Source: Euzebya sp. (GTDB taxonomy: Bacteria; Actinomycetota; Nitriliruptoria; Euzebyales; Euzebyaceae). From it: DNA of 64,000 nucleotides. The stretch's first letter is position 1. Each line of letters opens with the position of its first letter. The position numbers were made by a program, and so were the translations under genes. Of the stretch, positions 1-64,000 are shown piece by piece. The notes below the pieces were generated by a model. That model was not told where the DNA came from. It was given only the letters and a program-made list of their open reading frames with translations, and searched no databases. Location: contig NZ_CAXQBR010000094.1 of the NCBI RefSeq assembly GCF_964222135.1, positions 1 through 64,000 on the forward strand. Reading direction: 5' to 3'.

Positions 1-2
1 CC

Positions 3-98
3 AACCGACCCCACAGCGCCCACGGCGACCTCACCCCCGCCGAGTTCGCCCAGCAGCACCAACGGATCACGACACCGACAATGACCCAAGCCGCATAG
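3..98 (+). pseudogene. IS3-type transposase, C-terminal fragment
   Basis: The first 31 codons of the window read in frame to a TAG and contain RPHSAHGDLTPAEFAQ. This matches the well-known C-terminal signature of the IS3-family OrfB integrase (RPHSALGYLTPAEF), which follows the last catalytic glutamate. The fragment begins off the window, so it may be the tail of an intact element lying to the left. The following 25-30 bases would hold the right inverted repeat, but the other end is not visible, so I cannot delimit the element. It lies beside remnants of an integrative element. Confidence 0.7.
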
Positions 99-244
99 GC
101 CCTGGACCACTCATCGGGTCCCCCTCAAGGCCTCCACGTCCAAGCACACCCGCTTCGTGGAGTCCGCGATCCGCCAGGCCGCCGCGCTGCCGGCCCGCCA
201 GGACACGACTCAACCCAACGAGCCGGCGAGATAGTCGGGGAGGT
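99..244. other. IS end plus undefined remnant DNA
   Basis: This stretch separates the transposase tail from a truncated primase-like gene. One forward frame stays open from 85 to a TAG at 232-234 and includes TSKHTRFVESAIRQAAALP, which could be the tail of a broken gene, but I recognise no family. It probably contains the IS right end and the break point that truncated the primase-like gene on the opposite strand. Confidence 0.3.
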
Positions 245-379
245 TCACTTGTCGTCGTGGGCGGGGCACTGTGCCATCGTCCGGCCGTAGCGCGTCGGCT
301 TCACCTTGGAACCGGCCGTGTGCAGGCGGTCGATGACGAGACCGACGGGGCCGATGCTGCCGTTCGGCAGGGTGCTCAC
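245..379 (-). pseudogene. truncated primase-like protein (44 aa)
   Basis: A GTG start with a strong AGGAGG ribosome site about eight bases upstream opens a 44-codon frame ending MAQCPAHDDK then TGA. The motif RCPAHDDR/K is the conserved start of zinc-finger (CHC2-type) primase or primase-helicase proteins of actinobacterial integrative elements, in which it is followed by several hundred more residues. Here the stop comes directly after it, next to the IS fragment, so the gene looks cut short. A ten-codon mini-frame (MRDNPEEVTS) ends in a TGA overlapping the GTG, suggesting coupled translation after xis. The family call rests on one short motif. Confidence 0.5.
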
Positions 380-524
380 GAGGTGACCTCCTCGGGGTTG
401 TCACGCATCGCGGGCGTCGACCTGAACGAGCAGCACGGAGACCGTCACGTACACCGAACGGCTCAGCGACGTCGCCTACTCCGGACGTTGCGGGACCGCG
501 AGTTTCCGGATGGGAGAGGGGCTT

Positions 525-743
525 CTACAGCGTGCGGGACATACGGCCGATGTAGGCGTCAACGTCTTCGATGCGCATGATGCGTCGCCGTGACGGCTTG
601 TACAGGATGCTGGGGATTTCCCCCTCGGCGATGAGAGTGCGCACCGTCCGTTCACTGCAGCCGATGCGCTTCGCTGCGTCCCAGCAGTCGACGTGGCCGG
701 CCGGAACGGCACGGCGATTAACAGGTCGGGTAGTAGAGGCCAT
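525..743 (-). CDS. excisionase-like helix-turn-helix protein
   Basis: This 72-residue basic protein has the layout of MerR/HTH_17-type excisionases and DNA-binding adaptors: a helix-turn-helix (WDAAKRIGCSERTVRTLIAEGEI) followed by a basic wing (KPSRRRIMRIEDVDAYI). Such proteins direct a tyrosine integrase towards excision of the element. Longer reading frames exist upstream, but only the ATG at 743 gives a domain of normal length. It is divergent from the regulator-integrase pair starting at 864. Twin ACTGTAG repeats at 766 and 776 (TACAGT on its own strand) are likely its promoter and operator. No strong ribosome site is seen. Confidence 0.75.
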   Translation of the reverse strand: MASTTRPVNRRAVPAGHVDCWDAAKRIGCSERTVRTLIAEGEIPSILYKPSRRRIMRIEDVDAYIGRMSRTL

Positions 744-765
744 GATGTTGGATCCCGAGGTCGAA

Positions 766-782
766 ACTGTAGGGGACTGTAG
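766..782 (-). promoter_or_regulatory. xis promoter with twin 10-bp repeat
   Basis: ACTGTAG occurs at 766-772 and again at 776-782, exactly 10 bp apart on the same face of the helix. On the minus strand each reads CTACAGT, containing a TACAGT hexamer usable as a -10 box for the xis-like gene. The spacing suggests a regulator or integrase contacts both copies. Confidence 0.4.
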
Positions 783-830
783 CACGCAGCATAGCCCTGA
801 AACCGCGGACGGCAAGCCGTTCAGCCCTTT

Positions 831-860
831 GCATTCACCTGCATTCTGGTGCATTCTGTA
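831..860. repeat. three GCATTC iterons at 10-bp spacing
   Basis: GCATTC starts at 831, 841 and 851, one helical turn apart, in the divergent promoter region between the excisionase-like gene and the Xre-like gene. The last copy, GCATTCTGTA (851-860), has an exact inverted match TACAGAATGC at 2735-2744, where the element ends. These are candidate operator or integrase arm-type sites. Confidence 0.45.
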
Positions 861-863
861 GAC

Positions 864-1403
864 ATGCCTGCCTTGAGTGCCCGTCAGAACCGCGCGGCCC
901 AGAGGCGGCAGGATCACGACCACGATCGGCTGCGGGCGCTCGTGCGCGAGACGCGGGAAACGCAGGGTCTGTCCATCGAACGCGCCGCCGCGATGGCTGG
1001 CGTCAGTCCCACGACGTGGGGCCGTTACGAGTCCGGCCACACCACGCCTCACGGGACCACGCTCGAGTCCTTCAGGCGCGCCCTGCAGTTGCCACGCCAT
1101 ATCTGGGAGGACCGCTACCAAGACCAGCAGGAACTCGAAGCTCAGGAACACGCCCGGATCGAGGCTCGAGTTGCGGAGCAGACTGTCGTGCTCCTCAGCC
1201 CGTGGTCGCCGCGGACTTGGGACGAGGAGCGCGAGCTGCTCACCCAGGTCTTCGCAGGTCGAGCTCGTGTCGTAGACAGCTATGGCGAGTTGATGCACGA
1301 ACCACTGCCAGGGGAGGACGAGGTGCGGGAGCTGCTGGGCCGGATGACCGCCAAAGATCGGCGTCGTGCCGTCGAGGTCCTCAAGGCCATGGCGGATGGC
1401 TAG
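864..1403 (+). CDS. Xre-family regulator of the integrated element
   Basis: The 179-residue protein carries an N-terminal Xre/HTH_3 domain at about residues 24-80 (LRALVRETRETQGLSIERAAAMAG, then PTTWGRYESGHTTPHGTTLESF). This is followed by a helical, charged C-terminal half without a recognised domain. Its gene ends with TAG overlapping the integrase ATG by eight bases, so it is probably translated with the integrase and controls element maintenance. I chose ATG 864; an upstream ATG at 849 would lie inside the GCATTC repeats. Prophage-type repressors have this size and position, but the target operators are inferred only from the adjacent repeats. Confidence 0.7.
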   Translation: MPALSARQNRAAQRRQDHDHDRLRALVRETRETQGLSIERAAAMAGVSPTTWGRYESGHTTPHGTTLESFRRALQLPRHIWEDRYQDQQELEAQEHARIEARVAEQTVVLLSPWSPRTWDEERELLTQVFAGRARVVDSYGELMHEPLPGEDEVRELLGRMTAKDRRRAVEVLKAMADG

Positions 1404-2571
1404 ATCGCGCCGCGGCGACGGCCCCCTGGGCGGGATCAGCAAGCGCGCCGACGGGCGGTGGGCCGTCACCTGGTATGACCATCGGGGCCGCCGGCGAGTC
1501 ACGACGCGCCGCACGCGAGATGAGGCGTATCAGCTGCTCCTCGATCGCCGCCACGAAGTCGGAATGCGGATCGACCGTGACCGCGATCCCCGCGTCCAAG
1601 AGGTCTTGGACGGGTGGTTCGCCGAGATGGAGCGGACAGGCAAGCCGGCTGCGTCCGCCCGCGCCAGCTACCGGGACCGGTGCAACCTGATCCCTCGGTG
1701 GTTCGTCGAGATGCGGGTCCGGGAGGTCGACCCCGTCGACGTCCGCCGGGCTCTTGACGAGATCGCCGCGACGCCGACCAAGTACGGCCGTCCGAGGAGC
1801 GTCCAGACCGTGAAGCAGGTCCGATCCCACCTGCAAGCCGCGTGGAGACACGCACGCGCCATGCGCGTCACGTCGGACGATCCCGTCGACCCCGCCGAGG
1901 TGGCCTCCGGTGGTGACAATCAGCGGCCTGCGCAGGTGGTCGATGCGCTCGAGCTTTCCGACGCCCGGGCGATCTTGAAGGTCCTGGCCGATGAGGACCA
2001 CCGGCTCTACTCGCTATTCCTGACGAGCATGGTTCACGGCATCAGACAGGGCGAGGGCGTGGGTGCCACGTGGCAACAGCTCAACGTCGAGGCCGGGACC
2101 TTGATGGTCGATCGGCAGATCACCCGCGACCCAGCGGGCAGGCGCCATCACAAGCCTCCGAAGGGCGGCCGATCGCGCACGATCACTATGGCCGAGGTCG
2201 TCGTCGAGGCGCTCAGCGCCTGGCGTGAACGATGGGCGGACGATCAGGGACGCGAGCCGCAGCCGGACGACCTGATCTGGCCGAGCGAGCTGCGGCACAC
2301 CCGCAACGGGCCCGTCGGCGGCGGTCCGCTGGGGAGGGCACATCTTTCCCGGCTCCTGGACCGGGTCGCGGGCCGTGCGGGCGTCGGGCATGTGCGCTGG
2401 CATGCGCTGCGTCACACCGCGGTGTCGCACGCGATCGACGAGGGGACTGAGCCGTCAGTCGTGCAAGACATGGTGGGTCACAGGACCGCGCAGATGACGG
2501 ATCGGTACACGACCGTCATGGACGGGGCCGGGCGGGATGCGGCGAAGCGTCTCGACGACCGATGGCGTTGA
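1396..2571 (+). CDS. int: tyrosine-type site-specific integrase
   Basis: This is a 391-residue phage-type integrase that joins and excises the element by tyrosine recombination. It has an N-terminal arm-binding segment (SKRADGRWAVTWYDHRG), a SAM-like core-binding domain, and a catalytic domain. The catalytic residues are R217 (in GIRQGEG), H336 and R339 (WHALRHT), H362 (MVGHRT) and nucleophile Y371 (DRYTT), with a basic segment KGGRSRT between them. The ATG at 1396 overlaps the end of the regulator gene; the ATG at 1366 is less likely. Repeats typical of arm-type sites and the element's attachment end follow directly downstream. Confidence 0.93.
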   Translation: MARSRRGDGPLGGISKRADGRWAVTWYDHRGRRRVTTRRTRDEAYQLLLDRRHEVGMRIDRDRDPRVQEVLDGWFAEMERTGKPAASARASYRDRCNLIPRWFVEMRVREVDPVDVRRALDEIAATPTKYGRPRSVQTVKQVRSHLQAAWRHARAMRVTSDDPVDPAEVASGGDNQRPAQVVDALELSDARAILKVLADEDHRLYSLFLTSMVHGIRQGEGVGATWQQLNVEAGTLMVDRQITRDPAGRRHHKPPKGGRSRTITMAEVVVEALSAWRERWADDQGREPQPDDLIWPSELRHTRNGPVGGGPLGRAHLSRLLDRVAGRAGVGHVRWHALRHTAVSHAIDEGTEPSVVQDMVGHRTAQMTDRYTTVMDGAGRDAAKRLDDRWR

Positions 2572-2650
2572 CTGCACCGCGGCCCGGACTCACCGGTTGA
2601 CTGCGGTTCTGACTGCAATCGCTCCGCACACTGATGCAGCCTGATGCTGT
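2569..2650. repeat. direct repeats downstream of int (candidate arm sites)
   Basis: TGACTGC occurs at 2569-2575 (overlapping the int stop), 2598-2604 and 2610-2616. CTGATGC occurs at 2631 and 2641, 10 bp apart. Clusters of short direct repeats between an integrase gene and the attachment core are typical integrase arm-binding sites. Assignment is by position only. Confidence 0.4.
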
Positions 2651-2733
2651 GCGCTACATCCTGCGTTCCCTACAGCACCCATGGATCTCCTGAAATCTCG
2701 AGTCCGTGGGAGGTGTACGGCTGCACCGCTCTG

Positions 2734-2749
2734 CTACAGAATGCAGGTG
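2734..2749. other. probable attachment-site end of the element
   Basis: The 16 bases CTACAGAATGCAGGTG mark the transition from element DNA to the chromosomal dehalogenase-like tail. The same words occur in inverted form in the xis/regulator promoter at 837-862. By position (after int and the arm-like repeats, at a break in a chromosomal gene) this is the likely core of attR. The opposite attachment site would lie to the left of the window and cannot be compared. Confidence 0.4.
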
Positions 2750-2823
2750 GCATCCACTTCGTGCAGGAGGACTCGCCCGACGAGATCGGCCAGGCGCTGC
2801 GGGAGTGGATGCTCGCCCGCTGA
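2737..2823 (+). pseudogene. haloalkane dehalogenase-like, 3' fragment
   Basis: The last 28 codons before a TGA read NAGGIHFVQEDSPDEIGQ and then ALREWMLAR. This is the characteristic C-terminus of haloalkane dehalogenases and related alpha/beta hydrolases, with the catalytic histidine in HF(I/V)QEDSP. No upstream catalytic aspartate or oxyanion region is present. The sequence before it belongs to the integrated element, so the 5' part has been separated or lost. The simplest reading is that the element inserted within this gene close to its 3' end. Confidence 0.7.
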
Positions 2824-2886
2824 GGAGGGGCACCGCCGCAGACGGCCCGTGCGACGGTGTCACACCGGCTCGCTACCGTCCGGCCG

Positions 2887-2952
2887 GTGAAGACGGGCGA
2901 GGAGATGACGGTCGGCCGAGCCGCCGAGGGCGCCGGAGGGTGTCGTGGGTAA
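2887..2952 (+). CDS. 21-codon leaderless leader ORF before radC
   Basis: A TACCGT hexamer at 2874-2879 is followed after seven bases by GTG 2887. This opens a 21-codon frame (VKTGEEMTVGR, AAEGAGGCRG) ending in TAA 2950-2952, just past the radC GTG at 2945. The spacing fits the leaderless starts seen elsewhere in the window, and the overlap would couple translation to radC. Alternatively the GTG is only a transcription start region with no translation. There is no sequence family to support it. Confidence 0.35.
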   Translation: MKTGEEMTVGRAAEGAGGCRG

Positions 2953-3631
2953 CACGATCGCCGCCCTGCCATCGAGGGCGCGACCACGCGAGCGGCTGGC
3001 CGTGGCCGGACGGGAGGCGTTGAGCGAAGCCGAGTTGCTCGCGCTCCAACTGCGCAGCGGAACACCAGGGAGCAGCGCGATGGCGCTCGCCGCGGACCTG
3101 CTCGCCGAGTTCGGCAGTCTGCGGCGGTTGAGCGAGGCCGGCGTCGAGGAGCTGGGTCGGGTCCCCGGTGTCGGAGCGGCCAAGGCTGCCGCGATCGTCG
3201 CGGCCTTCGAGCTGGGGCGTCGGGTGCCGCGTGAGGAGTCCGGCACGGTGCTGCGCCGTGCGTCCGACGTGGCTGAGCTGGCAGCGAACACGTTGGCCGG
3301 CTTGCGGCTCGAGCGCGCGGTCGTCTTCGTCTGCGACCGTCATGGACGGCTGCTCGCCGAGGTGCGGCTGTCGGACGGCACCGCGGACCGTGCGCTGGTC
3401 GATGTGCGCGAGGTGCTGCACGCCGTCCTCCGCCACGATGGTGCGACGTTCGCACTGGCGCACAACCACCCCTCCGGCGACCCGCAGCCGAGCCCGGCCG
3501 ACATCGAGGTCACCGCCACGGTCGCTGCCGGCGCCAAGGCGGTTGGCCTGCGGTTCATGGGCCACGTCGTGGTCGCCGGGGCCGACTGGAGCGAAGTACC
3601 GCTTAGCTCAGCCCGGCGAAGGCACGGTTGA
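2945..3631 (+). CDS. radC: RadC-family JAB/MPN domain protein
   Basis: The 228-residue protein matches full-length RadC. It has an N-terminal helical part starting LPSRARPRERLAVAGREALS, a helix-hairpin-helix (VPGVGAAKAAAI) near residue 75, and a C-terminal metalloprotease-like JAB domain. The HNHPSGD motif lies at residues 173-179, with H173, H175 and D179 as presumed zinc ligands. Its cellular role is unsettled, although the family name comes from DNA repair and relatives are common near mobile elements. GTG 2945 has a GGAGG site five bases upstream. The 3' end overlaps the convergent hsdS by 29 bases. Confidence 0.92.
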   Translation: MGNTIAALPSRARPRERLAVAGREALSEAELLALQLRSGTPGSSAMALAADLLAEFGSLRRLSEAGVEELGRVPGVGAAKAAAIVAAFELGRRVPREESGTVLRRASDVAELAANTLAGLRLERAVVFVCDRHGRLLAEVRLSDGTADRALVDVREVLHAVLRHDGATFALAHNHPSGDPQPSPADIEVTATVAAGAKAVGLRFMGHVVVAGADWSEVPLSSARRRHG

Positions 3632-4757
3632 GGGATGCGGGCATGACGGCCGCGAGAACGGCCTCCCGGGGCTGACGAGCTTCTTCCACGGAGCGAATGA
3701 CCTCCAGCGTCGTGGGGATTGAGCGATGCTCGGGCGGCGGGAGCCAGACAGGGGCGTTGAGGAACCGCTCGGCCGACACGCGTTCGCGACGGGCTCCCAC
3801 TCCTTTCGATGCATCGGACAAAGATGACCATAGCAATGGGCTTCGAAGGAGGGCCTGGATGTACGACAGGTCGACACCGGGCTTGAGCGTGAACGTCGGG
3901 AACTCGGTAGATGCCACTGCCCCGTCGAGATGCTCGGGAAGAACTGCCAAGGCACCTTCCCAGGCCTTGAGTCGGCTCATCACCACCTCACCTGCCCGGA
4001 CCCTATGGAGAACCTCGTACTTCGTGTCGCCCGGCAGAAGTGGGCCCCGGTCGATAATCCCGCGCCCGAAGCTCAACACCCCTACTTGCCTGAACTCCGG
4101 TTCGGATAGGGCGTCGATCCTCTCGATGTCCAACGAGAGCAAGTCGCCCATCCGAACGCGAGCCCAACCGTCGGCCTCCGCGGGATCGGGGGAAGGGTGT
4201 AGGAGGGAGCTCCTCAAGGCACCTGAGAGCAGCGTGCTTCGTTCTGTCAACTGCATCAAACGATTGACACGGTGGGCAACCTCATCAAGTTGGGCAGCGA
4301 TGCAGCGTTGTTCCTCGATGGGTGGCAACGGGATCTCAATGGCCTCGAAGCGTTCTCGCGCTAAGGTCCGGTTGCGGGTAACCGACCCCGGTGCGGCCTT
4401 CTGGATCTTCGGGAAGCCAGCGGGACTGAGGAAGTAGTAGCGAGCCCAGTTCGTGTCGATCAGGTCGGGGTCGCGGGCGGCGTAGCACAAGAAGCGGTTG
4501 GTTCCGACGGTGCCGCGTTCTTGTTCGGTCGCGTGGGCGATGGCCCCCTCCCAAGCTTGGATGTTGCTGAGGACCAGATCGCCGGGCATGACTGACGAGA
4601 AGCGGTAGTCCCCCAGATCCACCCCCAGCGTGGGTTGGCGGTGGAAGATGCCCTTCCCGAAGGAATAGACGCCGATCAGCCTGTACACCTCACCCGGTTC
4701 GATGGCAACAGGTCGGCGCTGAAGATCAAGGACGTCGCCAACCTTGACGCGCCTCAC
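3603..4757 (-). CDS. hsdS: type I restriction enzyme specificity subunit HsdS
   Basis: The 384-residue subunit would read the DNA target for the HsdM/HsdR complex. It has two target-recognition halves, each followed by a helical spacer (for example IPLPPIEEQRCIAAQLDEV). The halves look duplicated: SFGKGI and QAWEGAIA in the first match SFGRGI and KAWEGALA in the second. GTG 4757 overlaps the hsdM stop by four bases (GTGA), so the pair is translationally coupled. Base composition looks less GC-rich than the flanks, as is common for exchanged recognition domains. The 3' end overlaps radC on the other strand. Confidence 0.92.
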   Translation of the reverse strand: MRRVKVGDVLDLQRRPVAIEPGEVYRLIGVYSFGKGIFHRQPTLGVDLGDYRFSSVMPGDLVLSNIQAWEGAIAHATEQERGTVGTNRFLCYAARDPDLIDTNWARYYFLSPAGFPKIQKAAPGSVTRNRTLARERFEAIEIPLPPIEEQRCIAAQLDEVAHRVNRLMQLTERSTLLSGALRSSLLHPSPDPAEADGWARVRMGDLLSLDIERIDALSEPEFRQVGVLSFGRGIIDRGPLLPGDTKYEVLHRVRAGEVVMSRLKAWEGALAVLPEHLDGAVASTEFPTFTLKPGVDLSYIQALLRSPLLWSSLSDASKGVGARRERVSAERFLNAPVWLPPPEHRSIPTTLEVIRSVEEARQPREAVLAAVMPASLNRAFAGLS

Positions 4758-6247
4758 GCCGTGTCCCCGAACTCGGCGTCCAGCTCCTCCAATAGCGACA
4801 GGATCTCGCGCTCGGTCTCCAGCAGCTCGGCGATGAGCTCGCCCGGTGGCCGATGGGCCAGGTCGTCGGGACGATGGGGGTTCTTCAGGTCCAGGTTCCA
4901 GCCGGACTCGGCGATGGTCTCGGCATCGACGCGCCAAGCGCGTTCGGTCTCGGCTCGGTCCAGCCGCTCACGGCCGCCCCACCACTCGATGCAGTCGGCG
5001 AACTCCTCGAAGCGCATCGGGCGGGTCTTGGAGTACTTCTTGCGGTCCTCCGGCGTGGGGATCTCGTAGAACCAGACCTCCTTCGTCGGACCGGTCTTGT
5101 CGAAGAACAGCAGGTTCGAGGGGATGTCGGTGTACGGCGCGAACACGCCCGACCCCAGCCGGACGACGGTGTGCAGGTCACACGTCGTGAGCAGCCTCTC
5201 CTTGATCCTCGCTCCAGCGCCGTCGGCGAACAGCACGCCGTTGGGCACGACGATGCCGCAGCGACCTCCGTCGGCCAGCATCCGCTGCACGAGCTGGATG
5301 AACAGCCAGGCCGTCTCGGCGGTCTGCGTCCCGGCCGGGAAGTTGGACAGGATCGACTTCTCCTCCTCACCACCGAAGGGCGGGTTGGTCAGGATCACGT
5401 CCACGCGTTCCGCACGGGTGATCTCTGTCAGTGGCCGGGCCAGCGCGTTGCCGCGCACCAGGTTCGGCCGGGGAAGCCCGTGCAGCAGCAGGTTCATCAT
5501 CCCCAGCAAGTAGGGCAGCGGCTTCTTCTCGATCCCGCGCAGGTCGACTGCCAGCTGCTCGTGCTCAGCGACGGTCTCCAGCTTGGGCTGTAGGTGCTCC
5601 AACGTCTCGACCAGGAACCCGCCGGTCCCGCAGGCTGGGTCCAGCACGGTCTCGCCCAGCTGCGGGTCGACCATCTGCACCATGAACCGGATGGCGGGAC
5701 GCGGTGTGTAGAACTCGCCGGAGTCGCCAGCCGCGTCGCGCATCTCTCGCAACATGGACTCGTACAGCAGGGCCATGGTGTGGACGTCCTCGGAGGAGGT
5801 GAAGTCCACGTCGTTGACCTGCTCGATGACGTCGGACAGCAGGTAGCCGGAGACCATGCGGTTGTAGGTCTCCTTGAAGACCGTCGAGAGGATGTCCCGC
5901 GGATCGCGGTCGGTGTCGCCTGTCAGACCGCGCAGGTAGGGGAAGAGGTCGTCGTTGACGAACCGGAGCAGGTCATCACCTGTGCGGCCGTCGATGCGGT
6001 CGGCGGCCCAGTCGCGCCAGCGGTAGGGCGCCTCGATGGCGGGGCGGTAGTCGTCCTCGACGATCTCGCGCTCCATCTCGATCCCGTCGAAGGCCTTCAG
6101 GAACAGCAGCCAGGCCAGCTGCGGGATCCTGTCCAGATCGCCGTTGAGCCCTGCGTCCTTGCGCATGGTCTTGCGGGCCGAGTTGATCACCGACCGCAGC
6201 CTCGCCTGCGGCGTCGGCGGGGCCGCGCTGCTCTTCCTACGTGCCAT
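4754..6247 (-). CDS. hsdM: type I restriction enzyme methylase subunit HsdM
   Basis: The 497-residue N6-adenine methyltransferase has the HsdM N-terminal helical domain and then the methylase core. The AdoMet motif DPACGTGGF begins near residue 202, and the catalytic NPPF lies near residue 287 (VILTNPPFGGEEEKS). ATG 6247 (MARRKSS) is chosen because it lies at the end of abiEii, overlapping it by 11 bases, and gives a normal N-terminus; the open frame extends 35 codons further without homology. With hsdS it forms the modification unit that protects host DNA. Confidence 0.95.
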   Translation of the reverse strand: MARRKSSAAPPTPQARLRSVINSARKTMRKDAGLNGDLDRIPQLAWLLFLKAFDGIEMEREIVEDDYRPAIEAPYRWRDWAADRIDGRTGDDLLRFVNDDLFPYLRGLTGDTDRDPRDILSTVFKETYNRMVSGYLLSDVIEQVNDVDFTSSEDVHTMALLYESMLREMRDAAGDSGEFYTPRPAIRFMVQMVDPQLGETVLDPACGTGGFLVETLEHLQPKLETVAEHEQLAVDLRGIEKKPLPYLLGMMNLLLHGLPRPNLVRGNALARPLTEITRAERVDVILTNPPFGGEEEKSILSNFPAGTQTAETAWLFIQLVQRMLADGGRCGIVVPNGVLFADGAGARIKERLLTTCDLHTVVRLGSGVFAPYTDIPSNLLFFDKTGPTKEVWFYEIPTPEDRKKYSKTRPMRFEEFADCIEWWGGRERLDRAETERAWRVDAETIAESGWNLDLKNPHRPDDLAHRPPGELIAELLETEREILSLLEELDAEFGDTA

Positions 6248-7109
6248 GGGATCCTCGATCCGATTCATCGCCGAGCTCGCGCGCGGCGTCCCAGAACTGC
6301 TGAACGGTTGCGTGTGCGTCGGCGGCCGTGCGCGTGTGCAGACCCAGCTCAACGGCCATGGTCGTGAACGGTGCTGCCCACTCCTCCGCCATGGACGGCA
6401 GGGTGACCGGGAGATGCTGCTGCCGGTTGATGAACGTGTGCACCACCTCGTCGTGGAGCCGCCGGTCGGGTGCCAGCCCGTGCTCGATGAGCAGGACGAG
6501 GTCGACCAGGTCCTTCACCCTCGTGTTGGGCCGGTCGTCGTAGCGCCGGAGGTACGCGCTGAGCTTCTCAGCCCAGTGCGTCGCCAGATCGAGGACGGGG
6601 ATGTCCACGACCGGCAGGTCCGCGAAGTCCAGCATCTCGCCCAGCCGGACACGGTCCGCATCGGTGGCCGCGGCGGCACTGCGCACCACGTCCACGACGA
6701 ACCGCTCGAAGACCCGGCTGCCCAATCGAGCCTCCACGGACAGTCGGAGGACGATCCCTCGATCCGGCATGTCCGAGAGCTCCCGCCGTCCCGTGACGCG
6801 GAAGGAGAAGTGGTCGCCGAACGGGTCGGCCTCCAGATCCTCGAGCAACTGGTCGGCGGGGTCGGCAAGCGCACGTGCGGCCAGGTCGATGTCTCGCGTC
6901 GCCCGAGCCCGTTCGGGCATCCGGAACTGCAGCGCCGCTCCGCCCTTGAGCAGCCAGGCGCCGTGCGCTGATACCGCCAACCTCGCAAGGAACCGATCGA
7001 AGGCGACGGTCCGTCGGAGACGAGCCAGGTCGCGGTCCTGAGCGTCCGCGGCCTGTCGCATCCGGGCTTCGAGCGCCATCCGGAAGGCGTCGGGTTCGGT
7101 GTACCTCAT
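6237..7109 (-). CDS. abiEii: AbiEii-type nucleotidyltransferase toxin
   Basis: The 290-residue protein fits the AbiEii/AbiGii family, toxins of type IV toxin-antitoxin and phage-exclusion systems that use a DNA-polymerase-beta-like nucleotidyltransferase fold. The signature is clear: WLLKGGAALQFR with K55-G56-G57, then TRDIDLA with acidic residues D73 and D75, and a conserved C-terminal helix LATHWAEKLSAYLRR. It follows abiEi after 13 bases and overlaps the start of hsdM by 11 bases, so the toxin and methylase are translated from one message. Members nucleotidylate tRNA or other substrates; the target here is unknown. Confidence 0.9.
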   Translation of the reverse strand: MRYTEPDAFRMALEARMRQAADAQDRDLARLRRTVAFDRFLARLAVSAHGAWLLKGGAALQFRMPERARATRDIDLAARALADPADQLLEDLEADPFGDHFSFRVTGRRELSDMPDRGIVLRLSVEARLGSRVFERFVVDVVRSAAAATDADRVRLGEMLDFADLPVVDIPVLDLATHWAEKLSAYLRRYDDRPNTRVKDLVDLVLLIEHGLAPDRRLHDEVVHTFINRQQHLPVTLPSMAEEWAAPFTTMAVELGLHTRTAADAHATVQQFWDAARELGDESDRGSHGT

Positions 7110-7122
7110 GAGTCGGTGTGCG

Positions 7123-7716
7123 TCATGAGGACGTGCCGGCCAGAACGCGGTCCGCCCGTAGCCGCGCGTCGGGGCTCAGCTCGTGCATGCGTCGCCGGAT
7201 CAGACCAGCCGTCACCCCGCCCGTCGCGACCGCATCGTCGACGACGCTCGCGACCAGCTCCTCGTCGAAGTGGGACTCGATGACATCGAGCACGGTGCGG
7301 AGGACGGTCGTGATGGTGGCCCCTTCGAGCGTGGTGACGTCGCTGTCCGGGAGGACGCCCCGGTGCAGGACGACGACGGGATCGGACATCCGGAAGTCCG
7401 GTGGGACCGTCAGGTGCACCTTGGCGGGGTTGAGGAGACCCAGGCCGTACGCTGCGGCGGCGGAGTCGTGCGACACCACTGCCCGGTGCTTGGACCACAG
7501 CACCCACCGGACGAGCCCGTCGTTGGGTCCTGCCGGCCACTCCGGGATGCGGAAGATCCCTCGGTCGACGCGTGTCCAGTTGCCGTGGTCGACGTGGTAC
7601 TTCTGCGCCTGGTGGGAGTAGCCGATCTGGACGGCCTGGGCCGCCGTGAAGTACCCCGCCTGTTCGGCCGCGAGGGCGTAGAGGCGGTGTCGGAGCGCTT
7701 GTCGGTCCCCCGGCAT
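7123..7716 (-). CDS. abiEi: AbiEi-type antitoxin and autorepressor
   Basis: The 197-residue partner of the toxin has an N-terminal winged helix (LAAEQAGYFTAAQAVQIGYSH) and the conserved segment VDRGIFRIPEWP. It also has the C-terminal AbiEi domain (LTVPPDFRMSD... TTVLRTVLDVIESH). In studied systems AbiEi neutralises the toxin and represses its own promoter by binding inverted repeats. Here a TAGGAT box sits six bases upstream of ATG 7716, within one inverted repeat, with a second repeat 23 bp further upstream. That suits a leaderless, autorepressed message reading abiEi-abiEii-hsdM-hsdS. Confidence 0.88.
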   Translation of the reverse strand: MPGDRQALRHRLYALAAEQAGYFTAAQAVQIGYSHQAQKYHVDHGNWTRVDRGIFRIPEWPAGPNDGLVRWVLWSKHRAVVSHDSAAAAYGLGLLNPAKVHLTVPPDFRMSDPVVVLHRGVLPDSDVTTLEGATITTVLRTVLDVIESHFDEELVASVVDDAVATGGVTAGLIRRRMHELSPDARLRADRVLAGTSS

Positions 7717-7722
7717 CCGCGG

Positions 7723-7781
7723 ATCCTACACCGAATCTGTAGGTTGAATGGCCCGATAACTAAACCGAAACTTTAGTTTCG
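7723..7781 (-). promoter_or_regulatory. abiE promoter with two inverted repeats
   Basis: Two perfect inverted repeats lie between hsdR and abiEi. CCTACA-N7-TGTAGG spans 7725-7743, and CGAAACT-TT-AGTTTCG spans 7766-7781. The first overlaps the TAGGAT -10 box (7723-7728 on the minus strand). The area is strikingly AT-rich for this genome. Known AbiEi antitoxins bind two inverted repeats at their promoter, so this is the likely autorepression site. The second repeat could also terminate hsdR transcription. Confidence 0.6.
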
Positions 7782-7785
7782 TGCG

Positions 7786-10140
7786 CTACGCCGCGTAGAG
7801 CTGGTCGTGGAGCTCCGATATGGCTGAGCGGAGCGCATCAACGCCTCCGAACCGGTTGGCGAGTTCCACAGGCGATCCGAGGTCAGCCAACGGCGGTACG
7901 CGGAGGGCGGCGGGGGTCAGTTCGTCCGGCCCGTGTTCGGCGTACTTGTCCAGCAGGGCGTCGAGGACCATCCGCGCGTCGGCGCTGAACCGTTCGAAGA
8001 ACGCTGCCCGCTCGGCTCGCACGCGGCGGACCCGGTCGTGGCGCGACTCGAGCGGTTCGTTCCAGGCGAGGTGGACCAGCACGTCCAGTGGGTCCGCGTC
8101 GTGCAGCCCGGTCTGCTCTCTGGCCTCTGCGAGATCGATCCCCCGCTCGGCGAGCGCGTCGATGATCGTCCTCCGGGTTGCTCCTTCGCCCCATCTGGCG
8201 CGGAGCTCCGCGGCGGTGGGCGCGAGGTCGCGGATCGCGTCGACGAGGAAGGTCCGGTACTCGACCAGCTTCGGGCGTCGGGTGGAGGGGTCAAGCCTGA
8301 AGACACCCTCCGCGACGACCCAGACCGGCTCGTCATCGACGTAGTACTTCCGGACGTCGTCCTGGGTGTCCAGATCGCCCTCCTCGGTCTCGTGTGGACC
8401 GTCCTCTACGGGAGGTTCGTGCACCTCGTCGACTTGGTTGACGACCTGGCCGGTCTCGTCGATCTCCTCATCGGTCTCGACCAGCGGCGGTCCGTCGAAC
8501 TCGGGGTCCTCGAAGAGGCGAGTCGCACCGCAGTAGTCGATGATCTCGAACTGCCACTTGTCGGTGTCGGGGTCCAACCGGGTGCCCCGTCCGATGATCT
8601 GCTTGAACAGGGCGATCGACCCGATGGGGCGGAACAACACGATGTTGCGGACCGACGGGATGTCGACGCCGGTGGAGAGCAGTTGGGACGTCGTGGCGAT
8701 GGTCGGGGAGCGTCGTTCCGGGTCCCGGAACTCGTCGAGCAGTCGGCCCGCCTCGTACTCCGCGGAGACGATCCGGACGACGTAGTCGGGGTCGGCGGAC
8801 GTCAGGTCCGCGTTCGCGTTGTGCAACGCACGCCGCATGGCGTCTGCGTGATCGGAGTTGACGCAGAAGATGATGGTCTTCGCATGCCGGCCCGTGCGAC
8901 GGAGGTGTGCGGTCAGGTGGTTCGCGGCCGTCTCGGTGCGTGACAACAGGGCGACGACCCGCTCGAACTGCGCGGTCTCGTAGAGCCGGTCGGGGATCTC
9001 GTGGCCGAACAGGTCCAGCTCCCCCTCTTCGGGGGCGAACCCGAACGCATCGGCGCTCAGGACCACCCTGCGCACGGTGTAGGGCGCCAGGAACCCATCC
9101 TCGATGCCCTGGGCGAGGGAGTACTCGAAGATCGGGGGCCCGAAGTGGCGGTACGTGTCGGCGTCGGTGCTCACAACCGGCGTGGCCGTGAGCCCGATCT
9201 GCGTGGCCGGGCCGAAGTACTCGAGGATCTGGCGCCATGTCGAGCTGTCGGTCGAGCTGCCGCGATGGCACTCGTCGACGATGACCGCGTCGAAGTAGTC
9301 CGGTGGGTACTGCCTGAACCATGCGTCCTCGCCCACGCCGAGGTTCTGGTACAGCCCGAAGTAGATGTCCCGCCCGGTCTTCATCTCACCGGCGAACTTG
9401 TGGATGGCGTGCTCGCCGAAGACCGGGACGAACTCCCGCTGACGGGGCTGGTCGATCAAGATGTTCCGGTCCGCCAGGTAGAGGATGCGCGGCGGTCGGT
9501 CCGCGACCCACCCGGTGCGCTGCAGCTTCCAGGCGATCTGCATCGCCAGGAAGGACTTGCCGGTGCCCGTGGCCATGACGACGAGCAGACGCTCCTCACC
9601 AGCCAGGACCCGCTCGACGGTGCGGTTGATGGCGGTTCGCTGGTAGTAGCGCGGAGCCTTCACACGGCCATCGGAGAGACGGAGGTCACGGTTGAACGGC
9701 TCGGTGTACGCCCGACGGGTGACGGGGGTGAGTCCCTTGCCGGACGTGAAGTGCTCCCATGCCTCCTCTGGGGTGGGGAAGGGGGCGTTGAACTCCTCGG
9801 TGCCGCCCGCGATGTCGACCCGGACGGTCACGGTGCCGTTGGATGCGTAGGCGAGTGGGAGGTCCAGAAGTCGCGCGTAGACCTTGGCCTGGCCGATGCC
9901 GTCGGCGGTGCTGCGCGCGCTGCGCTTGGCTTCGACGACGGCGACGGGGACGCCAGCGACGAGGAGGACGTAGTCCGCTCGCAAGGGCCGGTCACGTCGA
10001 TGCCGGCCGCCCAACGGCAGGATCCGCCCGTCCGTGATGCGGAACTCCTCGACGATGCCGTCGTCGTCCCAGCCGGCCGCGCGGAGGGCGGGGAGGATCA
10101 GCTCCCGACAGGTCTCGCTCTCCGTTGGGCCCACCCGCAC
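7786..10140 (-). CDS. hsdR: type I restriction enzyme endonuclease subunit HsdR
   Basis: The 784-residue motor and nuclease subunit is of EcoEI type. It has a PD-(D/E)xK nuclease (D56, then E70-A-K72), a superfamily-2 translocase with Walker A ATGTGKS (K195), DECH box at 289-292, TATP, and motif VI (IIGRGTRLD). An EcoEI_R-type C-terminal domain follows a strongly acidic linker. Translation probably begins at GTG 10140, six bases after a TACGAT -10 box, so the transcript is likely leaderless. It is separately promoted from abiE-hsdM-hsdS, allowing methylase to be made before or without the nuclease. Confidence 0.95.
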   Translation of the reverse strand: MRVGPTESETCRELILPALRAAGWDDDGIVEEFRITDGRILPLGGRHRRDRPLRADYVLLVAGVPVAVVEAKRSARSTADGIGQAKVYARLLDLPLAYASNGTVTVRVDIAGGTEEFNAPFPTPEEAWEHFTSGKGLTPVTRRAYTEPFNRDLRLSDGRVKAPRYYQRTAINRTVERVLAGEERLLVVMATGTGKSFLAMQIAWKLQRTGWVADRPPRILYLADRNILIDQPRQREFVPVFGEHAIHKFAGEMKTGRDIYFGLYQNLGVGEDAWFRQYPPDYFDAVIVDECHRGSSTDSSTWRQILEYFGPATQIGLTATPVVSTDADTYRHFGPPIFEYSLAQGIEDGFLAPYTVRRVVLSADAFGFAPEEGELDLFGHEIPDRLYETAQFERVVALLSRTETAANHLTAHLRRTGRHAKTIIFCVNSDHADAMRRALHNANADLTSADPDYVVRIVSAEYEAGRLLDEFRDPERRSPTIATTSQLLSTGVDIPSVRNIVLFRPIGSIALFKQIIGRGTRLDPDTDKWQFEIIDYCGATRLFEDPEFDGPPLVETDEEIDETGQVVNQVDEVHEPPVEDGPHETEEGDLDTQDDVRKYYVDDEPVWVVAEGVFRLDPSTRRPKLVEYRTFLVDAIRDLAPTAAELRARWGEGATRRTIIDALAERGIDLAEAREQTGLHDADPLDVLVHLAWNEPLESRHDRVRRVRAERAAFFERFSADARMVLDALLDKYAEHGPDELTPAALRVPPLADLGSPVELANRFGGVDALRSAISELHDQLYAA

Positions 10141-10185
10141 CGGTGAATCGTAGCCCAGGGTGCCGGCCGCCGAGGTCGACGACCG

Positions 10186-10833
10186 CTACGGCGCGAGCCG
10201 CTCGATGGTCCAGCCGTCCCCGTCGCGGGTGTAGCGGAAGCGGTCGTGGAGGCGGTCCGACCGGCCCTGCCACACCTCCACCGCGTCAGGGGTGATCGCG
10301 TAGCCGCCCCAGGACTCCGGGCGGGGGATGACCTCGACCCCCTCGAAGCGCCGGGCGGTCTCCTCGACGAGGAGCTCGAGGGCGCGGCGGTCGGGGAGGG
10401 GTCGGGACTGCGGTGAGGCGTGCGCGCCGATCTGGGCGCCCCGAGGACGGGTGGCGAAGTAGGCGTCGGACTCAGCCGTCGTGGCCCGCTCGACGGTCCC
10501 CCGCACCTCCACCTGCCGCTGCGGCGTCGCCCAGCGGAACAGGGCGGCGACGTGGGGGTTCGCCTCGATGTGGCGGGCCTTCCGCGAGTCGTAGTTGGTG
10601 AAGAACAGCAGCCGCCCGTCGACCACGCGGCGGAGCAGCACGGTCCGCAGGGCCGGTCTGCCGTCGGCGTCGACCGTCGCGAGCCCCATGGCCGTCGGCT
10701 CGACCAGCTGGTCGGAGGCGGCGGCGGTGTCGAGCCAGCGCTGCAGCTGGGCGACCGGGTCGGGGTCGAGGTCCTTGCGGCGCAGCGGCTGCCGGCCGTA
10801 GTCCATGCGGGCGGTGGTGGGTTCGTCTGCCAT
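10186..10833 (-). CDS. pdxH: pyridoxamine 5'-phosphate oxidase
   Basis: The 215-residue flavoprotein oxidises pyridoxine or pyridoxamine 5'-phosphate to pyridoxal 5'-phosphate with FMN and oxygen. Length and motifs are standard: MGLATVDADGRPALRTVLLR at the FMN site, FTNYDSRKARHIEANPHVALF-like core, then SPQSRPLPDR and the C-terminal RLHDRFRY that defines PdxH rather than general split-barrel proteins. It starts at ATG 10833, only ten bases from the ATG at 10843 on the other strand, so it shares a tight divergent promoter with the threonine-synthase-like gene, itself a PLP enzyme. Confidence 0.93.
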   Translation of the reverse strand: MADEPTTARMDYGRQPLRRKDLDPDPVAQLQRWLDTAAASDQLVEPTAMGLATVDADGRPALRTVLLRRVVDGRLLFFTNYDSRKARHIEANPHVAALFRWATPQRQVEVRGTVERATTAESDAYFATRPRGAQIGAHASPQSRPLPDRRALELLVEETARRFEGVEVIPRPESWGGYAITPDAVEVWQGRSDRLHDRFRYTRDGDGWTIERLAP

Positions 10834-10854
10834 CGAGTGCGTATGGTTCCCGAC

Positions 10855-12441
10855 GTGGAGTCATGCCTCACGTTCCTCGAGGGCTCGGCGACCCACGCCC
10901 GCTACGACGCCGACGTCCTGCAGACCCTCGACCCCGTCGACGGCGCGCCGCTGCTGGCGCGCTACGACCTCGAGCGCGCCGGTCGGACGATGACGCCGCG
11001 GGCGCTCGCCGAGCGGCACGGCCCCGGGATGTGGCGCTGGGGCGAGCTCCTGCCGATCCGCGACCGCCGGCACATCACCTACCTCGGGGAGGGGTCGACG
11101 CCCCTGCTCGGCGCCACCCGGATCGGGTCCGCGCTGGGCCTCGACGACCTGCTCGTCAAGGCGGAGGGGCTGAACCCCACCGGGGCCTTCAAGGCCCGCG
11201 GGATGGCCGCGGCGGTGTCACGAGCCCGTGAGCTCGGCGCCACCTCCCTGATCGTCCCGTCCGCCGGCAACGCCGGTGGGGCGCTGGCGGCCTACGGCGC
11301 CGCCGCCGGGCTGCCGGTGACCGTGGTGCTCCCGGCCGACTCCCCGCAGGTGAACGTCGTCGAGGCGCAGATGTGCGGCGCCCGCGTCGTGCTGGTGGAG
11401 GGGGTGATCAGCGACTGCGGCCAGGTCGCGCGGGCGATCGCGGCGCGGACCGGCGCCTTCGACGTCTCCACCCTCAAGGAGCCCTACCGGGTCGAGGGCA
11501 AGAAGACGATGGGCCTCGAGCTGGTCGAGCAGCTCAGCTGGGCGGTCCCCGACGTCATCGTCTACCCGACGGGCGGCGGCACCGGGCTGGTCGGCATGTG
11601 GAAGGCCTTCGACGAGCTCGAGGCGCTCGGGTTCATCGGGTCGGCCCGGCCGCGGATGGTCGCCGCGCAGGCGGAGGGGTGCGCGCCAATGGTGCGGGCG
11701 TTCGAGCGGGGTGACGAGACCGCTGAGCCGTGGGTCGACCCGCACACCCGGGCGAGCGGCCTGCGGGTCCCGAGCGCGGTCGGGGACCGGCTGATCCTCT
11801 CGGCGCTGCGCGAGTCCGGCGGCACCGCCGTCGCCGTCGGGGAGTCCGACATCGACGCGATCCAGCGGCTCGTCGGCCGGCGCGGCGGCGGGTACGTCTC
11901 GCCCGAGAGCGCGACCGCGTTCGCGGCGCGGGGGGCGGTGGCCGCCGACGGCTGGGTCAGCGCCAACGAGCGCGTGGTGGTCTTCGACTGCGGGATCGGC
12001 CACAAGTACCCGCCACCGCCACTCGAACCGCCGCCGCTCGTCCCGGCCGCCGCGCTGGCGGATCCCGACGCGCTCGCCGCGGCGGTCGCCCCGCTGACCG
12101 GCCCGGCCCGCCCGGAGCCGCGCGACGTGACGCCACCGCCCGCAGCGCAGTCACCCGCGCCGCGACGCACAGGGTCGCCACGCACAGAGCCGCCACGCCC
12201 AGACGGTCGCGACGCCCGTGGCCGCCAGACCGGCGGATCGGACGTCCTCGCGGACCTCCTCGCGCGCCGCCGCGCTGCGCGCCCGGAGACGGAGGACCGC
12301 ACCACGCGCTCGGACCGCGAGGACCGCGCCGCGCGCCCGGCGACGCCGGACCGCGGGTTGCGCCTGCCGCTCCCGCCGTTCCGCGAGATCGTCGTCCCCC
12401 CGCTCCCGACCCCACCCAGGAGGCCGTCGGACGATGGCTGA
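10855..12441 (+). CDS. threonine synthase-like PLP enzyme with long tail
   Basis: Residues 1-390 resemble threonine synthase (O-phosphohomoserine to threonine). The PLP lysine K113 sits in NPTGAFKARG, followed by SAGNAGGALAAYG and TGGGTGLVG for phosphate binding. In relatives the N-terminus is a zinc ribbon beginning LECSxCG; here it reads LEGSATH and LDPVD, so the cysteines are gone. After about residue 390 comes a roughly 130-residue proline/arginine-rich tail with no fold. TATGGT seven bases upstream supports a leaderless GTG 10855; ATG 10843 is the alternative. A second, standard thrC lies at 50949, so this copy may have another substrate. Confidence 0.8.
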   Translation: MESCLTFLEGSATHARYDADVLQTLDPVDGAPLLARYDLERAGRTMTPRALAERHGPGMWRWGELLPIRDRRHITYLGEGSTPLLGATRIGSALGLDDLLVKAEGLNPTGAFKARGMAAAVSRARELGATSLIVPSAGNAGGALAAYGAAAGLPVTVVLPADSPQVNVVEAQMCGARVVLVEGVISDCGQVARAIAARTGAFDVSTLKEPYRVEGKKTMGLELVEQLSWAVPDVIVYPTGGGTGLVGMWKAFDELEALGFIGSARPRMVAAQAEGCAPMVRAFERGDETAEPWVDPHTRASGLRVPSAVGDRLILSALRESGGTAVAVGESDIDAIQRLVGRRGGGYVSPESATAFAARGAVAADGWVSANERVVVFDCGIGHKYPPPPLEPPPLVPAAALADPDALAAAVAPLTGPARPEPRDVTPPPAAQSPAPRRTGSPRTEPPRPDGRDARGRQTGGSDVLADLLARRRAARPETEDRTTRSDREDRAARPATPDRGLRLPLPPFREIVVPPLPTPPRRPSDDG

Positions 12442-14164
12442 GCTGTCCCCCGACCTGCGGGCCCGCGCCGAGGCGTGGCTCGCCGAGGACCCCGACCCGG
12501 CGACGCGGGCGGAGCTGCAGGCGCTCCTCGACGCCGGGGACGCGGACGAGCTGGCGGATCGCTTCGACGAGCGGCTCGCGTTCGGGACCGCCGGGCTCCG
12601 GGGTCGCCTCGGCGCCGGCCCGAACCGGATGAACCGGGCCCTCGTCCGGCGGGTGACCGCGGGCCTCGCGGACCGGCTGGTCCACGGCGAGGACACCGCC
12701 GGGGGCGTGGTCGTCATCGGCCGGGACGCCCGACACGGCAGCGAGGCGTTCGCCGAGGACGCCACCAGGGTGCTGGCCGGGGCCGGCGTCGACGTGCTGG
12801 TCTTCGAGGACCCCGTGCCCACCCCGCTGGTGGCCTTCGCCGTCCGCCACCTGGGTGCCGCCGCCGGGATCGTGGTCACCGCCAGCCACAACCCGCCGGC
12901 CGACAACGGGTACAAGGTCTACCTGGCCGGCGGACGGCAGATCGTGCCGCCGGTCGACGCCGAGATCTCCGACGCCATCGACGCCGTCGGCCCCCTCGCC
13001 GACGTCGTGGTCGCCGACGCCGACGACCCGCGGATCCGCCCCGTGCCCGCGGAGGTCGAGATCGCCTACCGCGAGCAGGTGCTCGGCCTCGTCGACCCCG
13101 CCGGCCCCCGCGACCTCCGCATCGCCTACACGGCGCTGCACGGCGTCGCCGGGGATCTGGCCACGTCGATCCTCGCCTCCGCCGGGTTCGCCGCGGTGCA
13201 CCCGGTCCCCGAGCAGCACCAGCCCGATCCGGACTTCCCTACCGTCGCGTTCCCGAACCCCGAGGAGCCGGGCGCGATGGACGCCGTCATCGCGCTCGCC
13301 CGCCAGGTCGACGCCGATCTGATCCGGGCGAACGACCCGGACGGCGACCGCATCGCCGTCGCGATCCCGGACGGCGACGGCGGCTGGCGGATGCTGACCG
13401 GCGACGAGATCGGGGTGGTGCTGGCCGAGGACGTCCTCGCCCGCGGGGCCATGGCCGACGGCGCCGACCCGTGGGTCGCCACGACCGTCGTGTCCTCGTC
13501 GCTGCTGGCCGACGTGGCCGCGCACCACGGCGCGGGCTACGTCGAGACCCTCACCGGGTTCAAGTGGCTGTCGCAGCAGGCGGAGCGGATCGCGGACGAC
13601 GGCGGGCGCGTCGTCCTCAGCTACGAGCAGGCGCTCGGCGTCTCGATCGGCGACGTCGTCCGCGACAAGGACGGGATCTCCGCCGCGCTGGCCGTCGCCG
13701 ACCTCGCCGCCCGCCTCCGGGGAGCGGGCCGGGGTCTCGACGGCCTGCTGGACGACCTGGCCCGCCGCCACGGCGCGCACGTGACCCTCGGCCGCTCGGT
13801 CCTGCTCGACGACACCGGCGAGGGCGACCTGGGGGCCGAGGCGCTGCAGCGCCTGCGCGACACCCCGCCCCGCGACCTCGGAGGGTCCGAGGTGACCGAG
13901 GTGTGGGACCACGACGCCGGCGTCGTCACCCACGTCGACGGGGCGATCGACCAGATCGACCTGCCCGCCCAGGACCTGATGCGGTTCGTCGCCGCCGACG
14001 GCACGCGCGTCATGGTGCGGCCGAGCGGGACCGAGCCGAAGCTCAAGTTCTACGGCGAGGCGGTGGTGGCCGCCGACCAGGACCCCGACGTCGCACGCGA
14101 GCGCGCGGCCGAGCGGGTCGACGCCGTCCTGACGGCGTTCATGGACCACGCGCTCGCCCGGTGA
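12434..14164 (+). CDS. phosphoglucomutase/phosphomannomutase-family enzyme
   Basis: The 576-residue alpha-D-phosphohexomutase interconverts sugar 1- and 6-phosphates, feeding cell wall precursors and glycogen. The four family signatures are visible: [18 protein letters not shown], the phosphoserine loop TASHNPP (S151), the metal loop DPDGDRI, and the C-terminal phosphate site RPSGTEPKLKFY. ATG 12434 overlaps the preceding stop by eight bases, and its own TGA overlaps the GTG of the next gene, so the three genes form one transcription unit. Length fits the PgmB-type actinobacterial enzymes. Whether glucose or mannose phosphate is preferred cannot be told. Confidence 0.9.
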   Translation: MAELSPDLRARAEAWLAEDPDPATRAELQALLDAGDADELADRFDERLAFGTAGLRGRLGAGPNRMNRALVRRVTAGLADRLVHGEDTAGGVVVIGRDARHGSEAFAEDATRVLAGAGVDVLVFEDPVPTPLVAFAVRHLGAAAGIVVTASHNPPADNGYKVYLAGGRQIVPPVDAEISDAIDAVGPLADVVVADADDPRIRPVPAEVEIAYREQVLGLVDPAGPRDLRIAYTALHGVAGDLATSILASAGFAAVHPVPEQHQPDPDFPTVAFPNPEEPGAMDAVIALARQVDADLIRANDPDGDRIAVAIPDGDGGWRMLTGDEIGVVLAEDVLARGAMADGADPWVATTVVSSSLLADVAAHHGAGYVETLTGFKWLSQQAERIADDGGRVVLSYEQALGVSIGDVVRDKDGISAALAVADLAARLRGAGRGLDGLLDDLARRHGAHVTLGRSVLLDDTGEGDLGAEALQRLRDTPPRDLGGSEVTEVWDHDAGVVTHVDGAIDQIDLPAQDLMRFVAADGTRVMVRPSGTEPKLKFYGEAVVAADQDPDVARERAAERVDAVLTAFMDHALAR

Positions 14165-15774
14165 GGGGGCCGGGCATCCCGCCGGTCGCGGCACGGGGGG
14201 CGGTCGCGTCCGTCGTGGTCGTCCTGGCTGTCGCCCTCGGGGTGGCCGGGCTCCAGGCCGGGCCCGTGGTGGCGTCGACCGCCCGCAGCCCGATCGGGCC
14301 GGTGTGGCAGGACGAGGCCGGCGCCGGCGGGCCGCTGGACGCTGGTGGCTCCGCACCGACCTGGGCGGTGGCCGGCTGCGTGCAGGACGCGCAGTCCGAC
14401 GTCGTCGACCTGCCGGCGCGCACCCCGGCCGACGTCCCCCGCGCCGACATCACCCGGTTCTGCGTCGACCACGCCGAGTCGGGGCTGTCGGTCTCCATGG
14501 CCGTGCGGGTGCCGACCGACCCGACGCGGGACCCGGTGTGGGAGTCGGTCGGCGCCGCCGTCGCGTTCGGGTACGAGACGACGGGAGGGCACCGGCGGGT
14601 GATCAACCTGCTTCGCCCGGGCAGCGAACCGCGCTTCGAGTACCACGTCCTCGAACCCGGCGCGGATCCGGTCGGCATCTGCAGTGGCGCGGCGTCGGTC
14701 GACGACGGCACGTACCGGGCCACCATCCCTGCGGACTGCCTCGACGCGCCCGAGGTCATCGAGATCGGCGCGCAGATGTTCTACGACATGTCCGACGGCC
14801 CGGAGTCCGGGGCGTTCGACGCCGCGCCCGGCGACGGTGGGTTCGTCGCCGTGCCCCGGACCGCACCAGCGGGCGCCGCGCGGGCGACCCGGCTGGCCGG
14901 CCCGACCCGGGTGGAGACCGCGATCGCGACCGCCCAAGCGCTCTACGCCGACGGGACGGCGGGCGCAGTCGTGCTGGCACGGGCCGACGCCTTCCCCGAC
15001 GCGCTGGTCGCCGCCCCGCTGGCCGCGGCGCTCGACGCGCCGGTCCTGCTCACGCCGAGGGAGTCCCTCAGCCCCGCCGTGGGCGAGGAGATCCGTCGCC
15101 TGGTCGGCGAGCGAGGCGACGTGGTGCTCCTCGGCGGCGTCGCCGCGCTCGCGCCCGCGGTCGAGGACGCCCTGACGGCCGCCGGTCACACCACCACGCG
15201 CCTGGCCGGTGCGAGCCGGTACGACACCGCGGTCGCCGCCGCGCGGGCGGCCGGGCCCCTCCCCCGCACGGTGGTGCTCGCCGGCGGCGCGGACTTCCCC
15301 GACGCCCTGCTGGCGGGAGCCGCCGCACCCGCCGTCGAAGGCGTGGCGCTGCTGGTCGACCCCGCCGGCGTGCCCGAGGTCGTGGAGGAGTACCTGGCGG
15401 AGGTGCCGGACGCCGACGTCATCGTCGTGGGCGACGTGGCACGCCGTGTCGTGGCGGACGCCGACGGGACCGCCGCCGCCCTCAACCCCTCGGCCACCTC
15501 CGTGGCCCTGCTGGACCTGTACGCCGACGAATCAGAGGTGGTCCTCGCGAGCGTCGAGGACTTCCCCGACGGCCTGGCCGGCGGCGCCTACGCGGCGATC
15601 CGCGGCGTCCCGCTCCTGCTGACCCCCGCAGAGGTCCTCGAGACCAGTGTCCGCGACGCCCTCGCCGAGCGGGGGCCCTACCAGCGGATCACCGTGATGG
15701 GCGGCCCCGACGCGGTGTCCGACACCGTCGCCGGTCAGGCCGCCGCGCACCTGGTGCCGCGCACCGCGCCGTAG
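14161..15774 (+). CDS. secreted protein with three CWB2 repeats (A)
   Basis: The 537-residue protein begins with a hydrophobic signal segment (VASVVVVLAVALGVAGLQAG). A domain of about 170 residues with four cysteines follows (AGCVQD, FCVDH, ICSGA, ADC), and then three CWB2 repeats. Two start with RLAGPTRVETA and RLAGASRYDTA, and all carry FPDAL/FPDGL and a late GG-V-A/GGPDAVS motif. CWB2 repeats anchor proteins to cell wall polymers. GTG 14161 overlaps the pgm stop by four bases. Two paralogues (17728 and 61033) share the unknown N-terminal domain. No enzymatic domain is seen. Confidence 0.85.
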   Translation: MRGPGIPPVAARGAVASVVVVLAVALGVAGLQAGPVVASTARSPIGPVWQDEAGAGGPLDAGGSAPTWAVAGCVQDAQSDVVDLPARTPADVPRADITRFCVDHAESGLSVSMAVRVPTDPTRDPVWESVGAAVAFGYETTGGHRRVINLLRPGSEPRFEYHVLEPGADPVGICSGAASVDDGTYRATIPADCLDAPEVIEIGAQMFYDMSDGPESGAFDAAPGDGGFVAVPRTAPAGAARATRLAGPTRVETAIATAQALYADGTAGAVVLARADAFPDALVAAPLAAALDAPVLLTPRESLSPAVGEEIRRLVGERGDVVLLGGVAALAPAVEDALTAAGHTTTRLAGASRYDTAVAAARAAGPLPRTVVLAGGADFPDALLAGAAAPAVEGVALLVDPAGVPEVVEEYLAEVPDADVIVVGDVARRVVADADGTAAALNPSATSVALLDLYADESEVVLASVEDFPDGLAGGAYAAIRGVPLLLTPAEVLETSVRDALAERGPYQRITVMGGPDAVSDTVAGQAAAHLVPRTAP

Positions 15775-15802
15775 CAGGGCCCCGGGGGACGCGCTGGTCG
15801 CC

Positions 15803-15882
15803 CGTCGTGCGCCCGTGGGTCGATGGCGGGGGGTTGGGAGGGGGGTCGGCCACCGTCGTGCGCCCGTGGGTCGATGGCGGGG
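15803..15882. repeat. 51-bp-period repeat, two units
   Basis: Two identical 29-base words, starting CGTCGTGCGCCCGTG and ending GATGGCGGGG, lie at 15803-15831 and 15854-15882, 51 bp apart, between a CWB2 gene and the 3' end of hppD. A related array with the same 51-bp period lies at 46164. The genes on either side converge, so the region may also act in termination. Confidence 0.7.
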
Positions 15883-15895
15883 CCGCTCCGACGGT

Positions 15896-17035
15896 CTAGA
15901 GGTTGCCGCGCAGCTCCTGCTCGCGCTCGATCGCCTCGAACAGCGCCTTGAAGTTGCCCTCGCCGAACCCCTTGGCGCCGTGCCGCTCGATGATCTCGTA
16001 GAACACCGTCGGGCGGTCCTGGACCGGCTCGGTGAAGATCTGCAGCAGGTACCCCTCCTCGTCGGTGTCGATGAGGATGTTCTGCTCGGCCAGCGCCTCG
16101 AGCGGCTCGGCGATCTCGTCCCAGTCGAGCTTCTCGCGCTGCTCGGCGTAGTAGGTCTCGGGGACCCGCATGAACCGGACCCCGTTCTCCCGGAGCGCCT
16201 TCACGGTCGTCACGATGTCGTCGGTGTGCAGGGCGAGGTGCTGGACGCCGGGGCTGCCGTAGTAGTCGAGGTACTCCTCGATCTGGGACTTCTTCTTGCC
16301 CGTCGCGGGCTCGTTGATCGGCAGCTTGATGCGCCCGGTGCCGTCCCACAGGACCTTGCTCATCAGCGCGGAGTACTCCGTCGAGATGGCCTCGTCGTCG
16401 TAGTGCACGAGCTGGCTGAAGCCCATGATGTCGGCGTAGAAGCGGACCAGCTCGTCCATGCCGCCCAGGTAGGTGTTGGCGACGACGTGGTCGACGTACT
16501 CGATGCCGATCGGCGTGCCGGCGGGGGCGTACAGCGGGGTCGTCGTCCCCGTCGACGCGGTCGGGGCGTCCGACACGGCCCGGTAGCCCGGCAGGAACGG
16601 CCCGGAGTAGTTCGTGGTGTCGACGAAGGAGTGCACGGTGTCGCCGTACGCGGCGATCTTCGCGATGACGACCTTGCCGTGGTCGTCCTCGGTGACCGTC
16701 GGCTCCTGCAGGCCCTCGGCACCCCGCTCGAGCGCCGCGGCGTAGGCGGCCTCGGCATCCGGCACCGCCAGCGCCACGTCCTTCACCCCGTCGCCGTGGC
16801 GGTGCTGGTGCGCGGTGATCTCCGACTCGTGGTCCAGGCCAGCGGTGAGCACGAACGTGATGCGACCCTGGCGCAGCACCCATGAGGCGCGGTCGCGGAC
16901 CCCGGTCTCGGGCCCGGCGTAGGCGACCGGCGTGAACCCGAACGCCGTCCGGTAGTAGTGCATCGCCTGCTTGGCGTTGCCGACGTAGTACTCGATGTGG
17001 TTGTACCCGAGGAGCGGCATCAGATCAGCGCTCAT
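15896..17035 (-). CDS. hppD: 4-hydroxyphenylpyruvate dioxygenase
   Basis: The 379-residue non-heme iron dioxygenase converts 4-hydroxyphenylpyruvate to homogentisate in tyrosine degradation. The three iron ligands are H183 (YVDHVV), H266 (GVQHLALH) and E347 (FYEII), and the C-terminal gate helix (GAKGFGEGNFKALFEAIE) is intact. ATG 17035 has AAGGAG nine bases upstream. A TTGTTA / TACTTT pair separated by 16 bases lies further upstream on this strand. It is divergent from an Lrp-family regulator, the usual arrangement for hppD control by an aromatic amino acid or keto acid. Homogentisate dioxygenase is not in this window. Confidence 0.95.
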   Translation of the reverse strand: MSADLMPLLGYNHIEYYVGNAKQAMHYYRTAFGFTPVAYAGPETGVRDRASWVLRQGRITFVLTAGLDHESEITAHQHRHGDGVKDVALAVPDAEAAYAAALERGAEGLQEPTVTEDDHGKVVIAKIAAYGDTVHSFVDTTNYSGPFLPGYRAVSDAPTASTGTTTPLYAPAGTPIGIEYVDHVVANTYLGGMDELVRFYADIMGFSQLVHYDDEAISTEYSALMSKVLWDGTGRIKLPINEPATGKKKSQIEEYLDYYGSPGVQHLALHTDDIVTTVKALRENGVRFMRVPETYYAEQREKLDWDEIAEPLEALAEQNILIDTDEEGYLLQIFTEPVQDRPTVFYEIIERHGAKGFGEGNFKALFEAIEREQELRGNL

Positions 17036-17099
17036 GTGCCTGGACTCCTTCGCATTCGGAAAGTAGAACTGCCGTCGACCCTAACAAGTGGAAGGTGTC

Positions 17100-17624
17100 A
17101 TGGGAACCCCGGACCCCGCCCCGAGACCACCCCGGCTGGACGAGATCGACCGCCGGATCCTCGCCCTGCTCCAGGACGACGCGCGGCTGTCCAACGCCGC
17201 GGTCGCGCGTGAGGTCGGGCTGACCCCTCCGGCGACGATGGAGCGCACCCGGCGCCTCGAGGACGCCGGGCTGATCCGCGGGTACCACGCCGACCTCGAT
17301 CCGGAGCCGCTCGGCCACGGGATGGCGGTGATCCTGCTGATCCGCCTCGACCACCACGGTCGTGAGTCGGTCCACGCCTTCCGCGATGCGATCGCCGGTG
17401 TCGACCAGGTCGCCGAGTGCCACTACCTGACGGGTACCGCGGACTTCCTCCTCAAGGTCCGCGTCGCCGACGTCAACGGCTACAGGCGGCTGCTCGAGGA
17501 GCAGATCTCCGGCCTGCCGGGGCTGGCGCACGTGGAGTCCGCCGTCGTCCTCGAGACGTTCAAGGACGACCGCCGCGTGCCCGTCGGCGGCGACGATCGC
17601 CGGTCGACCGGCGACGCGGGGTGA
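17100..17624 (+). CDS. Lrp/AsnC-family regulator
   Basis: The 174-residue protein has an N-terminal helix-turn-helix (DEIDRRILALLQDDARLSNAAVAREVG) and the ligand-binding RAM domain (VILLIRLDHHGRESVHAF... ECHYLTGTADFLLKVRV), ending in VVLETFKDD. It lies divergently beside hppD, so it probably controls tyrosine catabolism in response to an amino acid, and itself. ATG 17100 has GGAAGG five bases upstream; the open frame includes a GTG at 17088 that would displace that site. A perfect hairpin follows its stop at 17626. Confidence 0.88.
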   Translation: MGTPDPAPRPPRLDEIDRRILALLQDDARLSNAAVAREVGLTPPATMERTRRLEDAGLIRGYHADLDPEPLGHGMAVILLIRLDHHGRESVHAFRDAIAGVDQVAECHYLTGTADFLLKVRVADVNGYRRLLEEQISGLPGLAHVESAVVLETFKDDRRVPVGGDDRRSTGDAG

Positions 17625-17625
17625 C

Positions 17626-17644
17626 GGCCCGGTGACGCCGGGCC
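17626..17644 (+). terminator. hairpin after the Lrp-family gene
   Basis: GGCCCGG-TGACG-CCGGGCC forms a perfect seven-base-pair stem starting two bases after the stop codon. There is no T-tract, as is usual for GC-rich actinobacterial terminators. It could equally slow RNA decay. Confidence 0.5.
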
Positions 17645-17727
17645 ACGACCGCGGTGTTTGGCGGTGTCGCAGGGACCTGGCAGGCTCCGGGGCGTCCTGA
17701 CGTCGACACACGGGGTTCTCAGTCCGC

Positions 17728-19296
17728 ATGTCCGCACACCTGCCCTCCCGGCTGCTCGCCACGCTCGCGCTCCTGATCGCGCTGGTCCTGCTCGCCGCGC
17801 TCGCCCCGGCCGTGCTGGCCGACGACGTGCTGGCCGACGACGTGCTGCGACGGGCCCTGCCCGATGGCATCCCCCCGACGGCCGGGACGACCGCGGCGTA
17901 CCAGGCGAACGGCTGCTACGCGGATGGCACCGACGACGTCCGGCGGGGCCCTGAGGGCCCGGTCGAGGCCGCGCCCCAAGCCGACGTCACCCAGTTCTGC
18001 GTCGACAACGGCCCCGATGGGCTCGGCGTCTCCATGACCGTCCCCCAGGGCACCGACCCCGCCGCCGACCCGACCTGGAACGACCTGGGGGCCGGAGCGG
18101 TGTTCATCTACCAGACCGCCGGGGGCGTCGAGCGGGAGATCCAGCTCAGCACCCAGCGCAGCGACGGCGTCCTCGAGTACCTCGTCCTCGAGGGGACGGT
18201 GTCACCGACACTCGTGTGCTCCGGTGCGGCGGCCTTCGAGGCTGGCACCTACCACGCCGGGATCCCGGCGGACTGCGCCGCCGCGGCCGACCCCGTCGAG
18301 GTCGTCGCCGGGTTCCTCTACGACCGCTCCCGCGGCACGGCGGACGCGCTGGTCGACCTGGCCCCGGGCGACGGCGACCAGGTCGCCGTGCCGCGTGAGG
18401 TCCCCGCCGGCGCCGAGCGGATCACCCGGTTGGAGGGACCCAGCCGCGTCGAGACCGCGATCGCGATCTCCGCCGCAGCCATCGACGACGGCCAGGCCGA
18501 CGCGGTCGTCGTCGCGCTCGCGAGCGACTTCCCCGACGCCGTCGTCGGCGCGCCGCTCGCGGTCGCCAACGGCGCCCCGCTGCTGCTGACCCACCGCGAC
18601 CGCGTGCCCGAGGCCGTGCTGGACGAGGCGACCCGCGTGCTCGGGGGCCAGGGCAGGATCCTGCTCCTCGGCGGCGAGGCCGCGCTCGAGGAGGTCGTCG
18701 CCCAGACCTTCCGCGACGCGGGTCACGATGTGGAGCGGATCGCCGGCGACAGCCGCTTCTCGACCGCCGTGGCCGTGGCCGAGGCCACGACCGACTCGCC
18801 GGCCGAGATCGTCCTCGCGTTCGGTGGCGACTTCCCCGCGGCGCTGCTGGCCGGGGCCTTCACGCCCCCCCACGGCGGGGTGGCGCTGCTGGTCGACCGA
18901 TCGGGCATCCCGGCCGGGGTCCAGGCGTACCTCGACGCCCACTCCGACGTGCCGGTCTTCGCGATGGGGAACGTGGCGGCGGAGGTCGCGCCGCAGGCCG
19001 ACGGCCGGGTGGTGGGCAGCACGCCCTCCCAGATCTCGGGCGCCCTCCTCGACCTCTACGAGCCCGGCGGGGAGGTGGCGGTGGCCAGCGTCGAGGCGTT
19101 CCCCGACGGGCTCGCGGGCGGCGCCTACGCCGGCGCGCGGGGCATCCCGCTGCTGCTGACCCCCCGGGACACGATGACGACCACCCTCCTCGACGACATG
19201 GCGGCGCACGGGCCGTACGACCGCATCACCTTCTTCGGCGGGGTGAGCGCGCTGTCGGCGACGACGGCCGGGCAGGCGTCGGCCCACCTCCGCTGA
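17728..19296 (+). CDS. secreted protein with CWB2 repeats (B)
   Basis: This 522-residue protein has a signal peptide (LLATLALLIALVLLAALAPAVLA) and then the same four-cysteine domain as protein A (NGCYADG, FCVDN, VCSGA, ADC, and a shared DPTWNDLGAG-type segment). Three CWB2 repeats follow, beginning RLEGPSRVETA and RIAGDSRFSTA. It is expected to be exported and bound to the cell wall. Just after the signal peptide a 15-bp tandem duplication encodes VLADD twice (17812-17841). It stands alone after the Lrp gene and before a TetR gene. The N-terminal domain has no function I can name. Confidence 0.85.
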   Translation: MSAHLPSRLLATLALLIALVLLAALAPAVLADDVLADDVLRRALPDGIPPTAGTTAAYQANGCYADGTDDVRRGPEGPVEAAPQADVTQFCVDNGPDGLGVSMTVPQGTDPAADPTWNDLGAGAVFIYQTAGGVEREIQLSTQRSDGVLEYLVLEGTVSPTLVCSGAAAFEAGTYHAGIPADCAAAADPVEVVAGFLYDRSRGTADALVDLAPGDGDQVAVPREVPAGAERITRLEGPSRVETAIAISAAAIDDGQADAVVVALASDFPDAVVGAPLAVANGAPLLLTHRDRVPEAVLDEATRVLGGQGRILLLGGEAALEEVVAQTFRDAGHDVERIAGDSRFSTAVAVAEATTDSPAEIVLAFGGDFPAALLAGAFTPPHGGVALLVDRSGIPAGVQAYLDAHSDVPVFAMGNVAAEVAPQADGRVVGSTPSQISGALLDLYEPGGEVAVASVEAFPDGLAGGAYAGARGIPLLLTPRDTMTTTLLDDMAAHGPYDRITFFGGVSALSATTAGQASAHLR

Positions 19297-19309
19297 CCGC
19301 CCTACCTGT

Positions 19310-19324
19310 TACCGCTGGTACCCT
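19310..19324 (+). promoter_or_regulatory. tetR -10 box with overlapping inverted repeat
   Basis: TACC-GCT-GGTA (19310-19320) overlaps a TACCCT -10 hexamer (19319-19324), which is seven bases before ATG 19332. The layout fits a leaderless, autorepressed TetR-family promoter. The repeat arms are only four bases, so the operator call is weak. Confidence 0.35.
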
Positions 19325-19331
19325 GCCGGCC

Positions 19332-20030
19332 ATGCCCTCATCGCGGGAGGTCACCGACGCCACGGCTCCAGCCGCGGCGTCGGGTGCCGCCGTGCCGCCG
19401 GGCGGCGCGCCGCCGCGTGATCGCCGGGCCGTGCGGCGCGAGCAGTTCCTCGACGCCGCCGACAGCGCGATCCGCAAGGACGGAGCGGGCGTCACCATGG
19501 CGGACGTCGCGGCTGCGGCGGGGGTGACCAAGCCGGTCCTGTACCGCTACGTCAGCGACAAGGGCGACCTGGTGCAGGCCCTCGCGATCCGCTACGCCGG
19601 TCGCCTCGAGCCGCTGCTCGAGGAGGGGACGCGGTCGTCGGACGACCCGCGGGCGATGATCGAGCGGACGATCGACGCCTACCTGACGTTCATCGAGTCC
19701 GAGCCGGCGATCTACGAGTTCCTCGTCCACCGCGCGCCGAGCGACAGCCCCGGCGTGGCGGAGTACCTGGATCGGTTCACCGCCCAGCTCGCCGACCGCA
19801 TCGCCGCGATCGTCGCGGCGGAGCTGACCCGCGCGGGCAAGCAGACCGATGGGTCCGAGGCGTTCGCCCACGGGATGGTCGGCATGGTGCAGTCGGCGGG
19901 GGAGTGGTGGCTGTCCAAGCGCAGCGGGCCCCAGTCGATGACGCGGGAGCAGCTGGTCGGCCACCTCGTCCGCGTGCTCTGGACGGGTCTGGCGGGGCTG
20001 CCCGACCAGTCGCGACCGCAGGGAGCCTGA
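19332..20030 (+). CDS. TetR-family transcriptional regulator
   Basis: The 232-residue protein has a flexible alanine/proline-rich N-terminus, then a TetR helix-turn-helix (AADSAIRKDGAGVTMADVAAAAGVTKPVLYRYVSDKGDLVQA). The all-helical ligand domain contains EWWLSKRSGPQSMTREQLVGHLVRVLWTGL, a form common among actinobacterial regulators of lipid metabolism. ATG 19332 follows a TACCCT box by seven bases, so the message is probably leaderless. Its target genes cannot be read from the context: the upstream neighbour is a CWB2 protein and the downstream gene is convergent. Confidence 0.9.
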   Translation: MPSSREVTDATAPAAASGAAVPPGGAPPRDRRAVRREQFLDAADSAIRKDGAGVTMADVAAAAGVTKPVLYRYVSDKGDLVQALAIRYAGRLEPLLEEGTRSSDDPRAMIERTIDAYLTFIESEPAIYEFLVHRAPSDSPGVAEYLDRFTAQLADRIAAIVAAELTRAGKQTDGSEAFAHGMVGMVQSAGEWWLSKRSGPQSMTREQLVGHLVRVLWTGLAGLPDQSRPQGA

Positions 20031-20093
20031 CGGGTCGGGACGGGAAGAGGCGTCGCGCAGCGACTCGTGGCAGTTGCAGGCCGCAGGCCCGAA

Positions 20094-20423
20094 CTAGCCC
20101 TTGTAGCGGAAGTCCTCGTCGCCGATCTGGAGGAAGTCGACGGGCTGGCCCCCCTCCAGGTGGTCCATGATCGCCGGCACGTCGTCCTCGGTGACCCCCC
20201 CGTAGTAGACGTCGTCGGGGTACACGCCGACGACCGGGCCGACCCGGCAAGCCTCCAGGCACAGGGCGGCGACCACCTTGACGTCGTCGTTGCGGCGACG
20301 GCCCTGCTCCTCGCGCAGCGCGTTGAAGATCTCCGCCCCGCCGACGGGGAAGCAGGACGGCCGCGGGTGGGCGGGGTCCCGCTCGTTGATGCACACGAAC
20401 ACGAACTTGCTGGGCTTCGACAC
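20094..20423 (-). CDS. thioredoxin-like 2Fe-2S ferredoxin
   Basis: The 109-residue protein has the fold and cysteine pattern of the NuoE/Shethna-type thioredoxin-like ferredoxin family: FVCINERDPAHPRPSCFPVGG near the start and LCLEACRVGPVVGVYPDDVYYGGV later, giving four cysteine ligands for a [2Fe-2S] cluster. It probably carries electrons for a redox enzyme; pyruvate:ferredoxin oxidoreductase is encoded a few kilobases away, but a direct partnership is inference. GTG 20423 has AGGGGA seven bases upstream. It is convergent with tetR and divergent from ppdK. Confidence 0.82.
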   Translation of the reverse strand: MSKPSKFVFVCINERDPAHPRPSCFPVGGAEIFNALREEQGRRRNDDVKVVAALCLEACRVGPVVGVYPDDVYYGGVTEDDVPAIMDHLEGGQPVDFLQIGDEDFRYKG

Positions 20424-20598
20424 GGTGCCGTCCCCTGGGATCGGCCGGACAGGACCCGGTCAACGGTAGCCGCCGCGCCGGGACCTTCGCGGGGCGCCGC
20501 AGGGTCCTTCGACCCGGACGCCGGCGCGCGCGGGGGGCATGGTCGCAGCAGTCATCCTCGCCGCGCTGCGGCTGACGCTCACGAAGGAGTGCGTGGAG

Positions 20599-23322
20599 AT
20601 GTCCGAGACCTGGGTCTACCGCTTCGATCAGCTCGACGAGGTGGACGCCCACCTCCACGGCACCTGGGACGACGTGCGGGCGCTGCTCGGCGGCAAGGGG
20701 GCGAACCTGGCGGAGATGACCCGCCTGGGCATCCCCGTGCCGCCGGGCTTCACCGTGACGACGGCCGCGTGCCTGGCCTTCCTCGAGGCGGATGGCACGC
20801 CTCCGGGGATGTGGGACCAGGTCGTCGACGCGCTGAAGGCGATCGAGCGCCAGACGCACAAGCACTTCGGCGACCCGGAGAACCCGCTGCTGGTGTCGTG
20901 CCGCTCGGGTGCGAAGTTCTCGATGCCCGGGATGATGGACACGGTCCTCAACATCGGGCTGAACGACGAGACCGCGAAGGGCCTGATCCGCCTGACCGGT
21001 GACGAGCACTTCGTGTACGACTCCTACCGCCGGCTCATCCAGATGTTCGGCACCGTCGTCCTCGGCCTGCGCGACGAGCTCTTCGAGCACGTGCTCGCGG
21101 GCGCCCGCGAGGCGCGGGGCGTGGCCACCGACGCGGAGCTGACCGTCGAGGACCTCCAGGGCGTCGTGACCCGGTTCAAGGCGATCGCCCCGCGGTTCCC
21201 ATCCGACCCGATCGAGCAGCTGCGCCTGGCCGTGGAGGCCGTCTTCAGCTCGTGGAACGGCAAGCGGGCCGTCGACTACCGCAACGCCGCCCACATCCCC
21301 CACGACCTCGGCACCGCCGTCAACGTCCAGACGATGGTGTTCGGGAACCTCGGTGAGGACTCGGCCACCGGCGTGGCGATGACCCGCAGCGGCGCCACCG
21401 GCCTGCCGGGCCTCGAGGGCGACTACCTGATGAACGCCCAGGGCGAGGACGTCGTCTCGGGCACCCGCGCCACCCAGCCCGTGGAGGGGCTCGGCGACGT
21501 CATGCCGGCGGTCTACGCCGAGCTGCTCGCGACCGCCCAGACCCTCGAGTCGCACTACCGCGACATGCAGGACATCGAGTTCACGATCGAGAACGGCGTC
21601 CTGTGGCTGCTGCAGACCCGTGACGGCAAGCGCACCGCCCAGGCGGCGGTCCGCATCGCCGTCGACCTCGCGACCGAGGGTGCGATCTCCCAGCGCGAGG
21701 CCGTCCAGCGGGTCAAGCCGGACCAGATCGACTTCTTCCTGCACCCCCAGCTCGACCGCGACGCCCGTGCGCAGGCCGAGGTGGAGCACCGCCTGTGCGC
21801 GACCGGCCTGAACGTGTCGCCCGGTGCCGCCGTCGGCGTGGTGGCGTTCGACCCCGACACCGCGGAGCGCTGGGCCCGCGACGGGCGTGACGTCATCCTC
21901 GTCCGGCCCGAGACCAAGCCGGACGACGTCCACGGCATGCTCGCCGCCAAGGGCATCCTGACCAGCCGGGGCGGCCGGACCAGCCACGCCGCGCTCGTCG
22001 CCCGCCAGTTCGGCAAGCCCGCGGTGGTCGGCGTCGCCGCCCTCGACATCGACCTCGGCGCGAAGACCGCCACCCTGGGCGGCTTCGAGCTCGAGGAGGG
22101 GGACTGGGTGTCCCTCGACGGCTCGAGCGGCGAGGTGTTCGTCGGGCAGCTGGACACCTTCGTGCCCGACATCAGCGACCAGTGGCTGGCCACGCTGCTC
22201 GAGTGGGCCGACGACATCCGGGTCCTGGGGATCCGTGCCAACGCCGACTACCCGGTCGACGCCGAGCGCGCCCGCACCTACGGCGCCGAGGGCATCGGCC
22301 TGTGCCGGACCGAGCACATGTTCTTCGAGTCCGAGCGCCTGCCGATCATGCAGCGGATGATCATGAGCGAGTCGGTCGCCGATCGTCGCAGCGCCCTCGA
22401 CGAGCTGCTGCCGATGCAGCGCAGCGACTTCCTCGGGCTGTTCAGGGCGATGTCCGGCCTGCCGGTCATCATCCGGCTGATCGACCCGCCGCTGCACGAG
22501 TTCCTGCCGACCTACGAGGAGCTCTCCGAGCGGATCACCGACGCGAAGATCCGGCTGTCGAAGGCCGCATCCCTCGAAGCGGTCGACGAGCTCCTGGCCC
22601 GGCTCCGCGCGGACGAGGACACCCAGCGACGTGTGCTCGCCCTGCACGAGGCCAACCCGATGCTCGGCCTGCGCGGCGTCCGCCTGGCGATCCTGTACCC
22701 CGAGATCGCCCAGATGCAGGCGAGGGCGATCGTCGAGGCCGCCTGCCAGGCCATCGAGGAGGGGTACGAGCCGAAGCCGGAGATCATGGTCCCGCTGACC
22801 AGCGACCTCCGCGAGCTCGCCGTGGTCCGCGACCTCGTCGCCGAGGAGGCGGCGGCGGTCCTCGCCGAGCGCGACGTCGAGCTGGAGGTGCCGATCGGCA
22901 CGATGGTCGAGACGCCGCGCGCGGCGCTCGTCGCCGGGGAGCTGGCCACCAAGGCCGACTTCTTCAGCTTCGGGACCAACGACCTGACCCAGACGACGTT
23001 CGGCATCAGCCGCGACGACGCCGAGACGGGGTTCCTGCTCGACTACCTGCGCGACGGGCTGCTCGAGCAGAACCCGTTCGCGACCCTCGACCCCGACGGG
23101 GTGGGTGTGCTCGTCGACATGGCCGTCACGGCCGGTCGCCGGACACGCCCCGACCTCGACGTCGGCATCTGCGGCGAGCACGGCGGCGACCCCGCCTCGA
23201 TCGCCTGGTGCCACGCGTACGGGCTGACGTACGTCAGCTGCTCGCCCTACCGGGTCCCCGTCGCCAGGCTGGCGGCCGCCCAGGCGGTCCTCGCCGAGGC
23301 AGGCCCCGCCGAGGAGGGCTGA
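20599..23322 (+). CDS. ppdK: pyruvate, phosphate dikinase
   Basis: The 907-residue enzyme interconverts pyruvate, ATP and phosphate with phosphoenolpyruvate, AMP and pyrophosphate. It has an N-terminal ATP-grasp domain (GGKGANLAEM, CRSGAKFSMPGMMDTVLN), the swivelling phosphohistidine domain with H463 in RGGRTSHAAL, and a C-terminal PEP-binding barrel with C858 in GICGEHGGDP. ATG 20599 gives a normal N-terminus; an in-frame GTG at 20593 is closer to the AAGGAG at 20583. The gene contains practically no TTA, CTA or TCA codons, so its antisense frame is open throughout. With NifJ it points to pyruvate-centred gluconeogenic or anaerobic metabolism. Confidence 0.96.
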   Translation: MSETWVYRFDQLDEVDAHLHGTWDDVRALLGGKGANLAEMTRLGIPVPPGFTVTTAACLAFLEADGTPPGMWDQVVDALKAIERQTHKHFGDPENPLLVSCRSGAKFSMPGMMDTVLNIGLNDETAKGLIRLTGDEHFVYDSYRRLIQMFGTVVLGLRDELFEHVLAGAREARGVATDAELTVEDLQGVVTRFKAIAPRFPSDPIEQLRLAVEAVFSSWNGKRAVDYRNAAHIPHDLGTAVNVQTMVFGNLGEDSATGVAMTRSGATGLPGLEGDYLMNAQGEDVVSGTRATQPVEGLGDVMPAVYAELLATAQTLESHYRDMQDIEFTIENGVLWLLQTRDGKRTAQAAVRIAVDLATEGAISQREAVQRVKPDQIDFFLHPQLDRDARAQAEVEHRLCATGLNVSPGAAVGVVAFDPDTAERWARDGRDVILVRPETKPDDVHGMLAAKGILTSRGGRTSHAALVARQFGKPAVVGVAALDIDLGAKTATLGGFELEEGDWVSLDGSSGEVFVGQLDTFVPDISDQWLATLLEWADDIRVLGIRANADYPVDAERARTYGAEGIGLCRTEHMFFESERLPIMQRMIMSESVADRRSALDELLPMQRSDFLGLFRAMSGLPVIIRLIDPPLHEFLPTYEELSERITDAKIRLSKAASLEAVDELLARLRADEDTQRRVLALHEANPMLGLRGVRLAILYPEIAQMQARAIVEAACQAIEEGYEPKPEIMVPLTSDLRELAVVRDLVAEEAAAVLAERDVELEVPIGTMVETPRAALVAGELATKADFFSFGTNDLTQTTFGISRDDAETGFLLDYLRDGLLEQNPFATLDPDGVGVLVDMAVTAGRRTRPDLDVGICGEHGGDPASIAWCHAYGLTYVSCSPYRVPVARLAAAQAVLAEAGPAEEG

Positions 23323-24561
23323 CCGGGGAGGCGGGCGGAGGGGGCGGGGGGTTCTGGCCGACGCCGGGAGAACCGGCCAGCGGTCCACGACCGCCCCGCC
23401 CTCGACGACCACCAGGTCACCGAAGTGCAGGAGGACCGCCTCGGACTGGCGGGGCCGCAGGAGGACGACGTCGTCGACGGCCAGGTCGAGGTCCGGTCCG
23501 CCGGTCAGCATCTCCTGGTTCGAGGACCGCCCCACGAGCCGGTGGGGCGCCAGGCCCGGCGGGTCCACCGGGTCGGCCAGCCAGTTGCCCCCGTGGATGA
23601 ACACGCTCGTCGTGTCGCCCGGCGCCAGGCGCCCCAGCAGCGGCGCCGCGGCCTCGAGGCCGGGGATGCGCGTCGGCTGCACCTTCAGCACCGGCGTCGC
23701 GATGAACGCCGCGGGGACGTGGTCGGTGAGGCCGTCGAGGTCGAAGTCCGACGGCTTGACCAGCGCAGACCCGACGCTGACCTCGTCCGCGACCGACGTG
23801 TCGGTGTAGCAGCGGTACGTGAGGCTGCCGCCGGCGTTCCGCGTCAGGTCGCCGACGACCTGACCGCCGAGCACCTGTGAGACCCGGTCGAGCACCGACC
23901 GGTACGTCCGCCAGGCCCGTCGCAGCGCCCGGTCGCGCCATCCGAGCACGTCGGGGATGTGGGGCACGTGCGGCTCGTAGCCGACCACGCCGGAGAGGGT
24001 CAGCCGGTCGTCGTCGGCGATGCCCCGCAGCGTCGCGTCCAGCGCCGGGCCCGGCACGAGCCCGCCCCGGTGGAGCCCGACGTCGAGCTCGAGGGCGATG
24101 CGCAGGTCGACGCCCAGCTCGCGGGCGAGGCCGGCGTACTGCCCGAGCCGTGCGGGCGTGTCGATCAGCCACTGCACCCGGCGCGCGACCGAGACGTCGG
24201 GCAGGGACTCGAGGTACGCCCGCGCCGCGCCGACCGGCAGCGGCTTGCCGAGTAGCTGGTCGGCGTCGGGCATCGCGATGCTCAGCGCGGTCAGCATCGG
24301 CTGGTTGAACGTCATCAGCCGGTCGGTGCCCGCGCGGCGGCGGACGTGGGCCAGCAGCTCGACCGACGGCAGCGACTTGGCGACGAGCCGGAGCCCCATC
24401 CCGTCGGGCAGGTGGCGCGTCACCACGTCGACGTTGGCGTCCAGGCGCGCCCGGTCGACGACGATCACGGGCCACGCGATCCCCGCCTCGTGCAGCGCCC
24501 GCTGGAGTGCGAGCGCGTAGGGCGTGCGGGAAGGGCGGTGGTCGGACGGTCCGGTCGGCAC
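23323..24561 (-). CDS. alanine racemase-like PLP enzyme (DSD1 type), no own stop
   Basis: The protein resembles the D-serine dehydratase / D-threonine aldolase branch of fold-III PLP enzymes. It has VIVVDRARLDANVDVVTRHL, the lysine segment LRLVAKSLPSVELL, ALELDVGLHRGGL, and a C-terminal domain with FIHGGNWLADP and LLHFGDLVVVEGG. GTG 24561 follows a TAGCCT box by seven bases. Similarity ends near 23340, but no stop occurs in this frame: it stays open across the whole of ppdK to 19777. I therefore end the feature at the ppdK boundary. This is either a lost stop, a sequence error, or a real non-stop or overlapping end. The substrate is unknown. Confidence 0.72.
23350..23380. terminator. hairpin region after ppdK
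   Basis: GGTTCT (23350-23355) pairs with AGAACC (23369-23374), and an alternative stem CTGGCCG / CGGCCAG overlaps it. The hairpins lie between the convergent ppdK and the PLP-enzyme gene, partly within the latter's last codons. Intrinsic-terminator function is inferred. Confidence 0.35.
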
Positions 24562-24757
24562 GTGCGGCAGGCTACCGGCGACGCCAAGGGGCAGGACCCC
24601 GGCTCGGCGTCGGCGACCCCTGCCGGGGATGGCTCCTCGACTCCGATCCCCAGCCGGTGGTGGTGGGACCGCCGGTGGCGACGCCAGCGGATGCGTGGCG
24701 CTGCCGGCCGGCGGGGAAGGGTCTGCCCGACGGACACGACCGAGAGAGGAGCGTCTC

Positions 24758-24949
24758 ATGGGTGACCACGACCGCCGCGACGACCAGCCGAGCCCCGCCG
24801 AGGCACGTCGCGAGGACGAGGAGCTGGTGACCGCCGGCGAGGAGGTCAGCGACGAGTTCGGGCTCGACCAGCCGACGGACGAGCGGGATCGTGATCGCGG
24901 CCGCGGCAAGGACGACCCCACCCCGAACCCGGCCGACATCGCGCCGTAG
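24758..24949 (+). CDS. small acidic hydrophilic protein
   Basis: A 63-codon gene with an AGAGGAG ribosome site six bases before ATG 24758 encodes a strongly charged protein without hydrophobic core (GDHDRRDDQPSPAEARREDE, EEVSDEFGLDQPTDERDRDR). It ends seven bases before the CYTH gene, with which it is probably cotranscribed. The composition suggests an intrinsically disordered protein, perhaps stress- or desiccation-related, but no family was recognised. Confidence 0.6.
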   Translation: MGDHDRRDDQPSPAEARREDEELVTAGEEVSDEFGLDQPTDERDRDRGRGKDDPTPNPADIAP

Positions 24950-24956
24950 CCGGCAC

Positions 24957-25433
24957 GTGCAGGAGATCGAGCGGAAGTGGCTGGTGGCGCGCCCACCCGG
25001 TGAGGTGGGTCCCGGCGCCGACGGCACGCCGATCCGCCAGGGCTACCTGACCGGTGCCGACGGCGATCCCGAGGTGCGCCTGCGCGACCGCGGAGGCGCC
25101 CGGCAGCTGACGGTCAAGGTCGGTGCGGGGTTGTCGCGCGACGAGTTCGAGATCGCCGTCGACGACGACACCTTCGAGGGGCTGTGGGCCCACACCGGGG
25201 GCGCGCGGGTCGAGAAGGTCCGCCACGAGCTCCCGGTCGGCCCCTACACCGCCGAGCTGGACGTCTACGCCGGTGACCTCGAGGGGCTCATGACCGTGGA
25301 GGTCGAGTTCCCGTCGGCCGCGGCGGCGGACTCCTTCACCCCTCCCGCGTGGTTCGGTCGCGACGTCACCGGCGACGATGCCTACGCCAACCGGCGGCTG
25401 GCCCGCGAGGGGCTGCCGCCGGCGGACGGCTGA
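24957..25433 (+). CDS. CYTH domain protein (triphosphate tunnel family)
   Basis: The 158-residue protein starts VQEIERKWLV, the ExExK motif (E3, E5, K7) that binds metal and triphosphate in CYTH enzymes. Inward-facing basic and acidic strands follow (EVRLRDRGG, LTVKVG, VEKVRHEL, AELDVYAGDLEGLMTVEVEF). Members hydrolyse inorganic triphosphate or act as class IV adenylate cyclases; at this short length triphosphatase activity is more likely. The GTG at 24957 is chosen because it places the ExExK motif at the N-terminus as usual. It is convergent with the dihydroorotate-dehydrogenase-like gene. Confidence 0.88.
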   Translation: MQEIERKWLVARPPGEVGPGADGTPIRQGYLTGADGDPEVRLRDRGGARQLTVKVGAGLSRDEFEIAVDDDTFEGLWAHTGGARVEKVRHELPVGPYTAELDVYAGDLEGLMTVEVEFPSAAAADSFTPPAWFGRDVTGDDAYANRRLAREGLPPADG

Positions 25434-25475
25434 CCACCTCAGCCATCCGCCGGCGCGCCCGCCGTCGCGCCCCGC

Positions 25476-26498
25476 CTACCAGGGGCCGTGCCCCTGGGCG
25501 CTCTGGAAGCTGTTGGCGAAGTCGATCAGGCCCTGGACGTAGTTGGCGCGCTCGAAGGCAGCCGGGTCGGCGACGTTGGCCTGGCTCGCGCTGCCGCGCA
25601 GCTCGGCCACCGAGGCGTAGCCGTGCTCGGTGCCCCAGGCGACCAGCGCCTGCTCCACCGTCGAGACCTGCGACGGGCCGTAGCGCAGCAGCGCCGACGT
25701 CATCATCGTCACGTCGGCACCGGCGAGCAGGGCCCGGGCCGCGTCGAGGCCGGTGTGGATGCCCGTCGTGGCCGCGAGGTCCGCGGACAACCGCCCGTGC
25801 AGCATGCCGAGCCACCGCAGCGGCAGCCGCAGCTCCGACGGGCTGGACAGCTCGAGGGCGGGGACGACCGCCCTGGTCTGGGGGTGGATGTCGGGCTGGT
25901 AGAAGCGGTTGAACAGCACCAGCGCATCAGCTCCGACCGCCACCAGCCGGGCGGCGAAGTGCCCGAACGCGGTGTAGTAGGGGCTGACCTTGACCGCGAG
26001 CGGGATGTAGGTGACCTCGTCGACCGCCCGGACCAGGTCGAGCTGCTCGGCCTCGATCGCCGAGCCGGAGGTGTCGACGTCGGCGGCGACGCGGTACAGG
26101 TTCAGCTCGAGGGCGTCCGCGCCGGCGTCCTGGATGAGGCGGGCATAGCGCTCCCACCCGTCGGCGCTGACCCCGTTGAGGCTGGCGATCACCGGGATCT
26201 CGAGGACCCGCTTGGCCTCCTCCACGTGGCGGAGGTAGCGGTCGCTGATCGACTCGATGCCCTGCAGGTCGGGGAAGTAGCTGGACGCCTCGGGGTTGCC
26301 CTGGTCGACGTCGAACAGCGCGCTGGTCGACATCTCGTCGTGGATGACCTGCTCCTCGAACAGCGAGGGCAGCACCACCGCGGCGATGCCCGCGGCCTCG
26401 AGGGCCCTGAGGGAGTCGATCTTCCCGGTCAGCGGACCCGGCGACGCCACGAGCGGCGACCGCAGGTCGAGGCCCAGGTAGGTGGTGGACAGGTCCAT
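25476..26498 (-). CDS. dihydroorotate dehydrogenase-like flavoprotein
   Basis: The 340-residue TIM-barrel protein belongs to the PyrD-like family frequently encoded beside pyruvate:ferredoxin oxidoreductase. Visible parts include LRSPLVASPGPLTGKIDSLRALEAAG, ASLNGVSADGWERYARLIQDAGADALELNLY, LAVKVSPYYT and TGIHTGLDAARALLAGADVTMM for flavin and substrate binding. It starts one base after the nifJ stop, so the two genes form an operon. The pyrimidine role is doubtful: the association with NifJ suggests another flavin-dependent reaction in the same pathway, but the substrate is unknown. Confidence 0.87.
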   Translation of the reverse strand: MDLSTTYLGLDLRSPLVASPGPLTGKIDSLRALEAAGIAAVVLPSLFEEQVIHDEMSTSALFDVDQGNPEASSYFPDLQGIESISDRYLRHVEEAKRVLEIPVIASLNGVSADGWERYARLIQDAGADALELNLYRVAADVDTSGSAIEAEQLDLVRAVDEVTYIPLAVKVSPYYTAFGHFAARLVAVGADALVLFNRFYQPDIHPQTRAVVPALELSSPSELRLPLRWLGMLHGRLSADLAATTGIHTGLDAARALLAGADVTMMTSALLRYGPSQVSTVEQALVAWGTEHGYASVAELRGSASQANVADPAAFERANYVQGLIDFANSFQSAQGHGPW

Positions 26499-26499
26499 G

Positions 26500-30108
<3,609 letters not shown>

Positions 30109-30197
30109 GGGGACCGTCCTCGTCGACCTGGTTCTGGTTCGAGCCGAACAGTGCCGTCCGGTCCGTGACCCGGCCAGTCCGGTCGGACCGGGCCGGT

Positions 30198-30211
30198 CGG
30201 GACCTTGGTCC
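30198..30211. promoter_or_regulatory. GGGACC-TT-GGTCCC palindrome (DosR-box-like)
   Basis: A perfect 14-bp palindrome lies in the divergent region between nifJ and the Rieske-like gene. Its layout matches the DosR/DevR core of mycobacteria (GGGACT-WW-AGTCCC), with a symmetric C/G change. It is about 90 bases upstream of nifJ and 66 upstream of the other start. No DosR gene is in the window. Confidence 0.4.
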
Positions 30212-30276
30212 CTGGCCGCCGCGCGGTCACGGCGTCACCTGGGGTGATCCCGTGACGACCGTAGACTGGCCGCCGC

Positions 30277-30963
30277 ATGGTTGACCAGGGCCGGATCGAC
30301 CCGTTCGACCCCCGGTTCCCGGACGGCTCGAGCCCCGCCAGCCCGCCTCCGGGGGGACCGTCGCGCCCGCGCGCCCTGGTCCGCAGCCGAGGCCCGGGAC
30401 CGGACCCGGACGACCCCAGGGTGCGGGTGCTCCGCGGGGCGTTCCCGCTGCTCGCCCTCGCCGCCGTCGCGGTCGTCGGGCTGGTCTTCTACAGCGGCCT
30501 GTCACCCGGCGGGTCCACGGTCGTCGTCGGTCCCGCCGACCGGGTCGCGGCCGCCGTCGAGGACCGGCCGCGCCGGGTGTGCTTCGGCGGGTCGAACCCC
30601 TGCGCCTGGCTCACCGCGGTCGACGGCCGCGTGGTCGCCTTCAACACCAACGGGCCGCTCGCCGAGGAGTACGGCCGCCAGGGCGTCGGCTGGTGCCCGA
30701 GCAGCGGCGGGTTCGGCGCCAACGCGACCGGGTCGCGCTGGGACCGGCGCGGGTTGGTCGTGGAGGGGCCCGCCCCCCGCTCCCTCGACCGGTTCAGCAC
30801 GTCGGTGGACGCGGACGGCGACCTAGTCATCGACTTCGCGTCCCTGACCGCCGGGCTGGCCGACTGGCAGGTCGACGCCGCGGACCTGACGCCCCCCGAC
30901 GGCCCGGACTGCGAGCAGGTGCCCTTCGACCGCGACCCGGACCTCGTGCTGGGCGGGGGGTAG
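30277..30963 (+). CDS. membrane-anchored Rieske-like protein lacking ligands
   Basis: The 228-residue protein has a proline-rich cytoplasmic N-terminus, one transmembrane helix (AFPLLALAAVAVVGLVFYSGL, residues about 55-75), and an outside domain that follows the Rieske pattern: VDGRVVAFNT, then WCPSSGGFG, GSRWDRRG, VVEGPAPRSLDRF and VDADGDLVIDF. In true Rieske proteins two Cys and two His bind a 2Fe-2S cluster; here only one Cys remains at those places and no His, so a cluster is unlikely. ATG 30277 is nine bases after TAGACT. The function is unknown; a structural or regulatory relative of respiratory Rieske proteins is my inference. Confidence 0.6.
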   Translation: MVDQGRIDPFDPRFPDGSSPASPPPGGPSRPRALVRSRGPGPDPDDPRVRVLRGAFPLLALAAVAVVGLVFYSGLSPGGSTVVVGPADRVAAAVEDRPRRVCFGGSNPCAWLTAVDGRVVAFNTNGPLAEEYGRQGVGWCPSSGGFGANATGSRWDRRGLVVEGPAPRSLDRFSTSVDADGDLVIDFASLTAGLADWQVDAADLTPPDGPDCEQVPFDRDPDLVLGGG

Positions 30964-30973
30964 CGTGCAGGCC

Positions 30974-31758
30974 ATGGATCTCGGACTGCAGGACAAGGTC
31001 GTGGCGATCGCCGGGGGCACCTCAGGGTTGGGACGGGCCACGGCGGAGGCGATGCGCGCCGAGGGGCGACGGTCGCGGTGTGCGGGCGGGACGCCGGCAA
31101 GGTCGAGGCCGCGAGGGCCGAGGGGCTGGATGCCGCCGCGGTCGACGTGACCGACCACGGTGCGGCGCGGGCGTGGCTCGACGACGTCGCCGCGCGCCAC
31201 GGCGCGCTGCACGTGCTGGTGGCGAACGCCGGCGGTCCGCCCCAGGGGATGGCGACCGCCTTCGACGTGCAGGCCTACCGCGACGCGGTGGAGCTGAGCC
31301 TCCTCAGCCTGATCAACCTGGCCCAGGCCGGCCTGCCGCACCTCCGCGACGCCGGGTGGGGCCGGATCCTCTTCGTCACGTCGAAGTCGGTGCGCCAGCC
31401 CATCCCCGCCCTCGCCCTGTCCAACACCGCCCGCATGGGCGTCGTCGGCTACGCCCGCTCGCTGGTCGCAGACCTGGCCGCACAGGACGCCGAGGCCGGC
31501 CGGCAGGGCACGGTCACCGTCAACGTCCTGGCCCCCGGCTCGACGCGGACCGGCCGGCTCGAGTCCCTCGCCGCCGGACCCGACGGGTCGGGTGACGTCG
31601 AGGAGGGCCTCGCCGGGATGGCCGCCGGCATCCCCCTCGGCCGCGTCGGCCGCCCCGAGGAGTTCGCCGCCGTCGCCACGTTCCTCGCCGGCGAGCCCGC
31701 CGCCTTCGTCACCGGCCAGGTCGTCCTCGTCGACGGCGGTGAGGTCCAGGCCCTCTGA
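30974..31758 (+). pseudogene. short-chain dehydrogenase/reductase, frameshifted
   Basis: ATG 30974, seven bases after TAGCGT, starts a Rossmann-fold reductase (LQDKVVAIAGGTSGLGRATA). The frame then shifts at the GGGG run at 31063-31066: adding one G would continue as EGATVAVCGRDAGKVEAARAEG and run intact to 31758. The rest has NAGG and a VDGG end. Where most family members have YxxxK it reads TSKSVRQPIPALALSNTARMG, as in the FabG-like subgroup with an altered active site. A single-base deletion in a homopolymer may be a sequencing error or a recent mutation. If intact it would be a 261-residue NAD(P)-dependent oxidoreductase of unknown substrate. Confidence 0.8.
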
Positions 31759-31795
31759 GGTCCAGACCCTCTGAGGTCCAGACCCTCTGAGGTCC
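31741..31795 (+). repeat. 16-bp tandem repeat copying the SDR 3' end
   Basis: GAGGTCCAG(G/A)CCCTCT is repeated three times from 31741, with a partial fourth copy. The first copy encodes the last residues and stop of the SDR gene (EVQAL, stop). The extra copies lie downstream of the stop and look like local slippage. Confidence 0.75.
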
Positions 31796-31818
31796 CAGCG
31801 GCGCAGCGAAGGTGGGCG

Positions 31819-31863
31819 CGATCGGGGCCTCCGTCGCCTGACGGCGACGTTCGGCGCGATCCT
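31819..31863. repeat. 45-bp dispersed hairpin element, copy 1
   Basis: The element has an inner stem CGTCGCC-TGAC-GGCGACG and outer GATCG/CGATC arms. It lies between the convergent SDR gene and folP-like gene, where a bidirectional terminator is expected. Copy 2 is at 49342-49386 and is identical at 42 of 45 positions, with both inner-stem differences compensating each other. Confidence 0.65.
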
Positions 31864-31877
31864 GGCCGGTCGAGCGG

Positions 31878-32744
31878 CTACTCCATGCCCCGCCAAGCCC
31901 GGGCCGGGGGGCGCCAGCCCATGATCGCCTCGGCCATCATGACCGCGCGCTTGGTGGCCCGGGTCTCGTGCACGCGGACCAGGCGGGCGCCGAGCAGCAC
32001 CGACGCGACCGCGGCGCCGACGGAGGCGTCGACCCGCTCGCCGATCTCGAGGTCGAGCGCCTCGCCGATGAAGTCCTTGTTGGACAGCGCGACGAGGACC
32101 GGGTAGCCGAGGGCGCACAGCTCCGGGAGCCGGCGGGTCACCTCGAGGGACTGCAGGGTGTTCTTCCGGAAGTCGTGCCCCGGGTCGATGATCAGCCTGT
32201 CCGGCGCCACGCCGGCGGCCTCGGCCAGCGACGCCAGCCGGGCCAGCTCGGCGGTGATGGCCGTCGTCGCGTCCGGCACGTAGTGGTTCCGGTACGGGCG
32301 GGTGCGCACCTCCCCGCCGGAGTGCATGAGCACCATGCCGGCATCGGGGAACTCCGCCACCACGCCGGCCAGGTCGGGGTCGGCCAGCGCCGAGGTGTCG
32401 TTGATGATGTCCGCGCCCGCCTCGAGCGCCGCCCGGGCGACGCGGGGCCGGAACGTGTCGATGCTGAGCACCGCCGACGAGCGGGCGCGGAACGCCTCGA
32501 CGAAGGGGATGATGCGGTCGAGCTCGTCGGACTCGCTGACGTCCTCACCCGGACCGGCCTTCACCCCGCCGACGTCGAGGATGTCCGCGCCGTCGGCCAC
32601 CTGCGCGAGGGCGTGGTCCACGGCGGCCTCCAGCCCGAACGTCCGCCCCTCGTCGTAGAAGCTGTCCGGCGTCCGGTTCACGATGGCCATCACCGCGACC
32701 TCTGTGTCGAAGTCGAACGTCCGGGTCGGGAAGGTCATCCGCAT
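31878..32744 (-). CDS. dihydropteroate synthase family, FolP2-like
   Basis: The 288-residue TIM-barrel protein carries pterin-site motifs in the form VMAIVNRTPDSFYDEG and VADGADILDVGGVKAGPG. Canonical folate enzymes have NVTPDSFSDGG and DIGGESTRPG, so this follows the actinobacterial FolP2 variant. Later motifs are LSIDTFRP, INDTSAL and LIIDPGHDFRKNT, and the end is HETRATKRAVMMAEAIMGW. In mycobacteria FolP2 is encoded near a small DivIVA-like gene, as here, and its role in folate synthesis is questioned. ATG 32744 (MRMTF) is chosen; an ATG two codons later is possible. Confidence 0.85.
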   Translation of the reverse strand: MRMTFPTRTFDFDTEVAVMAIVNRTPDSFYDEGRTFGLEAAVDHALAQVADGADILDVGGVKAGPGEDVSESDELDRIIPFVEAFRARSSAVLSIDTFRPRVARAALEAGADIINDTSALADPDLAGVVAEFPDAGMVLMHSGGEVRTRPYRNHYVPDATTAITAELARLASLAEAAGVAPDRLIIDPGHDFRKNTLQSLEVTRRLPELCALGYPVLVALSNKDFIGEALDLEIGERVDASVGAAVASVLLGARLVRVHETRATKRAVMMAEAIMGWRPPARAWRGME

Positions 32745-32771
32745 GCCAGCCGGTATCGTGCCCCACACGTC

Positions 32772-33098
32772 ATGATCCCCATCGTCTGCGTGTCCATCGT
32801 CCTCGCCGGCCTGCTGGTCTGGGCGCTGTACGCCGAGGTCGTCCCGCCGCGCGCCCGCTTCGTCCCCGCCCGGCTGGAACCCACCCTCACCGGTGCGGAC
32901 ATCCGCCGGCACGACTTCCCCCTGGTCGTGGCGGGCTACGACCCGCGGTGGGTGGACGCCCACCTCCGCCAGATCGCGGCGATCCACGACCACCTGCGCC
33001 AGACCGCCGGCACGTCCCCGCCGCCGACGACCACCAGGGACCTCGCGGCTGCCGCCGCCATGGAGCCCCACCCGCCGGCTTCGGTCCTCGATGGCTGA
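32772..33098 (+). CDS. small membrane protein with DivIVA-like segment
   Basis: The 108-residue protein has one N-terminal transmembrane helix (MIPIVCVSIVLAGLLVWALY). It is followed by a DivIVA-type motif, DIRRHDFPLVVAGYDPRWVDAHLRQIAAIHDHL, which in full-length DivIVA binds membranes and starts the coiled coil. The coiled coil itself is absent. It is divergent from the FolP2-like gene, and its TGA overlaps the ATG of the next membrane protein by eight bases. A role at the cell pole or in wall growth is only suggested by the motif. TATCGT twelve bases upstream may be its -10 box. Confidence 0.65.
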   Translation: MIPIVCVSIVLAGLLVWALYAEVVPPRARFVPARLEPTLTGADIRRHDFPLVVAGYDPRWVDAHLRQIAAIHDHLRQTAGTSPPPTTTRDLAAAAAMEPHPPASVLDG

Positions 33099-34068
33099 TC
33101 AGCCCGGTGCCTGGGGAGGGGGTCCCCGCCCCGAGGGACCCCCGCCGCCCGTGGCCCCCTCCCGCCCCGCGTACGACACCACCCGCGGGGTCGTGGAGGT
33201 CCGGCCGCTGCGCTTCACCGACATCCTCGACGGGTCCTTCGCGGTCTTCCGCGCCGGGCTGCGGCCCATGGTCGCGCTGGTCCTCGCGGTCATGGTCCCC
33301 CTCCAGCTCGTCACCGCCTTCGTGCAGCGGGAGGCCCTGGTCCTCGGCGTCAGCGGCATCCTCGACGATCCGACCGGCGCCCAGATCCTGCTCGGCGAGG
33401 GCGGGGTGACCGGCGCGACCGTCCTGTCGCTCGTCGTGCAGTTCGTCGTCACCCCCGTCCTCGCCGGGGCGCTCGCCCACGCCGCCGGACAGGTCGCGTC
33501 CGGACGCCCCGCGGACCTCCGACGCTCGACCGGCGTCGCCGTGCGCAGGGCCGGGTGGCTCGTCGGCGCGGCGGTGGGGTTCCTGATCGCCCGGGGCCTG
33601 CTGCTCGGGTTCGCGGTGCTGGCCGGGGTCGCCGGCGTCGCCCCGCTGGTCGCCGTCTTCATCGTGCTCGGCGTCATCGCGGCCATCGGGCTGACCCCGC
33701 TGGTCGCCGTGGTCACCCCGGCGGTGGTGCTCGAGGACGGCTCCGGCGCGGACGCGATCCGCCACGGCATCACCCTCGCGCGCCGCGCCTACTGGCGCAC
33801 CGCCGGGGTGGTCGTCGGCACCAGCTTCGTCTTCAACCTCATCGCCGTCCTGCTGGCCGGGATCCCCAACGCGATCGGCATCATCGGCGGGCTGGGCTTC
33901 GCCTGGGTCCTGATCGCCGCCGCCAACGTCCTCAGCCAGCTCATCGTCGTCCCCCTCACCGCGGCCGCCATGGTGCTGCTCCACAGCGACCTGCGGATCC
34001 GCCAGGAGGGCCACGACTTCGACGTCATCCTCGACCAGATGCGCGCCGCCGCAGGAGCGCGGCCGTGA
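33091..34068 (+). CDS. multi-pass membrane protein of the MoxR-DUF58 operon
   Basis: The 325-residue protein has a proline-rich N-terminus, a conserved VRPLRFTDILDGSFAVFRAGLRPMV entry, and about six hydrophobic segments. The last two are separated by AIRHGITLARRAYWRTAGVVVGTSF. The architecture resembles glycerophosphoryl-diester-phosphodiesterase membrane-domain proteins, which commonly precede DUF4129 genes in actinobacteria. ATG 33091 overlaps the previous stop, and its own TGA overlaps the DUF4129 GTG. It probably works in the same envelope-related process as the rest of the operon. Confidence 0.7.
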   Translation: MADQPGAWGGGPRPEGPPPPVAPSRPAYDTTRGVVEVRPLRFTDILDGSFAVFRAGLRPMVALVLAVMVPLQLVTAFVQREALVLGVSGILDDPTGAQILLGEGGVTGATVLSLVVQFVVTPVLAGALAHAAGQVASGRPADLRRSTGVAVRRAGWLVGAAVGFLIARGLLLGFAVLAGVAGVAPLVAVFIVLGVIAAIGLTPLVAVVTPAVVLEDGSGADAIRHGITLARRAYWRTAGVVVGTSFVFNLIAVLLAGIPNAIGIIGGLGFAWVLIAAANVLSQLIVVPLTAAAMVLLHSDLRIRQEGHDFDVILDQMRAAAGARP

Positions 34069-34703
34069 TCGGCCTCCTCGCCCAGGCGGACCCCGACACC
34101 ATCCGGCGCACGGCCGAGGAGGTGCTGAGCCAGGCCGACTACGCCGAGGCCGGCGGCCCGTCCCTCCTCGACCGCGCCCTGCAGGCCGCGCTGGAGCAGC
34201 TCGGACGGCTGCTGCTCCGCTTCGACGGCGACGGCGGCGCGGGATCGATCGTCGCGGCCCTGGCCCTGGTCGCCATCGTGCTCGCCCTGCTGACCGCCGT
34301 GGTCGTGTTCCTCGGCAGGCTGCGACGCGGCGCGACCGTGTCGACCGTCGTCACCGGCCCGATCGGGCGGACGCCGGTGTCCTGGGCCGACGAGGCCGAG
34401 CGGCACCTCCGCGAGGGCGCCTACCGCGAGGCGCTCCGCTGCCGGTACCGCGAGACCCTCGCGGTCCTCGCCGCCGCCGACCTGGTGGACGAGGTGCCCG
34501 GCCGGACCACCGGCGAGTACCTCCACGCAGTCACCACGGCCCTGCCGGCCGCCGCCGACCCCTTCGCCACCCTCACCGGTCGCTTCGAGGACGTCTGGTA
34601 CGGCGGTGTCGCCGTCGACGTCGACGACCTCGCCGCCGTCCACGCCCTGCAGGCGCGGATCGTCGACGCGGTCCCGCGCCGCACGGTCGGCGCCGGCCGG
34701 TGA
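34065..34703 (+). CDS. DUF4129 domain membrane protein
   Basis: The 212-residue protein has an N-terminal extracytoplasmic part, one transmembrane helix (IVAALALVAIVLALLTAVVVFL), and a C-terminal DUF4129 domain with AERHLREGAYREALRCRYRETLAVLA and EVPGRTTGEYL, ending in a FEDVWYGG motif. GTG 34065 has AGGAG eight bases upstream and overlaps the previous stop by four bases; its stop overlaps the next GTG in the same way. DUF4129 proteins accompany DUF4350, MoxR and DUF58 genes across actinobacteria. Their biochemical role is unknown. Confidence 0.85.
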   Translation: MIGLLAQADPDTIRRTAEEVLSQADYAEAGGPSLLDRALQAALEQLGRLLLRFDGDGGAGSIVAALALVAIVLALLTAVVVFLGRLRRGATVSTVVTGPIGRTPVSWADEAERHLREGAYREALRCRYRETLAVLAAADLVDEVPGRTTGEYLHAVTTALPAAADPFATLTGRFEDVWYGGVAVDVDDLAAVHALQARIVDAVPRRTVGAGR

Positions 34704-35901
34704 GCGCACCCGCGCACCCGGCCGGGACGAGCCGCCGCCAGGTGCTCCTCCGGTACCTCCTCGGTGCGATCGTCGTCGTCGTGCTCGTCGTCGCGATCGG
34801 TCCGCGCGGCCGGTCCGGCCCGCCCCTCGACCCGCGGTCGACCAGCCCGGTGGGGACCCGCGGGATCGTCGAGGTCCTCGAGCGCCTCGGCGTCGACGTG
34901 CGCGTCGACGACGGCGCCCCGACCGGCGACGACGGCGTCGCCCTGGTCATCACCGACGGCCTGTCCGACGCCCAGCGCGGGGCGGTCACCGACTGGGTGG
35001 CCGACGGCGGGCGCCTCGTCCTGGCCGACCCGTTCAGCGACCTCGCCCCCGACCTGACCGGCGTCACCAGCATCGCCTTCACCGAGCCCACGATCGAACC
35101 GGACTGCGACGACCCGCTCGTCGACGGGGTCGACCGGGTCGCGGTGCAGGGCGGCTCGGTCTTCGACCTGGGGCCGGACGCGACGGGCTGCTTCCCGCGC
35201 AACGACGGCCACTGGATGGTCCGCACGCCGCGGGGGGAGGGGGAGGTCATCAGCATCGGCGGGCCGTTCACCCTCACGAACCAGCTGCTCGACGTCGAGG
35301 ACACCGCCGTGCTGCTGGTCAACCTCCTCACCCCCGAGGGGGAGGCGGACCTGCACGTGATCACGCCGGACGACCCGGCGGGGGCGGGGGCGGGGGAGGG
35401 GCTCGCCGACCTCCTCGGCGACCAGGTGGCCTACGCGCTGCTCCAGCTCCCCCTGGCCTGGCTCGCCCTGGTCTGGTGGCGGGCGCGCCGCCACGGCCGG
35501 CCGGTCGGCGAGACCACCCCGGTGCGCATCGAGGCCGCCGAGACGACGGTCGCCGTCGGCAACCTGCTGTCCCGCGCAGGGCGGGCCCCTGAGGCCGCGG
35601 CGATCATGCGGGCCCACGTCCACCGCCAGCTCACCCAGCGCCTGGGCATCCCCGCCGTCGACGACCCCGAGACCTTCGTCACGATCGCCGCGGCCCGCAC
35701 CGACCTCACCGCCGAGACGCTCCGCAGCCTCCTGCTCGCGCCGCTCCCGACCGACGACGCCGGACTGGTCCGCTACGCCAACGCGGCGGCGTCGACCGTC
35801 GCCCGGATCCGCCAGCGCCAGACCGCCGACCCGCGGGACGGCAGCACCGCCGCACCGCCGACCAGCCCGCACCCGTCCACGACCACAGGAGCCCCGTCCC
35901 C

Positions 35902-35905
<4 letters not shown>
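34700..35905 (+). CDS. DUF4350 domain membrane protein
   Basis: The 401-residue protein has a transmembrane helix near the N-terminus (LLGAIVVVVLVVAIGP) and an external DUF4350 domain (RSTSPVGTRGIVEVLERLGVDVRV, then ADGGRLVLADPFSDLAP). A second membrane helix (AYALLQLPLAWLALVWW) precedes a cytoplasmic helical tail. It sits between DUF4129 and moxR with four-base GTGA overlaps at both ends, so expression is strictly coupled. Relatives are thought to present a substrate or ligand domain outside the membrane for the MoxR/DUF58 system; this is inference from context. Confidence 0.85.
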
Positions 35906-36885
<980 letters not shown>

Positions 36886-36908
36886 GCTCGGCTCCCGAGC
36901 CCGACGTG

Positions 36909-38453
36909 ATGCGCGCCCCCACCGCCCCGACGCCCCCGCCGCCCGCGCCGGGGACCCCCACCCCTCCACCGGGGGAGGGGGAGCGGTCCGCTGCCGACGA
37001 CCCGACCGCCGGGGAGGTGCCGACCGCGCCGTCCGGACGTGCCTGGCCCGTCCCGACGTGGCGGGTCGCCGCGGCGCTGGTCGCCGTCGGGTTGGCGCTC
37101 CTGCCGTTCGGGACCGGGGCGGGGGTGGTGTGGTTGGTGGGCGACCTCGTGGTCCTCGTCGCCTGCGCGGTCGCCTGGGCGCTGGCGCCGGCGCCGTCGC
37201 GGATCGGCATCCGCCGAGAGGTCGACGACGTGCTCGTGCTCGACGCGACGTCGACGCTGCGCTGGACCATCCGGAACCCGGTCGGGCGCGCGCTGGTCGT
37301 CGACGTGGCCGACGCCCTCCCGGGGTCGTTGCGGGTGGGCGACCGCCGCGGCCGGCTGGTCGTGCCGGCCCGCGGTCGGCGCAGCGCGGCGCGGGAGGTG
37401 ACCCCGGCCCGGCGGGGCACGATCGGGCTCGGCGCGATCACGCTGCGCGTCCACGGACCGCTCGGGCTCGTGATGCGCCAGGCCGACGTCGACGTGGCCC
37501 GCACGATCCGCGTCCACCCTGCCTTCCCCTCGCGCGACACCGCCGAGCTCGCGCTGCAGCAGGCCCGCCGCCAGGCCGAGGGGTTGCGCACCGTCCGCCT
37601 GCGCGGGCAGGGCACGGACTTCGAATCCCTGCGGGAGTACACCCCGGACGACGAGAGCCGCCGCATCGACTGGGCTGCGACGGCCCGGGCCCTCAAGCCG
37701 ATCGTCCGCACCTACCGGGCCGAGCGGAACCAGCACGTCCTCATCCTGCTCGACCACGGCCGGACGATGGCCGGGCGGATGGGCCGCGACGCGGTCGACG
37801 ACGATGTCGCACCGGGAGGTGCGCGAGCAGGTGTCGCACCGGGAGGTGCGCGAGCAGGAGTCGCACCGGGAGGTGCGCGGGCAGGTGTCGCACCGCGGCT
37901 GGAGCACGCCATGGACGCCGCGATGGCGCTGACGCGCGTGGCCACCGGCATGGGCGACCGGGTCGGGCTGGTCACGTTCGCCGACGTCGTCGGCGCCTCC
38001 GTCCCGCCGCGGACCGGCACGGCGCAGCTGGCCCGGATCACCCAAGCGCTCGCCGACGTCCCGGTCGAGCTGGTCGAGCCCGACTACGCCGCGGCGTTCG
38101 CCGAGGCGCTCGTCCGCCACCGCCGTCGCGCGCTGGTCGTCGTGCTCACCGACCTGTCCGCGGCGCCGGTCACCGAGTCCCTCGCACCGGCCGTCCCGCT
38201 GCTGTCCCGCCGCCACCTGCTGCTGGTCGCCAGCCCGGCGGACCCGTCGGTGCGTGCGTGGACCACCCGTCCGCCGCGGGACGCCACCGCCGCGTACCGG
38301 ATGGCCGCCGCGCTGCGGGCCGAGGCCGACCGGCGTCGCAGCGCCCGGCTGCTGCGGGGCCTCGGGGCGCAGGTCGTCGACGACCCGCCGACGCGCCTGC
38401 CGCTCAGGCTGATCGACGCGTACCTCGACCTGAAGGCCGCCGGCCGGCTGTGA
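36909..38453 (+). CDS. DUF58 (vWA-like) membrane protein
   Basis: The 514-residue protein has a proline-rich start, two adjacent hydrophobic segments ([37 protein letters not shown]), a beta-rich middle, and the DUF58 core [49 protein letters not shown]. The latter is a von Willebrand A-like metal site (DHGRT instead of DxSxS). Between the metal loop and the next helix lies an insertion of three 9-residue repeats VAPGGARAG, encoded by a 27-bp tandem repeat (37806-37886). It is the presumed client of MoxR. ATG 36909 follows the moxR stop by 23 bases. Confidence 0.88.
37806..37896 (+). repeat. 27-bp in-frame tandem repeat in the DUF58 gene
   Basis: Three near-identical 27-base units starting GTCGCACCGGGAGGTGCGCG encode VAPGGARAG three times, and a partial fourth gives VAP. 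The array sits exactly between the metal-binding loop and the following helix, keeping frame. Copy number may vary between strains. Confidence 0.85.
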
Positions 38454-38465
38454 CTGCGTCCCGGG

Positions 38466-38588
38466 TCAGCGGGTCGCGCCCCGGTTCCACACCCGGATCG
38501 CGCCCATGACCGCCTCGCGGCGGGTGATGTCGGCGTTGTAGGTCAGGTCGTAGATCAGGTCGCCGAAGAACGTCCAGAGCTTGTCCAT
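38466..38588 (-). CDS. 40-residue conserved-looking small protein
   Basis: This frame encodes MDKLWTFFGDLIYDLTYNAD followed by ITRREAVMGAIRVWNRGATR. It combines an aromatic amphipathic helix with a basic C-terminal helix, unlike random GC-rich translation. It starts within the last 34 bases of spoIIM on the same strand and ends 12 bases from the convergent DUF58 stop, filling the gap precisely. No clear ribosome site is seen, so translation may depend on reinitiation after SpoIIM. I recognise no family; membrane association is possible. Confidence 0.5.
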   Translation of the reverse strand: MDKLWTFFGDLIYDLTYNADITRREAVMGAIRVWNRGATR

Positions 38589-39631
38589 CGGGACAGATCA
38601 TTGACCGATCGGGCAGTCGGCAACCCTCCCGCGGGGATCGGATCCCACAGCGGCCGGTCGGCCTGGCCGATCGTGCCCGTCAACCCCCTCGCCCCGACGG
38701 CCCGGCCCACCCCGATCCAGTAGGCCAGGAAGGCCGCCTCGGCGACGACGCCGACGCCGACCCGGACCCACGTCGGCAGCGGCGCGCCGGTGACGAACCC
38801 CTCGATCAGCGCGGCGATCCCGAAGACGACGACCAGGCCGGTGACCACGGTGATCGCGCGGCTGGCCATCTGCCGCAGCGACTCCCCGCGGGTGGCGTCG
38901 CCGGGGGCGATCCAGGACCACCCGAGCGCGAGGCCCATCCCCGCGGCGACGAACACCGCGGTCAGCTCGAGCAGCCCGTGGGGGGTGATGACCCCCCAGA
39001 ACACCTCGCCGACGCCGCGGGCGTGGAACAGCCCGCCGGCGAGGCCGACGTTGGCCGCGTTGATGATCAGCACGTACACCGTCGGGAGGCCGGCGGCGAT
39101 GCCGACGACGAAGGCGAGGAACCCGACCTGGATGTTGTTCAGCCCGACCTCGGCGAAGAACTGGCCCGACGGCCGGTCGGAGTAGTACTCGACGAAGTCG
39201 CCGGCGACCAGCGCGTCCTGCACCGCCGGCGGGATGGCGGCGTCGAGGGCCCGCGGCGACTGCGCCACCCAGGTCCCCAGGCCGACGGCGACGCCGACGA
39301 AGATCACCGCCGCGGTGACGATGTACCACCGCAGGTGCCACAGGGCCGCCGGGAAGGTCTCGGTGAAGAACCGGGCGATCTGGGCGAGGGTCCGGGGGCG
39401 GCTCCCGTACAACGTCGCGCCGGCGGTGGCGACCAGTTGTGAGAGGCGCGCGGTCAGGTCCGGGTCGGCGTACACGGTGCGCGCCATGGACAGGTGGGTC
39501 GAGGTGCGCTGGTAGTCCGCCACGAACGTGGCCACGTCGTCCGCGCTCAGCTGCGAGGGGTTACGGTTGGCGAGCGCGTCGAGGCGCTGCCAGGTCGGCT
39601 GGTGCGTCGCGACGAAGCGGTCCAGGTTCAC
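38555..39631 (-). CDS. stage II sporulation protein M-like membrane protein
   Basis: The 358-residue protein starts VNLDRFVATHQPTWQRLDAL, the conserved N-terminus of the SpoIIM/DUF95 family. It has five or more hydrophobic segments with the family's core FLAFVVGIAAGLPTVYVLIINAANVGLAGG and the ITPHGLLELTAVFVAAGMGLALGW motif. GTG 39631 lies six bases from a TAGCGT box, so the message is probably leaderless. Non-sporulating actinobacteria keep this gene next to RDD and MoxR/DUF58 genes; its function there is unknown. It is divergent from the RDD gene. Confidence 0.9.
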   Translation of the reverse strand: MNLDRFVATHQPTWQRLDALANRNPSQLSADDVATFVADYQRTSTHLSMARTVYADPDLTARLSQLVATAGATLYGSRPRTLAQIARFFTETFPAALWHLRWYIVTAAVIFVGVAVGLGTWVAQSPRALDAAIPPAVQDALVAGDFVEYYSDRPSGQFFAEVGLNNIQVGFLAFVVGIAAGLPTVYVLIINAANVGLAGGLFHARGVGEVFWGVITPHGLLELTAVFVAAGMGLALGWSWIAPGDATRGESLRQMASRAITVVTGLVVVFGIAALIEGFVTGAPLPTWVRVGVGVVAEAAFLAYWIGVGRAVGARGLTGTIGQADRPLWDPIPAGGLPTARSVNDLSRWTSSGRSSAT

Positions 39632-39660
39632 GCCACCACGCTACGCCCGGGAGGGGTCAC

Positions 39661-40620
39661 ATCACGACGACGGAGGAGGGGGCGGCCGGCCGCCGGTCCG
39701 CCCTGTACACCCCGGAGGCGGTGCGCGTCGACCTGCCGCTGGCGGACGTCGGCAGCCGTGCCCTGTCGATCCTGATCGACCTGTTCCTGATGGCGACGGT
39801 GCTGTACATCCTCGTGCTGCTCGCCGTGGCGGCCGTCGGGGCGTTCACCCTCGCCAGCGGGGGCGGGCCGGCGTGGCCGCTCATCGTCGTCATCCTGGTG
39901 CTGAACTTCCTCGTCCTGTGGGGGTACCCCGTCGGGTCCGAGACCCTCTTCGGCGGCCGCAGCGCCGGGAAGGCCGCGCTCGGCCTGCGGGTGGTGACCA
40001 CCGACGGCGCGCCCGTCCGCTTCCGCCACGCCGCGATCCGCGGGCTGTTCGCGTTCGTCGACTTCTACCTGTTCCTCGGCATCCCGGCCGTCGTCACCGC
40101 CCTCGTCACCCGGAAGGGTCAGCGGCTCGGGGACCTCGCCGCCGGAACGGTCATCATCCGCGACCGGACCGGCACCAGCCCCGCCGACCAGGTCGTCTTC
40201 TGGCAGGTGCCGCCCGCCCTGCGCGGGTACGCCTCGACGCTGGACGTCCGCGGGTTGAACGCCGCCGACTACGCGCTCGTCCGGCGGTTCCTGCTGCGCG
40301 CCGGGTCGCTGCAGCCCGCGCACCGCGCGCGGGTCGCGACGGACCTCGCCACCGCGATGGCCGACCGGATGCGGCACCGGCCGCCGGCGGGCACCCACCC
40401 CGAGGCGCTCCTGCTGTGCATCGCGGCGCTGCTGCAGGCCCCGACCCTCCGCGGTCCGGGTGCTGCCCCCCCGCCGCCCGGCCCACGACCGGCGGCGACG
40501 CCACCGCCGAGCAGCGCGTCGCCCGGACCCCCCTTCCCCCGCGCCCCCCTCCCGAGCCCTGGGGCCCCTCGCCCCACCCCGCCACCTGCGGGGGACGGGC
40601 CCTTCGCCCCGCCCTCCTGA
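39661..40620 (+). CDS. RDD family membrane protein, unusual start
   Basis: The 319-residue protein has an RDD domain of three membrane helices: VRVDLPLADVGSRALSILIDLFLM, IVVILVLNFLVLWGYPVGSETLFGGRSAGKAALGLRVV, then RFRHAAIRGLFAFVDFYLFLGIPAVVTALV with QRLGDLAAGTVII. A soluble helical part and a proline-rich tail follow. No ATG, GTG or TTG occurs in frame between the interior of spoIIM and GTG 39721, which lies inside the conserved YTPEAV region. A GGGAGGGG ribosome site at 39649-39656 points to ATC 39661, so I use that start provisionally. It belongs with the divergent SpoIIM gene and the MoxR operon. Confidence 0.8.
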   Translation: MTTTEEGAAGRRSALYTPEAVRVDLPLADVGSRALSILIDLFLMATVLYILVLLAVAAVGAFTLASGGGPAWPLIVVILVLNFLVLWGYPVGSETLFGGRSAGKAALGLRVVTTDGAPVRFRHAAIRGLFAFVDFYLFLGIPAVVTALVTRKGQRLGDLAAGTVIIRDRTGTSPADQVVFWQVPPALRGYASTLDVRGLNAADYALVRRFLLRAGSLQPAHRARVATDLATAMADRMRHRPPAGTHPEALLLCIAALLQAPTLRGPGAAPPPPGPRPAATPPPSSASPGPPFPRAPLPSPGAPRPTPPPAGDGPFAPPS

Positions 40621-40640
40621 CGCCGGGCGCCGGGCGCCGG

Positions 40641-40961
40641 TCAGACGCTGGTCAGGTCCCGCGCGGCCGCGGCGGCCTGCGCCCGCAGCGCCGACGCGCG
40701 GCGCTGCTCGGCCCAGGTGAGCAGCCGGGTGGTGAGCTCGGGATCCTCCTGCCCCCAGGTCGAGCGGAGGCGGCCGTGGACCTCCGGCACGCCGGCCAGC
40801 ACGTCGACGAGCGAGGCCTGGTGAGCCGCGAGGTGCGACAGCGGCGTCAGCCGCAGCAGCCGGGTCACTGCCCGGATGACGTCGGGGTCGCCGTTGTGGA
40901 GGGCGACCAGCAGCAGGGGATCGCGGGCGGTGAAGCGGGAGTAGACGTCGTCGGTGGACAT
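40641..40961 (-). CDS. hypothetical protein, 106 aa, helical
   Basis: The protein reads MSTDDVYSRFTARDPLLLVALHNGDPDVIRAVTRLLRLTP and so on. It looks like a short all-helical, repeat-like protein (RLLRLTPLSHLAAHQASLVDVLAG, LLTWAEQRRASALRAQ). Codon use is typical for the genome and the gene fits between two neighbours with a 20-base convergent gap, so it is probably real. The open frame extends to an ATG at 41060, but the MSTDDV start looks more natural. I recognise no domain. Helical HEAT-like or ankyrin-like structure is only an impression. Confidence 0.5.
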   Translation of the reverse strand: MSTDDVYSRFTARDPLLLVALHNGDPDVIRAVTRLLRLTPLSHLAAHQASLVDVLAGVPEVHGRLRSTWGQEDPELTTRLLTWAEQRRASALRAQAAAAARDLTSV

Positions 40962-41115
40962 GACCGCGCTCGGCTCTCGGAGGGCGGGCACCGGCGGTGG
41001 CCGCCTGAGGTGGGTGGACGCCGACAGCATCGACGATCGCCGCGCCCAACCGGAGGCCATCTCCGAAGATGCCCCGTACGGCCTAGTCCCGCGGAGGGGG
41101 CTTGAGGAGATCAGG

Positions 41116-41889
41116 TCAGGTCAGGAACTCGAGGATGGCCGCGGCCAGGGCGTCGGGCTGCTCCAGCATCACCCAGTGCGCCGCGGTCGGGATCACCTTG
41201 ACCCGCGACACGGGGATCTGGGCGTGCAGCTCCTCGGTCATCGCGATCGGCGTCGAGCGGTCGTGGTCCCCGACGACGAGGAGCGTGGGCTGACCGATGT
41301 CCTCGCGTGCGATGCGGGGCATGGAGGTGAGCGCCCGGCAGCTCCGCGCGTAGGCCGTCGGGTCGTTGCGCAGGTACATGTCGCGGGCGAGGCCGACGAG
41401 CTGGGGCAGCTTCGCCTGCGTGCGGGGCGCGAGCGCACCGGCCAGCCACTGGTCGACGATCGGGTCGAGCCCGTCCGCCTCCACCGCGTCCGCGCGCTGC
41501 TCGTACGCGGCCTTCGTCTCCGGCTCGAACCAGGAGATGCCGCCGACCAGCACCAGCTGGTCGATCGCCTCGGGCCGGTCGAGCGCCGCATGCTCGGCGA
41601 CGAGGGAGCCCAGGGAGTGGCCGACCAGCGTGACGGGCGGCAGCTCGAGGGCGCTGATCAGCGCGTTGACGTCCTGGGCCCACTGCTGGACGGAGTACCC
41701 GCCGGAGCTGACGTCGCTGCGGCCGTGCCCGCGCAGGTCGAGGGCGACCACGTGGTGGTGCACGCTGAGGGTCTCGATCACCCCCCACCAGGTGTGGAGG
41801 CTGCCGCCGAGGCCGTGGACGAGGACCACGGGGGGGCCCTCGCCCTTGGACACGTAGTGGTGCTGGACGCCGTTGAGCTCGATGAACAT
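41116..41889 (-). CDS. alpha/beta hydrolase
   Basis: The 257-residue hydrolase starts MFIELNGVQHHYVSKGEGPPVVLVHGLGGS. It has the oxyanion HGLGG, the nucleophile elbow GHSLGS, the acid in VVGDHDRSTP and the histidine in AAHWVMLEQP, a full catalytic triad. The size and motifs match the family containing 3-oxoadipate enol-lactonase and other small carboxylester hydrolases; the substrate is not evident. ATG 41889 has AAGGAAG nine bases upstream. It is divergent from the SRPBCC gene with a gap of 142 bases. Confidence 0.88.
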   Translation of the reverse strand: MFIELNGVQHHYVSKGEGPPVVLVHGLGGSLHTWWGVIETLSVHHHVVALDLRGHGRSDVSSGGYSVQQWAQDVNALISALELPPVTLVGHSLGSLVAEHAALDRPEAIDQLVLVGGISWFEPETKAAYEQRADAVEADGLDPIVDQWLAGALAPRTQAKLPQLVGLARDMYLRNDPTAYARSCRALTSMPRIAREDIGQPTLLVVGDHDRSTPIAMTEELHAQIPVSRVKVIPTAAHWVMLEQPDALAAAILEFLT

Positions 41890-42031
41890 GGGAGGGTGCT
41901 TCCTTGGGAGGTCTCGGTGGGTCCCTCGCGTGCCACGACGGGCACCGCAGCGGAGGGGGAGGGGCACGGCCGCGGGCAGGCGGCACCGCGTCGCCGTTGG
42001 GTTCGGCCGACCTGGGTACCCTGCCGGCCAG

Positions 42032-42517
42032 ATGGCAAGAGTAGAGGAACGGATCCACATCCATCGACCGGTGGACCACGTCTGGTCGGTCCTGATCGAC
42101 TGGGAGGCCCAGAGCGAGTGGATGCTCGACGCCCGGTCGGTGTCGGTGACGAGCCCGCACCGCGAGGGCGTCGGCGTGACCCTGAGGGTCCCCACCGACA
42201 TCGCCTTCGGGGTCGTCGTGACCGACGAGATGGAGGTCACCGGGTGGGAGGAGCACCGCCGGATCGCCGTCCGCCACACCGGCCGCATCATCGTCGGCAC
42301 CGGCGCCTTCGAGCTCGCCCCGACCCGACGGCCCGGCGGGAAGGGGGGGACGATCTTCACCTGGTACGAGGACATCGACCCGCCCCTCGGACGCCTGGGC
42401 GAGCTTGTCACCCGCCACGTCGTCGTGCCCTACGTCGCGGCGGTCTTCCGCCGCAGCCTGCGGGCGCTGAAGGCGGTCGCCGAGGGGGACCCGGCCCGCG
42501 CGGGGCGCGCGCGGTGA
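42032..42517 (+). CDS. SRPBCC (polyketide cyclase-like) family protein
   Basis: The 161-residue protein starts MARVEERIHIHRPVDHVWSVLIDWEAQSEWMLDARSV, the entry of START-like SRPBCC proteins, and continues with a beta-grip (EHRRIAVRHTGRIIVGTGAFEL, TIFTWYEDIDPPLG) and a long C-terminal helix (RRSLRALKAVAEG). Such proteins bind hydrophobic ligands in a cavity. ATG 42032 is nine bases from TACCCT. The TGA overlaps the RidA GTG by four bases, so the two are translated together. The ligand is unknown. Confidence 0.82.
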   Translation: MARVEERIHIHRPVDHVWSVLIDWEAQSEWMLDARSVSVTSPHREGVGVTLRVPTDIAFGVVVTDEMEVTGWEEHRRIAVRHTGRIIVGTGAFELAPTRRPGGKGGTIFTWYEDIDPPLGRLGELVTRHVVVPYVAAVFRRSLRALKAVAEGDPARAGRAR

Positions 42518-42900
42518 GCGTCCAGCGGCGGCGGGTCGCCAGCGGCTCGCCCTACGAGGGCCCGATCGGGTTCTCGCGCGCGGTGCGCGTCGGCGACCGC
42601 ATCGAGGTGGCCGGGACCGCGCCGGTGTGGCCCGACGGCAGCTGCCCGTGTGACCCGGAGGTCCAGGCCGACCGGTGCTTCGCGATCGCCCTCGACGCCC
42701 TGGCGCAGGCCGGCGGGACGGCGGCCGACGTCGTGCGCACCCGGATGTACCTGACCGACCCGGACGACTGGGAGGCCGTCGGACGGGCGCACGGGCGTCA
42801 CTTCTCCGACGTCAGGCCGGTGGCGACGATGGTGGTCGTCGCCGGCCTGCTCGACCCCCGGTGGAAGGTCGAGGTCGAGGTGTCCGCCGTGGTCGGCTGA
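42514..42900 (+). CDS. RidA/YjgF-family protein
   Basis: The 128-residue protein fits the RidA family, which hydrolyses reactive enamine/imine intermediates released by PLP enzymes. It has SPYEGPIGFSRAVRVGDRIEVAGTAP, DPEVQADRCFAIALDALAQAGGTAADVVRTRMYLTD and the C-terminal KVEVEVSAVVG; the key arginine lies in VVRTRMYL. GTG 42514 overlaps the SRPBCC stop in a GTGA. The gene is convergent with the sigma factor gene, with only four bases between stops. Coupling to a SRPBCC protein may indicate a common small-molecule pathway. Confidence 0.85.
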   Translation: MSVQRRRVASGSPYEGPIGFSRAVRVGDRIEVAGTAPVWPDGSCPCDPEVQADRCFAIALDALAQAGGTAADVVRTRMYLTDPDDWEAVGRAHGRHFSDVRPVATMVVVAGLLDPRWKVEVEVSAVVG

Positions 42901-42904
42901 ACCG

Positions 42905-43894
42905 TCAGCCCTCGAGGCGCGCCGGCAGCCCGTAGTCGGTGAACCGGTCGGGGTACAGGAAGTTGTGGTGGCCGACGACCTGTCCGCCGCTCACCTCGAC
43001 GACCTGGATCCCGAAGGGCTCCCACAGCCCCGGACGCACCAGCTTGTAGTTGCCGAACCCCGCCGTGCCGTTCAGCGCGATCGGGACCAGGCGTCCGCCG
43101 CGGCAGCCGGCGCCCTCGTTGAGGAACCAGCCAGCCACGTCGTCCGGGCCGGTCAGCCACAGGTCGAACGGCGGCATGGAGAGCACCACGTCGTCGCGCA
43201 TCATCGAGACCAGCTCGTCGACGTCGTAGCGGTGCCACGCGTCCAGCCAGCGCTCGACGAACGCCGCGTGCTCGGGCTGGTCGACGGGATCGAGCGGCTC
43301 GCCCTGCAGGCTGGCCATGGTCGCGCGCGCCCGCTGGAGCGCCGAGTTGATCGACGCGGTGCTGGTCTCGAGCAGGGCGGCAGCCTCTGCGGCCTTCCAC
43401 TTGAGGACCTCGCAGAGGATCAGCGCGGTGCGCTGCTTCGGCGGCAGGTGCTGGACCGCGGCGACGAACGCGAGCCGGATGCTCTCGCGCGACTCGGCGA
43501 CCGCGGCCGGGTCGCCGTCACCCCCCACGACGGCCTCGTCGGCGATCGGCATGACCCAGGCGTGCTCGTCCCGCGGCTCGCCCAGCTGCGCCTGCGCCCG
43601 CGGCGTCGACGGGCCCAGGTCCATCGGACGGGCACGCCGCTGGGGGCTGCGGTGCATGTCGATGCAGACGTTGTGGGCGATGCGGTACAGCCACGTCCGC
43701 AGCGAGGCCCGCCCCTCGAACGCGTCGATCCGCTGCCACGCCCGCAGCATCGTCTCCTGCACCGCGTCCTCGGCCTCGGCGGGGGAGCCGAGCATCCGGT
43801 AGCAGTAGCCGGTCAGCTCACGGCGGTGGGCCTCGAGCAGGTCCTCGAGCGCGTGGCCGGCGTCGGCGCCGGTGGGCACGTCGGTGGTGGTCAT
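42905..43894 (-). CDS. ECF-type sigma factor with SnoaL-like tail
   Basis: The 329-residue protein has sigma-70 region 2 (ELTGYCYRMLGSPAEAEDAVQETMLRAWQRI, then RTWLYRIAHNVCIDMHRS), region 4 (LPPKQRTALILCEVLKWKAAEAAALLETSTASINSALQRARATM), and a C-terminal SnoaL/NTF2-like domain from about residue 205 (WLDAWHRYDVDELVSMMRDDVVLSMPP). This matches the SigG/SigJ-like extended group, where the tail replaces a separate anti-sigma factor. ATG 43894 gives a full region 2. The stimulus and regulon cannot be read from the context. Confidence 0.92.
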   Translation of the reverse strand: MTTTDVPTGADAGHALEDLLEAHRRELTGYCYRMLGSPAEAEDAVQETMLRAWQRIDAFEGRASLRTWLYRIAHNVCIDMHRSPQRRARPMDLGPSTPRAQAQLGEPRDEHAWVMPIADEAVVGGDGDPAAVAESRESIRLAFVAAVQHLPPKQRTALILCEVLKWKAAEAAALLETSTASINSALQRARATMASLQGEPLDPVDQPEHAAFVERWLDAWHRYDVDELVSMMRDDVVLSMPPFDLWLTGPDDVAGWFLNEGAGCRGGRLVPIALNGTAGFGNYKLVRPGLWEPFGIQVVEVSGGQVVGHHNFLYPDRFTDYGLPARLEG

Positions 43895-43951
43895 GGCCGC
43901 AGCCTATGGCGGGGGTGCGACAGGTGGAACCCCTCCCCCGGCCGGGTCCGC

Positions 43952-44389
43952 CTACGCGTCCGCGACGCCCAGCGGGTCGTCGGGGTCGAGCTGCAGGAGG
44001 AAGTCCCGGCAGCGCTCGGGCTCCCCGGCCTCGCCGATCGCCAGTGCGGCGCGGCGCAGCGCGTCGAGTGCGCGCAGGAAGCCGCGGTTGGGCTCGTGCG
44101 CCCACGGCACCGGCCCCTGGCCGCGCCACCCCGCCCGCCGGATGGCGTCGAGGCCGCGGTGGTAGCCGACGCGCGCGAACGCGTAGCCGGCCACCGGGTC
44201 ACCGGCGTCGAGCGCCTGGTCGGCGAGGTCGGCCCACGCGGGGAGGAACTCGGGGTGCGCGGCGGCCACCTCGCGCAGGCCGGCGACCGGGTCGTCGGAC
44301 CTGTGGGCGGCGTCGAGCGCCTCGACCGCGTCGGCGGGCCAGGGCGGGAGGTGGGTGGTCGGGACGCCGTGCAGCGGGAGTTCGGGCAT
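43952..44389 (-). CDS. DUF3151 family protein
   Basis: The 145-residue protein matches DUF3151, found mainly in actinobacteria: WADLADQALDAGDPVAGYAFARVGYHRGLDAIRRAGWRGQGPVPWAHEPNRGFLRALDALRRAALAIGE. It is a soluble helical protein with tetratricopeptide-like character; its function is unknown. ATG 44389 lies seven bases from TATCAC, a near-consensus -10 box, so the transcript may be leaderless. The response regulator gene is divergent. Confidence 0.83.
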   Translation of the reverse strand: MPELPLHGVPTTHLPPWPADAVEALDAAHRSDDPVAGLREVAAAHPEFLPAWADLADQALDAGDPVAGYAFARVGYHRGLDAIRRAGWRGQGPVPWAHEPNRGFLRALDALRRAALAIGEAGEPERCRDFLLQLDPDDPLGVADA

Positions 44390-44466
44390 GGCCCACGTGA
44401 TACCACGACCCGCAGCTGCGTCCCGCGGCCCGCGCCGCCGCCGCGATCCCGCGGGGGTGCGGCTGT

Positions 44467-44505
44467 AGGATCTGCGCACGCACCGCACAGCGGAGGGATC
44501 GAGTC
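44467..44505 (+). promoter_or_regulatory. promoter and leader of the receiver gene
   Basis: TAGGAT at 44467-44472 is a good -10 hexamer. The message would have a leader of about 27 bases, with a GGAGGG ribosome site at 44491-44496 ahead of GTG 44506, in contrast to the many leaderless genes around it. Confidence 0.45.
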
Positions 44506-44880
44506 GTGGCACGAGTGATGGCAGTCGATGACGATCACGTCATCCGTGGCCTCCTCGAGGTGAACCTCGAGATGGAGGGCCACGACGTCGTCACCGCCGT
44601 GGACGGGAGGGACGCGCTCGAGAAGGTCCAGACCGATCCGCCCGACCTGATCCTCCTCGACGTGATGATGCCGAACGTGAACGGCTGGCAGGTCGCCGAG
44701 ACCCTCAAGCAGGACCCTCGCACGCGCACCATCCCGATCATCTTCCTGTCGGCGCGGGCGATGGAGGCCGACGTGCGCAAGGGCACCGACCTCGGCGTGC
44801 AGGCCTACGTCACCAAGCCCTTCGACCCGATCGACCTGATGGAGCTCGTCAACCGGCTCATCGCCGAGCACGCGGCGTAG
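44506..44880 (+). CDS. single-domain response regulator (CheY-like)
   Basis: The 124-residue protein is a bare receiver domain with an acidic pocket D8-D9-D10, phosphorylation site D52 in LILLDVMMPNVNGW, S82 in FLSAR and K104 in YVTKPFDP. There is no output domain and no kinase gene nearby, so it must signal through protein contact, as in phosphorelays, stress-response networks or polar-growth systems. GTG 44506 begins MARVMAVDDDHVIRG after an AGGAGG-like site. The next gene (marR) is convergent. Confidence 0.92.
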   Translation: MARVMAVDDDHVIRGLLEVNLEMEGHDVVTAVDGRDALEKVQTDPPDLILLDVMMPNVNGWQVAETLKQDPRTRTIPIIFLSARAMEADVRKGTDLGVQAYVTKPFDPIDLMELVNRLIAEHAA

Positions 44881-44901
44881 CGCCGCCGCCGCCCGGCCCG
44901 G

Positions 44902-45408
44902 TCACCCCCCGTCGGCGTCGGCGCGGTCGACCTCCACGGCGACGAGGAGGGTGCGCAGGTCCTCGGCGAGGCGCGCCCGCACCTCGCCGGGTACGGCCTC
45001 GAGCAGGCCGTTCTCGACGTCGAGGAGTCTGCGGACGACCTCCGGGGCGAGCTGCCGGCCACGCGGCGTGAGGGTGAGCACGCGCCCCCGGCGGTCCTCC
45101 GGATCGGGGGCGCGGGAGAGCAGGCCCTCGGCTTCGAGCCGGTCGAGGCGGGGGGTCAGCGTCCCCGACCCGATCATCATCGTCGAGCGCAGGTCGCGCG
45201 GGCGGAGCCCCTCGGGGTGGCGCCACAGGCTCGCGAGCACGTCCACGTCGGCGGTCGACAACCCGGTGTCCCGGATCGCCGCGGCCCGCCTGACCTCCGC
45301 CAGCAGCTCGAGCCGCGAGATGCGCCCCAGGACGGCCATGCCCCGGAGGTCCCAGTCGGGGTGCCGGGCGCCCCACGCCGCGACGACCTCGTCCACGTCA
45401 TCAGCCAT
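44902..45408 (-). CDS. MarR-family regulator
   Basis: The 168-residue protein has a winged helix of MarR type: LSTADVDVLASLWRHPEGLRPRDLRSTMMIGSGTLTPRLDRLEAEGLLSRAPDPEDRRGRVLTLTPRGRQL, with the conserved DRRGRVLTLT wing. Helices at both ends form the dimer interface (LELLAEVRRAAAIRDTG). It is divergent from a small gene whose promoter carries two copies of a palindrome, so it very likely represses that promoter and perhaps its own. ATG 45408 is the only reasonable start. The ligand is unknown. Confidence 0.92.
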   Translation of the reverse strand: MADDVDEVVAAWGARHPDWDLRGMAVLGRISRLELLAEVRRAAAIRDTGLSTADVDVLASLWRHPEGLRPRDLRSTMMIGSGTLTPRLDRLEAEGLLSRAPDPEDRRGRVLTLTPRGRQLAPEVVRRLLDVENGLLEAVPGEVRARLAEDLRTLLVAVEVDRADADGG

Positions 45409-45436
45409 GCCGTCACGCTAGACCGCACGGCGGCGG

Positions 45437-45483
45437 TTGACAGTCGATTTCGACAGACCTACTATGTCGATATCGACAGACCT
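45437..45483 (+). promoter_or_regulatory. promoter with twin MarR-type operators
   Basis: TTGACA (45437-45442) and TACTAT (45460-45465) are separated by 17 bases, the best sigma-70-type promoter in the window. The word GTCGAT(T/A)TCGACAGACCT occurs at 45443-45460 and 45466-45483. The second includes the perfect palindrome TGTCGATATCGACA (45465-45478). A repressor bound at both would block the promoter completely. Confidence 0.75.
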
Positions 45484-45522
45484 GTGGCTCCGATCGGAGC
45501 CGACCAGGACGAGGAGGCCGTG

Positions 45523-45732
45523 ATGATGTCGATCCCCACCTTCGGGAGGACCCACCCCCTGGCCCGCGCCCGTGCCGCGGACCTCGCGTTCTCCGCCCTG
45601 CCCGACGCCCCGGTCGTGCCCGAGCGCCGGTCCCGGTCCGACCGGGTGCGCGAGGCGCTCGGCCACGGCCTGCGCCACGTGCGATGGCACGGCCGGCGGC
45701 CCTCGCCCGCCCCGACGCCCTGCCCCGCGTAG
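45523..45732 (+). CDS. small basic protein under MarR control
   Basis: A 69-residue protein follows the twin-operator promoter. GAGGAGG lies five bases before ATG 45523 (a second ATG follows directly, and a GTG is at 45520). The sequence MMSIPTFGRTHPLARARAAD, then LAFSALPDAPVVPERRSR and DRVREALGHGLRHVRWHGRR, is arginine-rich with a possible amphipathic helix at the end. The stop TAG overlaps the GTG of the VOC gene by one base (TAGTG). No family was recognised. Position suggests that it is a target of the MarR regulator. Confidence 0.6.
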   Translation: MMSIPTFGRTHPLARARAADLAFSALPDAPVVPERRSRSDRVREALGHGLRHVRWHGRRPSPAPTPCPA

Positions 45733-46154
45733 TGGCCGGACGCACGGGCCCGGGCGTGGACGAGCTGCGCCTGGTGCTGACCGTCGACGACTTCGACACC
45801 GCCGTCCACCTGTACCGGGACGTGCTCGGCATGCCGGCCGTCCCGGCGGTCTCGTCGGCGGGCGGCCGGGTCGTGATCCTGGAAGCCGGACGCGCCACGC
45901 TCGAGCTGGCCGACCCCGCCCACGCCGCCTACATCGACGGGGTCGAGGCGAGCGAGCGGCCCGCCGGCGGCGTCCGCATCGCCCTCCGCGTCGGGGACGT
46001 GGCGGGCACGACCGAGTTGGTCCGCCGAGCCGGGATCGAGTCCCTCGCCCCACCCACGCCGACGCCGTTCCACTCGACCAACGCCCGCTTCGAGGGCCCC
46101 GGCGGGGTGCAGCTGACGCTCTTCCAGCCGGACGCCCCCACGTCGGGGACCTGA
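45732..46154 (+). CDS. VOC (glyoxalase/bleomycin-resistance) family protein
   Basis: The 140-residue protein has the paired beta-alpha-beta-beta-beta modules of the VOC superfamily: DELRLVLTVDDFDTAVHLYRDVLGMPAVPAV, RVVILEAGRATLELAD, then RIALRVGDVAGTTELVRRAG, FHSTNARFEGPGGVQLTLFQ. Members bind metal-activated substrates or sequester toxic compounds. GTG 45732 is coupled to the preceding small gene; the longer frame from ATG 45684 would overlap it. Under a MarR-type operator, a defence or detoxification role is plausible but not shown. Confidence 0.8.
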   Translation: MAGRTGPGVDELRLVLTVDDFDTAVHLYRDVLGMPAVPAVSSAGGRVVILEAGRATLELADPAHAAYIDGVEASERPAGGVRIALRVGDVAGTTELVRRAGIESLAPPTPTPFHSTNARFEGPGGVQLTLFQPDAPTSGT

Positions 46155-46163
46155 CCCGCACGC

Positions 46164-46400
46164 CGTCATCGCCCCGTGGGGGCCTGGCGGGTGCGTCGTG
46201 CCGCCGCCGCGTCGCGTCATCGCCCCGTGGGTGCCTGGCGGGTGCGTCGTGCCGCCGTCGCCTCCCGTCATCGCCCCGTGGGTGGCTGGCGGGTGGGTCG
46301 TGCCGCCGTCGCCTCGCGTCATCGCCCCGTGGGGGCCTGACGGGCAGACGCCGACACCGTCGGGTCCCGTCACCGCCCCGTCGTCGACCCGCGGGCGCCG
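46164..46400. repeat. 51-bp tandem array, five units
   Basis: Units begin with CGTCA(T/C)CGCCCCGTG at 46164, 46215, 46266, 46317 and 46368, exactly 51 bp apart; the last two are diverged. Both repeat and interval are conserved between the first three units, so this is a minisatellite and not a CRISPR array. It lies between the VOC gene and argS. The motif resembles the pair at 15803. Confidence 0.85.
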
Positions 46401-46417
46401 ACTACCCTGGCCGGACG

Positions 46418-48031
46418 ATGATCGGACCTGAGCAGCTGGCGACCGCGATCCGCAAAGCCCTGGCGGAGGCGGGCCTCCCCGACCGCGAGCCCGCGCTCGA
46501 GCGGCCGAAGAACCCCGACCACGGGGACTGGGCGACCAACGTGGCCCTCACCCTCGCCAAGCCGGTCGGCCGCCCCCCGCGCGAGGTGGCCCAGGCGATC
46601 GTCGACGCCCTCGCCACCGCGGAGGGCATCGACGCGGTCGAGATCGCCGGTCCGGGGTTCATCAACTTCCGCCTGGCCACCGACGCCCTCGGCGCGATCG
46701 TGCGCGACGCGGTGACCGCCGGCGAGGCCGGCTGGGGGCGCAGCGACGCCGGCGCGGGTCGGACGGCGAACGTCGAGTTCGTGTCCGCCAACCCGACCGG
46801 CCCCCTCCACGTCGGGCACGGCCGCTGGGTCGCGATCGGCGACGCGATGGCGAGCCTGCTCGAGGCCACCGGGTGGGCGGTGACGCGCGAGTACTACCTC
46901 AACGACGCCGGCAACCAGATCCAGCTCTTCGGCGAGTCCGTGCAGGCCGTGATGCGGGACGCCGAGGTCCCCGAGGACGGCTACCGCGGCGCCTACGTCG
47001 CCGACATCGCCGCCGACCTCCTGGCCGAGGGGGTCGACCCCGACGACCTCGCGACCACCACCCAACGGGCCTACGAGTCGATGGTCGCCCAGATCCGCGC
47101 GACGATGGAGTCGATCGGGATCCACATCGACGTGTGGTTCTCCGAGCGGACCCTGCACGACTCCGGGGCGGTCGACGCGACGATCGCCAAGCTCCGCGAG
47201 TCCGGCCACGCCTACGAGGCGGACGGCGCCATCTGGCTGCGCACCACCGACTTCGGCGACGACAAGGACCGCGTGCTGGTCAAGGCGGACGGGGTGACGA
47301 CCTACTTCGCGGCCGACACCGCCTACCTGGCGGACAAGGTCGGCCGCGGCTTCGACTTGGCGATCTACCTGCTCGGCGCGGACCACCACGGCTACGTCGG
47401 CCGGCTCCTCGCGATCGCCCGCGCCGAGGGCGTCCCCGAGGGCGTGGTGGAGATCGTCATCGGCCAGATGGTGAACCTCCTCCGTGACGGCGAGCCGGTG
47501 CGCATGGGGAAGCGGTCGGGGAACTTCGTCACCCTCGACGAGCTGGTCGACGAGGTCGGCGCCGACGCGACCCGCTACACCTTCCTGCGCTCGTCCCGGG
47601 ACACCACCCAGGACTTCGACATCGCCCGCGTCGTGTCCGAGGACCGCGCGAACCCGGTCCACTACATCAACTACTCCTACGCGCGGATCTCCGGCATCGC
47701 GCGGACCGCCGATGCGAAGGGCTTCAGCCCCACGCCGCTCGAGGAGACCGACCTGGCCCTCCTCGACCACGACACCGAGCGGGAGCTCATCCGGCGCATC
47801 GACGCCTTCGGTGAGACCGTCGCCCGCGCCGCGGAGGAGCGCGCCCCGCACAAGGTCGCCCACTACGCCGAGGACCTCGCCGACGCGTTCCACCGCTTCT
47901 ACACCGAGTGCCAGGTCGTCGGCGACGACCAGGCGCTGTCGAGCGCCCGCTACTGGCTGTGCGAGGCGACCCGCGTCACCGTGGCCGCAGCCCTGGGGCT
48001 GCTCGGGGTCACGCCGCGGGAGCGCATGTGA
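46418..48031 (+). CDS. argS: arginyl-tRNA synthetase
   Basis: The 537-residue class I synthetase charges tRNA-Arg. It has the N-terminal additional domain (PKNPDHGDWATNVALTLAK, EIAGPGFINFRL), the HIGH-type signature SANPTGPLHVGHGR (H131 to H134), the family's YYLNDAGNQ, a KMSKS-equivalent MGKRSGNFVTL, and the anticodon-binding DALR domain ending GLLGVTPRERM. ATG 46418 is nine bases from TACCCT. The stop overlaps the lysA GTG by four bases, the usual argS-lysA pair of actinobacteria. Confidence 0.97.
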   Translation: MIGPEQLATAIRKALAEAGLPDREPALERPKNPDHGDWATNVALTLAKPVGRPPREVAQAIVDALATAEGIDAVEIAGPGFINFRLATDALGAIVRDAVTAGEAGWGRSDAGAGRTANVEFVSANPTGPLHVGHGRWVAIGDAMASLLEATGWAVTREYYLNDAGNQIQLFGESVQAVMRDAEVPEDGYRGAYVADIAADLLAEGVDPDDLATTTQRAYESMVAQIRATMESIGIHIDVWFSERTLHDSGAVDATIAKLRESGHAYEADGAIWLRTTDFGDDKDRVLVKADGVTTYFAADTAYLADKVGRGFDLAIYLLGADHHGYVGRLLAIARAEGVPEGVVEIVIGQMVNLLRDGEPVRMGKRSGNFVTLDELVDEVGADATRYTFLRSSRDTTQDFDIARVVSEDRANPVHYINYSYARISGIARTADAKGFSPTPLEETDLALLDHDTERELIRRIDAFGETVARAAEERAPHKVAHYAEDLADAFHRFYTECQVVGDDQALSSARYWLCEATRVTVAAALGLLGVTPRERM

Positions 48032-49326
48032 CGGAGCCCCGCCACGGCCGCCCGGCCGGCCCGCTGCCACGACACCTGCTGCCCGACACCGCCACGATCG
48101 GCGATGCCGGCCAACTGGTGATCGGCGGCTGTGACACCCTCGAGCTCGCCGCCGAGTTCGGCACGCCGCTGTTCGTCTACGACGAGGCGCACCTCCGCGC
48201 CCGCTGCCGCGAGGCGGTGGTGGCCTTCGGCACCCACGCCACCTACGCCTCCAAGGCCTTCCTGTGCCGGGCGATGGCCCGCCTCGCCCACGACGAGGGG
48301 ATGGCGATCGACGTCGCCACCGGCGGGGAGCTGGCCGTCGCCCTGGCCGCCGGCGTCCCCGCCTCGCGCACCCACCTGCACGGCAACAACAAGTCGGCCG
48401 CCGAGCTCCACACCGCCCTCGAGGCCGGCGTCGGGCGGATCATCGTCGACAGCGACGACGAGCTCGACCGCATCGAGGCGCTGGTCGCGACCGGCGCGCC
48501 GGTGCCGCAGATCCTGCTGCGCGTCACGCCGGGGGTGAAGGCGGAGACCCACGAGTTCGTCGCCACCGGCCACGACGACACCAAGTTCGGCTTCACCGTG
48601 TCGACCGGCGTGGCCGAGCGGGCCGTGGCGCGCGCCCGCGCCTCGGATGCCGTGGACCTGGTCGGCATCCACGCCCACATCGGCTCACAGGTCTTCGACG
48701 CCGGCTCCTTCGCGAAGGCCCTGTCGGTCCTCGCGGACTTCACCGCCCCCCTCGACCTGCCCGAGCTCGTCATCGGCGGCGGCCTGGGCGTGCCCTACGT
48801 CGAGGGGGAGGCGGCGCCGACGATCACCGAGTGGGCCGCGGAGCTGAAGGCGGCAGCCGCGCGGTTGGGGATCACCGCGGCGATCGGGGTCGAACCGGGC
48901 CGGGCGATCACCGCGGCCGCCGCGATCACCCTGTACACGGTCGGGACGATCAAGCCGCTCGAGGGGATCCGCACCTACGTGGCCGTCGACGGCGGGATGA
49001 GCGACAACCCCCGACCGGTCCTGTACGGCTCGGGCTACGAGACCTTCCTGCCCCGGGCCGTCGACGCCCCCCGCCCGCGGCGCGTCCGCGTGGTCGGCAA
49101 GCACTGCGAGTCCGGCGACATCCTCGTGCGCGACGGGGCGGTCCCGGACGACCTCGCCGTCGGCGACGTGCTGGCCACCCCCGTCACCGGTGCCTACGGC
49201 CACGTGATGGGCTCGAACTACAACAAGGTCCTGCGGCCCCCGGTCGTGTTCGTCGCCGACGGCGACGCCCGGCTCGTGGTGCGGCGCGAGACCGTCGAGG
49301 ACCTCCTCGCGACCGACGTCGGGTGA
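48028..49326 (+). CDS. lysA: diaminopimelate decarboxylase
   Basis: The 432-residue fold-III PLP enzyme removes the D-centre carboxyl of meso-diaminopimelate to give lysine. It shows the Schiff-base lysine K76 in YASKAF, the H-x-G-S motif in GIHAHIGSQVFD, GGGLGVPY for phosphate binding, EPGR, and the catalytic C360 in GKHCESGD with GAYGHVMGSNYN near the end. GTG 48028 shares GTGA with the argS stop. A 45-bp hairpin element follows the gene and separates it from hom. Confidence 0.97.
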   Translation: MTEPRHGRPAGPLPRHLLPDTATIGDAGQLVIGGCDTLELAAEFGTPLFVYDEAHLRARCREAVVAFGTHATYASKAFLCRAMARLAHDEGMAIDVATGGELAVALAAGVPASRTHLHGNNKSAAELHTALEAGVGRIIVDSDDELDRIEALVATGAPVPQILLRVTPGVKAETHEFVATGHDDTKFGFTVSTGVAERAVARARASDAVDLVGIHAHIGSQVFDAGSFAKALSVLADFTAPLDLPELVIGGGLGVPYVEGEAAPTITEWAAELKAAAARLGITAAIGVEPGRAITAAAAITLYTVGTIKPLEGIRTYVAVDGGMSDNPRPVLYGSGYETFLPRAVDAPRPRRVRVVGKHCESGDILVRDGAVPDDLAVGDVLATPVTGAYGHVMGSNYNKVLRPPVVFVADGDARLVVRRETVEDLLATDVG

Positions 49327-49341
49327 GCCGGGTCTGGTGCA

Positions 49342-49386
49342 CGATCGGGGCCTCCCTCGCCTGACGGCGAGGATCGGCGCGATCCT
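49342..49386. repeat. 45-bp dispersed hairpin element, copy 2
   Basis: Inner stem CCTCGCC-TGAC-GGCGAGG with outer GATCG/CGATC arms, directly after lysA. It matches copy 1 at 31819 in 42 of 45 bases. The position after a stop and 20 bases before the hom -10 box suits a transcription terminator. Confidence 0.65.
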
Positions 49387-49419
49387 CCGGTCGTCGACCG
49401 GCGCATACGATCGGCGGCC

Positions 49420-50748
49420 ATGACTGGTGATCAGCGCGCACTGACCGTCGGCCTGCTCGGCCTCGGGGTCGTCGGCTCCGGGGTCGTCCGGCTGCTGCAC
49501 GACCACGCCGACGAGATCGCGGGGAGGGTCGGCGCCCGGCTGCAGGTCGGCCCGGTGGCGGTCCGCGACCGCACGAAGCCGCGCGACGTCGAGGCGATGC
49601 ACGCCCTCCACGCCGCCGGTGCCACACTGACCGACGACCCCTCCGCGGTCGTCGGCGCCGACGGGGTCGACATCGTCGTCGAGGTGATGGGCGGGGTGGA
49701 CCCCGCCCGGGACCTGCTCCTCGCCGCCCTGAAGTCGGGCCAGAGCGTCGTGACCGCGAACAAGGAGCTGATCGCGACCCACGGCGCCGAGCTGCTGTCG
49801 GCCGCCCAGGAGCAGTCGGTGCGCCTCGAGTACGAGGCAGCCGTCGCGGGGGCGATCCCGATCATCAAGCCGATGCGCGAGTCGCTGGCCGGCGACCGCG
49901 TCCGGAAGGTCCTCGGGATCCTCAACGGGACGACCAACTACATCCTGACCCGCATGACCGAGGAGGGGGCGGACCTCGAGCCCGTCCTCGCCGAGGCCCA
50001 GGACCTGGGGTACGCCGAGAAGCCCGACCCCTCCGCCGACGTCGACGGGCACGACGCGGCCGCCAAGGCGGCGATCCTCGCCTCGCTGGCCTTCGACGCC
50101 GAGGTCACGCGCGACCAGGTGTTCACCGAGGGGATCCGCGACGTCACCGCGACCGACATCGCCCACGCCCACCGGATGGGCTACGTCATCAAGCTGCTCG
50201 GCATCGCCGAGGAGGTCGAGGTCGACGGCCAGCGCGCCATCGGCGTCCGGGTCCACCCGGCGTGGGTGCCCGCCGAGCACCCCCTGGCGAGCGTCCGCGA
50301 GGCGTTCAACGCGATCTTCGTCCAGGCGGACGCGGCCGGCGCGCTCATGTTCTACGGACGCGGCGCCGGGTCGCTGCCGACCGCCTCGGCCGTCGTCGGC
50401 GACGTGGTCCCCGCGGCCCGGGCGCTGCTGGCCGGGGAGCAGCTGCCCCGCGTGTCGGTGGCCCGCAAGCCGATCCGCCCGATCGACGACGCGATCGTGC
50501 AGTACTACGTGCTGCTCGACGTCCTCGACGAGGCCGGTGTGCTCGCGGCGGTCGCGGCGACGTTCGGCGACCACGACGTGTCGATCAAGAGCGTGTGGCA
50601 GGAGGGGGAGGAGGACCACGCCCAGCTCCTGCTCGTCACCCACGCCGCCCGCGAGGGGAACGTGCAGGCCTGCGCCGCCGCCCTCGAGGAGCTGGACGTC
50701 GTGCGCAGCGTCGCCTCGCTGATGCGCGTCGAGGGACGCGAGGTCTGA
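49420..50748 (+). CDS. hom: homoserine dehydrogenase
   Basis: The 442-residue enzyme reduces aspartate semialdehyde to homoserine. The NAD(P) site GLLGLGVVGSGVV lies at residues 11-23. It is followed by TANKELIATHG, the catalytic segment GILNGTTNYILTRM with LGYAEKPDPSADVDGHDAAAKAAILA, and a C-terminal ACT domain (YYVLLDVLDEAGVLAAVAATFGDHDVSIKSVWQEG) for threonine feedback inhibition. ATG 49420 is eight bases from TACGAT, so the message is probably leaderless. thrC and thrB follow, completing threonine synthesis. Confidence 0.97.
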   Translation: MTGDQRALTVGLLGLGVVGSGVVRLLHDHADEIAGRVGARLQVGPVAVRDRTKPRDVEAMHALHAAGATLTDDPSAVVGADGVDIVVEVMGGVDPARDLLLAALKSGQSVVTANKELIATHGAELLSAAQEQSVRLEYEAAVAGAIPIIKPMRESLAGDRVRKVLGILNGTTNYILTRMTEEGADLEPVLAEAQDLGYAEKPDPSADVDGHDAAAKAAILASLAFDAEVTRDQVFTEGIRDVTATDIAHAHRMGYVIKLLGIAEEVEVDGQRAIGVRVHPAWVPAEHPLASVREAFNAIFVQADAAGALMFYGRGAGSLPTASAVVGDVVPAARALLAGEQLPRVSVARKPIRPIDDAIVQYYVLLDVLDEAGVLAAVAATFGDHDVSIKSVWQEGEEDHAQLLLVTHAAREGNVQACAAALEELDVVRSVASLMRVEGREV

Positions 50749-50772
50749 GCGACCGGAGGGCGTACAGACCGG

Positions 50773-50891
50773 CGCTGAGGCCGGGGGGCGGGCAGACCGC
50801 CGGAGGCGGGATGCCGGGGCCAGGTGTGAGCGGAGCTCACACCGACGCTGAGGCCGGGGGGCGGGCGGACGCGCGTCAGCGTGGACGCGCG
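50773..50891 (+). terminator. two hairpins and a duplicated segment between hom and thrC
   Basis: GGTGTGAGC-GGA-GCTCACACC (50823-50843) and CGCGCGTC-N6-GACGCGCG (50870-50891) are perfect stems. A 24-base word containing CGCTGAGGCCGGGG occurs at about 50773 and 50851. They lie downstream of hom and upstream of the thrC -10 box, so they most likely end hom transcription. Confidence 0.5.
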
Positions 50892-50948
50892 GGCCAGGTC
50901 TAGGTGGCCCGCCCCGGTCCGGACCAGCGCGCTCGTACACTCCCTGCC

Positions 50949-52043
50949 GTGTCCACCGCCACGCCCCACCCCGACGTCGCCCGATCCGCCCGCCCGCAGT
51001 GGCGCGGCCTGATCACGGAGTACCGCGACCGCCTGCCCGTCACCGACGACACGCCGGTCATCACCCTGCGGGAGGGCGGGACGCCGCTGGTCCACTCCGA
51101 GGTGCTGTCCGAGCGGGTCGGCGCGGACGTCTGGCTCAAGTTCGACGGCGCGAACCCGACCGGGTCGTTCAAGGACCGCGGCATGACGCTCGCGATCTCG
51201 AAGGCGGTGGAGGAGGGGGCGGAGGCCGTCGTCTGCGCCTCCACCGGCAACACCTCCGCGGCCGCCGCCGCGTACGCGGCCAAGGCCGGCCTGACCTGCG
51301 GGGTGATCGTCCCCAAGGGCAAGATCGCGCTCGGCAAGATGGCCCAGGCCCTGGTGCACGGCGCCACGGTCCTGCAGATCGAGGGCAACTTCGACCAGGC
51401 GCTCGACATCTGCCGGACCCTCGACGAGAAGTACCCGATCGAGCTGGTCAACTCGGTCAACCCCTACCGGATCGAGGGGCAGAAGACCGGCGCCTTCGAG
51501 GTCTGCGACTTCCTCGGTGCGGCTCCGGACCTGCACGTCATGCCCGTCGGCAACGCCGGCAACATCACCGCCTGGTGGCGTGGCTACCGCGAGTACCACG
51601 CCGACGGCATGACCGACAGCCTCCCCGTCATGCGGGGCTACCAGGCCGCGGGGGCCGCTCCGCTGGTGTCCGGCAGCCCCGTCGAGTCCCCCAGCACGAT
51701 CGCCACCGCGATCCGGATCGGGAACCCCGCCTCCTGGGGGTCGGCGGTGGAGGCGGCGGAGCAGTCGGGCGGCTCGATCCGAGCGGTCACCGACCGCGAG
51801 ATCTACCAGGCCTACCGGCTCGCGGCGGCGGAGGGGGTGTTCTGCGAGATGGCCTCGGCGGCCTCCATCGCGGGGCTCCTGCAGCTCCACGCCGCCGGCG
51901 AGGTGCCCGCAGGCGCCACGGTCGTCTGCGTGCTGACCGGCCACGGCCTGAAGGACCCGGACTGGGCGATCGCGGGCGCCGGCAAGCCGCCGGTGATCGC
52001 CGCCGACGTCGACACCGCCGCCGAGCACCTGGGCCTGGCCTAG
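50949..52043 (+). CDS. thrC: threonine synthase
   Basis: The 364-residue PLP enzyme makes threonine from O-phosphohomoserine. It has the short actinobacterial form with K75 in [14 protein letters not shown], the [16 protein letters not shown] loop, [13 protein letters not shown] and the C-terminal [19 protein letters not shown] hexamer seven bases before GTG 50949 indicates a leaderless start; the open frame extends 15 codons upstream to an ATG with no support. thrB follows after 22 bases. This is the housekeeping copy, in contrast to the tailed paralogue at 10855. Confidence 0.95.
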
Positions 52044-52065
52044 TGCGGCCTGCCGGCGGAGGGCG

Positions 52066-53028
52066 GTGAGCGTGGGCGTCGTGGACGAGCGCGCCAGGAT
52101 CTGCGCCGCGCAGGCGGCAGGGGACCCGGACGGCGCGCTCGCCGTGGTCGAGGTCCCGGCGACGTCGGCCAACCTCGGACCCGGCTACGACGCGTTCGGC
52201 GTCGCGCTCGACGTCCCCCTGATCGCGGTCGCTCGGCCGCGCGGGGAGGCCCGGGTCACGGTGGCGGGGGCGGGCGCCGACGAGCTCCCCACCGGTGACG
52301 ACAACCTGGTGTGGCGGGCCGTCCAGAGCTGGTGCGCGCACGTGGGGACGGCGGTGCCGGATGTGTCGATCCACGTCGACAGCGCCATCCCCCTCGAGCG
52401 GGGCATGGGGTCGTCGTCGGCCGCGGCGGTCGCCGGCCGGCTGCTGGGCCGCGCGCTGGCAGGCGGCCGCGGCTCCACGGCGGCCCTGCTCGCCCTGGCG
52501 ACGGCGCTCGCGGGGCACCCCGACAACGCCGCCGCCGCCCTGGTCGGCGGGCTGGTGGCCTGCACGCCCGGAGGCGGGGTCACCCGCGTCACCCCGACCC
52601 CCGCGCTCCGCCCGGTGCTGTGCGTGCCCTCCGTCCGCCAGGCGACCTCCGAGGCCCGGGCCGCGCTGCCTGCCGAGGTGCCGCTGGCGACCGCGGCAGC
52701 GGGTGCGGCACGGGCGACCGCCACGTTCGTCGGCCTGGCCGGCCTGGCGCGCCTGGAGGCGACGGCGATGGTCGACGAGCTGCACGAGCCGGCGCGGTTG
52801 GCGTTGATGCCGACCAGCCGCCGGGTGGTGGAGGCCCTCCGCGCGGCGGACGTGCCGTCGGCCCTCTCGGGCGCGGGGCCGAGCGTCCTGGCCGTCGTCC
52901 CGGCGGGGGACGACACCGCGCTGGACCTCGTGCGGCGGGTCGTCGCCGATGCCGGTGCCGACGACCCCGTGGAGCTCGTCCCGACCCGCTGGCACCTGGC
53001 CGGCGCGACGGTGCGCGCCGCGGGCTGA
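52066..53028 (+). CDS. thrB: homoserine kinase
   Basis: The 320-residue GHMP kinase phosphorylates homoserine. It has the N-terminal PATSANLGPGYDAFG (residues 31-45), the ATP loop PLERGMGSSSAAAVAG from residue 109, GHPDNAAAALVGGLVACTP, and the C-terminal GHMP motif SALSGAGPSVLAVVP. GTG 52066 is preceded by a GGAGG-like site. It forms a unit with thrC and lies upstream of rho, the order found in most actinobacteria. Confidence 0.95.
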   Translation: MSVGVVDERARICAAQAAGDPDGALAVVEVPATSANLGPGYDAFGVALDVPLIAVARPRGEARVTVAGAGADELPTGDDNLVWRAVQSWCAHVGTAVPDVSIHVDSAIPLERGMGSSSAAAVAGRLLGRALAGGRGSTAALLALATALAGHPDNAAAALVGGLVACTPGGGVTRVTPTPALRPVLCVPSVRQATSEARAALPAEVPLATAAAGAARATATFVGLAGLARLEATAMVDELHEPARLALMPTSRRVVEALRAADVPSALSGAGPSVLAVVPAGDDTALDLVRRVVADAGADDPVELVPTRWHLAGATVRAAG

Positions 53029-53064
53029 CCCCGGCGGCTCCGCCCGGGCGCACCACCTTGTCGG

Positions 53065-53285
53065 GCCTCGCGAGCCGCCGCTATGCTCGGTGCGCGGCGT
53101 CGAGCCGGTCGCTGCGAGCCTCCTCTCGCGGACAGCTGCGCACACTCGTGCAGGCTGGTGGTCCGGACCGAGCAGATCCCCTGCCGCCCGCTGTTCGCCA
53201 CCGGCCGCGGTGACCCGTTCGGAACACCACACCGCCCGCGCGCACCGAGGCGCGGGCGGGGACGACAGATATCACAGGAGACGGC
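53065..53285 (+). promoter_or_regulatory. rho promoter and long leader with hairpin
   Basis: TTGTCG (about 53067) and TATGCT (53083-53088 region) are spaced like -35/-10 boxes, giving a leader of nearly 200 bases. Within it CCGCCCGCG (53232-53240) pairs with CGCGGGCGG (53251-53259), a strong nine-base-pair stem 30 bases before the AGGAG site. Long, self-regulated leaders are known for rho genes; whether this one is controlled is not known. Confidence 0.45.
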
Positions 53286-55052
53286 ATGGATCGCAGCGTC
53301 CTCGCGCGCAAGCCGATGACGGAGCTGAAGGACATCGCCGCGCACCTCGACATGCGCGGCTACCAGAAGCTCCGCAAGGCCGAGCTGATCGACGCGATCA
53401 TCCAGAGCGGGACCGAGGGGTCCGACGGCGGTGGGGCCGCGCAGCAGACCCTCGCCACCGACGGACCTGACCGGGACCGAGCCTCTGACGGCGGCGGCGA
53501 CACCCGCACGCGGACCCGAACCCGCGACAGGGGCCAGGCCGGTGACGCCGCGACCGACGACGATCGGGCCACCGACGACGATCGGGCCACCGACGATTCC
53601 GTCCGCGACGGTTCCGCCCGCGACGACGGCGCCCGGAAGGTCCTCCCACCCGGTGGGGCACAGCCGGCGGACCGGTCCGAACCCGACCCCGCGCAACCTG
53701 CCCGGTCCGGCGGTCCGAGCGGTCGCCAGGACGACGACGAGGACGACGACCAGTCCGGCCGCAAGCGCCGCAACCGGCGGCGCCGCAACCGCGACCGCCA
53801 GGACGACCGGGCTGGCCAGCAGGGCGGCCAGACGGGTGGCCAGCAGGGTGGCCAGCAGGGCCGCCCCGACCCCTCGAACGGCGGTGGCGGGCAGGGCGGC
53901 GGCGATGCCGGGGAGGTCCGCGCCGGCGTCCTCGACATCCTGCCCGAGGGCTACGGGTTCCTGCGCACCACCGGCTACCTGCCGGGGGAGCGCGACGTCT
54001 ACGTCAGCCAGGGCCAGATCCGCAAGCACGGGCTGCGCCGCGGTGACGTGGTCCAAGGCCCCATCCGGCCGCAGCGCAACAACGAGAAGGTCCCGGCGCT
54101 GCACCACGTGCAGGCCGTCAACGGCGAGGGGCTCGAAGACGGGCAGGTGCCCGCGCGCCCCGACTTCGACGAGCTCCCCCTCATCGCCCCGGAGACCCGC
54201 CTGCCCGTGGCGGCGGACGCCGGTGCGGGGACGCTCGAACGCGTCGTCGACCTGTTCGCCCCGATCGGGGAGGGGCAGCGCGCCCTGGTGTCCGGACCGC
54301 CGTCCGCCGACGGCACGGCCGTGCTCCGGGAGATCGCCGCGTCGCTCGCCGACACCCACCCGGACACCCACGTGATGGCCGTCGTGCTCGACGCCCGGCC
54401 CGAGGACGTGCGCGCCGCGGAGGACGCCGTCGACGGCGAGATCATCTCCTCCACCTTCGAGCAGTCCGCGGAGGACCACGCGCAGATCGCCGAGCTCGCC
54501 CTCGAGCGCGCCCGCCGGCTGGTCGAGCTCGGCCACGACGTCGTCGTGGTCCTCGACTCCGCCACGCGCCTGGCTCGCGCCTACGGGGTCACGTCGTCCA
54601 GCGGCAAGACCATCGCCCCCGACGTGGACGCGGCGTTGCTGTACGGCGTCAAGCGCTTCCTCGCCTCGGCCCGCGCGATCGAGGACGGCGGCTCGCTGAC
54701 CGTCGTCGCGGGGCTGCTGACCGGCACCGGCTCTTCTCTCGACGAGGTGATCGCCCAGGAGCTGCGGCGCACCGCGAACGCCGAGGTCGCCCTCGACGCG
54801 ACGCTGGCGCTGCACCGCATCGACCCGCCGGTCGACGTGCTGCGCAGCTGGACGCGGGAGGCCCCGGTGCTGCAGGACCCCGACGAGCTCCGCGCGGTCA
54901 CGCGGATCCGTCGCGAGCTGGCCGGCAGGGACGCCGCCGCGGTCACCGAGTGGGTCGCCGCGCGGCTCGCCGCCACCGAGGACGCCGCGGCCTTCGCCGC
55001 CGCCGCCCTCGACGCCGACCTCGTCGCCGATCTCGACCCGGAGGCCGTCTGA
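53286..55052 (+). CDS. rho: Rho-like protein with degenerate ATPase site
   Basis: By position and domains this is the actinobacterial rho: an N-terminal LARKPMTELKDIAAHLDMRGYQKLRKAELI, a long charged insertion, the RNA-binding cold-shock-like domain (GVLDILPEGYGFLRTTGYLPGERDVYVSQ), and a RecA-like core of 588 residues in total. But Walker A, normally PPKAGKT, is PPSADGT (residues 338-344) with the lysine lost. DERPEE, with the catalytic glutamate, is DARPED (369-374). Walker B is kept (VVVVLDSATRLARAYG, D424). The R-loop RKIAERR is also absent. It probably cannot hydrolyse ATP normally; it may be a regulator, RNA-binding protein or second Rho. Confidence 0.85.
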   Translation: MDRSVLARKPMTELKDIAAHLDMRGYQKLRKAELIDAIIQSGTEGSDGGGAAQQTLATDGPDRDRASDGGGDTRTRTRTRDRGQAGDAATDDDRATDDDRATDDSVRDGSARDDGARKVLPPGGAQPADRSEPDPAQPARSGGPSGRQDDDEDDDQSGRKRRNRRRRNRDRQDDRAGQQGGQTGGQQGGQQGRPDPSNGGGGQGGGDAGEVRAGVLDILPEGYGFLRTTGYLPGERDVYVSQGQIRKHGLRRGDVVQGPIRPQRNNEKVPALHHVQAVNGEGLEDGQVPARPDFDELPLIAPETRLPVAADAGAGTLERVVDLFAPIGEGQRALVSGPPSADGTAVLREIAASLADTHPDTHVMAVVLDARPEDVRAAEDAVDGEIISSTFEQSAEDHAQIAELALERARRLVELGHDVVVVLDSATRLARAYGVTSSSGKTIAPDVDAALLYGVKRFLASARAIEDGGSLTVVAGLLTGTGSSLDEVIAQELRRTANAEVALDATLALHRIDPPVDVLRSWTREAPVLQDPDELRAVTRIRRELAGRDAAAVTEWVAARLAATEDAAAFAAAALDADLVADLDPEAV

Positions 55053-56116
55053 TGGCCGACCACCCGCCGCACTTCTACGGCGGCCAGGCCGTGCTCGAGG
55101 GCGTGATGATGCGGGGCCGGCGGACGTGGGCGGTCGCCGTGCGACGGCCCGACGGCTCGATCTACCTCGAGCGCCACGAGATCAGCGACTTCCCCCAGCG
55201 CAACCCGATCTGGACCAAGCCGATGCTCCGCGGCATCTGGGGTCTGGTCGACGCGCTGACCATCGGCACGCGCGCGCTGACCATCTCCGCCAACGCGGCG
55301 GTGGAGGACGAGGAGCAGCTCAGCAAGGGGGAGATGGGCGGCAGCCTGCTGATCGCGCTGGCCGCGTTCATCGGCATCTTCATCGTGCTGCCGAACCTCG
55401 GACTGGCCGCGATCGAGGACGCCCTCGGCGGCGGCGACACCGTGCGGTTCCACCTGGTGGAGGGGCTCGTCCGGCTGGTGATCTTCCTGCTCTACCTGCT
55501 GGCCATCTCGGCCCTGAGCGACATCAAGCGGGTCTTCCGCTACCACGGCGGCGAGCACAAGACGATCATGGCCTGGGAGCACGGCGAGCCGCTCGGCGCG
55601 GACCGGATCCAGCCGTACTCCACCAAGCACCCGCGCTGCGGCACGAACTTCCTGCTCATCGTCATGCTGCTCGCGATCGTCGTCTACACGACCGCCGGGA
55701 TCATCATCCCCGCCCCCGACGGCGGGAACTTCTTCGCGTTCCTCGGCTACCAGGTCGGGTTGCGCATCGTCCTGCTGCCGGTCGTGGCCGGCCTGGCGTA
55801 CGAGATCCTGCGCCTCGGCGCCGACCAGTCGAACCCGTTGCTGCGGTGGCTGGCCGTGCCCGGCCTGTGGCTGCAGAAGATCACCACAGCAGAACCCGAC
55901 GACGAGATGGTCGAGGTGGCCATCCGCGCCTTCGAGGCCGTCGTGCCGTCCGGGGACCTCAGCGGGCGGACCGTCGACCTGCCCTCGCCGATCGAGTGGG
56001 GACCTGACACGACCACCGAGGTGGTCGGCCTGCCCAAGCCCGACGGGGCGGTGCCACCGCCGCCCGGCGGCAGCCAGGGGGAACCGGGAACCGACCCGGG
56101 ATCGGCCATCGCGTGA
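55052..56116 (+). CDS. DUF1385 multi-pass membrane protein
   Basis: The 354-residue protein matches DUF1385: [36 protein letters not shown]-like [25 protein letters not shown], two central helices ([34 protein letters not shown]), [38 protein letters not shown], and a final pair of helices. The many invariant Gly/His residues suggest an enzyme, but no activity is known. ATG 55052 shares TGATG with the rho stop. In many bacteria this gene lies between rpmE and prfA; rpmE is missing here. Confidence 0.9.
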
Positions 56117-57204
56117 TCGACCCGTCCATGCGCGCCCGGCTCGAGGACCTCGTCGCCACCCACGCCGAGCTCGAGCAGGCGATGACCGATCCCGAGGTCC
56201 TCGGCGACCAGGAGCGCTACGCCACCACGGCGAAGCGACACGCCGACCTGAGCGAGGTCGTCAGCGCCTGGGGCGAGTACGCCCAGCTGCTCGAGGACGC
56301 CGAGGCGGCCGAGGAGCTGGCTCGCGAGTCCGGCCCGGACGACGCGGCGATGTTCCGGGCCGAGGCGGCTGAGGGGCGGGCGGCCGCCGAGGCGATGGAG
56401 GACCGGCTGAAGGTGCTCCTGCTGCCCAAGGACCCGTTGGACGAGAAGAACGTGATCCTCGAGATCCGGGCGGGCGCCGGCGGGGACGAGGCCGGCCTGT
56501 TCGCGGCAGAGCTCGAGCGCATGTACGTCCGCTACGCCGAGGGCCGGCGGTGGAAGGTGAACCGGCTCAGCGTGTCGGAGACCGGGATCGGCGGGGTCAA
56601 GGAGGTCACCTTCGAGGTCAACGGGACCGGGGCCTACTCGGTCCTGAAGCACGAGTCGGGCGTCCACCGCGTCCAGCGGGTCCCCCAGACCGAGTCCGGT
56701 GGTCGCATCCACACCTCCACCGCGTCGGTCGCCGTGATGCCCGAGGCCGAGGACGTCGACGTCCAGGTCGACCCCAACGACCTGAAGATCGACGTCTACC
56801 GGTCCTCCGGGCCGGGCGGCCAGTCCGTCAACACCACCGACTCGGCGGTGCGCATCACCCACGTGCCGACCGGGCTGGTCGTCGCGATGCAGGACGAGAA
56901 GTCCCAGCTGCAGAACCGCGAGAAGGCGCTGCGGGTGCTGAAGTCACGGCTGCTTCAGGCGGAGCGGGACCGCGTCGCCGCCGAGCGCGCCGACGCCCGC
57001 GCCAGCCAGATCGGCACCGGGGACCGGTCGGAGAAGATCCGCACCTACAACTTCCCGCAGTCCCGGGTCACCGACCACCGCATCGGCTTCACCACCCACG
57101 ACCTGGACGGCGTCCTCGGCGGCGACCTGTCGGAGCTGATCGACGCGCTGAGCGCCCAGGAGCAGACCCAGAAGCTCCAGGCGCTCACCGACGGCGACAC
57201 CTGA
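56113..57204 (+). CDS. prfA: peptide chain release factor 1
   Basis: The 363-residue factor terminates translation at UAA and UAG. It has the N-terminal helical domain, the conserved [20 protein letters not shown], the codon-recognition region around [20 protein letters not shown], and the catalytic GGQ loop (G235-G236-Q237 in [12 protein letters not shown]). GTG 56113 overlaps the DUF1385 stop as GTGA. The methyltransferase gene prmC, usually next, is not here; instead the convergent epimerase gene follows after seven bases. Confidence 0.97.
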
Positions 57205-57211
57205 CCCGGCG

Positions 57212-58177
57212 CTAGCCCGTGTTGGCCCGCACCCAGTCGATGGTGCGGGAGAGGCCGTCGGTCAGGCTCACCTGGGCGTCCCAGCCGAGCTCGCGGCGGG
57301 CGATGGTGGTGTCGGGTTGGCGGACCTTGGGGTCGTCGACGGGGGCGGGTTGGTGGGTGATCGACGACGACGAGCCGGTCAGTTCGATGATGGTCTCGGC
57401 GAGCTCGAGGATCGTGATCTCGTGGGGGTTGCCGAGGTTGACGGGCCCCTCGCCGCAGTCCGACGCGAGCAGCCGCAGCAGCCCCTCGACGAGGTCGTCG
57501 ACGTAGCACAGCGACCGGGTCTGGGACCCGTCGCCGAACACCGTCAGCGGCTCTGCGGCGAGGGCCTGGGCGATGAAGGTCGGCACCGCCCGGCCGTCGT
57601 CCATCCGCATGGAGGGGCCGAAGGTGTTGAAGATCCGCGGCACCCGCACCTCGAGGCCGTGGGTGCGGTGGTAGGCGTAGGTCAGCGCCTCGGCGTACCG
57701 CTTGGCCTCGTCGTAGACCCCGCGGGGGCCGATCGGGTTGACGTTGCCCCAGTAGGTCTCGGGCTGGGGGTGGATCTCGGGGTCGCCGTAGACCTCCGAG
57801 GTCGAGGCGAGCATGAAGCGCGCCCCCTTGTTCCGGGCGAGCCCGAGGGCCTTGTGGGTGCCGAGCCCGCCGACCTTGAGCGTCTGGATCGGCAGCTTCA
57901 GGTAGTCGATCGGCGAGGCCGGCGACGCCCAGTGCAGCACGTAGTCCACCGCCCCGGAGATGTGGAGGTACTCGGTCACGTCGTAGTGCATGAACGTGAA
58001 CCGGTCGTGGCCGAACAGGTCGGCGACGTTCTCCGCCCGGCCCGTGGACAGGTTGTCGAGCACGATCACCCGGGCACCCGAGGCGAGCAGCCGCCGCGAC
58101 AGGTGGGAGCCGAGGAACCCCGCACCCCCCGTGATGACCGTCGTCGAACCGTCCAGGGCTGCGAGGTCGTAGGGCAT
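57212..58177 (-). CDS. UDP-glucuronate decarboxylase-like epimerase
   Basis: The 321-residue extended SDR has the nucleotide-binding [11 protein letters not shown] (residues 16-26), [39 protein letters not shown] with catalytic Y155 and K159, and [10 protein letters not shown]. This set, especially [23 protein letters not shown], is typical of UDP-xylose synthase (UDP-glucuronate decarboxylase), which supplies pentoses for surface glycans. ATG 58177 is seven bases from TATCCT, a leaderless start. It is convergent with prfA and divergent from the septum-formation gene. Confidence 0.9.
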
Positions 58178-58251
58178 CGGCGCGAGGATAGCCCGGTGGC
58201 CGGGGGCTCCTGTGCGCCCACCTGTCCGCGTCGCCGGGGAGGCACTAGGAT

Positions 58252-58333
58252 CGCCTCACGTGGCGGCAGGGGGGTCGGCTCCACGTCGACCGCAGACGAC
58301 CCGACCCAGCCCACCCACCCAGGAGACGCCACC
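58252..58333 (+). promoter_or_regulatory. promoter and leader of the septum-formation gene
   Basis: TAGGAT at about 58247-58252 would start transcription near 58259, giving a leader of about 75 bases with AGGAG (58321-58325) eight bases before GTG 58334. The region is divergent from the leaderless epimerase gene. Confidence 0.4.
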
Positions 58334-59185
58334 GTGAGCGATGCGCCGCCGCCCGGCTGGGGACAGCCCCAGGGACAGCCGTGGGGCCAGCCGCAGGGAC
58401 AGCCCGGCCAGCCGCCGTACGGACAGGGTGGCTACGGGCAGGGCGGCTACGGGCAGGGTGGCTACGGGCAGGGGCAGCCGCCTGGCTACGGGCCTCCGCC
58501 GGGACAACCGCCCGGGTACCCCCAGGGCCCGTACGGGGCCCCGCCACCGTCAGGCGGCGGTGGCGGCAAGGGTCTGGTGATCGCCCTCGTCGTCCTGGTC
58601 GTCCTCCTCGTGGTCGGCGGCGGCGCCGCCGCGTTCTTCCGGTTCGCCGCGGACGACGGGGACAGCGCCGACGAGGTCGCCTCGGAGATCGCCACCACCA
58701 TCAGCGAGATGACCGGGTCCGGCCCGGCGTCGGAGACCCCGACCGCGCCCGAGACGCCCCAGCCCTTCGAGACCGGCACCTCCACGCCGACCCCGCCCCC
58801 GGGGGCGGCCACCGACCAGTCCGTCTTCGAGCTGGCGGTCGGCACCTGCTTCGACGACCCCGAGAGCGCCGAGGAGATCCAGTCCGTCGGTGCGGTGCCC
58901 TGCGAGGGCCCCCACGACAACGAGGTGTTCGCCCTCGTCGACCACCCCGCCGGCCCCGACGACCCGTACCCGGGCCGGGAGGCGCTGACGGAGTTCGCCG
59001 ACGAGCAGTGCCGCGGCCAGGCGTTCAACGACTACGTCGGCAGCGAGTACCAGTTCAGCCGGTACTTCGTCAGCCAGCTCACCCCGACCGACGGCTCCTG
59101 GGAGCAGGGCGACAGGGAGATCGTGTGCCTGCTCTTCGACCCCGCCGAACCGCTGGTGGGCTCCGCCCAGGGCGCGGGGGACTGA
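58334..59185 (+). CDS. septum formation family membrane protein
   Basis: The 283-residue protein starts with a glycine/proline/glutamine-rich cytoplasmic tail that includes three GGYGQ repeats. It has one transmembrane helix (GLVIALVVLVVLLVVGGGAAAFF), a Ser/Thr/Pro linker, and a C-terminal domain with paired cysteines (VGTCFDDPESAEEIQSVGAVPCEGPHDNEVFALVDHP, CRGQAF, IVCLLFDP). The last part matches the Septum_form domain of actinobacterial proteins involved in septum or wall formation. GTG 58334 follows AGGAG. rarA begins 28 bases downstream. Confidence 0.82.
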   Translation: MSDAPPPGWGQPQGQPWGQPQGQPGQPPYGQGGYGQGGYGQGGYGQGQPPGYGPPPGQPPGYPQGPYGAPPPSGGGGGKGLVIALVVLVVLLVVGGGAAAFFRFAADDGDSADEVASEIATTISEMTGSGPASETPTAPETPQPFETGTSTPTPPPGAATDQSVFELAVGTCFDDPESAEEIQSVGAVPCEGPHDNEVFALVDHPAGPDDPYPGREALTEFADEQCRGQAFNDYVGSEYQFSRYFVSQLTPTDGSWEQGDREIVCLLFDPAEPLVGSAQGAGD

Positions 59186-59212
59186 CCGGGACGGAAGTAG
59201 CGTGGTCGTCCC

Positions 59213-60559
59213 ATGTCCGACCAGCTCTTCGACACCGGGGGTGACCCCGCCCCCTCGCCGGGCCGCCCCCCGCGCGCGGCTCCGAGCACGGGCGCGCCGC
59301 TGGCCGCCCGGCTGCGGCCCACCACCCTGGACCAGGTCGTCGGCCAGACCCACCTGATCGGTCCCGACGGGCCCATCCGCCGCGCCCTCGCAGCCGGTCG
59401 CCTCTCCTCGATGGTCCTCTGGGGGCCGCCGGGCACCGGCAAGACGACCCTGGCCGGCGTGATCGCCGCCGAGGCCGGCGCGGTCATGACCGTCCTGTCC
59501 GCGGTCAGCTCGGGCGTGAAGGACGTCCGCCAGGCCGTCGTCGAGGCGGGCGAGCGCCTGCGCCGGACCGACCGGCGCACGATCCTGTTCGTCGACGAGA
59601 TCCACCGGTTCAACAAGTCCCAGCAGGACGCGCTGCTGCCGTCGGTCGAGGCCGGCGAGGTCACGCTCATCGGCGCCACCACGGAGAACCCCTCCTTCGA
59701 GGTGAACGCCGCGCTGCTCAGCCGCGCCATCCTGTACCGCCTCGAGCCCCTGGCCGACGACGACCTGTCGCTGCTGATCGACCGCGGGCTCGCCGACCCC
59801 GCCCTCGACGGCGTCGCGCTGTCCGACGAGGGACGCGCCGCGCTGCTGCACGCCGCGGACGGCGACGCCCGGGTCGTCCTGACCGGCCTCGAGACCGCCG
59901 CCGCGGTCGCGCTCGGCCGTGGGGACGACGGCCCCGCGCTCGTGGCGCCGGAGGACGTGACCGCCGCGCTGGCCCAGCCCCACCTGCGCTACGACAAGGC
60001 CGGGGACAACCACTACGACCAGGTCAGCGCCTTCATCAAGTCCATGCGCGGGTCGGACCCCGACGCGGCCCTGTACTGGCTCGTGCGGATGCTGGCCGAG
60101 GGCGAGGACCCCCGCTTCCTGGCCCGCAGGATGGTCATCCTCGCGTCCGAGGACATCGGCCTGGCCGACCCGCAGGCCCTCAACATCGCCGTCAGCGCCT
60201 TCGGGGCCCTCGAGCGCGTCGGCCTCCCCGAGGCCCGCTTCGCCCTGGCCCAGGCCTGCCTGTACCTGTCCCTCACCCCGAAGTCGAACAGCGTGACCCG
60301 GGCGCTCGCGTGGGCCGACGCCGCCGTGGCCCGCCTCGGCAACGCCCCGGTGCCGCCGGCGCTGCGCGACGCCCACTACAAGGGGGCCAAGCGGCTCGGC
60401 CACGGGGTCGGGTACGCCTACCCCCACGACGACCCCCGCGGCTGGGTGCCCCAGCAGCACGGACCGGACGGGCTCGGTGTGGTCTACGAGCCGGGACCCC
60501 ACGGCCACGAGCCCCGCATCAACGGCTGGCGCGACTCCCGGACCGACGAGAGCCCCTAG
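59213..60559 (+). CDS. rarA: replication-associated recombination protein A
   Basis: The 448-residue AAA+ ATPase (also called MgsA) acts on stalled replication forks. It has LAARLRPTTLDQVVGQTHLIG, Walker A WGPPGTGKTTLA, Walker B LFVDEIHRFNKSQQDALLPSVE, sensor 1 GATTENPSFEVN, and the C-terminal tetramerisation region with AFIKSMRGSDPDAALYWLVRMLAEGEDPRFLARRM and ILASEDIGLADP. ATG 59213 lies nine bases from TAGCGT. The next gene starts 11 bases after its stop. Confidence 0.96.
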   Translation: MSDQLFDTGGDPAPSPGRPPRAAPSTGAPLAARLRPTTLDQVVGQTHLIGPDGPIRRALAAGRLSSMVLWGPPGTGKTTLAGVIAAEAGAVMTVLSAVSSGVKDVRQAVVEAGERLRRTDRRTILFVDEIHRFNKSQQDALLPSVEAGEVTLIGATTENPSFEVNAALLSRAILYRLEPLADDDLSLLIDRGLADPALDGVALSDEGRAALLHAADGDARVVLTGLETAAAVALGRGDDGPALVAPEDVTAALAQPHLRYDKAGDNHYDQVSAFIKSMRGSDPDAALYWLVRMLAEGEDPRFLARRMVILASEDIGLADPQALNIAVSAFGALERVGLPEARFALAQACLYLSLTPKSNSVTRALAWADAAVARLGNAPVPPALRDAHYKGAKRLGHGVGYAYPHDDPRGWVPQQHGPDGLGVVYEPGPHGHEPRINGWRDSRTDESP

Positions 60560-60570
60560 GCTCGGCCCCC

Positions 60571-61026
60571 ATGAGCGACGCCGACAGCCGCCCGACGACC
60601 GTGATCGTCAGCGGGTACTTCAACCCCTTCCACATCGGCCACCTGCGCCTGCTCCAGGCCGCCGCCGAGGCCGGCGACCGGCTGGTCGTCATCGTCAACA
60701 ACGACGTCCAGCAGCGGATGAAGAAGGGGCGGATCATCATGACCGAGTCCGACCGCCGCGAGATCGTCGCCGCGATCGGCATCGTCGACGAGGCCGTCAT
60801 CGCCGTCGACGACGACCGGACGGTCATCCGCACCATCGAGCAGATCGCCCAGCGCGAGCAGGGCAGCCGGCTGGTGTTCGGCAACGGCGGGGACCGCGAC
60901 TCCGCGGCCGTCGTGCCCGAGCAGGAGGTCTGCGACCGCTACGGCATCGAGATGGTCTTCGACATGGGTGGGACGGACAAGGCGGACTCGTCCACCCGGA
61001 TCACGTCGGCGATGTCGACCGGCTGA
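60571..61026 (+). CDS. cytidylyltransferase-like (HxGH) nucleotidyltransferase
   Basis: The 151-residue protein begins TTVIVSGYFNPFHIGHLRLLQAAAEAGDRLVVIVNND, the HxGH nucleotide-binding motif of the RfaE-C/TagD/CoaD superfamily. It has a basic KKGRIIMTESDRREIVAAI segment and a C-terminal DSSTRITSAM in place of the usual ISSTxIR. It probably transfers CMP or AMP from NTP to a phosphorylated alcohol or sugar, for surface polymers. ATG 60571 is eight bases from TAGGCT, a hexamer that includes the rarA stop. The substrate is unknown. Confidence 0.82.
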   Translation: MSDADSRPTTVIVSGYFNPFHIGHLRLLQAAAEAGDRLVVIVNNDVQQRMKKGRIIMTESDRREIVAAIGIVDEAVIAVDDDRTVIRTIEQIAQREQGSRLVFGNGGDRDSAAVVPEQEVCDRYGIEMVFDMGGTDKADSSTRITSAMSTG

Positions 61027-61032
61027 CCCTGC

Positions 61033-62883
61033 CTACGGCACCGCGGTGGCCGCCGAGGCCCCTGCGAACGTCGGCGCCGGCGGGCAGCCCCCCTCCACCA
61101 GCTGGCGGATCTGGTCGGCGTAGCCGTCGCTCAGCAGGTCGGTGTCGCCGACGAGGAGGACCTCCTCGACCAGCTCGATGAAGCCCTCGGACCCCGCCCG
61201 GAAGCAGAAGTCGTTGACGATGTCCTGGGACAGGTCCTGGTTCTCGGTCGGGATGAACACGGCGCCGCCGAACCGGCCCGACACGGTGGCGGCGGCGAGC
61301 GCGTACGCGTAGTTGAACGGCCCGGCCGCCAAGGACACCGCGGCGGCGTACTGCTGCGGGTTCTCCGGCACGAGCGTCGTCATCTCGCCGAAGCGCTGCA
61401 CCAGGTCGCGGTTCAGCTGGCCGACCGCGCCGCCGGTCTGCACGCGGTTGGCACCGCCCCAGCGGCAGACGAAGCTCGAGCCGCAGAACGAGCTCCACGG
61501 CCCGCTCGAGGTGTCCACCGACTGGTTGCCCAGCGCGTAGCCGTTCCCGCGGGCGTGGTCGGCCATCGCGCGGGCCGCGTCGTTGCTGATGACGCCGGTG
61601 CCGCCGATGACGTGGATGTAGTCGGGGCGCAGCTCGTCGAGCGCGGCGAGGGTGTCCGGGTGCACCGGCGGGTTCACGTCCATCAGCAGGATCGGCATGC
61701 CCCAGAACGCCCCGATCGAGCCGGCCACCACCGCGTCGGGCCAGTTCGACCGCGTCGCGATCAGGACCGAGTTGGTGTCGATGAAGTCGGTCTGGCCGAC
61801 GAAGGTGTCGAGCTTGTCGGCGACCGCCGCGCTGATCAGCCGGGCGGTCTGCTCGCGGCCCGTGCCGGCGAAGCGGACGACCTCGTAGCCGAGCGCGGTG
61901 ATCTCCTCGTCGAGGCCCGGGTCGAGCGCCGACGTCCCGCCCAGCAGGTACACCGTCTCACCCCGCGGGAGGGTGCGGAGGAGCTCGGCGCGGGTGATCG
62001 TCGCCAGCTGCCCCGGGTCGCGGTCGGCGGGGGCGGACTGGGGGGAGTAGGTGAACAGCAGCGGGCCCTGCCCGAAGCTGAGGGACGAGCCGGCCAGGGC
62101 GTCGGCGAAGTCGTCGTTGCGGGCGATGACCGCCCAGGCCCCCTGGTAGGCGTCGATCACGTCGGTGTCGGGGCGGTCGAAGACGAACTGCGAGGTCGCG
62201 ACCGCCTGGCTGATCGGCTCGGTGCCGCCGATCCCGCACGCCAGCCGCCGGATGGTCAGCTGCTGGCCCGGGTCCACCGTCGGGTTGGCGCAGACGGGGG
62301 AGGGGGCGGGCTCGTCGCTGAGGGGGAGCGTCAGGCCGTCGTCGGGCAGGGAGTCGACGGCGACGGCCGTGCCCGCGGTCGGCTGGTACATCATCGTCGC
62401 CGCCATGCGCACCGGGGACGCCCCGATGCAGTCCGGGGCGAACCGCGCCGCGATCTGGCCGGCGACGACCAACGTCTGCGGCTCGCAGACGTCCGCACCG
62501 TCGTCGTCGACCAGGGAGGCGGCCAGGACCGGCTCGCCCTCGGCCTCGCCGCGGAACATCTCGAGGACCAGCTCGACGTCGTCGTCGGCGTCGGTCGAGA
62601 AGCCCACCACCGCCCGGGTGTCCTCGTTCTCCCACGCGGCGTCCCCGACCGGGTCGAGGTTGCCGACCGTGTCGAGGATCACGACCACGTTGGCCTGCGT
62701 CCGGTCGTAGTTGACGCACACCTCCACCAGGTCGGCCTGCGGGGCCCCGGCATCCCCGGTCACGTCGTCGTAGCAGCCGAGGGCCTGGAACGTCGAACCC
62801 TGGAACGTCGAACCCTGGGAGGCAGCGGGTGCCGCCGGCAGCAGCGCGAGCAGCAGGACGGCGGGGAGGAGGCGGCGCAGCAT
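61033..62883 (-). CDS. secreted CWB2-related protein (C)
   Basis: The 616-residue protein has a signal peptide (MLRRLLPAVLLLALLPAAPA). A divergent form of the four-cysteine domain of proteins A and B follows (LGCYDD, VCVNY, VCEPQ, PDC, with DPVGDAAWENEDTRAVVGF), and then degenerate CWB2-like repeats (WAVIARNDDFADALAGS, VYLLGGTSALDP, SVLIATRSNWPDAVVAGS, IHVIGGTGVIS). A later part with GSSFVCRWGG is peculiar to this paralogue. A 15-bp tandem duplication encodes GSTFQ twice after the signal peptide (62785-62814). ATG 62883 has GGAG seven bases upstream. A wall-bound role is inferred. Confidence 0.82.
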   Translation of the reverse strand: MLRRLLPAVLLLALLPAAPAASQGSTFQGSTFQALGCYDDVTGDAGAPQADLVEVCVNYDRTQANVVVILDTVGNLDPVGDAAWENEDTRAVVGFSTDADDDVELVLEMFRGEAEGEPVLAASLVDDDGADVCEPQTLVVAGQIAARFAPDCIGASPVRMAATMMYQPTAGTAVAVDSLPDDGLTLPLSDEPAPSPVCANPTVDPGQQLTIRRLACGIGGTEPISQAVATSQFVFDRPDTDVIDAYQGAWAVIARNDDFADALAGSSLSFGQGPLLFTYSPQSAPADRDPGQLATITRAELLRTLPRGETVYLLGGTSALDPGLDEEITALGYEVVRFAGTGREQTARLISAAVADKLDTFVGQTDFIDTNSVLIATRSNWPDAVVAGSIGAFWGMPILLMDVNPPVHPDTLAALDELRPDYIHVIGGTGVISNDAARAMADHARGNGYALGNQSVDTSSGPWSSFCGSSFVCRWGGANRVQTGGAVGQLNRDLVQRFGEMTTLVPENPQQYAAAVSLAAGPFNYAYALAAATVSGRFGGAVFIPTENQDLSQDIVNDFCFRAGSEGFIELVEEVLLVGDTDLLSDGYADQIRQLVEGGCPPAPTFAGASAATAVP

Positions 62884-62969
62884 GGTGACTCCGTAGACGA
62901 CCAGATCGGTCAGGACGGTGCGGTGACAAGACGATATCGTCCAGTCACCGTGGAGTAGCCTCTTCGGAC

Positions 62970-62990
62970 ATGCGAGTGAGGGGCGCGTAA
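62970..62990 (+). CDS. six-codon leaderless mini-ORF before the kinase gene
   Basis: TAGCCT (62956-62961) is followed after eight bases by ATG CGA GTG AGG GGC GCG TAA (MRVRGA, stop), ending five bases before the kinase GTG at 62996. A ribosome loading without a leader at this ATG could reinitiate at the kinase. The alternative is that the region is just a short untranslated leader. Confidence 0.35.
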   Translation: MRVRGA

Positions 62991-62995
62991 GACCC

Positions 62996-64000
62996 GTGAG
63001 CGACCAGCCTGGACAGGCTCCGGACCCGGACTGGGTCCGGTTCGCCATGCCGGACGACTTCGCGGACCCCGTCCGCGTGGGTCGCGGCGGGTTCGGCTAC
63101 GTGTTCCGCGCCCGCGAGCTGTCCCTCAACCGGACCGTCGCGATCAAGGTCCTCAGCCAGCCCGCGGCGGACGAGAAGGCCGACAGCCGGTTCACCTCCG
63201 AGCTGCAGGCCATGGGCACGCTGGCGGGCCACCCCCACATCGTCACCGTCTACACCTGGGGCAAGACCGCCGGCGGGCACCCCTACATCGTGATGGCGTT
63301 CATGTCCGGCGGGTCGCTGAAGGACCGCATCGCCGGCGGGACGCTGCCGTGGGAGCAGACCCTCGACGTCGGCGTCAAGGTCGCCGGGGCGCTCGAGACC
63401 GCGCACCGCGCCGGGATCCTCCACCGCGACGTCAAACCCGAGAACATCCTGCTCAACAGCTTCGGCGAACCGGCGCTGGGCGACTTCGGCATCGCGCGGA
63501 TCACCGGCGGCACCGAGACGGCCACAGGGTCGATCACCGGCTCGCTGAGCCACGTCGCGCCCGAGGTGCTCGAGGGCAACAAGCCGTCGGCCAAGTCCGA
63601 CGTCTACTCCCTGGCCTCCACCCTGTACGCCCTGCTGCAGGGCAAGCCGGCGTTCGCGGGCGAGGCGGACGAGACCCTCACGCCGATGCTCGCCCGCATC
63701 CTGTTGAACCCGGTCCCGCCGGTGACCGCCCAGGAGGTCCCCGACGAGCTGCTCGAGGTCGTCACCCGCGGCCTGTCCAAGTCGCCGGGTGACCGCCAGT
63801 CCTCGATCGAGGCGTTCGGCCACGAGCTCCAGGCCGCCCAGGCGGCGCTCGGGATCCAGACCAGCACCATGCTGATCCGTGGCGAGGCCGACGACGACGT
63901 CAGCGTCTCCGGGACCGGTGAGATCTCGGCCACCAACGTCGGGCTCGGCGCGATCGACCTGCCGACGGTGGACCGCGAGCCGTCGCCCGCCACCGCGGCC
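62996..64000 (+). CDS. serine/threonine protein kinase, 5' part
   Basis: The frame from GTG 62996 runs off the window after 335 codons. It is a Hanks-type kinase: glycine loop GRGGFGYVF (from G29), VAIKVL with K51, catalytic HRDVKPEN (H143 to N150), the metal-binding DFG at 163-165, and GSLSHVAPEVLEG. The kinase domain ends near residue 280 and is followed by a Thr/Ser-rich acidic linker, usual before a transmembrane helix and sensor domain not seen here. It is divergent from CWB2 protein C. Confidence 0.93.
   Translation, partial: MSDQPGQAPDPDWVRFAMPDDFADPVRVGRGGFGYVFRARELSLNRTVAIKVLSQPAADEKADSRFTSELQAMGTLAGHPHIVTVYTWGKTAGGHPYIVMAFMSGGSLKDRIAGGTLPWEQTLDVGVKVAGALETAHRAGILHRDVKPENILLNSFGEPALGDFGIARITGGTETATGSITGSLSHVAPEVLEGNKPSAKSDVYSLASTLYALLQGKPAFAGEADETLTPMLARILLNPVPPVTAQEVPDELLEVVTRGLSKSPGDRQSSIEAFGHELQAAQAALGIQTSTMLIRGEADDDVSVSGTGEISATNVGLGAIDLPTVDREPSPATAA

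What the first reader, a model, noticed from the sequence alone, without database searches (positions are those of the whole stretch)
4754..10140. AbiE toxin-antitoxin pair built into a type I restriction locus
abiEi and abiEii lie between hsdR and hsdM on the same strand. abiEii overlaps hsdM by 11 bases, and hsdM overlaps hsdS by four, so toxin, antitoxin, methylase and specificity subunit are probably one message, while hsdR has its own promoter. The antitoxin, as autorepressor, would then also set methylase levels. Loss or silencing of the locus would release the toxin, making the restriction system addictive or providing abortive infection as a second line.
Basis: partly seen in the sequence, partly recalled or inferred. 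Interest (0 to 1): 0.65.

Follow-up and report, generated by a model that had tools for sequence, protein, structure and literature searches.

The report
Restriction locus with built-in toxin-antitoxin
In this actinobacterium and dozens of relatives, a toxin-antitoxin pair sits at one fixed place inside a DNA-cutting anti-phage system, apparently so that the antitoxin's promoter also drives the system's protective methylase; a second, overlooked gene (radC) travels with it.

Summary
It is not a local accident. The same order occurs in 42 distinct complete loci (46 in which abiEi precedes hsdM), almost all Actinomycetota. The spacing is constant: a 49–113 bp gap only before abiEi, then genes that abut or overlap through hsdS.

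That gap carries the antitoxin's likely operator, CTTTAGTTT-N18–22-AAACTAAAG. Its 7-mer core is about 1000-fold enriched there and absent upstream of hsdR and inside abiE. A leaderless -10 box lies before abiEi in 44/44 loci, before hsdR in 21/42, before abiEii, hsdM or hsdS in none. In surveys not using AbiE as query, 9/9 HsdM of this clade had abiEi; 0/10 examined sister loci did.

Two additions: radC, convergent with hsdS, is a sixth member (38/46 loci; none in 12 AbiE-negative loci). And abiEii is repeatedly dead while abiEi stays intact, so antitoxin control of hsdMS seems to outlast the toxin.

Addiction and abortive infection remain inference. Kind: new variant of a type I RM system with an embedded toxin-antitoxin pair (precedent: DarTG2/RptR, PMC12255303).

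The parts
7786..10140 (-). hsdR, EcoAI-type restriction subunit (GTG start)
   Evidence: NF046051 831 bits (cut-off 550), ResIII, EcoEI_R_C
10141..10152 (-). candidate leaderless promoter of hsdR: TACGAT, 6 nt, then the GTG start (approximate coordinates)
   Evidence: sequence; same layout in 21 of 42 related loci against 8% in shuffles
7717..7785 (-). only intergenic gap between hsdR and hsdS; candidate AbiEi operator and promoter region
   Evidence: gap of 49-113 bp in all 44 loci measured; convergent half-sites in 29/44 loci against a shuffled mean of 0.34; the only two AACTAAA/TTTAGTT 7-mers in the 64-kb window lie here
7766..7780 (-). operator half-site GAAACTAAAGTTTCG
7756..7766 (-). operator half-site in inverse orientation, GGTTTAGTTAT
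7737..7745 (-). downstream half-site AACCTACAG, near the expected -35 position
7723..7728 (-). -10 box TAGGAT, 6 nt before the abiEi start (leaderless)
   Evidence: TANNNT at this place in 44/44 loci against 20% in shuffles
7123..7716 (-). abiEi, antitoxin / winged-helix repressor (AbiEi_4)
   Evidence: Pfam 1.5e-7, PADLOC 3.6e-65; AlphaFold model pLDDT 93.6 matches AbiEi 6y8q, E 4e-8
6237..7109 (-). abiEii, nucleotidyltransferase toxin
   Evidence: Pfam 3.7e-25; profile matches MenT3 Rv1045 (6y5u) E 2.8e-27; catalytic G57, D73, D75, D200 invariant in 36 embedded copies
4754..6247 (-). hsdM, type I methyltransferase; 11-bp overlap with abiEii; GAGGA ribosome-binding site
   Evidence: N6_Mtase 1e-64
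3603..4757 (-). hsdS, specificity subunit; 4-bp overlap with hsdM
   Evidence: PADLOC Specificity_I 4.6e-87, Methylase_S
2945..3631 (+). radC-like JAMM/JAB-domain gene, convergent with hsdS (3' overlap of 29 bp); conserved partner of the locus
   Evidence: RadC 2.1e-27; convergent beside hsdS in 38 of 46 loci, absent from 12 AbiE-negative hsd loci and from the free-standing abiE loci

Best explanation
A heritable six-gene defence unit: an EcoAI-type type I restriction-modification system whose modification genes have been placed behind an AbiE toxin-antitoxin pair. Shown by sequence: one dominant candidate promoter and operator before abiEi; abiEi, abiEii, hsdM and hsdS abut or overlap, hence are probably one leaderless message with coupled translation; hsdR has a separate candidate promoter; radC is convergent and co-inherited. 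Inferred: AbiEi binds the inverted repeat and represses the promoter, so it sets HsdM/HsdS level as well as AbiEii level. When the locus enters a new cell without AbiEi, the promoter is open and antitoxin, toxin, methylase and specificity subunit are made in a burst before repression settles, which would favour methylation before cutting (the job C proteins do in type II systems). AbiEii, a MenT3-like nucleotidyltransferase, is held in check by AbiEi and would stop translation by extending tRNA ends if AbiEi falls, as when the locus is lost or host expression is shut off by a phage. RadC's part is unknown; a metal-dependent peptidase or nuclease acting on AbiEi or HsdR is the guess I would test first.
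For: Gene order and spacing conserved in 42 distinct complete loci: abiEi/abiEii -17 to +13 in 44/44, abiEii/hsdM within 20 bp in 38/44, hsdM/hsdS within 20 bp in 42/45, but 49-113 bp before abiEi in 44/44. Operator 7-mer 11.8 per kb in that gap against 0.009 in hsdR, 0 in the 300 bp before hsdR, 0 in abiE and 0.03 in hsdMS. Convergent half-sites, spacer mostly 18-22 bp, in 29/44 loci, shuffled mean 0.34, maximum 2. -10 box before abiEi 44/44, hsdR 21/42, abiEii 0/42, hsdM 0/44, hsdS 0/43. Surveys anchored on HsdM/HsdR: 9/9 clade loci have abiEi, 0/10 examined sister loci do. Trees of HsdM, HsdR, AbiEi, AbiEii and RadC are congruent (Mantel 0.68-0.91, all above 999 permutations). AbiEi dN/dS 0.05-0.15 in cleanly aligned pairs, as low as HsdM. 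Toxin-dead loci keep intact AbiEi, and the operator where checked. AbiEi is an autorepressor binding inverted repeats in S. agalactiae (PMC3985639).
Against: No expression, binding or phage data. A promoter inside abiEii, or read-through from hsdR, is not excluded. In the AbiEi tree embedded and free-standing copies are interleaved, so abiE is not permanently tied to hsd. In L119 abiEi itself has a stop codon while hsdM is intact, so AbiEi control is not indispensable. Congruent trees partly reflect shared host phylogeny. The loci were found with AbiEi as query; only the smaller surveys (9 clade loci) are free of that bias.
Confidence: 0.62

Rival explanations
1. AbiEi is chiefly the regulator of hsdMS and the toxin is an expendable passenger: the pair was recruited for its autorepressed promoter, and AbiEii adds little.
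For: AbiEii dead with AbiEi intact in L077, L184, L100, L127, L129; operator conserved in L077 and L184; AbiEii evolves faster than AbiEi in most near pairs (dN/dS mostly 0.15-0.35 against 0.05-0.11) and is less conserved (51% against 62% mean column identity).
Against: Most embedded loci keep an intact AbiEii with invariant catalytic residues under purifying selection. Loss of the toxin before the antitoxin is also what any toxin-antitoxin decay must look like.
Confidence: 0.2
2. Selfish stabiliser: abiE is an addiction module that happened to insert at the hsdR/hsdM junction once and is kept because losing the locus frees the toxin; regulation of hsdM is a by-product.
For: AbiE stabilises plasmids (PMC3985639); abiE also occurs free-standing and on plasmids; HsdM with AbiE form nearly one clade; the locus is absent from three congeners.
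Against: Loci with a dead toxin persist with AbiEi under constraint. Relics L115 and L120 (hsdR fragments beside abiEi) carry broken abiEii, so decay of the locus does not leave a working toxin behind as addiction would suggest.
Confidence: 0.13
3. Ordinary defence-island neighbours: two independent systems side by side, with hsdM driven by its own promoter.
For: Defence genes cluster; the AbiE family is abundant (PMC12259885).
Against: Fixed insertion point, base-level overlaps, no -10 box just before hsdM in 44 loci, one shared operator, co-inherited radC. Free-standing abiE loci show no common neighbour.
Confidence: 0.05

Closest known systems
RRDM island of E. coli EPEC: RptR repressor, type I RM, DarTG2, M48 metallopeptidase (PMC12255303)
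   Same: Toxin-antitoxin pair inside a type I RM locus; a small repressor with palindromic operators controls hsdM; a metallopeptidase gene at the edge (RadC here also has a metal-dependent JAMM domain)
   Different: There the pair (DarTG2) sits between hsdS and hsdR and a separate protein (RptR) is the regulator; here the pair is AbiE, between hsdR and hsdM, and the antitoxin itself is the likely regulator; host group mainly Actinomycetota instead of Gammaproteobacteria
AbiE type IV toxin-antitoxin system (Streptococcus agalactiae, PMC3985639) and MenAT3 (Rv1044-Rv1045)
   Same: AbiEi winged-helix antitoxin plus AbiEii nucleotidyltransferase with motifs I-IV, adjacent or overlapping pair, inverted repeats at the promoter
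   Different: Operon continues into hsdM and hsdS; different operator sequence (CTTTAGTTT-N18-22-AAACTAAAG instead of TGTTGCTTTTA-N27-TAAAAGCAACA)
EcoAI-type (family IB) type I restriction-modification
   Same: HsdR, HsdM, HsdS of that family, order R-M-S
   Different: In the AbiE-negative sister loci examined hsdR and hsdM are mostly under 40 bp apart and without radC; here abiEi-abiEii separate them
PrrC anticodon nuclease inside an hsd locus (from own knowledge)
   Same: Translation-blocking toxin kept within a type I hsd operon as back-up
   Different: PrrC is held by the Hsd complex itself and has no antitoxin/repressor pair

Membership tests
AbiE type IV toxin-antitoxin | AbiEii/DUF1814 motifs hGG-x15-DhD, motif III lysine, +DxxD | tested here: met
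   K55 G56 G57-x15-D73-I-D75, K182, K199 D200 L V D203; G56, G57, D73, D75, D200, D203 invariant in 36 sequences, K182 nearly so
AbiE type IV toxin-antitoxin | AbiEi with winged-helix domain and C-terminal antitoxin domain | tested here: met
   AlphaFold model pLDDT 93.6; best PDB match AbiEi 6y8q, TM 0.68, then Rv2827c 1zel
AbiE type IV toxin-antitoxin | inverted repeats at the abiEi promoter | tested here: met
   convergent half-sites in 29/44 loci, null mean 0.34; in the window the half-sites are weaker, spacer 11 or 22
AbiE type IV toxin-antitoxin | toxicity of AbiEii and neutralisation by AbiEi | not testable with these tools
   needs expression assay
EcoAI-type type I RM | HsdR of the EcoAI/FtnUII family | tested here: met
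   NF046051 831 bits, cut-off 550
EcoAI-type type I RM | HsdM N6-adenine methyltransferase and two-domain HsdS | tested here: met
   N6_Mtase 1e-64, HsdM_N, Specificity_I 4.6e-87 in 2 stretches
EcoAI-type type I RM | methylation and cleavage activity | not testable with these tools
   needs methylome and restriction assay
RRDM / RptR-controlled RM islands | DarTG2 between hsdS and hsdR, with RptR at the front | tested here: not met
   the embedded pair is AbiE at hsdR/hsdM; upstream of hsdR lies pdxH

The most novel reading that the evidence does not exclude
A distinct, widespread actinobacterial defence system of six co-inherited genes (hsdR, abiEi, abiEii, hsdM, hsdS, radC) in which the antitoxin serves as the RM system's transcription regulator, so that modification, toxin release and (through RadC) perhaps restriction are wired into one circuit.
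Probability: 0.45. Interest if true: 0.78.

Novelty: new variant of a known kind. Interest (0 to 1): 0.62.

Why it matters
How type I RM systems avoid killing a new host, and how they are regulated, is poorly known; here an autorepressing antitoxin appears to have taken over the modification promoter in a clade spread across many actinobacterial genera. That would give a natural, testable link between an abortive-infection toxin and RM expression, and it points to radC, a gene of disputed function, as part of a defence unit. No paper describing this arrangement was found in the open-access library searched, which is not proof that none exists.

Tried and rejected
Chance or defence-island adjacency: rejected by the fixed position and overlaps. 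hsdR as part of AbiEi control: rejected as far as sequence goes, no operator half-site in the 300 bp before hsdR in the embedded loci. The 'terminator' called at 7766-7781 is the operator palindrome. The generic sigma-70 scan found no promoter; a search for the actinobacterial leaderless TANNNT layout was informative instead. Search of viral contigs with AbiEii found nothing. att-like repeats of 13 bp or more between the integrase side and the pdxH side: none. Common neighbours of free-standing abiE: none beyond the pair itself. Some start codons in the mechanical tables are wrong (outliers such as -313, -77, -1098, and dN/dS values far out of line, as for L123, L125, L184 hsdM and L119 abiEi); these were ignored. 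G176, G193, G215, G227, G246, G338 (weaker HsdM hits) were not opened; G179's hsdR lies near a contig end and its hsdM on another contig; the second G270 locus (L153) showed no hsdM in the stretch taken.
Full report
CHECK. abiEii ends at 6237 and hsdM starts at 6247 (11 bp shared); hsdM ends at 4754 and hsdS starts at 4757 (4 bp shared). The gap abiEi-abiEii is 13 bp. hsdR stops 69 bp before abiEi.

RELATIVES. A search of 396 genomes of the phylum with AbiEii and regional fetches gave the same order in three distant genomes (G040, G041, G062). A profile scan of 84,980 species genomes with AbiEi gave 80 loci (the best of 152 confirmed). With the window, G040 and G062 there are 46 distinct loci in which abiEi precedes hsdM and 42 in which hsdR, abiEi, abiEii and hsdM are all present in that order (L038 and L055 are the same locus). 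They include Acidimicrobiia, Nocardioides, Terrabacter, Janibacter, Propionibacteriaceae, Dietzia, Cellulosimicrobium, Agrococcus, Actinomadura, Micromonospora, Salinispora, Amycolatopsis and Streptomyces, with one Planctomycetota locus (L082) and one Chloroflexota contig that ends after abiEi (L096).

SPACING. abiEi/abiEii -17 to +13 bp (44/44 within 20 bp, mode -4); abiEii/hsdM within 20 bp in 38/44, the exceptions being broken abiEii genes or mis-set starts; hsdM/hsdS within 20 bp in 42/45, mode -4; hsdR/abiEi 49-113 bp in 44/44, median 78. There is thus one place for a regulatory region in the whole downstream block.

OPERATOR AND PROMOTERS. That place holds AAACTAAAG half-sites in inverted order, mostly CTTTAGTTT-N18..22-AAACTAAAG, at nearly constant distance from abiEi. 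The 7-mer core occurs 41 times in 3,480 bp of gaps, once in 107 kb of hsdR, never in 13 kb upstream of hsdR, never in 64 kb of abiE, 4 times in 128 kb of hsdMS. The free-standing abiE loci have it too (9.7 per kb), so it belongs to AbiE. In the window the only two copies of the 7-mer in 64 kb lie in the gap; the window's downstream half-site is divergent (AACCTACAG). A TANNNT box ending mostly 6 nt before the start codon, as in leaderless actinobacterial promoters (own knowledge), precedes abiEi in 44/44 loci, hsdR in 21/42 and none of the abiEii, hsdM or hsdS genes. AbiEi is known to repress its own promoter through inverted repeats in S. agalactiae (PMC3985639). That AbiEi therefore sets HsdM/HsdS level is inference, but well grounded.

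UNBIASED COUNTS. Because one search used AbiEi as query, I also anchored on HsdR and HsdM. Of 396 phylum genomes, four carry HsdM of this clade (E below 1e-280) and all four have abiE; in a class-wide search with HsdM only the window and G040 matched. In 296 genomes of the genus of G062 (Streptomyces, judging by loci that coincide with named Streptomyces records), six HsdM of the clade all have abiEi, five with abiEii, while the two more distant ones have hsdR and hsdM about 27 bp apart. Together 9/9 clade loci with abiEi (G062 counted once), against 0 of 10 sister loci with hsdR and hsdM both in view (eight, two). The FastTree HsdM tree puts the AbiE-bearing ones on one side of a branch (support 86); a second method leaves the Planctomycetota row uncertain. 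One main acquisition followed by spread as a unit is the simplest reading.

CO-INHERITANCE. Distances in the HsdM tree correlate with those of HsdR (0.91), AbiEi (0.80), AbiEii (0.68) and RadC (0.86), all beyond 999 permutations. Part of this is host phylogeny. In the AbiEi tree, free-standing copies are interleaved with embedded ones (24 changes, not below shuffles), so abiE leaves or joins often, or hsd is lost around it. L115 and L120 show the latter: hsdR remnants beside abiEi, with abiEii broken as well.

TOXIN LOSS. abiEii is deleted in L077, L184 and L119, and disrupted in L100, L127 and L129 (single frameshifts could be sequencing errors). AbiEi is intact in all but L119, and the operator is still there in L077 and L184 (one mismatch in a half-site of L184). 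AbiEi is as constrained as HsdM (dN/dS 0.05-0.15), AbiEii mostly less so. So the regulator half of the pair seems worth more to the locus than the toxin half, although toxin-first decay is also expected for any toxin-antitoxin pair.

TOXIN AND ANTITOXIN IDENTITY. The AbiEii profile matches MenT3/Rv1045 structures at E 2.8e-27; MenT3 adds nucleotides to tRNA 3' ends (PMC11541572, abstract). T71, which I align with the phosphorylated Ser78 of MenT3, is invariant (phosphorylation from PMC11375011; the residue pairing is my reading of the alignment). AbiEi folds like the S. agalactiae antitoxin 6y8q.

RADC. The gene at 2945-3631, first taken for an unrelated neighbour, is a RadC-family JAMM/JAB protein found convergent to hsdS in 38 of 46 loci, 34 of them with 3' ends within about 33 bp; none has an internal stop; 35 of 38 have the full HxHx7SxxD motif. 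It is missing from the 12 AbiE-negative hsd loci and from free-standing abiE loci. It is more divergent from the Pfam RadC profile than the usual RadC of the class (E 1.9e-27 against about 1e-36 to 1e-42) and is the only RadC found in the window's assembly. Its role is unknown. The EPEC island RRDM also has a metallopeptidase gene next to an RM system with an embedded toxin-antitoxin pair, a parallel that may or may not be meaningful.

CONTEXT. The locus lies between an integrase/HTH pair (849-2571) and pdxH (10186-10833). Congeners keep pdxH, threonine synthase and phosphomannomutase but show no match to this block in the stretches compared, so it is probably an accessory island.

VERDICT. 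A real, conserved, apparently undescribed arrangement; a variant of the known theme of toxin-antitoxin pairs inside type I RM loci; the regulatory claim is likely, the addiction and abortive-infection claims are open.

Noticed in passing
window 2945-3631: radC-like gene convergent with hsdS is a conserved sixth member of the locus and the only RadC found in this assembly.
   Followed up: yes
window 849-2571: HTH regulator and tyrosine integrase beside the locus; no tRNA and no att-like repeat found, so island ends are unknown.
   Followed up: partly
L064 3311-4342; L114 3244-4380: AbiEi-like gene followed by a protein that looks like a Fic-domain protein (by eye) instead of AbiEii, suggesting the same antitoxin/repressor type paired with other toxins.
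   Followed up: no
L115, L120: Relics: last 26 residues of HsdR, or an internally deleted hsdR, still upstream of abiEi, with abiEii broken too.
   Followed up: partly
L094, L104, L110, L111: 1.3-1.8 kb of extra sequence between hsdS and radC; content not identified.
   Followed up: no
G000:C19:83275-83667 (L002, L050): A second, shorter AbiEii-family match elsewhere in the same genome (32.8 bits, frame of 170 aa).
   Followed up: no

What the first reader, a model, noticed from the sequence alone, without database searches (positions are those of the whole stretch)
53286..55052. Rho at its standard locus has lost ATPase residues
The gene sits in the usual thrB-rho-prfA neighbourhood and keeps the RNA-binding domain and Walker B. 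Walker A, however, reads PPSADGT instead of PPKAGKT, DERPEE has become DARPED, and the R-loop is replaced. Several separate catalytic features are changed at once, with the frame intact and the length normal, so error is unlikely. A housekeeping terminator that cannot use ATP would mean either a second, active Rho elsewhere or Rho used as a passive RNA-binding protein.
Basis: partly seen in the sequence, partly recalled or inferred. Interest (0 to 1): 0.8.

Follow-up and report, generated by a model that had tools for sequence, protein, structure and literature searches.

The report
Euzebya's only Rho lost its motor
The only copy of the transcription-terminating motor protein Rho found in this Euzebya genome, and in the four related genomes held, keeps its RNA-grabbing part but has lost residues needed to burn ATP and pull RNA, and similar losses occur in other actinobacteria, which makes it a natural test of what Rho can do without its motor.

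Summary
Window 53286-55052 encodes a full-length Rho (588 aa) between thrB and DUF1385-prfA. In E. coli numbering it carries K181S, G183D, K184G, E211A, K326S and R347A, and keeps D265, R366 and the RNA-binding domain. These positions, K326 excepted (33 K, 1 R), are invariant in 34 canonical relatives. It is the only Rho found in the genome. All five genomes held of its family (one is a two-contig Euzebya pacifica assembly) have a single Rho without K184 and K326, so error and a hidden second copy are unlikely. The gene is not a relic in E. pacifica: against a sister genome its altered core shows 1 non-synonymous and 45 synonymous changes. All 24 canonical-invariant RNA-binding-domain positions are kept, against 64-99 of 133 in the core. 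Loss of K184, most often to Arg, recurs in at least three other actinobacterial lineages, and one class runs from normal Rho through shortened Rho to genomes without a Rho hit. Most likely these are functional, non-translocating Rhos acting by RNA and perhaps RNA-polymerase binding; that function is inferred. No compensating U-tract terminators, nucleotide-bias change or second Rho was found.

The parts
53286..55052 (+). rho CDS, 588 aa, ATPase motifs altered
53301..53417 (+). Rho_N domain (residues 6-44)
   Evidence: Pfam PF07498
53418..53909 (+). low-complexity Arg/Asp/Gly/Gln-rich N-terminal insertion (residues 45-208)
   Evidence: translation; similar stretches in canonical relatives G006 and G030
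53922..54131 (+). Rho_RNA_bind (OB) domain
   Evidence: Pfam PF07497; 24 of 24 canonical-invariant OB positions kept
54297..54317 (+). Walker A, PPSADGT in place of PPKAGKT (K181S, G183D, K184G)
54390..54407 (+). DARPED in place of DERPEE (catalytic E211A; arginine-valve R212 kept)
54540..54569 (+). Walker B strand VVVVLDSATR, D265 kept
54594..54656 (+). Q-loop region SSSGKTIAPDVDAALLYGVKR, altered (G288D)
54723..54743 (+). R-loop GTGSSLD, lysine lost (K326S)
54840..54857 (+). arginine-finger region LRSWTR, R366 kept, G364W
52066..53028 (+). thrB, upstream neighbour
   Evidence: NCBIfam TIGR00191
55052..56116 (+). DUF1385 gene, start overlaps the rho stop (TGATG)
   Evidence: Pfam PF07136; sequence
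56113..57204 (+). prfA, release factor 1
   Evidence: NCBIfam TIGR00019

Best explanation
This is the sole Rho, at the family's conserved locus, of a Euzebya species. It has lost the ATP-driven RNA-translocation motor but persists as a functional protein. Shown here: single copy; RNA-binding-domain invariants all kept; P-loop lysine, catalytic glutamate and R-loop lysine gone in this gene; P-loop and R-loop lysines gone in all five family genomes held; strong selection on the altered core in the E. pacifica pair; recurrence of K184 loss in other actinobacteria. Inferred: the protein still folds as a Rho subunit and probably still forms a ring, because a skeleton of core positions (R160, GQR171-173, D210, RPE212-214, R252, D265, K298, R305, SLT312-314, R384) is kept; it binds nascent RNA through the OB domain and arginine-rich N-terminal region; and it acts without translocating, either on the elongation complex (stand-by, allosteric pausing or termination) or as an RNA-binding regulator.
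For: One Rho in the own genome and in each of the other four family genomes. G003 is an assembly of two contigs; its smaller contig is 100% identical to the Euzebya pacifica plasmid NZ_CP031166 over the 19 kb compared. Positions 184/326: G/S in G000, G/V in G002, R/A in G001 and G003, V/Q in G004; 34 of 34 canonical relatives have K184, and 33 K plus 1 R at 326. OB domain: 24 of 24 invariants kept in all nine divergent Rhos of the class; core: 83, 71, 99, 99 and 64 of 133 kept in G000, G002, G001, G003 and G004. G001 against G003: core dN 0.002, dS 0.261, 1 non-synonymous to 45 synonymous, dN/dS 0.007, against 0.106 for the prfA ORF; neutral expectation rejected, p below 1e-18 by a simple binomial. 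GC3 of 0.97 in the window core, as in neighbouring genes. NusG KOW domain nearly unchanged in the family. Published: E211A in E. coli Rho is inactivating but spares ATP binding and oligomerisation; E386A in M. tuberculosis Rho abolishes ATP hydrolysis without drastic change of oligomeric state or of ATP or RNA binding, and does not terminate efficiently (PMC4499133, passages read); E386A, D440N and R541A do not sustain growth of M. tuberculosis depleted of Rho (PMC5379054, passages read). Stand-by models assume release by allostery, not motor action (PMC8964686, passages read).
Against: No biochemistry or expression data. Selection on the core could be measured only for G001-G003, whose Rho keeps E211 and R366 and has K184R, so it may still bind or slowly hydrolyse ATP. 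For the other Euzebya pairs the core dN/dS reads 0.66-1.05 (OB 0.11-0.17); dS is saturated there, but this would also fit relaxed selection on the window's own core (48% identity to its nearest relative). In M. tuberculosis an ATPase-dead Rho does not sustain growth, so a non-motor function is not the known essential function of Rho. G004 has lost the C-terminal part and D265, which points to decay. No compensating change in U-tract terminators or coding-strand purine content was seen. The structure model failed (pLDDT 40.8), so ring formation is untested.
Confidence: 0.62

Rival explanations
1. Decaying relic: Rho-dependent termination has become dispensable in these lineages, the motor decays first, the RNA-binding half lasts longer, and the gene is on its way out.
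For: A graded series exists in another class of the phylum: families f30, f25 and f82 mostly over the cut-off (32 of 34 genomes with a match; two f25 genomes have none); f32 full-length without K184 and with the Q-loop gone or cut; f41 and f72 at about 100-175 bits with a shortened core where aligned; the listed f18, f45 and f56 genomes without a match at 1e-25 (alignments). G004 in the window's own family is truncated and has lost D265 too. Core identity among Euzebya species outside the G001-G003 pair is 43-48% against 74-84% for prfA.
Against: The core of G001 and G003 is under very strong purifying selection (1 non-synonymous to 45 synonymous). No stop interrupts the frame in any of the five family genomes and codon bias is normal in the window. 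The OB invariants are all kept. thrB, an ordinary neighbour, is also only 51-63% identical in the same pairs.
Confidence: 0.2
2. Still an ATP-driven motor with a rewired active site: other residues take over from K184, E211 and K326.
For: D210, R212, E214 and D265 are kept in 17 or 18 of 18 full-length K184-less Rhos (G004 and three f72 rows left out). The commonest replacement of K184 is Arg, 16 of 22, which could keep phosphate binding, whereas K336 becomes Arg in only 3 of 22. MtbRho carries Thr at 326 with slight loss (PMC8828861, passages).
Against: In the window protein K184 is Gly, G183 is Asp and E211 is Ala at once; E211A alone is inactivating in E. coli Rho and E386A abolishes hydrolysis in M. 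tuberculosis Rho. Some relatives lack the Q-loop or a large part of it.
Confidence: 0.12
3. A second, active terminator that is not a Rho homologue has taken over, and this Rho serves only as its RNA-binding partner.
For: Some genomes of the phylum have no clear Rho, and the two sampled show no excess of U-tract terminators either (G216 2 against 2, G134 0 against 0 per 200 kb), so another way of ending transcripts may exist there.
Against: No such factor was found or searched for systematically; thrB, DUF1385 and prfA are the neighbours of rho in the family genomes, and no other factor gene was recognised at the locus.
Confidence: 0.06

Closest known systems
Canonical bacterial Rho
   Same: Rho_N, OB RNA-binding domain, RecA core, Walker B aspartate, arginine valve and arginine finger; thrB found near rho in 7 of 8 class genomes outside the family that were looked at, DUF1385 and prfA in 2 of the 8 (G006, G046; some of the others end early)
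   Different: K181, G183, K184, E211, K326, K336 and R347 all replaced; TIGR00767 score 375 against about 572-618 for the 22 passing Rhos of the same order
M. tuberculosis Rho (PDB 7oqh, best solved match, E 8e-81)
   Same: Long disordered N-terminal insertion; no lysine at 326 (Thr in MtbRho); described as a weak enzyme (PMC8828861, passages)
Engineered ATPase-dead Rho (E211A, E386A)
   Same: Catalytic glutamate replaced by alanine, as in the window protein
   Different: Laboratory mutants; E386A cannot do the job of wild-type Rho in M. tuberculosis. Here the change is natural and joined by others
Rho-less bacteria (Cyanobacteria, abstract in the listing; some Bacilli, PMC13323073 passages)
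   Same: Growth without Rho-driven motor termination (inferred here)
   Different: There the gene is gone; here a gene with an intact RNA-binding domain is retained
Short paralogous Rho (NCBIfam NF041509 paralog_Rho2)
   Same: Same core family, 329.2 bits
   Different: Below its cut-off (628), not short, and the only copy found

Membership tests
Rho transcription termination factor (TIGR00767 / PRK09376) | Rho_N + OB RNA-binding + RecA core architecture | tested here: met
Rho transcription termination factor (TIGR00767 / PRK09376) | Curated score cut-off | tested here: inconclusive
   TIGR00767 375.5 bits against 509.45 (not met); PRK09376 372.8 against 315 (met)
Rho transcription termination factor (TIGR00767 / PRK09376) | Same locus as the Rho of close relatives (thrB-rho-DUF1385-prfA) | tested here: met
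   thrB, DUF1385 and prfA near rho in G000-G004, and in G046 of the same class; G006 has DUF1385 and prfA; in G039 and G050 only the thr genes were found
Rho transcription termination factor (TIGR00767 / PRK09376) | Walker A lysine K184 | tested here: not met
   Gly; Lys in 34 of 34 canonical relatives
Rho transcription termination factor (TIGR00767 / PRK09376) | Catalytic glutamate E211 | tested here: not met
   Ala; Glu in 34 of 34
Rho transcription termination factor (TIGR00767 / PRK09376) | Walker B aspartate D265 and arginine finger R366 | tested here: met
Rho transcription termination factor (TIGR00767 / PRK09376) | R-loop lysine K326 | tested here: not met
   Ser; note MtbRho has Thr there
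Rho transcription termination factor (TIGR00767 / PRK09376) | Primary RNA-binding site residues | tested here: met
   24 of 24 OB invariants; eight OB-site positions listed differ from the relatives' majority only by E for D at 108, which is also E in E. coli (site positions recalled)
Rho transcription termination factor (TIGR00767 / PRK09376) | Hexameric ring, RNA-dependent ATPase, termination activity | not testable with these tools
   structure model unusable, pLDDT 40.8; no biochemistry
Short Rho paralogue (NF041509) | Second, short Rho copy, cut-off 628 bits | tested here: not met
   329.2 bits; 588 aa; only copy found

The most novel reading that the evidence does not exclude
Several actinobacterial lineages have independently turned Rho from an RNA-pulling motor into a static RNA- and polymerase-binding factor that ends or pauses transcription by allostery alone, so that the stand-by mode debated for E. 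coli is the only mode in these bacteria; K184R, in some lineages with Q-loop loss, is the recurrent route.
Probability: 0.25. Interest if true: 0.92.

Novelty: new variant of a known kind. Interest (0 to 1): 0.76.

Why it matters
Whether Rho ends transcription by pulling RNA or by binding the polymerase and changing its shape is an open debate. Organisms whose only Rho cannot plausibly pull RNA, yet is kept and in one species pair is under strong selection, make the question testable in nature: either termination works without the motor, or Rho has a second job. It also warns that a rho annotation in actinobacteria does not imply Rho-dependent termination, and it gives a graded evolutionary series from full motor to no Rho.

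Tried and rejected
Second Rho in the genome: rejected (with the family model down to E 10 the other five hits are 66.4 bits or less; two align only to about positions 137-391 of the model, as F1/FliI-type ATPases would (not checked further), and three are fragments).

Sequencing error: rejected, since the four other family genomes lose K184 and K326 too, by several different substitutions.

Plasmid-borne Rho: no plasmid record covered 80% of the query (0 of 54 matching records). Phage records were not searched.

Compensation by intrinsic terminators: hairpin plus T-tract scan with a mirror-image control gave, per 200 kb, 0 against 2 in G003, 1 against 2 in G002, 17 against 20 in G004; 0 against 0 in the 64-kb window; in canonical G006, G032 and G039 1/0, 0/0 and 0/0; in G368 3/5, G172 1/1, G216 2/2, G134 0/0. 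The scanner does find them in 50 kb of E. coli, 11 against 1. No support for compensation.

Purine bias of coding strands, which is weaker in rho-less Bacilli (PMC13323073, passages): 0.492-0.500 in three Euzebya genomes against 0.492-0.505 in three canonical relatives (crude gene calls). No signal. Hairpins between convergent genes: samples of 5-14 pairs a genome, no usable difference.

NusG as a partner that might have changed: KOW domain nearly unchanged; a longer linker in the family.

Structure prediction: pLDDT 40.8 with two sequences, not used. No fold search was run.

K184R as pure G+C-driven drift: not excluded. Among the 22 K184-less rows K181 was replaced in 21, by R in 10; K251 in 8, by R in 7; K336 is R in 3 of 19 letters; K184 itself R in 16 of 22. 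These rows are phylogenetically dependent.

Full report
What is there. The gene at 53286-55052 is an intact 588-codon Rho with Rho_N, OB RNA-binding and RecA-like domains, with thrB upstream and DUF1385 and prfA downstream. Its stop codon overlaps the DUF1385 start, a ribosome-binding sequence precedes its ATG, and its core has the same GC3 (0.97) as the neighbouring genes (0.96-0.98). Aligned with E. coli Rho (NC_000913) and 34 canonical Rhos of the same class, it carries K181S, G183D, K184G, E211A, G288D, K326S, K336R and R347A, while T185, R212, D265, R269, R353 and R366 are kept.

Only copy. A protein search and a family-model search of the own genome (97.1% complete, 111 contigs) found one Rho. 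The same holds in the four other genomes of the family. One of these, G003, listed as the same genus, has two contigs, the smaller identical over the 19 kb compared to the Euzebya pacifica plasmid NZ_CP031166, so the genus is Euzebya. The five Rhos score 271-428 bits against TIGR00767, whereas the 22 passing Rhos of the other two families of the order score about 572-618; of the other three genomes there, G028 has a broken frame and G008 and G026 have no match. In the class, 57 of 66 genomes have a match at 1e-30 and 46 pass the cut-off; the 11 below it are the five family members, four others (G036, G051, G056, G065) and two broken or cut genes (G028, G049); nine genomes, of 61-95% completeness, have no match.

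Different substitutions, same losses. K184 is G, G, R, R, V and K326 is S, V, A, A, Q in G000, G002, G001, G003, G004. E211 is A, C, E, E, E. G001 and G003 also lack ten Q-loop residues, and G004 ends before the arginine finger and has D265H. All nine divergent Rhos of the class keep 24 of 24 OB-domain invariants but only 64-108 of 133 core invariants, the five family members 64-99. For scale, E. coli Rho keeps 16 of 24 and 113 of 133.

Selection. G001 and G003 differ at 65 of 368 codons of OB plus core, but by one amino acid. In the core that is 1 non-synonymous against 45 synonymous changes (dN/dS 0.007), tighter than the prfA (0.106), thrB (0.157) and DUF1385 (0.306) ORFs in the same pair (the yardstick ORFs were taken stop to stop and so include some 5' extension). 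So a core with K184R, a gap in the Q-loop and K326A is strongly conserved: it does something. Between the other Euzebya species the core is only 43-48% identical while the OB domain is 87-91%, prfA 74-84% and thrB 51-63%; core dN/dS reads 0.66-1.05 against 0.11-0.17 for the OB domain, but dS is saturated there. The core changed fast on the way to each present form; whether the window's own form is now constrained cannot be measured for lack of a close relative.

Not only here. In 396 genomes of the phylum at least 90% complete, drawn evenly, 353 have Rho at 1e-50 and 335 pass the cut-off. Low scorers and their neighbours were then looked at. In the class of G368, 60 of 120 genomes have a match at 1e-25 and 32 pass the cut-off. 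Family f32 (8 genomes with a match, all below the cut-off) has full-length Rho with the Q-loop missing or cut short and K184R in 7, A in 1; f72 (3) and f41 (15) have a still shorter core, and the 11 of these 18 that were aligned read GVRPEE or GARPEE in place of DERPEE. The 8 aligned f41 rows keep the Walker A lysine, so K184 is not always what goes. The 20 genomes listed without a match (of 60) belong to f18, f45, f56 and, twice, f25; of seven genomes without a strong match that were re-searched at 1e-14 (six of these 20, and G282), three show a 69-86-bit hit to the ATPase part only. In f57, 38 of 41 genomes pass the cut-off, but G520, G492, G516, G245 and G504 have K184R, with species keeping K184 in two of the three genera concerned. 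G036, in another family of the window's class, has K184T; G051 has E211A with K184 kept. By taxonomy this is at least four separate losses of K184 (f1, G036, f57, f32/f72). The Rho tree alone does not prove that: it places G036 beside f1 and G277 with support 0.07, and groups the six f57 rows together (0.92), which may be long-branch attraction or a transferred copy (FastTree, OB plus core). Of 134 aligned Rhos (E. coli included), a set enriched for odd ones, 22 lack K184: R 16, G 2, A 2, T 1, V 1; E211 is kept in 119.

What is kept and what goes. Among 18 full-length K184-less Rhos, positions kept in at least 17 include R160, D163, P167, G171-R173, D210, R212, P213, E214, R252, E255, G257, D259, D265, K298, R305, G311-T314, L345 and R384; positions kept in 30% or fewer include K181, K184, N275, P279, S281, S286, M327, F332, K336, G339, R347 and R353. 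So much of the fold and part of the nucleotide-facing surface stay, while the phosphate lysine and residues of the RNA-translocation loops go.

Meaning. E211A is inactivating in E. coli Rho and E386A abolishes hydrolysis in M. tuberculosis Rho while leaving ATP binding, RNA binding and oligomerisation largely intact, and E386A does not terminate efficiently in vitro (PMC4499133, passages); in M. tuberculosis E386A, D440N and R541A do not sustain growth (PMC5379054, passages). The same passages note that the need for ATPase in vitro has been disputed, an earlier group having reported complex disruption with non-hydrolysable analogues. The window Rho combines E211A with loss of the Walker A lysine and glycine, so normal motor termination is very unlikely. 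I infer a non-translocating RNA-binding factor. One attractive form is stand-by action on the polymerase, which the literature describes as allosteric and not motor-driven (PMC8964686, passages). NusG's KOW domain is nearly unchanged in the family, compatible with this but also used for other contacts (recalled).

Tests that gave no help. U-tract terminators are not enriched in these genomes or their canonical relatives (positive control); coding purine content does not differ; the structure model failed.

Literature. Ten full-text searches, most with capped listings, returned no title or abstract that describes a natural motor-less sole Rho or Rho in Euzebya; 'Euzebya' with 'transcription termination', and 'rho' with 'thermoleophilia' and 'transcription termination' (a guess at the other class), gave 0 papers each. 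The main survey of Rho distribution (D'Heygere et al. 2013, recalled) is not held; as I recall it, it says that most, not all, Rhos keep the motifs, so single odd sequences may have been seen before. E. coli residue roles beyond those in the passages cited, and the name of the phylum, are recalled.

Noticed in passing
L069-L073 against L055-L068 (NusG loci): NusG of all five family genomes has a longer, charged NGN-KOW linker than the other NusGs of the order that were aligned.
   Followed up: partly
L077, L079, L262-L265 (family f57): Altered Rhos (five with K184R, one with SDAGKT) occur in four genera, three of which also hold species with K184-keeping, high-scoring Rho, and the altered ones group together in the Rho tree: possible transferred or ancient second lineage.
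   Followed up: partly
L085-L093, L266-L275: One actinobacterial class shows a graded series from canonical Rho through Q-loop-less Rho and short-core Rho to genomes without a Rho match.
   Followed up: partly
L078 (G262): A Rho reading frame with two in-frame TGA codons; may be a broken gene or an assembly error.
   Followed up: no
L045 (G028) and L278 (G452): rho split over two neighbouring or overlapping frames; likely frameshift or assembly error.
   Followed up: no
L101-L200: The high-GC actinobacteria sampled, with canonical, altered or no Rho, show no excess of hairpin plus U-tract terminators, so how transcripts end in the Rho-less ones is unclear.
   Followed up: partly
L051 (E. pacifica plasmid): Annotated type I-E CRISPR genes on the large plasmid (listing).
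   Followed up: no
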